A program made the position numbers and the translations under genes. Under the pieces are notes generated by a model. That model searched no databases. It was given only the letters and a program-made list of their open reading frames with translations, and was not told the origin of the DNA. From an uncultured Selenomonadaceae bacterium (GTDB lineage Bacteria > Bacillota > Negativicutes > Selenomonadales > Selenomonadaceae), in assembly GCA_905234505.1 (NCBI GenBank), contig CAJOIA010000002.1:1-42724 (forward strand): a stretch of 42,724 bases of DNA, given 5' to 3'. Positions 1-42,724 of this stretch are shown in pieces. The stretch's first letter is position 1; each line of letters begins with the position of its first letter.

Positions 1-63
1 TATCTAATCAATGGAAAAATTTAATTGCAATCGTTGTAGCTTGTGTTGTCGAAATATTTAAAT

Positions 64-954
64 TCAGCGATTCAAATTAATCTCGATAATGCGGCTGGTG
101 ACTAAATCTGGAATGTATAAAATGCCGCGCGCTTGAGCAATGTCCGCCGGACCGATACCGTTTTCTCGGTACATCACGCGGACTTTTTTTGTTTTAATGT
201 CAATCGATTTGACGCTGGAAGTCAGCCAATCCGAAAAGTACAGCGTCTTAGCATTATCCGAAAGTGCGACGCCGTCATAAAGTCCAGGCACATTGTAAAA
301 AATTTCGGCGCTGGGATTTTCCAAATCTCGCACGCGATAAATTACATTTTCATCGGTTACATTGCTATAATCGGCGGGGATTGACGCAATGTACATTACG
401 CCTCCGCCTACCGCTAAACCATTTGGACCAGGAATTTCAAGCCAAATTTGCGGTTGCACTTCAATCATTCGCGCAGGATTGCTTATGTCCAGTGAATAAA
501 TTCTGCCGCTGTCAGTCACCGAAATATAAAGCGTTGTACCATTTGAGGCAAGTGCATTTAAAACTTTATCATCTTCAGCGAAAGTTATAATCTGCGGTTC
601 GACATTACGATCTTTCAAATCGTAGACAATCAGCCGCGTTTCGTCGCAAACAAACAAATGACCGAATTTCGCAAGCATAGCCGTTGGTTTGTGCAGATTT
701 TCAACCACTGTTTGATTGACGCCGTTTTTGCGAAAAATAATGTAGCCTTTGTTTTCGTCGGGCGCTGGATTCATTGTAGCAGAACCGAAATTTGAAATTA
801 AAAGCCCGCCTTCGTACGGCAAAATACTTTCGGAAAATCTAATATCGTCGTCGTAAACTTCAACCACCGGCGTATTATCAACAGATTTAGCTTGCGCAGA
901 AAAGCAATTCGCCGCGAAAAACACAGCCGCAGTTAATGCGGTAATTTTTTTCAT
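64..954 (-). CDS. Secreted SMP-30/gluconolactonase-like beta-propeller protein
   Basis: 296-aa ORF, N-terminal signal peptide (MKKITALTAAVFFAANCFSAQA), repeated propeller-like blades (GPNGLAVGGGVMYIAS, DGVALSDNAKTLYFSDW). Confidence 0.7.
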   Translation of the reverse strand: MKKITALTAAVFFAANCFSAQAKSVDNTPVVEVYDDDIRFSESILPYEGGLLISNFGSATMNPAPDENKGYIIFRKNGVNQTVVENLHKPTAMLAKFGHLFVCDETRLIVYDLKDRNVEPQIITFAEDDKVLNALASNGTTLYISVTDSGRIYSLDISNPARMIEVQPQIWLEIPGPNGLAVGGGVMYIASIPADYSNVTDENVIYRVRDLENPSAEIFYNVPGLYDGVALSDNAKTLYFSDWLTSSVKSIDIKTKKVRVMYRENGIGPADIAQARGILYIPDLVTSRIIEINLNR

Positions 955-970
955 AAATTAAGCCTCCAAT

Positions 971-1627
971 TTAATCTTGTACGAAACTCCTAAAAATGTG
1001 CGTGAATTTTGATTTAGCGTCGGAAAAATTAACTAAGTTGGACGTTTGGCACTGGCAAATTTTTTTAGCCGTCACGATATGCACGGGATTAATCGCCTCC
1101 GCCATATCATAAAATCCAATACTTTTCAGCCGGTTAATCTGAACTTGAATTGCGCTGTATTTATAATCGGTGTGATTTTTGAACCAATTGAGGCACGCGG
1201 CAAGCGATTGAATCGTGATAAAATTCATAACGATTCGCCCGCCCACTTTCAATTTTGGGTCAATAGTATGTAAAATTTCTTCGAGAAAACCGCCGCTTCC
1301 GCCTATAATCGCAACATCAATGCGCGGAATTTCCTGTAAACCGTCCGGCGCTTCAGCATTTATTATTGTTATATTTTTGACGCGAAATTTTTCAGCATTT
1401 TGACGGATAAGTTGAATAGCTTCCAATTTTCTTTCCAGCGCGTAAATATGTCCCTCGGTTGCAATACGCGCCGCCTCAATCGAAATGGAGCCGGTACCCG
1501 CGCCAATATCCACAACCCTATCTGCAGCGCCAATTTCCGCATTAGCCAGCGTCAAAATTCTAACCTCGCGCTTCGTCATTGGAATTTTGCCGCGAATAAA
1601 ATTTTCATCGTCAATGCCGATCATCAA
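971..1627 (-). CDS. cbiT: Cobalt-precorrin-6B C15-methyltransferase (decarboxylating), CbiT
   Basis: MTKREVRILTLANAEIGAADRVVDIGAGTGSISIEAA class I SAM motif typical of CbiT; follows cbiDE. Confidence 0.85.
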   Translation of the reverse strand: MMIGIDDENFIRGKIPMTKREVRILTLANAEIGAADRVVDIGAGTGSISIEAARIATEGHIYALERKLEAIQLIRQNAEKFRVKNITIINAEAPDGLQEIPRIDVAIIGGSGGFLEEILHTIDPKLKVGGRIVMNFITIQSLAACLNWFKNHTDYKYSAIQVQINRLKSIGFYDMAEAINPVHIVTAKKICQCQTSNLVNFSDAKSKFTHIFRSFVQD

Positions 1628-1630
1628 TAA

Positions 1631-3289
1631 TCACTCACTTACAATTAAAATACAGTGTTTAACCGGTTCAAGTTTAATTGCGTCGGTTAAAGTAGTGCGA
1701 ATAATTTTTTCATCGGGATAGGAGAGCCGCGCGCAAATCGCCACGTTAGAATTTTCTTTCCAGCCGCAGCCAAGCAGAATTTTTGAAATGGTAACTGAAT
1801 TAAAATCGGCGTCGGTGAGCAAACCTAAAATTTTTCCCTGCGCGAATTTTAAATCTGAATCAGCCGGTCGCCGTCCGTGAAAACTGAGCAAAGTTGCCGA
1901 GTGCCACGGCAGAGCCAACCGCGCGAAGGCTAATTGAATGGCGCTGATTGACGGTATCACTTCGATTGATTGAAAATTTTTCCGCAGTAAATCCAGTAGC
2001 GAATAATAGCCAGGGTCGCCGCTTACCATTACGACAACTTCATCAATTAAAATTTTTTCGCGAATAAAATTTATTGCCGCGTCCAAATCGCCGGTTATCG
2101 CGCAGGTTTCTTGAGTTGTAGCGAATTGAGCCAGCGCGCGCCGCCCGCCTAATAAAAATTTCGCCGCCTGAATTTTCTCCAACGCGGCTGGTGTTATGAA
2201 TTTTTCGCCGCCTGGTCCTTTCCAATTAAAATCAGTCCCTAAAATATTTCCGGCATAGTCAACAAGAATTGTGCTGACTTTAATTTTGCCGAAAACATAA
2301 CGTTCTGCGCGAAAACTCGCCCGCGCCGCAATTTTTTCATAGACAATCTCAAGGTTATTCGCCGAAATAATTTGCGTGGCGTCTTCAGTGGTATTTGCAG
2401 ATAAAATTTTTTGAACTTCAACAGCCGATAAACCTTCAGCCGCCGCATAAGCCGCCAAAGTTTCAAGCCGCGCATCGGCAATTCGATTGTGCGTGTGAAA
2501 AATCCCAGCTGCAACTTTTATCAATTTGCCGATATGCCCGCACAAAATTATTTTCGCAATCTGCCGCTCTGCCGCAGCTTCCAACATAAAGCCGATAAAA
2601 TTGCTTGTCTGAATAATCGCCGCCGCCTCAAAGCCAATTTTTTTAGCAATGGTCTCACCAATTTTGCCAGGAACAAAAATTAAATTTTCAAAGCCTGCCG
2701 CCTTAGCCACGTCAATTTGCGGAACAAGCGAATTTTTAAAAGCCTCCTCGCTCATTGGGCGCAAAACTCCGGTCGTGCCGATAATCGACAAACCGCCCTC
2801 TACGCCCAAAATCGGATTCAAAGTTTTTTTCGCAAGTTCGACGCCCGCCGGTATTGAAATTTCAACTTCAAGCCCCGCGATATTAAATTCCTGCGCGACA
2901 TTTTTAATAAGTTTGCGCGGACCAGGATTAATGGCAGGCTCGCCTATTGGTAACTGCAAACCGCGCTTAGTTATTCTGCCGACGCCCGCTCCTGCGCGAA
3001 AAATTATTTCATTGCCGGTAATTTTGGTTGTGGTGAAAATCGAAACGCCGTTAGTAATGTCGGGGTCATCGCCGGAATCTTTGATAACTTCAACTTTGAC
3101 GGTATCAGAAATTTTTTCAACGCGGTTAATCGAGATATTTAAAGTCGTGCCGTCCAACGCTGTAATTTCAACCGAGCTGACAATTTCATTGCTTGTAAAA
3201 TAAATCAGAGCCGCCTTGACGCCCGCAGCAGCCGCCGCGCCAGTGGTAAAGCCGCCGCGCATTACAATAGCAGGCTCATTTGCGCCCAT
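1631..3289 (-). CDS. cbiDE: Fused CbiD-CbiE (cobalt-precorrin-5B C1-methyltransferase + precorrin-6Y C5,15-methyltransferase)
   Basis: N-terminal RGGFTTGAAAAAGVKAA CbiD motif; C-terminal CbiE region GPGGEKFITPAALEKIQAAKFLLGGRRAL...VVMVSGDPGYYSLL...SISAIQLAFARL. Start may be 3262 (MRGGFTTG) rather than 3289. Confidence 0.85.
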   Translation of the reverse strand: MGANEPAIVMRGGFTTGAAAAAGVKAALIYFTSNEIVSSVEITALDGTTLNISINRVEKISDTVKVEVIKDSGDDPDITNGVSIFTTTKITGNEIIFRAGAGVGRITKRGLQLPIGEPAINPGPRKLIKNVAQEFNIAGLEVEISIPAGVELAKKTLNPILGVEGGLSIIGTTGVLRPMSEEAFKNSLVPQIDVAKAAGFENLIFVPGKIGETIAKKIGFEAAAIIQTSNFIGFMLEAAAERQIAKIILCGHIGKLIKVAAGIFHTHNRIADARLETLAAYAAAEGLSAVEVQKILSANTTEDATQIISANNLEIVYEKIAARASFRAERYVFGKIKVSTILVDYAGNILGTDFNWKGPGGEKFITPAALEKIQAAKFLLGGRRALAQFATTQETCAITGDLDAAINFIREKILIDEVVVMVSGDPGYYSLLDLLRKNFQSIEVIPSISAIQLAFARLALPWHSATLLSFHGRRPADSDLKFAQGKILGLLTDADFNSVTISKILLGCGWKENSNVAICARLSYPDEKIIRTTLTDAIKLEPVKHCILIVSE

Positions 3290-3648
3290 AATAATCTGTG
3301 AACCTCAGTATCCGCTCGAATCAAGATTACAAATGCATCTGTCGAATCTTCTATGAATTCTTCGCTAGAATATTTGTCAAGGTCAGCTATTAGAGTTTTA
3401 ATTGGCGTTGGTGGCAAAATCGTTTCGTTCCAATCTTCAATTTTGTTACCCTTAATATCGGTAAGAGTACCCGCCCTAAAATCTTCATGACAGATAAATT
3501 CTAACGCGAGAAGATCTTCCGCCATGTATATTGCTTCATATAAAGTTTCTCCAAAAGTAAATACACCGAGATCCGGAAACTCGACGTAGTAGCCGCCCTT
3601 GCCCTCGTTAATAGCGCAACGAAAAATCGCAGGATAAACATATTTCAT
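3262..3648 (-). CDS. HicB-like antitoxin-fold protein
   Basis: MKYVYPAIFRC...GGYYVEFPDLGVFTFGETLYEAIYMAEDLLAL resembles the HicB N-terminal partial RNase H-like fold. Confidence 0.65.
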   Translation of the reverse strand: MKYVYPAIFRCAINEGKGGYYVEFPDLGVFTFGETLYEAIYMAEDLLALEFICHEDFRAGTLTDIKGNKIEDWNETILPPTPIKTLIADLDKYSSEEFIEDSTDAFVILIRADTEVHRLLWAQMSLLL

Positions 3649-3660
3649 AAAGAAACTCCG

Positions 3661-3957
3661 TTACATAGTTGTAATTTTTGCTCTAATCAATCTGTAGGCG
3701 TCGGTATCGGCTTTAATCAGCGTCACAATTTCGTCGCCGTCAACCTTGATATTTCTAATATCGGTAGGTTCGGGAATTTTCGCGCCGGTATCTTCCAGCT
3801 TTGTCATAAATTCATTCAAAACTTCAGCCGCCCTAAATAAAGCACCATACAGATCGCCATCTTCAGTTTCGCAACCTTCCAAATCCGGAAAGCGAATCAA
3901 ATACCAATCAGCAACTTCTTTATCGGGCGTCAAAATCGCAGGGTAAACATAACGCAT
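3661..3957 (-). CDS. HicB-like antitoxin-fold protein (paralog)
   Basis: MRYVYPAILTPDKEVADWYLIRFPDLEGCETEDGDLYGALFRAAEVLNEF; ATG at 3957 preferred over the 3981 start. Confidence 0.65.
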   Translation of the reverse strand: MRYVYPAILTPDKEVADWYLIRFPDLEGCETEDGDLYGALFRAAEVLNEFMTKLEDTGAKIPEPTDIRNIKVDGDEIVTLIKADTDAYRLIRAKITTM

Positions 3958-3967
3958 AAAAAGTCTC

Positions 3968-4984
3968 CTACCGATTGTCATACATTTTCGCGTAATAATT
4001 TTGGTATTCGCCGCTGATTATTTTTTCCCACCAAGATTTATTTTGCAAATACCAATCCACCGTGAGCTTAATGCCGGAGTCAAATTTTGTTTTGGGCGTC
4101 CAACCTAATTCAGTTTCAATTTTCGTCGGGTCAATCGCGTAACGCTGGTCATGCCCCTTGCGGTCAGTTACAAATTCAATCAAATCTTCGCTCTTGCCCA
4201 AAATCTTTAAAATTGTCTTAACCACGTCAAGATTAGTTTTTTCATTGTGCCCGCCGACATTGTAAATTTCGCCAATCTTGCCTTCGCGCAGAATTAAATC
4301 AATCGCCGCGCAATGATCCTCAACGTACAGCCAATCGCGCACATTTTCACCAGTACCATATACCGGCAACTTTTTACCATTCAACGCGTTAATAATCATC
4401 AGCGGAATTAATTTTTCCGGAAAATGATAAGGACCATAATTATTTGAGCAGCGGCTGATAGTGGCGGGAATTTTATATGTGCGGCAATAAGCTTGCGTTA
4501 ATAAATCGGCAGAGGCTTTACTTGCGGAATAAGGGCTGGACGTGTGCAGATTAGTTTTCTCAGTGAAAAATAAATCCGGTCTGTCAAGCGGCAAATCGCC
4601 GTAAACTTCATCAGTAGAAACTTGGTGATAACGCTGAATGCCGTACTTTTTACAAGCGTCAAGCAAAATGCTCGTGCCAATAATATTCGTGCGCAAAAAA
4701 AGTTCTGGGTCTTCAATCGAGCGGTCAACGTGACTTTCAGCCGCAAAATTTATTACAGCGTCTGGCTTTTCCGCCTCAAACAGATTGTAAACTTCTGCGC
4801 GATTGGAAATGTCGCCGCGAATGAACTTGAAATTTTTATTGGGCTCAGCGTCTTTCAAAGTTTCCAAATTGCCCGCGTAAGTCAGCTTATCGTAGCAAAT
4901 AATTTCGTCGTCGTGATTTTTCAGCTCATAGTAAACAAAATTAGCACCGATAAAGCCCGCGCCACCCGTAACTACAATTTTCAT
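3968..4984 (-). CDS. rfbB: dTDP-glucose 4,6-dehydratase
   Basis: MKIVVTGGAGFIGANFVYYEL, YHQVSTDEVYGDL, YSASKA; RBS ggagga upstream. Confidence 0.95.
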   Translation of the reverse strand: MKIVVTGGAGFIGANFVYYELKNHDDEIICYDKLTYAGNLETLKDAEPNKNFKFIRGDISNRAEVYNLFEAEKPDAVINFAAESHVDRSIEDPELFLRTNIIGTSILLDACKKYGIQRYHQVSTDEVYGDLPLDRPDLFFTEKTNLHTSSPYSASKASADLLTQAYCRTYKIPATISRCSNNYGPYHFPEKLIPLMIINALNGKKLPVYGTGENVRDWLYVEDHCAAIDLILREGKIGEIYNVGGHNEKTNLDVVKTILKILGKSEDLIEFVTDRKGHDQRYAIDPTKIETELGWTPKTKFDSGIKLTVDWYLQNKSWWEKIISGEYQNYYAKMYDNR

Positions 4985-4985
4985 T

Positions 4986-5561
4986 TCAATCCTCCTCGTC
5001 GAAGATAAAATTTAATTCATCACGTTCAAGGCGCTCATTTAAAAGCGGAGCGTTGGCGTCTTTGTCGGCAAGAATCGTCGGCTGAATCGTCCAGTCAATT
5101 CCAATTTGCGGGTCGTCCCAGCGAATATTGCCCTCACAATGCGGCGCGTAATAATTATCCGTCTTGTATTGAATTTCGACGTCGTCAGTGAGCGTAATAA
5201 AACCGTGAGCAAAACCACGCGGAATCATCAACTGTCGCTTATTTTCAGCGGAAAGTTCCACAGCAACCCACTTTGCAAATTGCGGCGAATTTTTGCGAAT
5301 GTCAACCGCCACGTCCAAAACTTTTCCGCGCGTGCAACGTACCAATTTAGCCTGCGCCATCGGATTAAGCTGATAATGCAAGCCGCGCAATGTGCCTTTC
5401 TGCGCAGAATAAGATTGATTATCTTGAACAAAATCATAATTCAAGCCCGCTGCATCAAATTTCGCCTTCGACCAACTTTCCATAAACCAGCCGCGAGCGT
5501 CGCCAAAAACTTGAGGCTCAACAATATATACGCTCTTCAATGCAGTTTCAATAACCGCCAT
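4986..5561 (-). CDS. rfbC: dTDP-4-dehydrorhamnose 3,5-epimerase
   Basis: VFGDARGWFMESW, LRGLHYQLNPMAQAKLVRCTRGKVLDVAVDIR. Confidence 0.95.
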   Translation of the reverse strand: MAVIETALKSVYIVEPQVFGDARGWFMESWSKAKFDAAGLNYDFVQDNQSYSAQKGTLRGLHYQLNPMAQAKLVRCTRGKVLDVAVDIRKNSPQFAKWVAVELSAENKRQLMIPRGFAHGFITLTDDVEIQYKTDNYYAPHCEGNIRWDDPQIGIDWTIQPTILADKDANAPLLNERLERDELNFIFDEED

Positions 5562-5586
5562 TTTAAATTCCTCCTTCGTCGGAATT

Positions 5587-5648
5587 TAGGGGTTAGTGTA
5601 AAGGGGCTAGGGATTAGTGTTTTTTACCTATTCCCTATTCCCTACACC

Positions 5649-5666
<18 letters not shown>
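5587..5666. repeat. Heptanucleotide (TAGGGnn/CCCTAnn) inverted-repeat element, copy A
   Basis: tagggg ttagtgtaaaggggctagggattagtg-tttttt-acctattccctattccctacaccctatcccctatcccctag. Confidence 0.85.
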
Positions 5667-6527
<861 letters not shown>

Positions 6528-6636
6528 AAAAATTACCTCCAATCTGCGAATTATATACAACACCGCTGCCAATTTTCCTTTTTAAGCGCCTTGTAAAAAT
6601 TCTGTTACAATGATATACTTCAAAAATCATGGCAAT

Positions 6637-6670
6637 AAAAAAGTTCCGGCTGGCTAGAGTCGAAACTTTT
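6637..6670 (-). terminator. Putative intrinsic terminator downstream of the 6694-6999 CDS
   Basis: minus strand AAAAGTTTC...GGAACTTTTTT, stem about 9 bp with T-run. Confidence 0.5.
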
Positions 6671-6693
6671 GTTTGAAAATTGGTTTTTAGGTT

Positions 6694-6999
6694 TTACTTG
6701 AAGATAACTGAAAAGACGAATCCGACGACTGAAACTGAAATTGCGCCAATACCGACGATTGCGGCGATTGTTATATTGCTGACGCTTTTAGTCATGCTGT
6801 CAATCTTGGTATTCATTTTTTCAATACTTGAACGAATTTCACGAATTTCTTCAGCACGTTGATTGTCACGGTCGCGCATTTCTGTTTTGAAGTCGCGCAT
6901 TTCGCCAATGAACATCTCAAATTTCGTTTCAAGACTGCTTACACGAGATTCAATGCTAAGCGGTTGACCTTCACGGACTTTTGAATTTTCGTCTGCCAT
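6694..6999 (-). CDS. Small coiled-coil protein with C-terminal TM helix
   Basis: heptad-rich middle (ESRVSSLETKFEMFIGEMRDFKTEMRDRDNQ) and C-terminal ITIAAIVGIGAISVSVVGFVFSVIF; RBS GGAGGTG before ATG at 6999. Confidence 0.7.
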   Translation of the reverse strand: MADENSKVREGQPLSIESRVSSLETKFEMFIGEMRDFKTEMRDRDNQRAEEIREIRSSIEKMNTKIDSMTKSVSNITIAAIVGIGAISVSVVGFVFSVIFK

Positions 7000-7021
7000 G
7001 ATAAACACCTCCTCTGTGTAA

Positions 7022-8353
7022 TTATAACACGGGAGGATTTTTTTTACTATTTGAACGATTCATAAGCGCTGAAAAAATCGGTTCGCCACCAAGTAAATCA
7101 GCCGTCATAAAAGCCGCGCCCGAAACTATCATTAACGTTAGCAAGTATGAAAATTGTCCCGTGATTTCCATCATTAGCAGGCAACCGGTAACTGGCGCTT
7201 TGACCACAGCTGCAAACATCGCCGTCATTCCAAAAATTATTAACAGCGTCGTCCATTCTTCTGAAAAAAATCCTAGCCGAATTCCAATTTCCGCAAAAAT
7301 ATTTCCGCCCAATGCGCCCAATGTCATCAGAGGCAAAAATACTCCGCCAGGCGCGCCAGTTCCAAAACAAACCAGCGTAAATAAAAACTTTCCTATAAAC
7401 AATATCAGTGTCATTTTCAAGTCAAATTCGGCGCTCAAAAGTTCGTCGACTAAAACATTGCCGCAACCTAAAATCTGCGGCAAATTTAAGCCGATTGGAA
7501 TTATTAAAAGCGTCGGTATTAAAAATCTGCGCGAGCCGAAAATTTTTAGATTATCGTAAACGTCCAGCGATTTTAGCATTGCCTTATTAAAAATCACGCC
7601 GAGCATTCCTAAAAAAATTCCGAGCATAACAAAACACAAAAATATTTTGAGCGGCACGGCGGACATTGCGGCGAAAATTTCTAGCGTCGGCACTTTCAAA
7701 ATTTCCGGTATTGCTAGCGGTTTTGCCGTAATTGTTTCAAAAATCGGTCGCACGCCAAAAACTAATTCGACAACTGCTGACGCTGAAACAGACGCGGTTA
7801 ATGTGGCAACAAGTATTTCTGGCGTAAATTTTTTGTGCAAATCTTCAAGGCAGAAAATTACTCCGGCAAGTGGCGCATTGAAAACGGCGGCTAATCCTGC
7901 GCTTGCTCCTGCGGTTAATAAAATATCGCCCTCAACGCGGCTTTTGTGGCTGAAAAATTTTCCGATGCATGCGCCGAATTGTATGCTGATTCCTGCGCGA
8001 CCTAATGATATTCCCGCGCCTATTCCCGTAACTGTTGCTAAAAATTTCAGCGCCAATAATCGGAGTGGCTTAAACATTTGTGCCGATCCTTGCAACATTG
8101 CCTTGATTTGTGGGACGCCGCTTCCCGCAATTTGCCCGTCGAATTTTATTACGCGCGCTAAAAATATTCCAAGCAAAATCATCGCGCAGGATGTTAATAA
8201 AAATTTTTCCGCGTCGAAACTTTTAAACCATATCGGACGGTAAATATCCGCCTGGTCAATTAAAATTCTCAGTGCCGCTATGACCACGCCGGTTGAAATT
8301 CCTATTGTCAGTCCTTCAACGCAAAGTCGTATCCTGTACCTGCGCCGTATCAT
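7022..8353 (-). CDS. ClC-family chloride channel/antiporter
   Basis: GSGVPQIKAML, GAGISLGRAGISIQFGA, GAPGGVFLPLMTLGALGG; ATG 8353 with gggggaac RBS; the longer ORF to 8497 reads into the minisatellite. Confidence 0.9.
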   Translation of the reverse strand: MIRRRYRIRLCVEGLTIGISTGVVIAALRILIDQADIYRPIWFKSFDAEKFLLTSCAMILLGIFLARVIKFDGQIAGSGVPQIKAMLQGSAQMFKPLRLLALKFLATVTGIGAGISLGRAGISIQFGACIGKFFSHKSRVEGDILLTAGASAGLAAVFNAPLAGVIFCLEDLHKKFTPEILVATLTASVSASAVVELVFGVRPIFETITAKPLAIPEILKVPTLEIFAAMSAVPLKIFLCFVMLGIFLGMLGVIFNKAMLKSLDVYDNLKIFGSRRFLIPTLLIIPIGLNLPQILGCGNVLVDELLSAEFDLKMTLILFIGKFLFTLVCFGTGAPGGVFLPLMTLGALGGNIFAEIGIRLGFFSEEWTTLLIIFGMTAMFAAVVKAPVTGCLLMMEITGQFSYLLTLMIVSGAAFMTADLLGGEPIFSALMNRSNSKKNPPVL

Positions 8354-8377
8354 TATTCGTTCCCCCACTGTAAAGTA

Positions 8378-8958
8378 TTTGCAATGTTTTTTCCCATGCA
8401 GAAGTAGAAAATCAGCGTTTTCAAAAATCGATTTGGCGTATTGACGCCATTTCTGCCAATTATGTTGTTTTTTACCGAGGAAAAGTCCAAAATCCACGTT
8501 TTAAAAAATGAGAATCGCGTACTGACGCCATTTCTGCCAATTATGTTATTTTTTCACGCCAAAATCGGCGTTTTAAAAAATGAGAATCGCGTACTGACGC
8601 CATTTGTCGCATTTGTGTTGTTTTTTCCCAGTGAAAAGTCCAAAATCAGCGTTTTAAAAAATGAGAATCGCGTACTGACGCCATTTTTGCCAATTATGTT
8701 GTTTTTTACCAGTGAAAAGTCCAAAATCGGCGTTTTCAAAAATGAGAATCGCGTATTGACGCCATTTGTGCCATTTATGTTGTTTTTTACCGGGGAAAAG
8801 TTAAAAATCAGCGTTTTCAAAAATGAGAATCGCATACTGACGCCATTTCTGTCAATTATGTTATTTTTTCCCATGGAAAAGTTAAAAATCACCATGCAAA
8901 AAAATAAAGGTCGCGCCGTGACGCCACCTTTGCGAATGTATTTGTTTTTCCCGTGTCA
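8378..8958. repeat. Tandem array of about 7-8 units, 81-bp period (one 72-bp unit)
   Basis: tgacgcca anchors at 8442, 8523, 8595, 8676, 8757, 8838, 8919 (spacings 81, 72, 81, 81, 81, 81) plus degenerate end units. Confidence 0.95.
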
Positions 8959-8960
8959 AT

Positions 8961-10754
8961 TTAGATTTTGAACTTAGCAACAACGTCTTGCATTTGCTGC
9001 GCCATAACTGCTAAAGAGCGGCTCGCGTCGGCAATTTCATGCATTGTGGCAGATTGCTCTTCGCCCGAAGCCGATACTGTTTCAGATTCTTTCGCAACTT
9101 CGCGGCTCTTTTCATTAATCTTATCCACAGAATTTATAATGACGTCCGTACTCTTAGACAGTTCAACAACAAGCTTATCCATTGTATCGGAGCTGTCGGC
9201 AACGGCGGTAATTTTCAACATAATTTCGCCAAAAGTATTGCCCGCCTGGTCAACAGCTTCAGCGCCGGTTTTAACATTGTGAACGCCTTGCTGCATTGCG
9301 GTAACTGCGTCTTGAGATTTATTTTGAATTGAGCCAATCAGCGTGGAAATTTCTTTCGCGGAACTTTGAGACTGCTCAGCCAATTTTCTAACTTCATCTG
9401 CAACGACCGCAAAGCCTCTGCCGTGCTCACCGGCTCTTGCAGCTTCAATCGCCGCATTCAACGCCAGCAAATTAGTTTGGTCGGCAATGGCGGAAATTGC
9501 ATCAACGATCTTGCCGATTTTTTCGGATTCTTCGCCGAGCTGCGCAATAACTTCAGCAGAAGAATTGACAGAAGTCTCAATCGTCGACATTTGGTCAATT
9601 GCATTTTTAACAGCAGAAACGCCTCTTTCTGCGGCAATGCTTGTATCGTTAATTTCACGCGAAGAATCATGCAAAGTATCAGTGAAAGTTTTCATATGCC
9701 CGCGCAATTCATCTGCTTTAGTCGTGGCGTTTTCAACTTCGGTAAATTGCTCAGTGCAAGCGCCCGCAACATTTACAATTGATTCAGCTACTTGGTTAAT
9801 GGCGGTTGTCGATTGATCAGCGCTGGCGGTTAATTGCTGCGAAGCGGCGGCAACTTGCTCGGCTGAAGTGATAACTTTATTAACCATTCCACGCACATTC
9901 TCGCGCAGTTGCGAAACAGCCCGCGCCATTACTCCAATTTCGTCAGTGCGCGTAACGTCTTTTTCTTCAGGCTGATTAGTCATTCGAAAATCGCCTGTGC
10001 CCAAAATTCCCAGCGCCTGCGTCAAATTACGAATTGGAGTGACAAGATGATTTGCAAAGAAATTCGCCACTGCTATAAAAATAACTTCCAAAATTACGCA
10101 AAGCATAGTCATTTTAATAACTATGCCTCTTAAATTTTCGTCAGAGCGCGCTTTCATTTCTGCAACGTGGATGTCAATATAATCAACCCAAACGCCCGTG
10201 CCGATAACCCAACCATAGGGTTCAAAAGCGGCAGTGTAATTAATTTTCGGCAATAATTCAGTTTGATTCGGCTTTGCGAACATTAAATCTGTAAAGCCGC
10301 CGCCAGGTTTTTTGCCGTTTTCAATCATTTCACGAATAAATTGCTTGCCAGTCGGGTCTGTTGCATCGATACGCGATTTGCCTTCGCTGTCTCTGCCCAA
10401 TAAAACTATATTCACGCCTTCATAGGTATCAATCCAAAAATAGCCGCCGTCGCCTTCGTAGCGCATATTTCGAATGAGATTTGCAGCAGATCTTTTAGCT
10501 TGTTCCTCTGAAAAAAGTCCGGCTTGTTGGTCTTTGTAAATTCGCTCAATGGTACTAATTGCGGTTTTGGTTTGGTTTTTCAATTCGCGCTGAATGTCCG
10601 ATATCAGCATTTCGCGAAACGCTTTCAGCTCTTGTTCGTTGTTGTCAATTATGTCGAAAGTAAAAACCGTACCAATTACAAACATTGTTGCCAAAGACGC
10701 CGCCACCATCATTAGCACAAATTGCGTCTTCATTGACGACTGAGATTTTTCCAT
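8961..10754 (-). CDS. Methyl-accepting chemotaxis protein with N-terminal Cache domain
   Basis: TM-Cache ([10 protein letters not shown]...[14 protein letters not shown])-HAMP-signalling hairpin ([35 protein letters not shown]). Confidence 0.95.
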
Positions 10755-10825
10755 GGTAATCTCTCCCTACATTTTAATTTTTAAGAAAAATTTCGCGTTG
10801 TAGGTGAAAGTTCCTGCCGCAACGC

Positions 10826-11515
10826 CTAAAAATTTCTGATGCTTTGAAGTTCCGCCGCCAGATTTTGTTTCAATTTAATCTGCAATTCGTCCAAATTCTT
10901 TGCGTCAAAAAGATAACTCACGCGCGGCACAAGTTTAATCCGCGATTCGCCGCTGTAACTGTCGGTGAAGATATTATAAAAAATCGTGAAGTCGCTCTGA
11001 TTTTCAAAATTGCTGTAGTTCAAAATAATGTATGAGCCGTTCGTAATTTTAACCGGATTATCGGGCGTAATGAAAAGTTCAAAGCCTTCAAGATTTTTCG
11101 GCAAAGTTTTAGCATAAGTCCAGCCGCCGAGATGTTTTTCTCCAACGAATAAATCATTTTCAGTATCAATGCGCTCGGTCAGAATTTTAATCACGGCGTC
11201 GAGTTTAGCTTTGAGGGTATTAATAAATTTGTCAAAATTCCTTGTGAAAAAGTTAGTCAAACAGAATTCAGTCAGACCGATTTTCAGCCGCACTTTGTAT
11301 TCTGCGGTTTCGTTGTGGAAATAAACAATAACAGCGCGGTGAGCGTTTTCATCGGCGTAGGTAAAATAAATAAATTTGTCGCCGCGTTCGTCAAAAATTT
11401 TTGTCAGAGTGTAGCCGCGAATTTCCTCGGGCAATTCATTAAAAAAGTTCGTCGCCTCAATTTCAGCGGCAAGTTTATTTTTGGTATCAGCTTTCACACA
11501 ATCAGCTCCTTGCAT
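10826..11515 (-). CDS. Hypothetical protein, no family recognised
   Basis: 229-aa ORF without a strong competing ORF; no signal peptide. Confidence 0.55.
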   Translation of the reverse strand: MQGADCVKADTKNKLAAEIEATNFFNELPEEIRGYTLTKIFDERGDKFIYFTYADENAHRAVIVYFHNETAEYKVRLKIGLTEFCLTNFFTRNFDKFINTLKAKLDAVIKILTERIDTENDLFVGEKHLGGWTYAKTLPKNLEGFELFITPDNPVKITNGSYIILNYSNFENQSDFTIFYNIFTDSYSGESRIKLVPRVSYLFDAKNLDELQIKLKQNLAAELQSIRNF

Positions 11516-11708
11516 TTTTCAGCAAGTATAACACAAATTAGAGAAATCTGCGCGAAAGATTAATTTTTCATTAAAATAATTCATATAATCTTGTCGAAGA
11601 AAAAAGTACATGATATGATCTTTTAACGTTATTTTTGGCTCAATTTTTTTAGAGAGGAGGCGAAATTTTCTTTGTAGATTTACTATATTCATGGGAGGGC
11701 AGATTATT

Positions 11709-12887
11709 TTGAAAAAGTTTCTAGTATTGTTAGCGTTTATACTGGTTACGTCATTTAAAACGGTTCTTGCTCAAGAAGTTACAGTTGAAGGATATGGTAT
11801 CGACAGAGATTCAGCCATTCGCAATGCCACTCAAACGGCAGTAGAGCAAGTTGTCGGCGTTTATATCAGTTCGCAAACGCTTATGGAAGATTTTCAGCTT
11901 CAACTCGATGAAATTTATCAAAAATCTCAAGGTTTCGTGAAGGGAATAAAAATTCTAGAGGAAGGCAAGGTCAATTCTTCCACTTACAAAGTAAAAGCCA
12001 GAATTGACGTTGATACAAGCCCGAACGGTAAATTGCTTGACGAACTGACGATGATTTTACAGCTAAATGACCCGCGAGTTGCCGTGATTGTTATTGGCGT
12101 TGACCAATATAGACACAGCGCGCGCGATGTTTTTGCTGAAAGCTGTTTGAATGAAAAACTTGTAAGCATGGGATTCAATCACGTTTTGGACGCCGACAGA
12201 GTTATCAAAATCAACAACGCGGACCTTCTGAATTATATTGCTTCTGGCAAAAGCGGTACTTTTAAAAGCAAAGACAATTCCATTGATTATTTGGTTTTAG
12301 GCAAATACAACAAATTTTCTAATGCAGTGTCCATTCCAAAATTTGGCAATAGCGGAAATGACAACAATCAGCCGAATATAAATCCTGACAATGTTTATGA
12401 TGTCCCGCCGAGGTCAAATGACGCCAGCAGTGTAAAAACTAATTTTAAAAATATCAAGGTGGTTTTGAAAGTTGACGTAATTAAATACGATACCGGCGAT
12501 ATTGTCGGTACCTTCACTGTTGAAGGCAATAATATTAATGTTTATGAAGAAATTGCCTCTCAAAATGCTATCGCGCAGGCTTCCAATGAAGCGGCTGAAA
12601 AACTTGGCGATACTTTAAAAAAATTCAGTTCCAATCCGGTTCAAGGGCTGAGCTTTACACTCGCTGCGAATAATGAAAAAAAACTTCAGCAATGCATTGA
12701 AGAAATTCGCGAGCTTGGTATGGTTAGAAATGTTTACATTCGCGAAATAAAATCTAACGAGGCAGTATTGACGATTGATTCTGAGCAGAAGCCACACGCA
12801 ATTTTTATGGCGCTTAAAGGGAAAACGAAGCTTGAAATTTCTATTGCGAATATGAGCGCCAATAGTTGTAAATTAAAAATTAGTTGA
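11709..12887 (+). CDS. Secreted FlgT-N-like/LPP20-like protein
   Basis: TTG start at 11709 with GGGAGGG RBS; signal peptide KKFLVLLAFILVTSFKTVLAQ; EVTVEGYGIDRDSAIRNATQTAVEQVVGVYISSQT resembles FlgT N-domain. Confidence 0.6.
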   Translation: MKKFLVLLAFILVTSFKTVLAQEVTVEGYGIDRDSAIRNATQTAVEQVVGVYISSQTLMEDFQLQLDEIYQKSQGFVKGIKILEEGKVNSSTYKVKARIDVDTSPNGKLLDELTMILQLNDPRVAVIVIGVDQYRHSARDVFAESCLNEKLVSMGFNHVLDADRVIKINNADLLNYIASGKSGTFKSKDNSIDYLVLGKYNKFSNAVSIPKFGNSGNDNNQPNINPDNVYDVPPRSNDASSVKTNFKNIKVVLKVDVIKYDTGDIVGTFTVEGNNINVYEEIASQNAIAQASNEAAEKLGDTLKKFSSNPVQGLSFTLAANNEKKLQQCIEEIRELGMVRNVYIREIKSNEAVLTIDSEQKPHAIFMALKGKTKLEISIANMSANSCKLKIS

Positions 12888-12900
12888 GGAGGCGAAAAAA

Positions 12901-13689
12901 GTGGCACGGATTTTTTTGTTAAGTTTAATGTTTTCCTTTATTTTGGGAATAAACGCGGCGCTGGCGGAGCCAATAATCGAGAAAGAGCTTGCAGAACGTC
13001 CAAACGTTTCAATTTTGCCATTTAAAAATAAATCTACCATAGTTCCGGAATTTGCCCAAAAAATAGCATTAAGGGACGCGTCGATTGTATCAGATTTTTT
13101 ACTGGAGCGGCTTTGGCACACGGGGCGATTTAGGACCATCGATCGCGAAGAGCTTGAAGAAATTATCAAGGAACTTGAATTTAGCCAAAGCGGGCTGGTT
13201 AGTTCTGTATCGGCCACAACTGCAGGCAAGCAGCTGGGCGTAAAGTACATAATCAGAGGCAGTGTCACCGATATTAGCGTAAAACCGACTACCGCGGCAG
13301 ATATTTCAGTGGCAAATAAAGGCGGCTTTTCGGCTAATAAAGTAACTGTCAGCGCAAGTATTTCTGTAAAATTTGTTAATGTTGAAACTGGCGAGGCGGT
13401 GCTTATAGCTTCTGGCACGGGCAAATCTTCGCGGGGAGATGCCGAATTAAGTATCAACGAAAAATATTATGAAATCTCCGGCACTATCAGCGATGGTAGC
13501 GGTGAACATTTTGAAGCGACAGCCAAAATAAAAAAAGATATTGGATACTCAGTTAAAGTTGGTAGCAGTGAAGTCAGCCAAATTCAAGTTAGAAACGCTC
13601 TTTACAAAGCCGTAATTGATGCTGTTGAAGACAAAGATTATGGACTTTTGGCGCTAATTGACGGCTCGACAAAAAAGAGAAAGGTTTAA
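12901..13689 (+). CDS. CsgG/HfaB-family protein, signal peptide but no lipobox
   Basis: GTG start; NVSILPFKNKST...IVSDFLLERLWHTGRFRTIDREELEEIIKE...GKQLGVKYIIRGSVTDI...VSASISVKFVNVETGEAV. Confidence 0.75.
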   Translation: MARIFLLSLMFSFILGINAALAEPIIEKELAERPNVSILPFKNKSTIVPEFAQKIALRDASIVSDFLLERLWHTGRFRTIDREELEEIIKELEFSQSGLVSSVSATTAGKQLGVKYIIRGSVTDISVKPTTAADISVANKGGFSANKVTVSASISVKFVNVETGEAVLIASGTGKSSRGDAELSINEKYYEISGTISDGSGEHFEATAKIKKDIGYSVKVGSSEVSQIQVRNALYKAVIDAVEDKDYGLLALIDGSTKKRKV

Positions 13690-13692
13690 AAT

Positions 13693-14508
13693 ATGACTGT
13701 GAGATTTTTAATACTGGCGCTGTTTTTTTGCATTTTTAACTTTAACGTGGCGAATGCTGAGCAAGCGGCGGCGGAGGAATATCGGAAAATTTTTAGCTCT
13801 GGCAATTTTTACATCGAATTTCGCGATAAATGGGGGACGCGAATTTTAGCCGGTAAAAATGGCATGCGCATGGAAAGAATGCGCTACGATGCAGAAAGCG
13901 GCGATATAGCTTGGTTGAATCCGCTCGGCGCAATTTTCCACAAAGAAGATAAAAATCCTGAAGTATTATACAGGGACGGCAAATTTTATAATTTCATTGA
14001 AAAAAAGCGCGCTAATGTTTGCGACGCCGACAAAATTAATAGCGAAGAATTAAATCCACGTAGCGGCTGGAATAAAATTTCTCAGAAGTTGGCTCTGCCG
14101 GATGAATTAGCTGTTTTTTATTGGGAAGATTCATTTAGATTGAAAAGCTCCGCAATTCCCGCGCCGACCTTCAAGGAAAGCCTCAAAAAAAAGGTCGACG
14201 GCAAAGATTACGATTGCGACCGCTACAGCTGCGATATAAAAAATTTGGCCGGTGGCGGCGCGGCGGCTTTGGTTTACGAAATGTTTTACAAAGACGGCAA
14301 TTTATTTCGCGCAGAAAGTTACCTGGTGCGCGGCGGCAAAATTTATCCGATTAACATTTTAAAGATACAGAAAATCCAATCGGAAATTCCTAAGGATACT
14401 TTTAAAATTGAAAAAAATACTGAGCTTTATGCAGCGGGGATGGGCGACATGAACGACCTTCTAGAAAAGCCGGTAAAAATCGGTACAATGGAGGCTGAAA
14501 CTTTATGA
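13693..14508 (+). CDS. Secreted hypothetical protein (possibly outer-membrane-lipoprotein-carrier-like)
   Basis: signal peptide MTVRFLILALFFCIFNFNVANAEQ; EEYRKIFSSGNFYIEFRD start resembles the next CDS. Confidence 0.6.
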   Translation: MTVRFLILALFFCIFNFNVANAEQAAAEEYRKIFSSGNFYIEFRDKWGTRILAGKNGMRMERMRYDAESGDIAWLNPLGAIFHKEDKNPEVLYRDGKFYNFIEKKRANVCDADKINSEELNPRSGWNKISQKLALPDELAVFYWEDSFRLKSSAIPAPTFKESLKKKVDGKDYDCDRYSCDIKNLAGGGAAALVYEMFYKDGNLFRAESYLVRGGKIYPINILKIQKIQSEIPKDTFKIEKNTELYAAGMGDMNDLLEKPVKIGTMEAETL

Positions 14509-15284
14509 GAAATTTTTTAATTGCCGTCCTGCTCATTTTTTTGTGTCAGGCGGAAGCGGAGGCGGCAAAAATTGATATATATCGCGAAATGCTTTTGCGA
14601 AATTCTTATACAATTCGCTATGAAAATTTGACTCCGCCGCCACGTGAGACCAATAAAGATCGCGTTGAACTTTATGGTAAAAGCGGCTTGGCTGTTTCTG
14701 AAAATGATTATTTGACGTACCGCTCAACCAGTGGCGTTGTTACGGCGGACGGACAAAATCGCTATGAAGAAGTTGGCGACGAAGATTTTAAACTTTGTAG
14801 GCTTTCGAAAGACGAGGAAGATTTTTTCTTCAGCAAGTACAAGAAAAAAGATCGCTGGGAATATTTTGGCACGCGCAAAAATCGCGTTGTTGCCAATGAA
14901 AAGAATTATCTGGCTGAAATTCTTGAAGGCAAAAGCTACGGCGATTCTGATATGTCTCACTTTTTAAACGCCATTCTTCCAAATACTGAAAAGAGCGCTC
15001 AAAATTCCAGTTATCGATTTATCGCGCAGGGCAGATTGGCTAATGGGCTTTTTTATGAAGATTATCGCTCGGACGATAATGGGATAACTGAAGCGGTTCG
15101 TTATTATTTTTCCGGAAATAATTTGGTAAAGATAGCCGCTGCTTCTTATCACAAAAATAGCGACGGCAAAATTGACGGGCGCAGATGCATTATTAAAATC
15201 CAAGAATTTTCTTCGACGCCGGATAAATCTCTATTGAAATTGCCGGAAGGTGTTAAAGATGAAACTAAACGTAAGAAAAAATAA
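14505..15284 (+). CDS. Secreted hypothetical protein, diverged relative of preceding CDS
   Basis: ATGA overlap with preceding gene; signal peptide MRNFLIAVLLIFLCQAEAEA; IDIYREMLLRNSYTIRYEN. Confidence 0.6.
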   Translation: MRNFLIAVLLIFLCQAEAEAAKIDIYREMLLRNSYTIRYENLTPPPRETNKDRVELYGKSGLAVSENDYLTYRSTSGVVTADGQNRYEEVGDEDFKLCRLSKDEEDFFFSKYKKKDRWEYFGTRKNRVVANEKNYLAEILEGKSYGDSDMSHFLNAILPNTEKSAQNSSYRFIAQGRLANGLFYEDYRSDDNGITEAVRYYFSGNNLVKIAAASYHKNSDGKIDGRRCIIKIQEFSSTPDKSLLKLPEGVKDETKRKKK

Positions 15285-16125
15285 ATTGTTGGCGGCAATT
15301 ATTTTTATATTAGCTGCAATTTTTTTTATCCCTGCGCCGACTTCTGCGCGAGGAAATAATCCAACTTGTGTCTTGCTTAAATTTACTGATGATACGCGCT
15401 ATGACAAAATTGATTCCGCCGGTAACCTTTCAGAGCTGTTGCTTGAAAAAATGCAGAAGAGTAAACGCTTTAATTTTATCGAGACTGAAATTATTGACGC
15501 GAATTTGGAGGCGCGACTTTATGACGAAAAAGTTGACGAACTAACCAGATTTGATTCAGCAATAAACAGCGGCAATTACAATGAACTTTTTGAAGGCGAT
15601 GGTTTTAATGAAAATAAAGCTCAGTCCATCGTTATGGCGCAGGTTGGACAATTTATCACGCCGGAAATTACAGCTGAAATTGGCAAGCTTCACAATGCTG
15701 AATATCTTATTCAAGGTACGATTATAAATCTTGGCACGGGCAGCTGGCTCAGTGAAGATTTAGAATTTGTTTCCGGTGCAGTCAGCGGCATTGCACGGCT
15801 GGCCAGTTCTCAAGCTTCAAATCTTGTTGGGAAATCATTAAGCGCTTTGAAATTTATGGGGGAGTTGGGCGAAGTTAGCGTTACGCTTAAAGGTATTGGT
15901 GTTCAATGCGACGTACGCGTTATAAAAGCGGCGACGGGCGAAGTTGTTTGGAGCAAGCGCGTGGTTGGCAAAGGGCAAAGTGAATTTGTGCAGGTTAATT
16001 TTCTCAGATTCGGTCACGAGAATTTAAGTAGCGCGCTTTATACCAAGGCAATGAATGACGCGACGGATAAAATTGTCAAGGCGCTGATTGACGATTTGGA
16101 TTCAAATAAACTTTTCCTGAAATGA
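15259..16125 (+). CDS. CsgG-like secreted protein
   Basis: ATG 15259 (or GTG 15250); signal peptide; NAEYLIQGTIINLGTG...CDVRVIKAATGEVVWSKRVVGKG CsgG-like core. Confidence 0.65.
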   Translation: MKLNVRKNKLLAAIIFILAAIFFIPAPTSARGNNPTCVLLKFTDDTRYDKIDSAGNLSELLLEKMQKSKRFNFIETEIIDANLEARLYDEKVDELTRFDSAINSGNYNELFEGDGFNENKAQSIVMAQVGQFITPEITAEIGKLHNAEYLIQGTIINLGTGSWLSEDLEFVSGAVSGIARLASSQASNLVGKSLSALKFMGELGEVSVTLKGIGVQCDVRVIKAATGEVVWSKRVVGKGQSEFVQVNFLRFGHENLSSALYTKAMNDATDKIVKALIDDLDSNKLFLK

Positions 16126-16134
16126 GGGCTTAAC

Positions 16135-16767
16135 GTGTTGAAAAGTATTTTCGCTACGATTTTATGTTTTGCCATTTTTGCTAATATCGCGCAGGCGGCG
16201 GAAAAACCGCGCGTCGTTGTAATGGATTTGGGCGCGCGCCATTCCAGCGAAATATCTTCTGAAAATATTGGAGCGATGGCCTCGGATTATCTTTTAGAAG
16301 CGCTTTGGTCAACTAATAGATTTGCGGTCATGGATTGGGAAAATGCGGAAGAGGAAATTATTACCTCAAAATTGCCGACCAGTGGACTTATCCCACCGAG
16401 CGCGGCGCGGGAAATCGCTAAGCTTTTGAATGCCGATTATATAATTTACGGCAACATCAGCAGCGTTGACAGCAAAGATTTAGTTTTTGAAATTGCGGGC
16501 AACGGCGGAAATTTTCGCTCTATCAAATCGGCTCTGATTGTTCGCATGATGGATGTTAAAACTGGCGAAATTCTTGTTGTGGCAAAAGGCAAAGGCGCGT
16601 CCAAAAGCTCGGAAATTAGAGGCGGCGCGAAAAATCTTGCTTACATAACGATAGGTACCAAAAAAGTTCCTTCAATCTGCGTCCACAATGCCATTAAGAA
16701 AGCCACCTTTGCCGCGGCTGAAGAAATTGTTGCAGAGTTTTTTAATGAGCCGCTGAAGAAAAAATAA
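16135..16767 (+). CDS. CsgG-like secreted protein
   Basis: GTG start; PRVVVMDLGARHSS...SDYLLEALWSTNRFAVMDWENAEEEI...LLNADYIIYGNISSV...LIVRMMDVKTGEILVVAKG. Confidence 0.7.
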   Translation: MLKSIFATILCFAIFANIAQAAEKPRVVVMDLGARHSSEISSENIGAMASDYLLEALWSTNRFAVMDWENAEEEIITSKLPTSGLIPPSAAREIAKLLNADYIIYGNISSVDSKDLVFEIAGNGGNFRSIKSALIVRMMDVKTGEILVVAKGKGASKSSEIRGGAKNLAYITIGTKKVPSICVHNAIKKATFAAAEEIVAEFFNEPLKKK

Positions 16768-16821
16768 TTACCACTGATTTTTAGGGCAAGTGAGATTTTG
16801 AGGTGTTCAAAGGATATTTTC

Positions 16822-16866
16822 TTGCAACAAAAAAAAATCCTGTAGTATAATTACCGCAGGATTTTT
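16822..16866 (+). promoter_or_regulatory. Candidate sigma-A promoter overlapped by a 10-bp inverted repeat upstream of the DJ-1/PfpI gene
   Basis: TTGCAA-N18-TATAAT (16822-16827, 16846-16851); AAAAATCCTG (16833-16842) / CAGGATTTTT (16857-16866). Confidence 0.5.
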
Positions 16867-16882
16867 CAAGGAGGTTTGAAAT

Positions 16883-17446
16883 ATGAAAGTTGCAATTTTG
16901 TTGGCGAATGGCTTTGAGGAAGGCGAAGCGCTTTTCACTATGGATATCATTCGTCGCGCAGGTATCGAAGTAGATTCTTATTCACTGGCTGAAGAATTTG
17001 TTACCAGCAGCCGCAAAATCACAGTGAAGGCTGATAAAATTTTGGGCGATAATGATTTGGTTGATTATGATATGGTGATTCTGCCTGGCGGTCAACCTGG
17101 TTCAACGACACTTTCAAAGGATGAGCGCGTTTTGAAAATTGTTCGTGACTTTATGAATAAGAAAAAATTTGTAGCCGCAATTTGCGCCGCGCCAATGGTT
17201 TTGAAAGCCGCTGGTGTTAGCAAGGGCAGAACTTTGACGTCATATCCTGGCGAGAATTTTACCGAAATGTTCAGCGATGCAAATTACGTTGAAGATAAAC
17301 TTGTCGTGCAGGACGGCAATTTAATTACCAGCCGCGCCGCCGCTACCTGTCTGCCTTTTGCGTATAAGATTATTGACGTACTCGGCGGAGATTCTGAGCC
17401 GATAAAAAAATCTATGCTCTACGATAAACTTTTAGCCGAAAAATAA
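16883..17446 (+). CDS. DJ-1/PfpI family protein
   Basis: MKVAILLANGFEEGEALFTMDIIRRAG, FVAAICAAPMVL nucleophile elbow; RBS aaggagg. Confidence 0.9.
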   Translation: MKVAILLANGFEEGEALFTMDIIRRAGIEVDSYSLAEEFVTSSRKITVKADKILGDNDLVDYDMVILPGGQPGSTTLSKDERVLKIVRDFMNKKKFVAAICAAPMVLKAAGVSKGRTLTSYPGENFTEMFSDANYVEDKLVVQDGNLITSRAAATCLPFAYKIIDVLGGDSEPIKKSMLYDKLLAEK

Positions 17447-18595
17447 TTACATTGGTGGAGGACCACCAGGACCGCCCATACGACGCCCACCGCCCATTGG
17501 ATTTTGAGTGGTGGTCTTTTTTTCTGCCGCTTGATATGTCACTGAAATATCATCTCCCACTTCAAGATTATTCGCGGTAACTTCAACAAATTCTTCACCG
17601 TACAAACCAATCGACACATAAACTTTTTCCGCTACGTCGTGGTTTTTCGCGTCTTTAGTAATTTTTTCGACGTATGAGCCTTTGCCGTCAGTTTTAATCG
17701 CCTCAATCGGCACGCACAGTGCATTTTCCACTTTGCCAACTGTTATATCCAATCGCGCAGTCATTGCCGGTAAAAGCAAATTTTTAGGATCGGGCGCGTT
17801 AAACGTCACATAGTAATAAATAACTGAATTTGAAGAACTTGACGAACTCGAAGACGAACTGCTAACGTCCCAAGAATTATTTGTATCGGTTTGCGAAATT
17901 TTATTGACAATGGCTAAAAATTTTTCGTCCGGATAAGCGTCAACTGTAAATGACGCGCTTTCACCAACTTTAACACTGCCAATATCGGTTTCGTCAACTT
18001 TTGCCTTAACAAGTTTTTCGCTCAAATCGGCAATGCGCAAAATAACTGTCGGGTTGCTATTGCCCTGAACTGCCATAGTTCCCGCAGTCAACGGCTCGCC
18101 GACAACAATTCCATCCATTGGCGCGGTTATCACGGTTTCGTTAACGTCGGATTCGGCAAGTTCTAATTCAGATTTAGCGCGATCGTAATTATATTGCGCG
18201 TCTTCAAGTTCCTCTCGGGATTTTGCTCCGATATTGTACAGCCTCTTAATTCGTTCCAATTTCTGTGACGTATTCGTTAAAGCGAAATTGGCTTGATTTA
18301 GTTTCGCCTCATAATCTTTGCCGTCCAAAATCGCTACAACTTGACCGGCTTTAACTTGCTGATTTTCCTCAACTAATACTTCTTTAATTCGCGCAGTGAT
18401 TTTACTTGAAACTTCAACGCTTTCGCGCGGTTGAACCGTGCCCGTTGCTGATACTGTTTTGGTTAAATCCATTCGAATAACTTTTGCTGTTTCGTACGTT
18501 TTATAAGATTCTTCCTCGATTTTGTCATTGTAAAATTTATAGCCGATTAACGCGCCGATTATTAACGCGACCACTAGTCCGATTTTCCACTTCAA
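17447..18595 (-). CDS. HlyD/MacA-like periplasmic adaptor subunit
   Basis: SATGTVQPRESVEVSSKITARIKEVLVEENQQVKAGQVVAILDGKDY, coiled-coil hairpin, beta-barrel; poly-Ser run and Gly/Pro-rich tail. Confidence 0.9.
   Translation of the reverse strand: MKWKIGLVVALIIGALIGYKFYNDKIEEESYKTYETAKVIRMDLTKTVSATGTVQPRESVEVSSKITARIKEVLVEENQQVKAGQVVAILDGKDYEAKLNQANFALTNTSQKLERIKRLYNIGAKSREELEDAQYNYDRAKSELELAESDVNETVITAPMDGIVVGEPLTAGTMAVQGNSNPTVILRIADLSEKLVKAKVDETDIGSVKVGESASFTVDAYPDEKFLAIVNKISQTDTNNSWDVSSSSSSSSSSSNSVIYYYVTFNAPDPKNLLLPAMTARLDITVGKVENALCVPIEAIKTDGKGSYVEKITKDAKNHDVAEKVYVSIGLYGEEFVEVTANNLEVGDDISVTYQAAEKKTTTQNPMGGGRRMGGPGGPPPM
17461..17523 (+). terminator. Putative intrinsic terminator for DJ-1 gene, inside the adaptor coding sequence
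   Basis: GACCACCA (17461-17468) / TGGTGGTC (17509-17516) followed by a T-run; alternative TGGTGG (17453-17458) pairs with CCACCA (17463-17468). Confidence 0.45.
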
Positions 18596-18607
18596 AATAA
18601 ATCACCT

Positions 18608-19855
18608 TCACTTAATCGCAAGCATTGTATCGCCGATAGCGTGCGCCAAATCAATTCTGTAGCGCGCTACGTCATAAGTTGCGCTAACGTGATTTTTTCG
18701 CGCAGTGGCAAGTGAAACTTCGGCGTCAAGAATATCAAGCAAAATGCCTTCACCTGCGCGATATTTTTCAGTGGCAATATAGCGTTCCTCTTCAGCCAAA
18801 TTAACCGCGCGCTGAGTTGTCTTTAACCTGAGCAAAGCGATTTTCAAATTTTTATAAGCCGTTACAACTTCTTCATTGACAGCGTTAATATCGTTGTGCA
18901 TAGCAAGATAGAGTTGCTCTAATGCAATTTCAGCCTGAAGAATTTCAGATTTGGTGATACCGCCGTCGAAAATATTCCATGACGCGCTTAATCCAGCGGA
19001 AGCGTCGGGCGAAAAATGCCAGCGCTTAGATTGCCCGCCAAGCCCCGCGCCAACTTCAGCTGAAATAGTCGGACGTTTGCCTGCGCGAGCCAATTCGATA
19101 TTAATTTCGCCTTGATCTATCTTCAAAGAATCCGCCCGCAAATCTGCGCGATTTTCACTTGCCAAGACAATAAAATCTTCCACATCGCCCAAATAAAGCG
19201 CAGTCTGAACCGGCTCAACTGTTAAAGTGGCGATTGAATCCATAGACATTAAAGTTGCCAAATTCGCTAAACTGACTTCATATGCGGCGTGAGATTTAGC
19301 CGTGTCTTGTTGAGCATTGCTAGTTTCAACCTGCGCGCGTATCAAATCAATTCGCGCTTTTGAGCCGGCGTCGTACAATGCGGCGATATTTTTTTCATGC
19401 TCGGCAAGATTTTCTTCAGTCTTTAAATTAACCTGCGTTGTGGCAAGATTTTCAAGCGCGTTAATATAAGCAGTGGCCACGCGATAAATTAAATCGTCCT
19501 GCGCCTGCAAAAATTCCAGACGCGCAACGTCAATTTCTAATTCCGCCGAATCAATTTGATTTTCTAAGCGCTTGCCAGAATACAGCGTTAAAGAGCCCCT
19601 GAGCCGCGCAGACAAGCTTTCGGACGTGGCTGAGCCTTCTGACTTAGACGCGTTTGCAGAGCCGCTTAAAGCCACTGAGACGCCTTTATTCGCCTTTGCC
19701 ACTTTCAGCGATTCTTCCGCCAATTCGATTGAGCGGCCAGTTCTTTGCAGGCTTGGATTTTTTTCCAATGCAATTTGAGCCGCCTCGCTTAAACTTATTG
19801 CGTTTGCTGTTGCTGGCAATAAAAATACCAATAATGCTGTAAATATTTTTTTCAT
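18608..19855 (-). CDS. TolC-family outer-membrane efflux protein
   Basis: signal peptide; ISLSEAAQIALEKNPSLQ; internal duplication with NLAEEERYIATEKYRAGEGILLDILDAEVSLATARKN. Confidence 0.92.
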   Translation of the reverse strand: MKKIFTALLVFLLPATANAISLSEAAQIALEKNPSLQRTGRSIELAEESLKVAKANKGVSVALSGSANASKSEGSATSESLSARLRGSLTLYSGKRLENQIDSAELEIDVARLEFLQAQDDLIYRVATAYINALENLATTQVNLKTEENLAEHEKNIAALYDAGSKARIDLIRAQVETSNAQQDTAKSHAAYEVSLANLATLMSMDSIATLTVEPVQTALYLGDVEDFIVLASENRADLRADSLKIDQGEINIELARAGKRPTISAEVGAGLGGQSKRWHFSPDASAGLSASWNIFDGGITKSEILQAEIALEQLYLAMHNDINAVNEEVVTAYKNLKIALLRLKTTQRAVNLAEEERYIATEKYRAGEGILLDILDAEVSLATARKNHVSATYDVARYRIDLAHAIGDTMLAIK

Positions 19856-20985
19856 AGTTGTTCGCTTTCTAGTTTTGATAAAAATTTTTCCATAGCTTGC
19901 CTATATTCGCCGGTTAATTTTTCTCCGGTCTCAAATTCAAAGAAATCAGCGAAATTTTCAATGATGGAAACATTTTCGCGCATTTCCATTGCTCGCGCAG
20001 GATTTTCAATTTTCCTCTCCAGATTAATAAATTGCACGCTTAAAATATTTGGAAAGGCGCTGTCTCTCAGCTTTTCCATAGCATAAAGCACGTGATTTTT
20101 ATCTGTCAAATTCGCGTGAATATAATCTAGACTTCGCGCAGAATTTTTCAATTCGTCAACAGTTCCCTCGATAATTCGCACGTCTCGACGCGGTTTTAAA
20201 TCGATATGCTCAAATGAAGTTTTGCCAGCGCCGTCTAAATTAATCAGCGTCACGCCCTTGTTATATCTGGCTTCGTCGAAAGAATATTTCAAGAGCGAGC
20301 CGCTGTAACGCACAATATAATTGTTTTTTTTCATAGTCTGCGGTTTGTGCAGATGCCCCAGCGCGGTGTAGTTATAATCGGCGAAATTAGCCGCGTCGAC
20401 ATTTTCAACAGCGCCGACAAATTTTCTCTCGGATTCGGAAGTCAAGCCGCCCGCTGCGAAAAGATGAGCCACTGCCACGCTACGTTTACCGGCGGGAATT
20501 TTTTTTCTGCACTCGGCAATATAAAATTTATTGGCGGCGTTAATGTCAAGTTCGTTCTGCGCGAAAACATTTTTAATTTCAGCAGCCTCAAAAAAAGGTA
20601 TAAGCGAAAAATAAACTTCACCAAATTTATCAGACAAAACAATTGGCGCAGGATTTTTAACCGGCTTGGTATTAATAAAAAAATTGGACTGCGCGAAAAG
20701 TTTTCTGCCAAAATGTAAGCGCTCGGCGCTGTCGTGGTTGCCGGAAATGCTGAGTACTGGAATTTTTCGCTCAATCAATTTGGAAATAATTTCGTCCAAA
20801 AGATTAATAGCGTCAACCGGCGGAATAGCTCTGTCGTAAATATCGCCCGCAATTATTACCGCGTCAATTTTGCTGGCGTCCAACAGCTTCAAAAATTCGT
20901 CCAAAATGTATTTCTGATCGTCAATTAGCGATTGATTTTTCAATGTCTTGCCCAAGTGCCAATCAGCCGTGTGAATAATTCGCAT
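19852..20985 (-). CDS. sbcD: SbcD-like exonuclease subunit (Mre11 family)
   Basis: MRIIHTADWHLGKTL, DAVIIAGDIYDRAIPP, SISGNHDSAERL. Confidence 0.9.
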   Translation of the reverse strand: MRIIHTADWHLGKTLKNQSLIDDQKYILDEFLKLLDASKIDAVIIAGDIYDRAIPPVDAINLLDEIISKLIERKIPVLSISGNHDSAERLHFGRKLFAQSNFFINTKPVKNPAPIVLSDKFGEVYFSLIPFFEAAEIKNVFAQNELDINAANKFYIAECRKKIPAGKRSVAVAHLFAAGGLTSESERKFVGAVENVDAANFADYNYTALGHLHKPQTMKKNNYIVRYSGSLLKYSFDEARYNKGVTLINLDGAGKTSFEHIDLKPRRDVRIIEGTVDELKNSARSLDYIHANLTDKNHVLYAMEKLRDSAFPNILSVQFINLERKIENPARAMEMRENVSIIENFADFFEFETGEKLTGEYRQAMEKFLSKLESEQL

Positions 20986-21043
20986 AAAAACTTCCCTCCT
21001 ACAAGTATTTTAACACGCCGCTGAAATTTTAACAATTCTATAG

Positions 21044-21072
21044 TTCGACTTTTGATTAAGCCTGTGTTATAC
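21044..21072 (+). promoter_or_regulatory. Candidate promoter for the Lrp/AsnC-family gene
   Basis: TTCGAC-N17-TTATAC upstream of ATG 21105 with tggagga RBS. Confidence 0.45.
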
Positions 21073-21104
21073 TTTGCCGAAAAAATTTTTATCTGGAGGA
21101 CATT

Positions 21105-21584
21105 ATGAGAGAATTACTTGAAATCCTTGAACACAACGCGCGAATTTCCGTCAGTGAATTGGCGGTTATGTTGCAGAAATCCGAATACGAAATTGAAAAG
21201 GAAATTTCCCGCCTTGAGCGCGAAAAAATTATTTTGTCATATGGCGCGCTTATAAATTGGGAGCGTTTCGGCGAAGATACCGTTACTGCCGTGATTGAAA
21301 TAAATTTGACGCCGCAGCGCGAAGTTGGATTCGATGCCATTGCCGAAAGAATTTATCGCTTTGACGAAGTGCGAACGGTTTATCTTATGAGCGGCAATTT
21401 TGATTTGCTCGTTATCATTGAAGGCAAATCGCTAAAGGACGTGGCAAATTTTGTTGCAACGCGCCTTTCGACGATTGAAGGCGTAACCCAGACGCGCAGT
21501 CATTTTATGTTGAAGGCTTATAAAAAAGACGGCGTAATTATTGACGACGAAGAGCAAGATAGAAGGCTGGTGGTGACGCCGTGA
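21105..21584 (+). CDS. Lrp/AsnC family transcriptional regulator
   Basis: N-terminal HTH (LLEILEHNARISVSELAVMLQKSEYEIEKEI) and RAM domain. Confidence 0.9.
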   Translation: MRELLEILEHNARISVSELAVMLQKSEYEIEKEISRLEREKIILSYGALINWERFGEDTVTAVIEINLTPQREVGFDAIAERIYRFDEVRTVYLMSGNFDLLVIIEGKSLKDVANFVATRLSTIEGVTQTRSHFMLKAYKKDGVIIDDEEQDRRLVVTP

Positions 21585-22744
21585 ATTGGAGCGAAAAGCT
21601 TTCAAATTCTGTTCAATCCATCGCGCCGAGCGGTATCAGAAAATTTTTTGACATAGCGGCGCAAATGCAGGACGTTATCTCATTGGGCGTAGGTGAGCCG
21701 GATTTTGTAACGCCCTGGACAATTCGCGAAAGTTGCGTTTATGGTTTAGAGCGCGGCTATACAAGTTACACTGCCAATCGCGGTATGCCCGAACTTCGCG
21801 CAGAAATCGCCAATCACTTTAAAAAGCGTTACAATCTCAACTACAACAGCGACAAAGAAATTTTAGTTACAGTTGGCGTTAGCGAGGCAATGGATTTAGC
21901 CATTCGCGCAGTGCTCAATCCTGGCGATGAAGTTTTAATTCCGGAACCGTGCTATGTTTCATATCAAGCCTGCACAGTTTTAGCGGGCGGCATTCCTGTT
22001 TCAGTTCCCGCTAAGATTGAAAATGAATTTCGCATAACACCAGAGGAACTTGAGCCGTACGTTACGCCGAAAACCAAAGTTTTGCTTATTGGCTATCCGA
22101 ATAATCCGACCGGCGCAATTATGGAGCGCGACGATTTATTGAAAATTGCTGACTTTGCCGAAGCTCATGATCTGATTGTTATCAGCGACGAAATTTACGG
22201 CGATTTAACTTATAACGGCGTCCATGAATGTTTTGCCGCGTTGCCCAATATGCGCGACCGCACGATACTTTTGAACGGTTTCAGCAAAGCTTATGCGATG
22301 ACCGGTTGGCGCATTGGTTATGCTCTGAGCAATGCTGATTTCATTGGTGCTATGACGAAAATTCACCAATACACTATGCTTTGCGCGCCGATAACTGCGC
22401 AAGTTGCGGCGATTGAAGCTTTGAAACGCGGCGAAAAGTATATGCAAAAAATGGTTGCTGAATACGACCGGCGCAGAAAATTAATTTATGACGGCTTTAA
22501 ACAGCTTGGTATGGATAGTTTTGAGCCGCGCGGCGCTTTTTACATTTTCCCCAATATCGAATCCAGCGGTTTGACGTCTGAAGAATTTGCTGAAAAGTTG
22601 ATTATGGCGGAGCACGTCGCGCTTGTACCAGGAACGGCTTTTGGCAAATCGGGCGCAGGGCATGTTCGTTGCTCATACGCCACCAGCATTGATAAAATTT
22701 CTGAGGCTTTAAATCGCATTGAGCATTTTTTAACCAAGAGGTGA
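21581..22744 (+). CDS. PLP-dependent class I/II aminotransferase
   Basis: VISLGVGEPDFVTPWTIRE, YPNNPTGAIM, GFSKAYAMTGWRIGYA; ATGA-like overlap with Lrp gene. Confidence 0.95.
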   Translation: MNWSEKLSNSVQSIAPSGIRKFFDIAAQMQDVISLGVGEPDFVTPWTIRESCVYGLERGYTSYTANRGMPELRAEIANHFKKRYNLNYNSDKEILVTVGVSEAMDLAIRAVLNPGDEVLIPEPCYVSYQACTVLAGGIPVSVPAKIENEFRITPEELEPYVTPKTKVLLIGYPNNPTGAIMERDDLLKIADFAEAHDLIVISDEIYGDLTYNGVHECFAALPNMRDRTILLNGFSKAYAMTGWRIGYALSNADFIGAMTKIHQYTMLCAPITAQVAAIEALKRGEKYMQKMVAEYDRRRKLIYDGFKQLGMDSFEPRGAFYIFPNIESSGLTSEEFAEKLIMAEHVALVPGTAFGKSGAGHVRCSYATSIDKISEALNRIEHFLTKR

Positions 22745-22749
22745 TTAAA

Positions 22750-23850
22750 ATGTTTAAATCGTTAACAAAAAAAGTAACTGCGGGAATAACGGCGGCGGCT
22801 TTAGGTTTGTCAATAACTTTTTCAGCTCCTGCGACGGCTGAAGCAATTAGTTTGGGCGATGTTATCGGCGTTACAGTATCTGCAGTGGCAGCGCGTCAAC
22901 AAATCAAAAAGCAAATCGCCAATTTCAATGACACTGAAACCGGCAGATCAAACCTTTTATCTCAATTTCAAAAAGAACACGGCGTCAATGACGATCCTGT
23001 CCTCAACGCTCGCCTTGACAAAATTATGCAAGAGTTGACTTATGCTGTGGGCAAGGTCGACTCTTCGATTTATGAGAAACCCTACAAATATTTTGTTTCT
23101 GCCGATAAAACTTTGAATGCTGCTTGCTCGCTTGGACATGTAATGATGGTTAATACCGGAGCTTTTGATTACCTCGCTACCGACGACGAAATTGCGGCTA
23201 TTGTCGGTCACGAAATGGGACACGGTCAAAAAAATCACGTTGCCAAAGGCAATGAAAAAAATATCACCAAAGCGGCACTGGCTCAAATGGGCGTAATAGC
23301 TGCGGGCGGCGGAACTTTGGCAAATGTTGTTGGCGCGCTCACTTTAAAAAATTCAACCGCTCACGGAAGCAAGAAATACGAAACTGAAGCCGACAATCTC
23401 GCTTGGGAATATATGTTGAATACCGATTATAATATTGGTGCGTGCGCGGCAGTTATGCAAAGACTTTCCGAATTGTACGGCGGTAAAGCTCAAAATAAAT
23501 TTGCTTCCTTCCTTAATCCGTCTGATCATCCAAATACTGATAGTCGCCGCGATAATTACGCTAAAAAACTTTACGAATACAGCGGCAAACACGCCAGCGC
23601 TAAAGACGGCGTCATTACAATTAATGGCAAAAAATTTACCACAATAGCTAAAACTACGAATATGTCATCTGCTGAACGTTCATTTTTTGTTTTAGGAAAT
23701 TTAGCAAAAGCGTATCATAACGGTAAAATGGCTGGCAAGGCAATTGTACATAACGGCTCAATTTATATTGAAGACCAGTTGATTATGTCGCCCTCTGCCG
23801 GTGATGAAGACGTCTATACACTTGCCGAAAGACTAAATGCAATTAAATGA
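22750..23850 (+). CDS. M48-family metalloprotease, secreted
   Basis: signal peptide; AIVGHEMGHGQKNH HExxH motif; KYETEADNLAWEYM; ATG 22750 with agaggtg RBS. Confidence 0.9.
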   Translation: MFKSLTKKVTAGITAAALGLSITFSAPATAEAISLGDVIGVTVSAVAARQQIKKQIANFNDTETGRSNLLSQFQKEHGVNDDPVLNARLDKIMQELTYAVGKVDSSIYEKPYKYFVSADKTLNAACSLGHVMMVNTGAFDYLATDDEIAAIVGHEMGHGQKNHVAKGNEKNITKAALAQMGVIAAGGGTLANVVGALTLKNSTAHGSKKYETEADNLAWEYMLNTDYNIGACAAVMQRLSELYGGKAQNKFASFLNPSDHPNTDSRRDNYAKKLYEYSGKHASAKDGVITINGKKFTTIAKTTNMSSAERSFFVLGNLAKAYHNGKMAGKAIVHNGSIYIEDQLIMSPSAGDEDVYTLAERLNAIK

Positions 23851-23869
23851 GTTTTAATCAGCATTTCTT

Positions 23870-24090
23870 TCTTTTTGTAAAAAGCAAGAAACGCTTGCGC
23901 GGTTTGCGAAAGCAAAGCGTGCTCTTTAGTACAAAGAAAGAAAAACAAAAGTAGGATCGATCGTGAGAGTTAAGACGAGAGTGATTAAGAAATAGGTAGT
24001 AGCCGCGCAAATTTTCAATCCTGAAAATGGCGCGGAGGGCGCGCGTCCTTGCGCGCCTCACTTGTCTATTGTCTACTGTCTATTGTGGAG
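23870..24090. repeat. Candidate REP/MITE-like palindromic intergenic element with 7-bp TGTCTAY tandem tail
   Basis: tttctttctttttgta...tacaaagaaagaaaaac imperfect inverted repeat, GAGGgCGCGC/GCGCGCCTC hairpin, tgtctat-tgtctac-tgtctat. Confidence 0.5.
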
Positions 24091-24099
24091 GGTTTCTTT

Positions 24100-25722
24100 A
24101 TGCAAAAAAAATTTATAGCAAAAACTTTAGCCGTTCTATTGGGTGTCGGAGTATTTACTGCCGCCGTTCCGAATGTCGGTGCTGTCAACACTTGCAATGC
24201 GGCTTTCACTTTTAAAAATATCGGGCAAACTTACGACCTAACCTTTGATTCAACGCGCGGCGTAGAAAAAACTTTAATTTACGAGGGCAAAGAAATTCGA
24301 TTTATAGCCTATGAAAATATTGTTTATGTCAAAAAGCCCGTCAATGTCGAAGCACAAAGTTTGAGTATTTACGTTCCTGCTGAATACCTTGAAGGCGGCA
24401 CAATTAACGATTACACGGCTGAAACCGCGCCAATATTTATGCCAAATGGCGTCGGCGGCTATATGCCTGGCGAAATTAAACCGCCGACTGATAATGATCC
24501 AATGAGCAAAGGTCCAAATGCGGCGCTTGTGGCTCTTTCGCGCGGTATGGTTGTCGTTTGTCCGGCTATTCGCGGCAGAACTACCGTTACTGATGGCGTG
24601 TATGTCGGTAAAGCCCCTGCGTTGATTGTCGATTACAAGGCGGCTGTGCGTTATTTGCGCTTCAATCAAGATAAATTGCCTGCAGGCGATACCAATAAAA
24701 TTATTTCCAATGGAACTTCGGCAGGCGGCGCATTATCGGCAGCTCTCGGCACTATGGGTAATGCACCTGAATTTGAGCCATACCTTGAAGAAATTGGCGC
24801 GGCTGAAGAACGCGACGATATTTTTGCCTCGAGCGATTATTGCCCGATAACCAACCTTGAAAATGCTGATAAAGCCTACGAATGGATTTTTTATGGCGAA
24901 AATAAATATTACCAGGCAATGTGGCAAATTCAAGATTTAAAAGAGCGGCTCAACAATAAAAAATTTAAAATCAATGCTGACAGCGCCAATAATCCTAAAA
25001 CCGTTAAAGATGCAAGTACCATGACTAAGGCTGAAATTCAAATTTCCGGTGTCCTGCGCGACGCTTTCCCTGAATACGTCAACAGTTTAAAACTGCGCGA
25101 CGAACGCGGAAAAACTTTGACATTGAACAAAAAAGGCGAAGGCTCTTTCAAAGATTATATTAAACGCAAATACATTGAATCTGCGCAAAAAGCCCTTGAC
25201 GCCGGTGAAGATTTATCCAATGTGAATTGGGTGATTATCAAGAAAGATAAAGTTGTTGACGTGGATTTATCGAAATATCCTGCCGCTGTAACTCGCCAGA
25301 AAGCTGCGCCCGCGTTTGACAAAATGGATTTAAGCTCCGCTGAAAATGATGAATTTGGAACCACAGAAAATCGCCCACGTCATTTCACCGAGATTATTCA
25401 AAAAAATTCCGGCGGCACGATGGCTAAGGCTGAACAAATTATGCTGATGAATCCTATGAATTTTATTGGTCGCGCAGATGTTACAATGGCTAAACATTTT
25501 CGCATTCGGCACGGCGCGGCTGACAGAGATACCAGCTTGGCAATTCCGGCGATTTTGGCGCTGAAACTTCAAAATAGCGGCGTTGACGTAGATTTTTTCA
25601 GCCCATGGGGCGTTGGACATAAAGGCGATTATGATTTAGAAGAACTTTTTGATTGGATTGACAATATTTGTAAAGTTGACGAAGTAAAATTTAATATGAA
25701 AGATTTAACAAATAGAGATTAG
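24100..25722 (+). CDS. Secreted tannase-like alpha/beta hydrolase
   Basis: signal peptide at 24100 start; ISNGTSAGGALSAALGTMGN nucleophile elbow; SSDYCPITNLENADKAYEW; conserved C-terminal His region (WGVGHKGDYD). Confidence 0.75.
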   Translation: MQKKFIAKTLAVLLGVGVFTAAVPNVGAVNTCNAAFTFKNIGQTYDLTFDSTRGVEKTLIYEGKEIRFIAYENIVYVKKPVNVEAQSLSIYVPAEYLEGGTINDYTAETAPIFMPNGVGGYMPGEIKPPTDNDPMSKGPNAALVALSRGMVVVCPAIRGRTTVTDGVYVGKAPALIVDYKAAVRYLRFNQDKLPAGDTNKIISNGTSAGGALSAALGTMGNAPEFEPYLEEIGAAEERDDIFASSDYCPITNLENADKAYEWIFYGENKYYQAMWQIQDLKERLNNKKFKINADSANNPKTVKDASTMTKAEIQISGVLRDAFPEYVNSLKLRDERGKTLTLNKKGEGSFKDYIKRKYIESAQKALDAGEDLSNVNWVIIKKDKVVDVDLSKYPAAVTRQKAAPAFDKMDLSSAENDEFGTTENRPRHFTEIIQKNSGGTMAKAEQIMLMNPMNFIGRADVTMAKHFRIRHGAADRDTSLAIPAILALKLQNSGVDVDFFSPWGVGHKGDYDLEELFDWIDNICKVDEVKFNMKDLTNRD

Positions 25723-25780
25723 GGAAAAGGGAATAGTGTTTTTTACCCTAATCCCTAGCCCCTAAACCCTAAACCCTAAA
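25718..25780. repeat. Heptanucleotide inverted-repeat element, copy B
   Basis: tagggaaaagggaatagtgttttttaccctaatccctagcccctaaaccctaaaccctaaa. Confidence 0.85.
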
Positions 25781-25866
25781 AAAGGGGAGCTTGCAGACAA
25801 GCTGAGAGGAAGTTGAACACTTCGACCCATGAACCTGATTCGGATAATGCCGACGTAGGAATTTTT
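25779..25866 (+). promoter_or_regulatory. TPP riboswitch (THI element)
   Basis: ggggagcttgcagacaagCTGAGAGGaagttgaacacttcgACCCatGAACCTGATtcGGATAATGCCgacGTAGGAA. Confidence 0.97.
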
Positions 25867-25878
25867 AACAGTAAAAAT

Positions 25879-25917
25879 GGAGAAGATTCCGCGCGGGAGT
25901 CTTCTCCAAATTTTTTT
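25879..25917 (+). terminator. Intrinsic terminator, riboswitch expression platform
   Basis: GGAGAAGATTCC gcgc GGGAGTCTTCTCC followed by aaattttttt, just before the thiT RBS. Confidence 0.85.
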
Positions 25918-25929
25918 GAGGTGACATTA

Positions 25930-26580
25930 ATGTTAGAAAACGTTTTAACGATTTTGCAAACCCCAAGCAGTTCATTCGCGCTTTTGGGCGTTTTATTTTT
26001 GATAGGATTTGGTTTGTACCTGCGGCGAATAAAATTAACAACCAGCATATTGATAAATATTTCGCTGATGTTGGCGCTGGCGTTTTTGCTTCATCAACTG
26101 CGGCTTTATCATTTCCCACAAGGCGGCTCTGTCACGCCGGGCGGAATGATACCTTTGCTGATAATTTCGTTTCGATATGGTGCGGGCGTCGGCGCATTGG
26201 CGGGCTTCGTATTCGGCTTATTAAATATGATTCAAGATCCTTTCATACTGCACCCAATTCAAGTGCTGTTCGATTATCCGCTGCCGTATATGGCAATGGG
26301 CTTAGCGGGACTGTCGCGGAATTTTATTTTAGCGGCGATAATTGCATTTGCAGGAAGATTCGCCTGTCATTTTATTTCGGGCGTGGTATTTTTCGCGTCG
26401 TACGCACCTGAAGGAATGTCGCCAGTCATTTATTCACTGACGGCAAACGCGACTTATATGTTGCCGGAAATGCTAATTTGTTGCGTGATTTTAAAATTTT
26501 TACCAGTCGAAAGATTATTGCGGGCAATGGACAAAAATACGCCGAATCCTTATCTAGCGGCAAATTCCAATACACGCTGA
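25930..26580 (+). CDS. thiT: Energy-coupled thiamine transporter S-component ThiT
   Basis: six-TM protein, GGSVTPGGMIPLLIISFRYGAGVGALAGFVFGLLNMIQDPFI, downstream of TPP riboswitch. Confidence 0.92.
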   Translation: MLENVLTILQTPSSSFALLGVLFLIGFGLYLRRIKLTTSILINISLMLALAFLLHQLRLYHFPQGGSVTPGGMIPLLIISFRYGAGVGALAGFVFGLLNMIQDPFILHPIQVLFDYPLPYMAMGLAGLSRNFILAAIIAFAGRFACHFISGVVFFASYAPEGMSPVIYSLTANATYMLPEMLICCVILKFLPVERLLRAMDKNTPNPYLAANSNTR

Positions 26581-28058
26581 GGCATTTCTTCCTGGTCGCA
26601 AATATTTTCGTGAAGAATTTTAGCAGTTTCCAGAGCCGCGAGGTTTTTGGGAACTTTTTTATTGGAAAGCAAACTCAATTTGTCGAACTGCGCGAAATCG
26701 TCAAGCCCTTCAAATTTTTCACCGAGCGCATTTAAAACCGAACTGGTAAATTTAAATGGGCTGGCAGTCGACGCCAAAATCACCGGCAACATATCTTTTG
26801 TAGCGCGGCGATATTTACCAAGAACCTGCATGGCAACGGCGGTGTGCGTGTCAACCAGATATTTGAAATTGCCGAAAACCTCTTTAATAATGCTGGCGGT
26901 TTCTTCTTCGGTGGCGAAATCAGCGTAGAAAATTTTATCGAGTTTCTTTTTCAGCGGCGTATCAATTTTATATTTGCCGGTGGTCTGCAATTCAGTCATA
27001 TAACGTTTCACAGCTTTAATATCGCCGCCGGTTTCGTGATAAAGCAGGCGCTCAAGGTTGCTGGAAATTAAAATATCCATCGAAGGCGAGACTGTTTTAT
27101 GAAATTCGCGGTTGCGATTATAAACGCCGGTATTGAAAAAATCTGTCAGCACATTATTAATATTCGACGCGCAAATCAGCTTTTTAACGGGCAAACCCAT
27201 TCTGCGGGCGTAATACGCGGCTAAAATATTTCCAAAATTGCCGGTAGGCACAATGACATTCACCAAATCGCCGAGTTTAATTGAACCGGCTTTGACAAAT
27301 TCAGCGTAGGACGAAAAATAATAAACGATCTGCGGCACTAAACGCCCCCAGTTAATTGAATTGGCAGAGCTGAGTTTGACATTGGCTTTTTCAAGTTCTG
27401 CGCGAATATTTTCGTCACTGAAAATTTTTTTTACGCCGTTTTGGCAATCGTCGAAATTGCCATTAACCGCCACCACGTTAACATTTTTGCCAATTTGAGT
27501 AACCATCTGCAGACGCTGAATTTTGCTAACGCCGCCGTCCGGATAAAACACCATAATCTTTGTTTGCGGCACATCGGCAAATCCCGCCAAAGCAGCCTTG
27601 CCAGTATCTCCTGAAGTAGCCACAAGTATTAAAATTTCTTTGGTTTCACCAATTTTTTTCAAAGCTTTGCTCATAAGTTGCGGCAACATTTGAAGAGCCA
27701 AATCTTTAAAAGCGCTCGTTGGTCCATGCCACAATTCCATTACTCCAACAGGCGATTTAGTATTTTGCGGGTCGCGTATCAAAATTGACAGCGGAACTTT
27801 TGAAGGTACGTCGAACCAGTCATAAGCAAGTTCCGCGCATTCGGCAAGTTCGTTGTCTGTGTAATCGGTTAAATATTGCCTCAAAATTGCAACCGCGCGC
27901 TGCGAGTAAGTCATATTTACCAGTGCGTTTATATCGTCGAGCTTCATTCTTGGAATTGACTCCGGCACGAATAATCCGCCGTCCGCCGCTAATCCTTGCA
28001 GTATTGCTTCTGCAGAGCTTATTGGTTTTATTTTGGAGCGTGTGCTAATGTAATTCAC
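26550..28058 (-). CDS. thrC: Threonine synthase
   Basis: NYISTRSKIKPISSAEAILQGLAADGGLFVPESIP, HGPTSAFKDLALQ, ATSGDTGKAAL; GTG start at 28058 with ggaggt RBS. Confidence 0.95.
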   Translation of the reverse strand: MNYISTRSKIKPISSAEAILQGLAADGGLFVPESIPRMKLDDINALVNMTYSQRAVAILRQYLTDYTDNELAECAELAYDWFDVPSKVPLSILIRDPQNTKSPVGVMELWHGPTSAFKDLALQMLPQLMSKALKKIGETKEILILVATSGDTGKAALAGFADVPQTKIMVFYPDGGVSKIQRLQMVTQIGKNVNVVAVNGNFDDCQNGVKKIFSDENIRAELEKANVKLSSANSINWGRLVPQIVYYFSSYAEFVKAGSIKLGDLVNVIVPTGNFGNILAAYYARRMGLPVKKLICASNINNVLTDFFNTGVYNRNREFHKTVSPSMDILISSNLERLLYHETGGDIKAVKRYMTELQTTGKYKIDTPLKKKLDKIFYADFATEEETASIIKEVFGNFKYLVDTHTAVAMQVLGKYRRATKDMLPVILASTASPFKFTSSVLNALGEKFEGLDDFAQFDKLSLLSNKKVPKNLAALETAKILHENICDQEEMPQRVLEFAAR

Positions 28059-28098
28059 AAAACAACCTCCTAGAATTTTTTTTTCGATTGTATCACTT

Positions 28099-28127
28099 TT
28101 GCCACGAATAGGAAAGATTTTTATATT
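28099..28127 (+). promoter_or_regulatory. Candidate promoter for hom-thrB
   Basis: TTGCCA-N17-TATATT. Confidence 0.45.
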
Positions 28128-28188
28128 GAAGGAATTATAACGCCCGCCGCCGAATATTTTGTAATTCAAGATAAGGAGGAAATTTTTT

Positions 28189-29469
28189 ATGCAAGTAACG
28201 AAAATTGCACTTCTTGGAGCCGGAACGATCGGCGGAAGTGTTATCAAATCGCTCAAAGATAATCGCGAAATTATTAATCAGCGCGCAGAGACCGATATTC
28301 AAATTAAAAATATTCTCGTCCTGCCGCACGAAATACCGAAACTTCAAGAACAAGGTTTGCCCGCTACAAGCAATTATGACGATATTTTGAACGACGAAGA
28401 AATTTCCATAGTTGTTGAATTAATCGGCGGCATTAAGCCCGCTAAAGATTTTATGCTCAAGGCGATTGAACACGGCAAGAGCGTTGTAACTGCCAATAAA
28501 GATGTGGTTGCTCAATTTGGACACGAACTTTTTGAAGCGGCTGAAAAAAAACACGTCGATTTTCTGTTCGAGGCGTCGGTCGGCGGCGCTATTCCAATTA
28601 TTATGCCGCTCAAGCGCTCATTAACAGCAAATAGAATCACTGAAATTTTGGGTATTGTCAACGGCACGACCAATTATATGCTGACGAAAATGACTGAAGA
28701 CGGCGCAGATTACGACACAGTTTTAAAAGAGGCGCAAGCTAAAGGTTATGCTGAGGCGAATCCTGCATCTGACGTTGAAGGCAAAGACGCCGCCCGCAAA
28801 ATCGCTATCCTTGCGTCAATCGCCTTTAATTCGCGCATTAAATTTGAAGACGTTTCGATTGAAGGCATTACCAAAATCACGCCTAAAGATATTCAACACG
28901 CCGCTAATCTCGGTTACGTCGTTAAACTTTTGGCTATTGGTAAAGAATCTGAAGCAGGTGTTGACGTACGAGTTCACCCTGTGCTTTTGCCGAAAATTCA
29001 TCCGCTCGCTAATGTCAATGGCGTTTTCAATGCTATTTTCGTGCGCGGCTATCCGATTAATGAAGCTATGTTTTTTGGTCCCGGCGCAGGTTTCCCGACT
29101 GCTTCTGCTGTCATTGCTGATATTATCGAAATTGCGCGCGACCTGCAGACTAAAAGCGTTGGTAAATTTGGTTGCACTTGCTACAACGAAAAGCCGATTT
29201 GCCCCATTGAAGAAACTGTTTCTTCATATTACATTCGCCTGCTTGTTGACGATAAGCCAGGAGTTTTGGGCGCGGTTGCAACTACGCTAGGTGATTCTGG
29301 CGTTAGTTTAAAATCCGTCGCGCAGACAAACAGCAATCTCGAAGAGCACGCTGAATTGGTTGTTGTCACTCACCAAGTTAAGCATAAAAATATCTTAGCC
29401 GCGCAGGAAGCTTTAATAAAATTAGCGGCGGTCGATGAAATTTCAAGTGTCATGCGCGTTGAGAGTTGA
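28189..29469 (+). CDS. hom: Homoserine dehydrogenase with C-terminal ACT domain
   Basis: KIALLGAGTIGGSVIKSL, SVVTANKDVVA, GIVNGTTNYMLTKM; ACT domain at C-terminus. Confidence 0.95.
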   Translation: MQVTKIALLGAGTIGGSVIKSLKDNREIINQRAETDIQIKNILVLPHEIPKLQEQGLPATSNYDDILNDEEISIVVELIGGIKPAKDFMLKAIEHGKSVVTANKDVVAQFGHELFEAAEKKHVDFLFEASVGGAIPIIMPLKRSLTANRITEILGIVNGTTNYMLTKMTEDGADYDTVLKEAQAKGYAEANPASDVEGKDAARKIAILASIAFNSRIKFEDVSIEGITKITPKDIQHAANLGYVVKLLAIGKESEAGVDVRVHPVLLPKIHPLANVNGVFNAIFVRGYPINEAMFFGPGAGFPTASAVIADIIEIARDLQTKSVGKFGCTCYNEKPICPIEETVSSYYIRLLVDDKPGVLGAVATTLGDSGVSLKSVAQTNSNLEEHAELVVVTHQVKHKNILAAQEALIKLAAVDEISSVMRVES

Positions 29470-29475
29470 TTTTTT

Positions 29476-30408
29476 ATGGATTCAAATAAAATTACTGTTA
29501 GAGTTCCTGGCACTTCGGCGAATTGCGGACCTGGCTTTGATTGTCTTGGACTTGCCGCCACGATTTATAACGATTTAGAAATGACTTTGCTTGAAGACGA
29601 GCGGCTGATTATCGAATCGAAAGGCGACGGCGCAGATACTATTCCAACTGACGATAAAAATATTGTTTGGAAATCTGCGCGAATGATTTTGGAGCGCTCG
29701 GGCAATGGCGATAAATTCAAGGGCGGAATTTTGCGCATGGAAAATCATATACCGATGTCGCGCGGTTTAGGTTCAAGTGCAGCGGCGATTGTTGCGGGTT
29801 TAGTGGCAGCTAATGAGCTTGTCGATAAACCTTTCAATCGGCAAGACATTTTGAAATTCGCAACTGAAATTGAAGGACATCCCGATAACGTCGCGCCTGC
29901 GATTTTCGGCGGCTTTACTGTCAGCATTGTTGAGCGCGGGCAAGTTCAAACGTTTTCATTCTTGCCCAAAATAAGATTAAAATTGATTGTGGCGGTGCCG
30001 AATTTTCCGCTTTCAACGAGAATGGCGCGGCAAGTTTTACCAAAATCTGTGCCAATGAAAGACGCGGTTTTTAATATCGGTCGGGCGTCAATGTTAATCG
30101 CGGCGCTGATTAATGGCAAGGAAAGATTTTTAGCGAACGCATTTGACGACGCACTTCATCAACCATACCGAACAAAATTAGTTCCAGGCATGCAGGAAGT
30201 TTTCAGTGCAGCGAAAAAAGCCGGAGCTTTGGGCGTTTGTTTAAGCGGCGCTGGTCCCTGTTTAATCGCATTTGCGGCGGCGAATAAGCACATTGAAAAT
30301 AATATCGCGGTTGAAATGATGCAGGCTTTCAAGAGAAATAACGTGCAGGCGGGCGCGCTGATTTTGGATTTGGATACACGCGGCGCATATGTTTTAAAAA
30401 ATGAATAG
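29476..30408 (+). CDS. thrB: Homoserine kinase
   Basis: VRVPGTSANCGPGFDCLGLA, IPMSRGLGSSAAAIVAG (GHMP kinase). Confidence 0.95.
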   Translation: MDSNKITVRVPGTSANCGPGFDCLGLAATIYNDLEMTLLEDERLIIESKGDGADTIPTDDKNIVWKSARMILERSGNGDKFKGGILRMENHIPMSRGLGSSAAAIVAGLVAANELVDKPFNRQDILKFATEIEGHPDNVAPAIFGGFTVSIVERGQVQTFSFLPKIRLKLIVAVPNFPLSTRMARQVLPKSVPMKDAVFNIGRASMLIAALINGKERFLANAFDDALHQPYRTKLVPGMQEVFSAAKKAGALGVCLSGAGPCLIAFAAANKHIENNIAVEMMQAFKRNNVQAGALILDLDTRGAYVLKNE

Positions 30409-30438
30409 GACTTTGAAATTTTTTGAGGGGGTGAAATC

Positions 30439-30747
30439 TTGACGGAAAATTTTAGCGTTGCGATTAGTTACGGCGAAAATCTTGGTTACGTTGAATATGA
30501 CGGCGGCAAAATTAATGTTGTACTTGATAATGAAACCGGACGGCGGAAAGCTGAAGAATTTCTCGCGCAGGAACATGAAATTAAAATACCGCACGAAACG
30601 CTGTTAGACTTCACCGCAGAAAAAATAAACCCACAAGCCAGCGTCGAGGATTTAAAATTAGCCTTAACGCGCCTGTGGGAGGTAACGGGCGTTCACGTGG
30701 ATTGGAGCCGCCCTGTCGAATTTGTGAAACTTCACCCGCATTATTAG
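30439..30747 (+). CDS. Small hypothetical protein
   Basis: TTG start with gagggggtg RBS, 102 aa, stop supplied at edge of repeat copy C. Confidence 0.6.
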   Translation: MTENFSVAISYGENLGYVEYDGGKINVVLDNETGRRKAEEFLAQEHEIKIPHETLLDFTAEKINPQASVEDLKLALTRLWEVTGVHVDWSRPVEFVKLHPHY

Positions 30748-30810
30748 GGATTAGTGGATAGGGGTTAGGGATTAGGGGAAAACACTATTCCCTATTCACT
30801 AGCCCCTAAC
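30744..30810. repeat. Heptanucleotide inverted-repeat element, copy C
   Basis: ttagggattagtggataggggttagggattaggggaaaacactattccctattcactagcccctaac. Confidence 0.85.
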
Positions 30811-32516
30811 TTCTCAGCGGCTTTCGCGTCAATTCTTTTGAGATACTTCAGAGGAATTGAACGCGGATTTTTTTTTGCTAATTCGTAACACGTGCGATAA
30901 TTTTTTTCAGCATTAACTTCGTCGCCAATTTCATCAAAAATATCACCGCGCAGTTGATAAGACACAGCAACTTTTTCGTCAATCGCAAGCGCCCTGTCAA
31001 TATCGGCAAAAGCTAAATTAAATTCGCCGCGCATTCGTCGAACGTCCGCTCTGTTCAAAAAGTTGTACAAATTTTTATTGTCCTGCGCGACAGCTTGATT
31101 AACGTCAGTCAAAGCGCCGTCAAAATCTTTACAAATAGCCTTAGCGCGCCCACGAATTGCAAGACATTCAGCAAGATTATCTTGATTTTTCGCCTGCATA
31201 GCGCGTTCAATTTCAATCAAGGCAAGTTTGCCTTCCTTGTGGTCGTTGTAAGCGTCAGCGTTAATTCTGAGCTTTTCAGCGTCTTTTATATCGGCGTTAA
31301 GATTCCCGGCTTTAATTTTTTTCAGCGCGTCAAGGCGTTTATTTTCAGCGTCGAGATATTTTTTTCGAATATCGGACTTTTCATTTTTATAAGCGGCGGC
31401 AACGGCAACGCGAATTTTATTGCCGATATTTTCAAGAAAAGCAATATCACGAACCTGCCGAAAAACTTTATCGTCCGTCAAAAAATCAGTGGTATTGCCC
31501 GCGCCTTGCCTAAAATTCCAAGCGTCAAAATTATCATAATCATGAAAAGCCTTAGCAAGCCCGCCCGCGAAATAATATGCTTTGTCAGCGGCTTTGGCGT
31601 AATAGGCAGAATAAATTTCCTTGCCGTCGATATAAACATTGTATTGGCGTTCGACTTTTTTAACCGTGACATGCCCCATACTATAATCAGTCATAAGTTG
31701 CGAAAGTTTTTCCTCGCGCACTTCAGTATCGGGGTGGTCGCTGAAAGTTTGCTCATTCGGTTTATCATGCAGATCCACCTCAAAAATATCTTGCGTCTCA
31801 TAGCGAAAATAATAATTCATACGCGCCATAGCCGCCGCTCCGCCGCCAGGATTAAAGCCCGCGCTTGTCATAATGTAAAAGCCGCCCTCGTCAGCTTCGA
31901 CTTCCGCAGGCAAAATGATACTTTTCGCAACCGAATAATTCACCATACCGGAAAATTTATTCCAATCAATATGCGCATTATCGGCGTTCATACCAATAAA
32001 AATAGCGCCCAACGATTGAGCCGACGCCTGCGCATAACTTTTCGCCGAATGCTGATTGAGCCCGTGAATCATTTCGTGAGCCAATACCGCCGCAATTTGG
32101 TCTTCTTCCATATTTAAGCCGTTAAGCAAGCCGCGATTTATAGCAATATAATTCATCGGGTAACAAGCGGCGTTGAATTTTTCACTGTTATTGACGTGCC
32201 AAACGAACGGCAGAGAATTAACCTTCAGCTCATAATCGGCAGAATTAACAAGGCGCGTCATAATTTCATTAACAAGCGCAATGTCGGCGGGATTTTCATC
32301 GGAACCGTTTTTTTTAATATCTTGCTCGCGCGCTGCCATTTGTGCATTAGCATTATTACCGAGCGCTAAAATGGATTTCAGCGTATTGTTGTAAGTTGCC
32401 AAAACTCCAAGAGATTGAGCCGCCAATAACCAAGCGTCAACTGCTTCTGCGCGAATAGGAGCAAAGAATATTAATCCTGTTAATGCCGCCGCCGCTATTT
32501 TCGATAAAATTTTCAT
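30792..32516 (-). CDS. Secreted M48-family metalloprotease with C-terminal TPR region
   Basis: signal peptide; AVLAHEMIHGLNQHSAKSYAQA; EVEADEGGFYIM; TPR-like C-terminus (RADVRRMRGEFNLAFADIDRALAIDEK). Confidence 0.88.
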   Translation of the reverse strand: MKILSKIAAAALTGLIFFAPIRAEAVDAWLLAAQSLGVLATYNNTLKSILALGNNANAQMAAREQDIKKNGSDENPADIALVNEIMTRLVNSADYELKVNSLPFVWHVNNSEKFNAACYPMNYIAINRGLLNGLNMEEDQIAAVLAHEMIHGLNQHSAKSYAQASAQSLGAIFIGMNADNAHIDWNKFSGMVNYSVAKSIILPAEVEADEGGFYIMTSAGFNPGGGAAAMARMNYYFRYETQDIFEVDLHDKPNEQTFSDHPDTEVREEKLSQLMTDYSMGHVTVKKVERQYNVYIDGKEIYSAYYAKAADKAYYFAGGLAKAFHDYDNFDAWNFRQGAGNTTDFLTDDKVFRQVRDIAFLENIGNKIRVAVAAAYKNEKSDIRKKYLDAENKRLDALKKIKAGNLNADIKDAEKLRINADAYNDHKEGKLALIEIERAMQAKNQDNLAECLAIRGRAKAICKDFDGALTDVNQAVAQDNKNLYNFLNRADVRRMRGEFNLAFADIDRALAIDEKVAVSYQLRGDIFDEIGDEVNAEKNYRTCYELAKKNPRSIPLKYLKRIDAKAAEKLGASE

Positions 32517-33805
32517 GCTGCATTCAACTGCCTTTGCAATTCAACAGTAAATTTCGTACCGACGCCAAGCTCAGATTCAACTGAAATTTTACCTTTGTGA
32601 AGGCGCAAAATCTCAGTGGCAATTGACAAACCTAAACCATTGCCGCCCATTTCACGCGAGCGCGCCTTATCCACTCTGTAAAATCTTTCAAAAATTTTAT
32701 CTTGATCCTCCTTAGCAATTCCAATGCCGCTGTCTTGAACGGAAAATACCGCCTTATCTTTTTCCGAGCTTTCCAAATTCACCCAAACGCTACCGCCGCG
32801 TGCCGTGTATTTAATCGCGTTGTCAACCAAAATTAAAATCAGCTGTTTAATTTTCTGCTCGTCACCCATTATAGGCATTTTCCGAAAACCAACGCCCAAA
32901 AGCGTCACGCCTTTTTTTTCAGCTAGGGGCGTCATCATTCGGACGTTTTGCTCTAAGATTTTTCCAATATCTATTTTCTGCAGTTTCAATTTCAATGCGT
33001 CGTTGTCACTGCGCGCTATTATTAGCAAATCGCTGACAAGCTTTGACATTTTTTTTACTTCGTCCTTAACGTCGCTTATAACTTCGCGCAGGAGCGGATT
33101 TTGAATTGATTGATCAGATAAAAGCAATTCAGTTGAAGTCAAAACCACAGCAAGAGGCGTTCTAAGTTCATGGGAGGCGTCGGCGGCAAATTGTTTCTGT
33201 TTTTCATACGCTTCTTTCAGCGGAATTATCGCCCAGCCCGCCATTGTGTAACCAATCGCAGTTGATATTGCCAGCGCCAATACGCCCAAAGCTGCCAGCC
33301 CATAAGTTTCTTTTTGCAAACCGGAATAAAGCGCCGTGACATCTTTACCAATGTAAACAATTTGTTCGACATCGCCAATTCTGATTTTTTTCGATATCAT
33401 CATTATATTTGTTCGACCGGATTCACTCGGATAATTGAAAACTTTTACCTCACCATTTTTAAGGCGCTCCGGATTCATCAAATCCACAATGAAAGGCTCA
33501 ACGCGAAACGACGCCCGCATAAAATTAACCAAATTATTATTTTCATCAAAGACATAAAAAAATAATCGGTCGTTGGTATTCTTATAATAGCGGGTTTCGT
33601 CAATGGCGGCGTTAGGATGCTGAATGCTGTAAGCCTGCACATCTGCAACACTGTCCGCCGCGTCTAAAAGTTCCCGCTCTTGCTCCGAAAACATCGACCA
33701 ATCCATTGTAATTCGCACTACAACAATTAGCGCGACCAAAAATACGCACATTATCACCGAGTAGACGAGCGTTAAGCGCAAGCGGCTGCTACGGAACATT
33801 TCCAC
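32513..33805 (-). CDS. Sensor histidine kinase
   Basis: two TMs, FAADASHELRTPLAVVLTSTELL H-box, GNGLGLSIATEILRLHKG ATPase. Confidence 0.95.
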   Translation of the reverse strand: MEMFRSSRLRLTLVYSVIMCVFLVALIVVVRITMDWSMFSEQERELLDAADSVADVQAYSIQHPNAAIDETRYYKNTNDRLFFYVFDENNNLVNFMRASFRVEPFIVDLMNPERLKNGEVKVFNYPSESGRTNIMMISKKIRIGDVEQIVYIGKDVTALYSGLQKETYGLAALGVLALAISTAIGYTMAGWAIIPLKEAYEKQKQFAADASHELRTPLAVVLTSTELLLSDQSIQNPLLREVISDVKDEVKKMSKLVSDLLIIARSDNDALKLKLQKIDIGKILEQNVRMMTPLAEKKGVTLLGVGFRKMPIMGDEQKIKQLILILVDNAIKYTARGGSVWVNLESSEKDKAVFSVQDSGIGIAKEDQDKIFERFYRVDKARSREMGGNGLGLSIATEILRLHKGKISVESELGVGTKFTVELQRQLNAA

Positions 33806-33809
33806 GCGT

Positions 33810-34484
33810 TTAAGCCTCCAGCCGGTATCCTATGCCGCGAACCGTTTTAATTGAGATATTGCCGTCAACTTCATTTAATTTTTTGCGCAAAATCTTCATA
33901 TAAGAATCAATGTTATTTGAAGTAATATCGCGCTCAATTCCCCAAATCCTGTCAAGAATAATTTCACGCGGCACAACTACGCCTAAATTCTGTGAAAGTA
34001 AATCGAACAACTGAAATTCACGCGGCGAAAGTTGAATAACTTGATTTTTCTTCTTAAGAACTTTTGTCGTGCGGTTAAGCGTAAAATCGCCGACTTCAAC
34101 AATTTCCTGCTGAATTTTTTGGTTGCTGCGGCGGCTTAAAGCCCTTAATCTTGCAAGCAATTCATCAAATTCAAACGGCTTAACAAGATAATCATCAGCG
34201 CCCGCGTCCAAACCTGCAACTCTGTCTTCAAGTGAATCTTTCGCAGTCAACATTAAAATCGCCTTTTCGTAACCGGCGTCGCGCAGTGAGCGGCAAGCGT
34301 CCAAGCCAGAAACATTCGGCATCATCCAATCTAAAATTAAAATATCATACTCAGAATACATCGCGTATTCGTAAATGTCAGCGCCGTTGGTTATCCATTC
34401 AACCTGGATTCGATTTTGCATTAGCATATACGCTATCAATTTGCCGAGTTTTTTATCATCTTCAGCCAGTAATACTCGCGTCAT
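33810..34484 (-). CDS. OmpR-family response regulator
   Basis: TRVLLAEDDKKLGKLI, ILDWMMPNVSGLD, LDAGADDYLVKPFEFDELLARLRAL, winged-helix C-terminus. Confidence 0.95.
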   Translation of the reverse strand: MTRVLLAEDDKKLGKLIAYMLMQNRIQVEWITNGADIYEYAMYSEYDILILDWMMPNVSGLDACRSLRDAGYEKAILMLTAKDSLEDRVAGLDAGADDYLVKPFEFDELLARLRALSRRSNQKIQQEIVEVGDFTLNRTTKVLKKKNQVIQLSPREFQLFDLLSQNLGVVVPREIILDRIWGIERDITSNNIDSYMKILRKKLNEVDGNISIKTVRGIGYRLEA

Positions 34485-35058
34485 TTCCATTCCTCCTTGG
34501 ATTAAATTTATTCATAGCTTTATTAATACCTTCGCGAAAAATGCAAAGCACGGCAGGAACAAGATTTTCAATAGTGGCGGAAATTTTATCCTTGTCCTGC
34601 GCGAAAAATGGGCTAAGTACATGCGAATTGACAGCCCAATTTTCCGGCGGGCGACCTATTCCAATTCTAACGCGCGGAAAATTCTGCTTACCGCCCAAAT
34701 GCTGAATAATCGAATCAACGCCGCGATGACCGCCGCCGCTGCCTTTTGGGCGAAGTCTTATAGTTCCAAGCGGCAAATCCATATCATCGTGTGCAACGAT
34801 TAAATTTTCAAGCTCGACTTTATAAAAATTAATAATAGGAGCAACAGCCTCGCCGCTCAAATTCATAAAAGTTTGCGGCTTAACAATTAAAATTTTTTCG
34901 CCGTCAAGAAAAGTTTCAGCCACCAGCGCATTAAAATTCGACCGCCATTCAGACGCGCCAATTTCGCCAGCCAGTTTATCAGCCAGCATAAAACCAACAT
35001 TGTGCTTAGTATTTGCATATTCAGCGCCAGGATTGCCCAACCCTACAAAAATTTTCAT
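34462..35058 (-). CDS. pth: Peptidyl-tRNA hydrolase
   Basis: MKIFVGLGNPGAEYANTKHNVGFMLAD, VAHDDMDLPLGTIRLRPKGSGGGHRGV. Confidence 0.97.
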   Translation of the reverse strand: MKIFVGLGNPGAEYANTKHNVGFMLADKLAGEIGASEWRSNFNALVAETFLDGEKILIVKPQTFMNLSGEAVAPIINFYKVELENLIVAHDDMDLPLGTIRLRPKGSGGGHRGVDSIIQHLGGKQNFPRVRIGIGRPPENWAVNSHVLSPFFAQDKDKISATIENLVPAVLCIFREGINKAMNKFNPRRNGNDASITG

Positions 35059-35066
35059 AGCGTCAC

Positions 35067-35693
35067 CTATAGCAAGATATTAGCAATCACGGTAAAAATA
35101 CCGAGTACAAATTGTTGCATTGGCACAAATACCACGCTCAAAATCGGCGTCACTAAAATTATTAACAAAATCCACATGCTGTAGCGTTCGACAATTTCAT
35201 ATTTCTGCGCGAGTTCGTAAGGCAGGATTTGTTTCAGTACGTGCGAACCGTCAAGCGGCGGCAGCGGTATCAAATTAAAAATACCGAAATTTATATTGAT
35301 AATCATAATGTAATTCAGCACAATTTTCATTCCGTCCGACATGGGCACGCCAAATTTTATCATTAATATCATAAAGAGCAACGTTATAAAAGCGATTAAA
35401 AAATTTGCGCCTGGTCCTGCAAGCGACACTAAAATATCATCACGCTTTGGGTTGCTGAAATTGTACGGGTTTATCTGTACCGGCTTTGCCCAGCCAAAAT
35501 GAGCCACCAACAGCATTAGCAAACCAAAAGGGTCAACGTGTGCCAGTGGGTTTAGCGTCAAGCGCCCCTGCATTTTCGGCGTAAAATCGCCCAGTGCGTA
35601 GGCAACCCGCGCGTGTGCCCATTCGTGAATTACCATCGCTATGACTATTCCTGGCAGACTGATTATCGTCTTCATTATAAAGTTTTCAAACAT
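35067..35693 (-). CDS. Site-2 protease (M50) family membrane protease
   Basis: IVIAMVIHEWAHARVAYALGD HExxH; NLIPLPPLDGSHVL. Confidence 0.92.
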   Translation of the reverse strand: MFENFIMKTIISLPGIVIAMVIHEWAHARVAYALGDFTPKMQGRLTLNPLAHVDPFGLLMLLVAHFGWAKPVQINPYNFSNPKRDDILVSLAGPGANFLIAFITLLFMILMIKFGVPMSDGMKIVLNYIMIININFGIFNLIPLPPLDGSHVLKQILPYELAQKYEIVERYSMWILLIILVTPILSVVFVPMQQFVLGIFTVIANILL

Positions 35694-35707
35694 TAATTCG
35701 CCTCCAA

Positions 35708-36067
35708 TTAATTTCTGTAAGCTACTTTGTGACCTTCGCGGTACAACCGAATTTCGGACAGATTAAAAATATCCAGCCCGAACCAAGTTTCTTGTGTAAA
35801 ATCATCGTAGTTTACACCAATATCAAAATAGCGCAACATTTGTCGCGGCGAAAATTGCTTTGGGTTAATAATAATTGTGATTGAATCTCCGTCGCGCAGA
35901 AAATTTGCACTGTGCATAATCCATTCAATAGGCGCGTCTGTCGGCGAAAGGTAAATCTGCGTTATGGTCTTGCCGGTGTTATTGACAATCCTAAGGTCAG
36001 TGCTGGCAAATGCTACTGAATTTAACGCAATGAGCATTAGCGCTGCCAAGAAAAATTTTTTAAGCAT
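35708..36067 (-). CDS. Small secreted hypothetical protein
   Basis: signal peptide MLKKFFLAALMLIALNSVAFA; DLRIVNNTGKTITQIYLSP. Confidence 0.7.
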   Translation of the reverse strand: MLKKFFLAALMLIALNSVAFASTDLRIVNNTGKTITQIYLSPTDAPIEWIMHSANFLRDGDSITIIINPKQFSPRQMLRYFDIGVNYDDFTQETWFGLDIFNLSEIRLYREGHKVAYRN

Positions 36068-36635
36068 TTGTATCAGCCTCAATTTGTTTAGCCAACATTA
36101 AAATTGAAATAATCGTTTTGGAGTCGATGATTTTTCCATTTTCAACGAGTTTCACGGCGTCAGCCAGCGGCATTTTCACTGTATTAATAAATTCGTCGTC
36201 GTCAGGATGTTTTTTGCCAGGCGTCAAACCGGTGGCGGCGTAAAGGTGAATATATTCATTGGTGAAGCCGACCGTCGTTGCAATTGTTGTAAGTTTCCAC
36301 ATTTTTTCTGCAGTGTAGCCGGTTTCTTCAGAAAGCTCGCGTTCGGCGCAAAATACCGGATCTTCGTCCGGCGCGTCGAGTTTACCGGCGGGAACTTCAA
36401 GTGTGACCTGCGCGACAGGATAACGATATTGCTTGACCAAAATAATCTGATTATCGGGCAAAAGCGGAATTACGGCTGAAGCGCCAGGATGTTTAATCCA
36501 TTCGCGGACGGATTTATGACCGTTGGGAAGTTCGACATCATCTTTGAAAACGTGCAGAAGTACGCCGTCAAAAACTTTTTCGCTGGAAATTTTTTTTTCG
36601 ACCAAATTTTTATCGTCATTGTCATTATTCGCCAT
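36060..36635 (-). CDS. NUDIX hydrolase (ADP-ribose pyrophosphatase-like)
   Basis: GKLDAPDEDPVFCAERELSEETGYTAEK NUDIX box. Confidence 0.92.
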   Translation of the reverse strand: MANNDNDDKNLVEKKISSEKVFDGVLLHVFKDDVELPNGHKSVREWIKHPGASAVIPLLPDNQIILVKQYRYPVAQVTLEVPAGKLDAPDEDPVFCAERELSEETGYTAEKMWKLTTIATTVGFTNEYIHLYAATGLTPGKKHPDDDEFINTVKMPLADAVKLVENGKIIDSKTIISILMLAKQIEADTNA

Positions 36636-36683
36636 GTTAAATCCCCCTAAATATTTTCCGAAATTATATCATATTTAGCCAAT

Positions 36684-36714
36684 AAAAAAAGCCCTCGACA
36701 TTTCGTCAAGAGCT
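36684..36714 (-). terminator. Intrinsic terminator of pyr operon after pyrE
   Basis: minus strand AGCTCTTGAC-GAAAT-GTCGAGGGCT-TTTTTT, 10-bp stem with G-U pairs. Confidence 0.85.
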
Positions 36715-36725
36715 CGAAGTTCAAA

Positions 36726-37304
36726 TTATTTTTTACCGGTAGAGCCGCGCTTTGTAAGTGGAATGCCCTTCGCGCAGAGCGGGCAATTTTCCGGCTCGTA
36801 AGTTTCAACGTTCATATGAAGGAGCGCAAAACTCGGTACGCCGCCGAAATCAGCCTTGCCGCCCGACCTATCCACTAACATTGAAACTGCAACCGGCACG
36901 CCGCCAAATTCTTTAACAACGTCTATAACTTCGCGCACAGAGCCGCCCGTCGTTACAACGTCTTCAACAATCAAAACGCGCTCGCCTTCGTGCAAAGTAA
37001 AGCCGCGCCGAAATGTCATTTTGCCATCAACGCGCTCAGTGAAAATCGCTCGCGTCCCCAACGCTTTGCCGGTTTCATGCGCTAAAATTATTCCGCCAGT
37101 CACCGGTCCAACAACTGTCTCAATCTGTGCGTCCTGGAAATGTTCAGCCATTGCGCAGCAAAGTTTTTCGGTCATTTTCGGGTGCTGGAGAACATTAAAT
37201 TTTTCTACGTAGTGCGGTGAATGTTTTCCCGACGTAAGTTTAAAATGTCCATTCATAATTGCGCCCGTCTCGACGAGCATATCATAAACTTCTTTTTCAG
37301 TCAT
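36726..37304 (-). CDS. pyrE: Orotate phosphoribosyltransferase
   Basis: VLIVEDVVTTGGSVREVI PRPP motif; LTSGKHSPHYVEKFN. Confidence 0.95.
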   Translation of the reverse strand: MTEKEVYDMLVETGAIMNGHFKLTSGKHSPHYVEKFNVLQHPKMTEKLCCAMAEHFQDAQIETVVGPVTGGIILAHETGKALGTRAIFTERVDGKMTFRRGFTLHEGERVLIVEDVVTTGGSVREVIDVVKEFGGVPVAVSMLVDRSGGKADFGGVPSFALLHMNVETYEPENCPLCAKGIPLTKRGSTGKK

Positions 37305-37306
37305 AA

Positions 37307-38011
37307 TTACACCTCGCTCATTTCAGCTAAGATTTTTTCGGCGGCAAGTTTCGGATTTTCGGCTGCGCGAATTGGTCTGCCAATAACTAAATAATTTGCG
37401 CCATTTTTTAACGCGGCGGCTGGCGTAGAAATGCGGCTTTGATCGTTGATATCGCTGCCTGCCGGACGAATGCCAGGCGTTACAATCAAAAAGTTTTCAC
37501 CGCAATTTTCGCGAATAAGTTTAGCCTCTTGCGGCGACGCCACAACGCCATCAAGTCCGGCGTCCTGCGCGAGTTTTGCAAATTGAACAACTTGCTCGGA
37601 AATTTTCAGTGCCCCGCACCATTCAGCTTGATTTATGCTTGTCAAAACTGTTATGGCAATTAATTTTGGCTTGACAATTCCGCGTTTAGCGGATTCTTCG
37701 CGCAGTGCTTCAGCCGCATTTTTCATCATTGTAAAGCCGCCCGCCGCGTGAACATTTAAAATATCCGCGCCCAAATTCATAAGTGAGCACAAACCGCCCG
37801 CTACTGTATTTGGTATGTCGTGCAGTTTCAAATCCAAGAAAACTTTTTTGTTTTGAGACTTCAGCCAATCTATAACGCCAGCACCGACGCTATAAAAAAG
37901 TTCCATACCAACCTTGTAAAAAATCACGCTGTCGCCCAAATCATTTACCAAATTCTTAACTTCGTCGAACTTGTGAAAATCCAGCGCTACAATCAATCTT
38001 TCGTCAGCCAT
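37307..38011 (-). CDS. pyrF: Orotidine-5'-phosphate decarboxylase
   Basis: LIVALDFHKFDEVK, VFLDLKLHDIPNTV. Confidence 0.96.
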   Translation of the reverse strand: MADERLIVALDFHKFDEVKNLVNDLGDSVIFYKVGMELFYSVGAGVIDWLKSQNKKVFLDLKLHDIPNTVAGGLCSLMNLGADILNVHAAGGFTMMKNAAEALREESAKRGIVKPKLIAITVLTSINQAEWCGALKISEQVVQFAKLAQDAGLDGVVASPQEAKLIRENCGENFLIVTPGIRPAGSDINDQSRISTPAAALKNGANYLVIGRPIRAAENPKLAAEKILAEMSEV

Positions 38012-38023
38012 TTAAACCACCGC

Positions 38024-39085
38024 CTATTTGCCCTCAACAAAATTTTCAAGATAAAGCTCCGCGACCTTGTAACAATCATCAATATAGTTTTCGCCCAATT
38101 TTTTAATCAAATAATAGCCGCTAATCGCAGAAATCGCCCAGCCCGCTATCGGCACGTACTTAACAACTTCCTTGCTGACAAAGCGCGCGCCGACCTTTTC
38201 AATCAATTTCATAACGCCGCTCTTGGTAACATAATTAAACACAGTCTTAAGCGCAGGCGTCATAATTTCATATTTCGTTAACGCCGCCTGCACTTCCTCA
38301 TTAATGCCAAAAGTTTTGCGAACCTCAAAAAACATATCGGTAATAACGCCCAAATCTACCGCCACGTCCACGCCTGGAATCGGATTAATCGCATTAGCCG
38401 CCCCGCCCCACGCATAATAATTCAACTGCTCAAGGCAAAGTTTTTTCTTATTGTCTAAATCTTGCTTGGAAGTCGCTTTAAATTCAAAAACCAGCTTAGA
38501 CTTTTTAACTTTCGGCAAATCTGAATTAAAAATATCTCGCTTAAGCTCTTCAATGCCGGTATTTTTTCTGCAGCTCGTGAAATAAATTTTTTCCGAATAA
38601 CTTTTCATTTTGCTTGAAACGTCCTGCGCGATTTCCTCTTCAAGCCGCTCTAAAGTTTTAAAATCATCCCAAATCTGATCTTCCTTGTTTCGCACAATAA
38701 AAAATGGATGTTCGCGTTCGTCACGCCAGCGCTTGAGATTTTCAAATAAAACCGCGTCAGAATCGTGCAATTTCCCGTCGAATACGAATAAATACAAATC
38801 GTACTGTTCCGGCTGAAATTTTTTAAGCCATTGCTCAATCGGAAACATATTCGTGCCGTAGCCTGGCAGGTCAACAATCGTCAAATTATTATCAAGTTTT
38901 CGCTTCTGAACTTCAACCGTTGTATCAGTCTGAACGCCAACTTCAAAAATTTCTCTGCCAATTAATTTGTTAATCAAACTGGATTTTCCCGCGCCTGGTT
39001 GCCCAATCAGCGCAATGGTTACCGAAACTTCACGCTCATGAACTTTTTCCTCATAATCGCGCTTTAAATCTTCAGCCAAACTCAT
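38024..39085 (-). CDS. IRG-like/DUF697-like GTPase 1
   Basis: GQPGAGKSSLINKL P-loop, DLPGYGT, FIVRNKED; C-terminal INPIPGVDVAVDLGVITDMFFEVRKTFGI and hydrophobic segment. Confidence 0.8.
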   Translation of the reverse strand: MSLAEDLKRDYEEKVHEREVSVTIALIGQPGAGKSSLINKLIGREIFEVGVQTDTTVEVQKRKLDNNLTIVDLPGYGTNMFPIEQWLKKFQPEQYDLYLFVFDGKLHDSDAVLFENLKRWRDEREHPFFIVRNKEDQIWDDFKTLERLEEEIAQDVSSKMKSYSEKIYFTSCRKNTGIEELKRDIFNSDLPKVKKSKLVFEFKATSKQDLDNKKKLCLEQLNYYAWGGAANAINPIPGVDVAVDLGVITDMFFEVRKTFGINEEVQAALTKYEIMTPALKTVFNYVTKSGVMKLIEKVGARFVSKEVVKYVPIAGWAISAISGYYLIKKLGENYIDDCYKVAELYLENFVEGK

Positions 39086-39439
39086 AAAACATTCCCCCTA
39101 ATTTTTTGCGGCAAGTAGCGGAATTTCATTTTCAAACTCGGAAATTTTTTCAGCAATTAATTTGTCCATAACGCCGCCCGCGAAATTAAAACAATCTTCA
39201 CTGTAACTTTTGCCCGCATTACCCAATCAGCGCAATGGTTACCGAAACTTCACGCTCATGAACTTTTTCCTCGTAATCGCGCTTTAAATCTTCAGCCAAA
39301 CTCATAAAACATTCCCCCTAATTTTTTGCGGCAAGTAGCGGAATTTCATTTTCAAACTCGGAAATTTTTTCGGCAATTAATTTGTCCATAACGCCGCCCG
39401 CGAAATTAAAACAATCTTCACTGTAACTTTTGCCCGCAT
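39002..39439. repeat. Tandem duplication, about 220-bp period (units about 39002-39219 and 39222-39439)
   Basis: cccaatcagcgcaatggttaccgaaactt...ctgtaacttttgcccgcat occurs twice at +220 with two visible mismatches (cat/cgt near 39052/39272; cag/cgg near 39150/39370). Confidence 0.97.
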
Positions 39440-40397
39440 AATCCGCCATTTTGTAGCCAATCGCTGCCGCCGCCGCTTGTCCGACAAATGGAATATATTT
39501 CGCCACGCTCTTAACCATCTGCCGCCCCGCAAAATTTTTCAGCAAAATTGCAATGCCCTCTTTAGTCAAAAGCTCCAGCAATTTTTTAGCTATCGGCAAC
39601 GCGTAATATTTCATATCGCCTTCTTCAATGTCGTAGCATTTGCGAATATCGGCGAACATTTTAAAATAAATTCCTAAATCCACCGCGACATCGGCGCCTA
39701 GAATCGGATTGAGCCCATTGACGCCCGCAATTTTATTGTACGTCGAAATTTCGTTTTCTGCGCGAGAATTGGCTGAGGCAAGATATTCATTTTTGGCTTT
39801 AATGTAAGCCGTGCGAAGTTTGGTCTGCCACAGCGTTTTAAAATCAGTCTGAATCAAAGCCGCGCGCAATTCGTCAATGCCGGTTTTTTCTCTGCCGCAG
39901 TCCACAAAAAATAATTCACTGGTATCAAGCCCGCTAGTTTTGGCGGAAATATCTGCGCGAATTTTATTTTTATCGGCGTCGGTTTCAATATCGGTGCAAT
40001 GGTTTCTCACCAAAAAAATTGGGTGGCGTCGCTCAAGATTGTAATTTTTCAGCTCAATAAAAAGTCGGCTGTCTTCCTCGTGCAATTTGCCGCGAAATAC
40101 AAAAATATAAACGTCGTACTGTTGCGGCTGAAATTTATCGCGCCAATCATCGAACTTAAACATTTTCGTACCATAACCTGGCAGGTCGACGATTTTTTGA
40201 AAATTATATTCGTATTCGTTAGCCTCAGTGGTAACGTCAGTAGTTTGACCGGTTTCAGCAACGCGTTTACCGAGCAGATTATTAATCAAGCTGGATTTTC
40301 CCGCGCCAGGTTGACCTACCACCGCAATTCTCGCATAAGCGCCTTCATTTTTTTTAATATCGTCCAAAATGCTGTTGAATCTGTCTTTCAGTGCCAT
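39318..40397 (-). CDS. IRG-like/DUF697-like GTPase 2 (paralog)
   Basis: GQPGAGKSSLINNLLGKRVAETGQTTDVTTEANEYE, DLPGYGTKMF, NPILGADVAVDLGIYFKMFADIRKCYDI. Confidence 0.8.
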   Translation of the reverse strand: MALKDRFNSILDDIKKNEGAYARIAVVGQPGAGKSSLINNLLGKRVAETGQTTDVTTEANEYEYNFQKIVDLPGYGTKMFKFDDWRDKFQPQQYDVYIFVFRGKLHEEDSRLFIELKNYNLERRHPIFLVRNHCTDIETDADKNKIRADISAKTSGLDTSELFFVDCGREKTGIDELRAALIQTDFKTLWQTKLRTAYIKAKNEYLASANSRAENEISTYNKIAGVNGLNPILGADVAVDLGIYFKMFADIRKCYDIEEGDMKYYALPIAKKLLELLTKEGIAILLKNFAGRQMVKSVAKYIPFVGQAAAAAIGYKMADYAGKSYSEDCFNFAGGVMDKLIAEKISEFENEIPLLAAKN

Positions 40398-41303
40398 TTA
40401 AATTTTCACCTGTCCAATAATCTCGCGCAGATTTAAATTGCGGCTCGCTAAATAATTTTCCAGATCGTTAGCAATTTCCATAGTGACCGCCGGATTAGCA
40501 AAATTCGCCGTGCCAACTGCAACCGCCGACGCTCCCGCTAAGAAAAATTCAATAGCATCAGCCGCCGTGCAAATTCCGCCCATGCCAATTACCGGAACTT
40601 TGACTGCCTGCGCGACTTGATAAACCATACGCACCGCAACCGGCTTAACTGCGCCGCCACTAAGCCCGCCCGTTATATTTCCAAGCGTCGGCTTCCACGT
40701 GTTAATATTAATTTCCATACCCATCAGCGTATTAATTAGCGAAATGCAATCTGCGCCCGCGCTTTCAACAGAGCGCGCAATTTCGGTAATATCAGTAACA
40801 TTCGGACTGAGTTTCACTATAACCGGCTTGCTTGTAAATTTTTTCGCAGTCGAAGTAACTTCCGCCGCAGCCTTTGGATTCGTGCCGAAAATTATTCCGC
40901 CGTCTTTTACATTCGGGCAAGAAATATTTAATTCAATCGCCGCCACGCCGTCCACATTTAAAAGTTTCGCCAGCTCGCCGTAATCTTCAACGCTACTGCC
41001 GCTGATATTTACAATGACATTCATTTTGTTTTTAATGCGCGGCAAAATTTCAATTAAAAATTTCTCGACGCCTGGATTTTCTAAGCCAATGCAATTCAGC
41101 ATACCCGCCGGAGTTTCAGTAATTCGCACGCCTTTATTACCTGCGCGCGGCTTCAAAGTAATGCATTTCACCATAACGCCGCCGAGTTTCTCAAGGTCGA
41201 CAAAATCAGCAAATTCTTCGCCAAAGCCAAATGTCCCCGACGCCGCTAAGATTGGCGTGTTCATCTTTATTCCGCAAATTTCAGTTTTCAGTCGCTCGCT
41301 CAT
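40398..41303 (-). CDS. pyrD: Dihydroorotate dehydrogenase, catalytic subunit (class 1B)
   Basis: NTPILAASGTFGFGEEF, ELNISCPNVKDGG, NTLMGMEININTWKP, GMGGICTAADAIEFFLAGASAVAVGTA. Confidence 0.95.
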   Translation of the reverse strand: MSERLKTEICGIKMNTPILAASGTFGFGEEFADFVDLEKLGGVMVKCITLKPRAGNKGVRITETPAGMLNCIGLENPGVEKFLIEILPRIKNKMNVIVNISGSSVEDYGELAKLLNVDGVAAIELNISCPNVKDGGIIFGTNPKAAAEVTSTAKKFTSKPVIVKLSPNVTDITEIARSVESAGADCISLINTLMGMEININTWKPTLGNITGGLSGGAVKPVAVRMVYQVAQAVKVPVIGMGGICTAADAIEFFLAGASAVAVGTANFANPAVTMEIANDLENYLASRNLNLREIIGQVKI

Positions 41304-41318
41304 AAATTTTTCCTCAAC

Positions 41319-41825
41319 TTATTTTTTCGTGATAAAAAATGCTGCCAACGCGCCCAAAAGACCGACGCCAGCATATTTCGCCGCCTTCGCCCAAAAAGAT
41401 TCTTCAACCGGAATATCCTCTGCATTAAAACGTCGCGGCTGATAATTTTTGCTATAACGTTTATCAATCCATTGCACAAAATCAAAAAGGTTGCTCAAAC
41501 AGCGTACGCCTTCTTCAACATTAAAATCTTTTTCGTTGTGAAGAGCCTGGTTGCCCAATTTGCGGCAGTAATGAATTTTGCTAAGGAGACTTTGACCGAC
41601 GGCATTTTCAAAAGTCTTATTTGAAATGAGCGCGAAAAAATCATTGCTTGAGGATTTGAATTTTTTATCACGGCTATAAAGCCATTTCACGCTAGCTTCA
41701 AACGCCGATCTCACAAGTTTAACGCAAGCATTCGGCGATTTTTCAAATGACTCTTCGGCTTCGATACAATCATTGGCAAAATCGCTAAATTCCGGTTTGT
41801 CCTTGAGAAATGTAAAATTAGCCAC
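41319..41825 (-). CDS. DUF4145-like protein with C-terminal TM anchor
   Basis: MANFTFLKDKPEFSDFANDCIEAEESF...VRSAFEASVKWLYS...YCRKLGNQALHNE resembles the N-terminal domain seen in some HsdR/helicase proteins; tail AKYAGVGLLGALAAFFITKK. Confidence 0.65.
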   Translation of the reverse strand: MANFTFLKDKPEFSDFANDCIEAEESFEKSPNACVKLVRSAFEASVKWLYSRDKKFKSSSNDFFALISNKTFENAVGQSLLSKIHYCRKLGNQALHNEKDFNVEEGVRCLSNLFDFVQWIDKRYSKNYQPRRFNAEDIPVEESFWAKAAKYAGVGLLGALAAFFITKK

Positions 41826-41840
41826 AATGTCACCAACTTT

Positions 41841-42593
41841 CTATGAAAAAACCGCGCGAGCTTCGAAAATTGGTCCGTCCTTGCAAACTTTTTTTCTGCC
41901 GCTGGCGGTATCAATCGAACAACTAAGACACGCGCCTAATCCGCAAGCCATCCGTCGCTCAAGCGAAACATAGCACGGCAAATTATTTTCTTCAGCAATT
42001 TTGTAAACGCTGCGCATCATAATTTCCGGACCGCACGTATAAATCGCCGCGTAATTATCATATTCAAGCACTTCAGGCAAAAGGCTTGTCACGAAACCGA
42101 GACTGCCAAAACTGCCGTCGTCTGTCGTTATGTAAATTCTATCAACTTCTGCGCGAAATTCTTTAATCCAAAAATCGACTTCGCTTTTATTTTTGCCGCC
42201 CATTAAAACATCAGCCTCAATTTTTTCAGCCACGCTAAGAAGCGGCGCCAGTCCCATACCACCGCCAACAAGCAAAATTCGCCCGCTAATATTAGTGTCA
42301 AAACCGTTGCCCAACGCACCCAAAATATTCAAATGCTCGCCAGTTTTTTTAGTGGACAAAATTTCAGTGCCCTTGCCAATAACGCGGTAAAAAATTTTAA
42401 CCATGCCATTTTTAGCAGAGGCAATACCGAGCGGGCGGCGCAATGTAAATTCGTCTGAAACTTTTACTTGAACAAATTGACCGGCTTTGGCTATTTGCGA
42501 AAGTTCCGGCGCGGCTACTTCCAGCTTGAAAATATTTGCCGATACTTCAGCGTTTGAAATTATTTCTGTATCAAAAATTTTAAGCATTGTCAT
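41841..42593 (-). CDS. pyrK: Dihydroorotate dehydrogenase electron-transfer subunit
   Basis: FTLRRPLGIASAKNGMVKIFYRVIGKGTEIL, GGGMGLAPLL, RRMACGLGACLSCSID 2Fe-2S motif. Confidence 0.95.
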   Translation of the reverse strand: MTMLKIFDTEIISNAEVSANIFKLEVAAPELSQIAKAGQFVQVKVSDEFTLRRPLGIASAKNGMVKIFYRVIGKGTEILSTKKTGEHLNILGALGNGFDTNISGRILLVGGGMGLAPLLSVAEKIEADVLMGGKNKSEVDFWIKEFRAEVDRIYITTDDGSFGSLGFVTSLLPEVLEYDNYAAIYTCGPEIMMRSVYKIAEENNLPCYVSLERRMACGLGACLSCSIDTASGRKKVCKDGPIFEARAVFS

Positions 42594-42724
42594 TCGCCGC
42601 CGGTTTACGTCTAGGATTTACGCGCTTAAATTGGCGCATTTCTTCTTCAGTGAGTTCGGGAAATTCTTCATCAAAAACGATAGGACGATTTTTAAGGGCT
42701 TGGATTCTTGCAATTTGTTCGGGC
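42580..42724 (-). CDS. 3'-truncated-by-window CDS (C-terminal part only), short acidic/basic protein
   Basis: reads PEQIARIQALKNRPIVFDEEFPELTEEEMRQFKRVNPRRKPAANDNA*, overlaps pyrK start by 14 bp; 5' end outside window. Confidence 0.65.
   Translation of the reverse strand, partial: PEQIARIQALKNRPIVFDEEFPELTEEEMRQFKRVNPRRKPAANDNA

Follow-up and report, generated by a model that had tools for sequence, protein, structure and literature searches.

The window analysed, a stretch of 42,724 nucleotides from an uncultured Selenomonadaceae bacterium, contains six closely spaced genes, here named A to F, followed by an inverted repeat (Table 1). An earlier note on this DNA had described six tightly packed plus-strand genes between 11709 and 16767, all with an export signal, and all six ORFs were found at the stated coordinates. 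An SD sequence (GGGAGGG) lies ~9 nt 5′ of the TTG start of gene A; the in-frame ATG at 11691, an alternative start, lacks a good SD. Reading of the six window proteins identified Sec-type signal peptides with A-x-A-like ends in all of them, and a motif check found a lipobox in none. Promoter and terminator scans gave results no better than those from shuffles. The inverted repeat, which lies 3′ of the operon and 5′ of a DJ-1/PfpI gene, is a possible terminator as read from the sequence; its loop of 14 exceeds the range of the terminator scan, and the repeat was not among the scan output. The source genome carries two copies of the operon with a dN/dS between them of ~0.10–0.19, indicating that purifying selection acts on it. 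Because this ratio is accompanied by a gene order kept in many species, the operon is far from a chance arrangement.

Table 1. Positions of the six operon genes and of the downstream repeat in the window
Feature	Position	Strand	Remark
Gene A	11709-12887	+	TTG start
Gene B	12901-13689	+	GTG start
Gene C	13693-14508	+	
Gene D	14505-15284	+	4-bp ATGA overlap with C
Gene E	15259-16125	+	26-bp overlap with D
Gene F	16135-16767	+	GTG start
Perfect 10-bp inverted repeat, AAAAATCCTG/CAGGATTTTT	16833..16866	+	Direct sequence reading

Genes B, E and F had been proposed to be CsgG-like, and all three products scored above the Pfam CsgG cut-off (PF03783; 20.8 bits), with 66.1 bits for B, 60.8 bits for F and 29.7 bits for E, the match of E being to its C-terminal part. 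The profile of B also aligned to solved CsgG (E 2e-5), with both the core and the TM1 region covered, and the profiles of B and F were closely related (E 8e-35). On these profile matches, B is assigned to the CsgG/LpoB/FlgT_M superfamily and F, its close relative, to the CsgG/LpoB superfamily, both as putative periplasmic proteins. Gene E, related at the profile level to F (E 3e-13) and to B (E 8e-7), is classed as a divergent CsgG-superfamily protein, and it carries an insert between the CsgG-like strands that is rich in Gly and Ala and, by hydropathy in its relatives, moderately hydrophobic. None of the curli partners CsgA/B/E/F was recognized among the recurrent neighbours scanned. Literature searches pairing CsgG with LPP20 and FlgT, or with LpoB/TolB/FlgT, found nothing, and a search for CsgG in Negativicutes found nothing related.

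In gene A, a CsgG/FlgT_M-like middle domain comes after a probable FlgT_N/FlgP (SHS2) domain at the N-terminus. Although its score against Pfam FlgT_N (26.7 bits) was just under the cut-off of 28.8, its profile matched Campylobacter jejuni FlgP (9hmf_C) with an E-value of 1.4e-7, gapless across the insert region, and its middle part matched the B and F profiles at E ~1e-7. The FlgT-like assignment made before holds at the profile level, as do the CsgG assignments. FlgP and FlgT form outer-membrane-associated rings (PMC12222027), and genes for LPP20 proteins are linked to the operon in many loci. The operon differs from these systems in its distribution, which is not flagellar, and FlgT_C was not detected in gene A or gene B.

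The remaining two genes, C and D, belong to families with no Pfam or NCBIfam model; no credible Pfam family, and no match to LolA (PF03548), was found in the 29 C members or the 30 D members. PDB sequence searches with the C, D and E profiles gave nothing credible. AlphaFold models of C (pLDDT 82.8) and D (pLDDT 84.1) were compared with known structures by Foldseek, in which the TM-scores were modest (0.3–0.5) and the E-values only 1e-3 to 1e-5. For C, the matches were LolA of P. gingivalis (E 4e-5, probability 1.00) and LolB (E 1.6e-4), with weak matches to YmcC (2in5) and YmcC-like proteins (E 0.08–0.09). For D, they were LolA of R. bellii (E 6e-4, probability 1.00), the Thermus protein 2yzy (E 5e-5) and LolB of V. 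cholerae (E 0.024). Both are therefore predicted, on the models, to be secreted proteins with a LolA/LolB-like half-barrel. The two had been described as diverged relatives of each other, a relationship seen only weakly in sequence, the mature profiles without signal peptides giving a probability of 5% and an E-value of 0.007 (the probability of 94–97% includes the signal peptide), and supported by the common predicted fold.

In 37 of 40 cases, D and E come after C within 100 bp; the other three are a locus end, a fused ORF and a remnant. C-D-E forms a triplet that is not split up. The operon is present in rumen Selenomonadaceae, cultured Selenomonas ruminantium HD4, Schwartzia and Phascolarctobacterium. 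Conservation of the operon is thus strong and extends beyond one strain: its neighbourhood is kept in at least two families and its gene order across many species. The data support an undescribed, conserved envelope operon whose products are a FlgT-like protein, three members of the CsgG superfamily and two secreted proteins related to each other. A phylum-wide search gave no credible match to C outside the Negativicutes; the sole match outside the class (E 4e-4) covered 34 residues in a 1170-aa frame and was judged to be due to chance.

The recurrent neighbours of the operon are an autotransporter-type β-barrel, an LPP20 protein and secreted wall-enzyme-like proteins. SH3-type, M23-like and NlpC-like secreted genes and dockerin proteins are linked to the operon, and cargo-like secreted genes come after it in many loci. 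The barrel, of type AT4 or AT7, occurs in 19 of 33 loci and is absent from ~40%, partly through contig ends. It is missing from the window itself, and relatives of it lie on other contigs of the source genome. In S. ruminantium HD4, the operon itself contains a gene for a barrel protein of 350 aa that has a signal peptide and a C-terminal phenylalanine; 3 bp separate this gene from E on one side and 37 bp from F on the other. In six loci C-D-E stands beside the barrel with A, B and F not directly adjoining. The C-terminal residue of the barrels is mostly phenylalanine. A match to PF03797 was obtained for an AT7 member (E 7e-25) and for one of 13 AT4 barrels (E 7e-9); hhalign found no relation between AT4 and AT7 barrels, and a PDB sequence search with the AT4 profile found nothing credible. 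Within the genus, the AT4 barrel and C occurred together in 21 genomes, C only in three, the barrel only in four and neither in 38 (Fisher test 2e-10, kinship ignored), and nine of the 13 barrel copies counted in seven genomes sit in C-D-E loci. The barrel family is also common in Negativicutes lacking C (21 genomes of the class were left out of the barrel scan), so in general the barrel can do without C-D-E.

The gene set, its order and conservation, the predicted folds and the genetic linkage to the barrel were all established by computation. Taken together, they suggest that the six exported proteins make up an as yet undescribed machine that would help to build the cell surface. The explanation that we favour, with a probability of roughly 45%, is that A–F would be a periplasmic/outer-membrane assembly module serving the linked surface barrel proteins. 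C and D, going by their modelled fold, may be soluble carriers holding hydrophobic segments of a barrel protein, or a lipid, across the periplasm, and E would be their partner from the CsgG superfamily, always found with them. A, B and F might form a FlgT/FlgP/LpoB-type ring or scaffold at the wall/outer-membrane face, possibly joined by the LPP20 protein in many loci. The likely client would be the barrel encoded beside or inside the operon, although in the window such a gene is not adjacent, and the linked secreted wall-active proteins may be further clients. The proposed role, aid to outer-membrane barrel proteins and autotransporters, resembles that of TamA/TamB and BamA/Skp, but the operon proteins have no noted sequence relation to these, and a TamB-BamA-Skp cluster of their own, located elsewhere, has been reported for Negativicutes (PMC5007114). 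Negativicutes are diderm Firmicutes in which outer-membrane biogenesis is poorly known. Two predicted LolA-fold, three CsgG-superfamily and one FlgT-like protein beside a surface barrel offer a testable candidate for clade-specific outer-membrane assembly in rumen bacteria, a copy being available in a cultured species, S. ruminantium.

An alternative, which we regard as unlikely, is an export pore of the CsgG type built from B, E and F, possibly as a hetero-oligomer, for which C and D would act as chaperones in the periplasm and whose cargo would be the linked wall hydrolases, the dockerin and SH3 proteins, or fibres. Three CsgG-superfamily proteins above the Pfam cut-off, cargo-like secreted genes after the operon in many loci and an amphipathic TM1-equivalent strand (hydrophobic-face KD 3.1–3.3 by a simple alternation score, strongest in B at 3.3) are consistent with such a pore. 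However, CsgG, whose barrel has 36 strands, is a lipoprotein (PMC7304575), whereas a lipobox-like motif was found in none of 51 B-search members, one of 34 F members and four of 38 E members, and the TM2-equivalent of B and F is polar and Lys/Ser/Gly-rich (face KD 1.2–1.6 by the same score). The operon also departs from CsgG systems in having three different paralogues together with predicted LolA-fold proteins and no curli genes recognized nearby. The hetero-oligomeric pore of the earlier note is thus not supported: a lipobox is missing from B, E and F of the window, and B and F have a polar second CsgG hairpin. Very improbable is control of peptidoglycan synthesis, in which B and F would activate wall synthases in the manner of LpoB and be co-expressed with wall-active enzymes. 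B (32.2 bits) and F (23.8 bits) exceed the Pfam LpoB cut-off of 22.3 bits, the F profile matched solved LpoB (E 0.003), and SH3-type, M23-like and NlpC-like genes are linked; but their CsgG scores are much better, and they fall far under the NCBIfam LpoB equivalog cut-off (27.6 and 32.3 against 110.55). In contrast with LpoB, an activator of PBP1b, both are exported without an outer-membrane lipid anchor and have longer hairpins and other partners; no PBP gene was recognized nearby, and this reading leaves C, D, E and the barrel without explanation.

It is quite unlikely that C and D are a LolA/LolB-like pair moving lipoproteins or glycolipids to the outer membrane. LolA or LolB is among the best folds of both, and PF03548 was found in none of 381 Negativicutes genomes, the controls being positive. 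The literature describes Negativicutes as having no Lol components, yet in the Veillonella outer membrane 17 of 78 proteins are predicted lipoproteins (PMC5007114; PMC5491611); it is notable that C and D have a predicted LolA fold in a class from which LolA/LolB are reported to be missing at the sequence level. However, C is patchy, occurring in only 52 of the 381 genomes and in two families, so it is not the general Lol pathway; moreover, none of the proteins encoded in the operon is a lipoprotein, no genes of LolCDE type were noticed next to it, and C and D differ from LolA in giving no sequence match and a low TM-score. We give similarly little credence to C and D as functional LolA/LolB analogues that, with the CsgG/FlgT-superfamily proteins, would hand hydrophobic or acylated cargo on to the outer membrane by an independent envelope-trafficking route. 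Also rather improbable is an exopolysaccharide or capsule export or anchoring set analogous to GfcB-GfcD/YjbF-H, i.e. a YmcC-fold protein plus an outer-membrane barrel. The weak YmcC matches of C and the linked barrel would fit such a set, but no glycosyltransferase or polysaccharide-export family was recognized among the recurrent neighbours, and Gfc operons are not known to contain CsgG and FlgT parts. Finally, a flagellar outer-membrane ring accessory of the FlgT/FlgP type, a link raised in the earlier note, is extremely unlikely. Gene A resembles FlgT_N/FlgP, and FlgI is present in the source genome and most Selenomonadaceae; but the P-ring gene flgI occurs in no Acidaminococcaceae genome, yet six of these carry C, the flgI-less carriers including three genomes that are 91–100% complete, and it is on these carriers that we rejected the flagellar reading. 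Moreover, many flagellated relatives lack C, and the recurrent neighbours include no recognized flagellar genes, being instead the barrel, the LPP20 protein and the secreted wall-enzyme-like proteins. A wider pair of relatives was also observed (locus L060, and L010 in the source genome), in which a gene with CsgG and FlgT_C domains adjoins an A-like gene.

Six consecutive plus-strand genes, A–F, make up the operon, and all six ORFs proposed in the earlier note were borne out, together with the ATGA overlap between C and D and the 26 bp overlap between D and E. Every one of the encoded proteins carries a Sec-type signal peptide at its N-terminus.

Genes of the operon in the window
Gene	Position	Strand
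A	11709-12887	+
B	12901-13689	+
C	13693-14508	+
D	14505-15284	+
E	15259-16125	+
F	16135-16767	+

Neither Pfam nor NCBIfam gave a match for C or D. AlphaFold models built on family alignments (mean pLDDT 82.8 for C and 84.1 for D) predicted the same arrangement for both, in which a helix at the N-terminus leads into a long antiparallel meander. The solved structures nearest to the C model were Porphyromonas LolA and LolB, together with an ependymin-related protein, and those nearest to the D model were the Thermus protein 2yzy, Rickettsia LolA and an ependymin-type protein, with Vibrio LolB lower. Because the TM-scores were modest, we limit the claim to a predicted LolA/LolB-like fold shared by C and D, not family membership. 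Thus the proposed kinship of C and D is supported by predicted fold, although their mature sequences are hardly alike.

The CsgG likeness suggested for B, E and F was confirmed, as all three scored above the curated Pfam cut-off; B and F also passed that of LpoB. Profile comparison placed B close to F (E-value 8e-35) and E at a distance from both (3e-13 and 8e-7). For A, the FlgT_N score fell slightly below the Pfam cut-off; its middle region was CsgG/FlgT_M-like (about 1e-7, profile comparison), and A aligned without gaps to the ring-forming Campylobacter jejuni FlgP (9hmf). In the FlgP family, as in FlgT rings, ring formation is reported to be linked to an insert (PMC12222027). Two B homologues were unusually built, one of 372 aa with a long DETKTDETNM-type repeat insert (L084:7504-8622) and one unusually long at 571 aa (L106:6278-7990).

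Elsewhere in Negativicutes, a CsgG+FlgT_C protein adjoins an A-like (FlgT_N-like) protein, resembling FlgT divided between two genes, for example at L060:6762-9689, where an LPP20 gene is also present; the same pairing occurs on another contig of the window's genome (L010:5130-7065). Given such pairs in the class, A and B look, by sequence, like relatives of this 'split FlgT' pair, to which C-D-E would have been joined in this clade.

Conservation of the neighbourhood extends beyond this strain: across 33 loci, 37 of 40 C genes were followed by D and then E within 100 bp; B lay directly upstream of C in 20, with A as well in 19 of these 20. Of 381 genomes of the class, 52 from two families carried C (two of the 52 matches being weak), and none of the remaining phylum members that were scanned yielded a credible match. 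The carriers in a scan of species genomes were rumen and gut Selenomonadaceae, Selenomonas ruminantium HD4, Schwartzia and Phascolarctobacterium. The window's genome holds a second ABCDEF copy on another contig (L008:1-6876), with A truncated at the contig end and an LPP20 gene after the operon; its proteins are 63–89% identical to those of the window copy, and the pairwise dN/dS comes to about 0.1 for C, D and E and to 0.19 for B and F. C and D of this copy are nearer to the operon of genome G005 (L081) than to the window copy, yet the flanking genes of G005 are common to the window copy, a pattern that could come from duplication with relocation, from gene conversion or from mis-binning of the contig.

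Recurrent neighbours were an LPP20 protein, a beta-barrel protein, dockerin-bearing proteins, RTX-like or VWA proteins and secreted SH3-type proteins with M23-, NlpC- or C39-like parts (SH3 and M23 labels by eye). Of these, the barrel carries the most information. Among the 33 loci, 19 had an autotransporter-type barrel of group AT4 or AT7. Six loci had C-D-E beside the barrel, with none of A, B and F as an immediate neighbour, and S. ruminantium HD4 encodes a 350-aa passenger-less barrel protein between E and F. AT7 is a clear autotransporter barrel (PF03797), and one AT4 member also had a PF03797-type match. In the window's genus, C and AT4 occurred together in 21 genomes, C alone in three, the barrel alone in four and neither in 38 (Fisher 2e-10, kinship of genomes ignored); AT4-like barrels are nevertheless frequent among other Negativicutes that lack C. 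Secreted proteins with dockerin-type repeats adjoin the operon at L090:6953-8182 (Pfam Dockerin_1, E-value 1e-19) and, by eye, at L087:6344-7042 and L110:12302-14077; such repeats in rumen Selenomonadaceae, outside cellulosome builders, are unexpected.

The flagellar link suggested earlier did not hold, as the P-ring marker FlgI is missing from all six C-bearing Acidaminococcaceae genomes (family name from named records of the species-genome scan). Whereas CsgG is a lipoprotein and a 36-stranded channel (PMC7304575), a lipobox is absent from all six window proteins, B, E and F included, and the second hairpin is polar in B and F; a curli-type pore formed by the operon proteins is unsupported and judged unlikely, though not refuted. 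A Lol-like reading was attractive because LolA was found in none of the 381 Negativicutes genomes and Lol components are reported missing in the class (PMC5007114; PMC5491611), but C is too restricted in its occurrence for this to be a class-wide solution. Judged from sequences and predicted folds, the operon is most likely a periplasmic/outer-membrane assembly module, in which the LolA-fold proteins C and D would transport hydrophobic stretches of client surface proteins, the CsgG/FlgT-superfamily proteins would build rings or scaffolds, and the linked barrel would be a likely client or outer-membrane part. Computation provides the parts list, gene order, conservation and predicted folds; the mode of action we infer throughout.

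Elsewhere in the window, a tandem array of an 81-bp unit (8385-8891; 6.4 copies), open on both strands, is flanked by a chloride-channel-like gene and an MCP gene.
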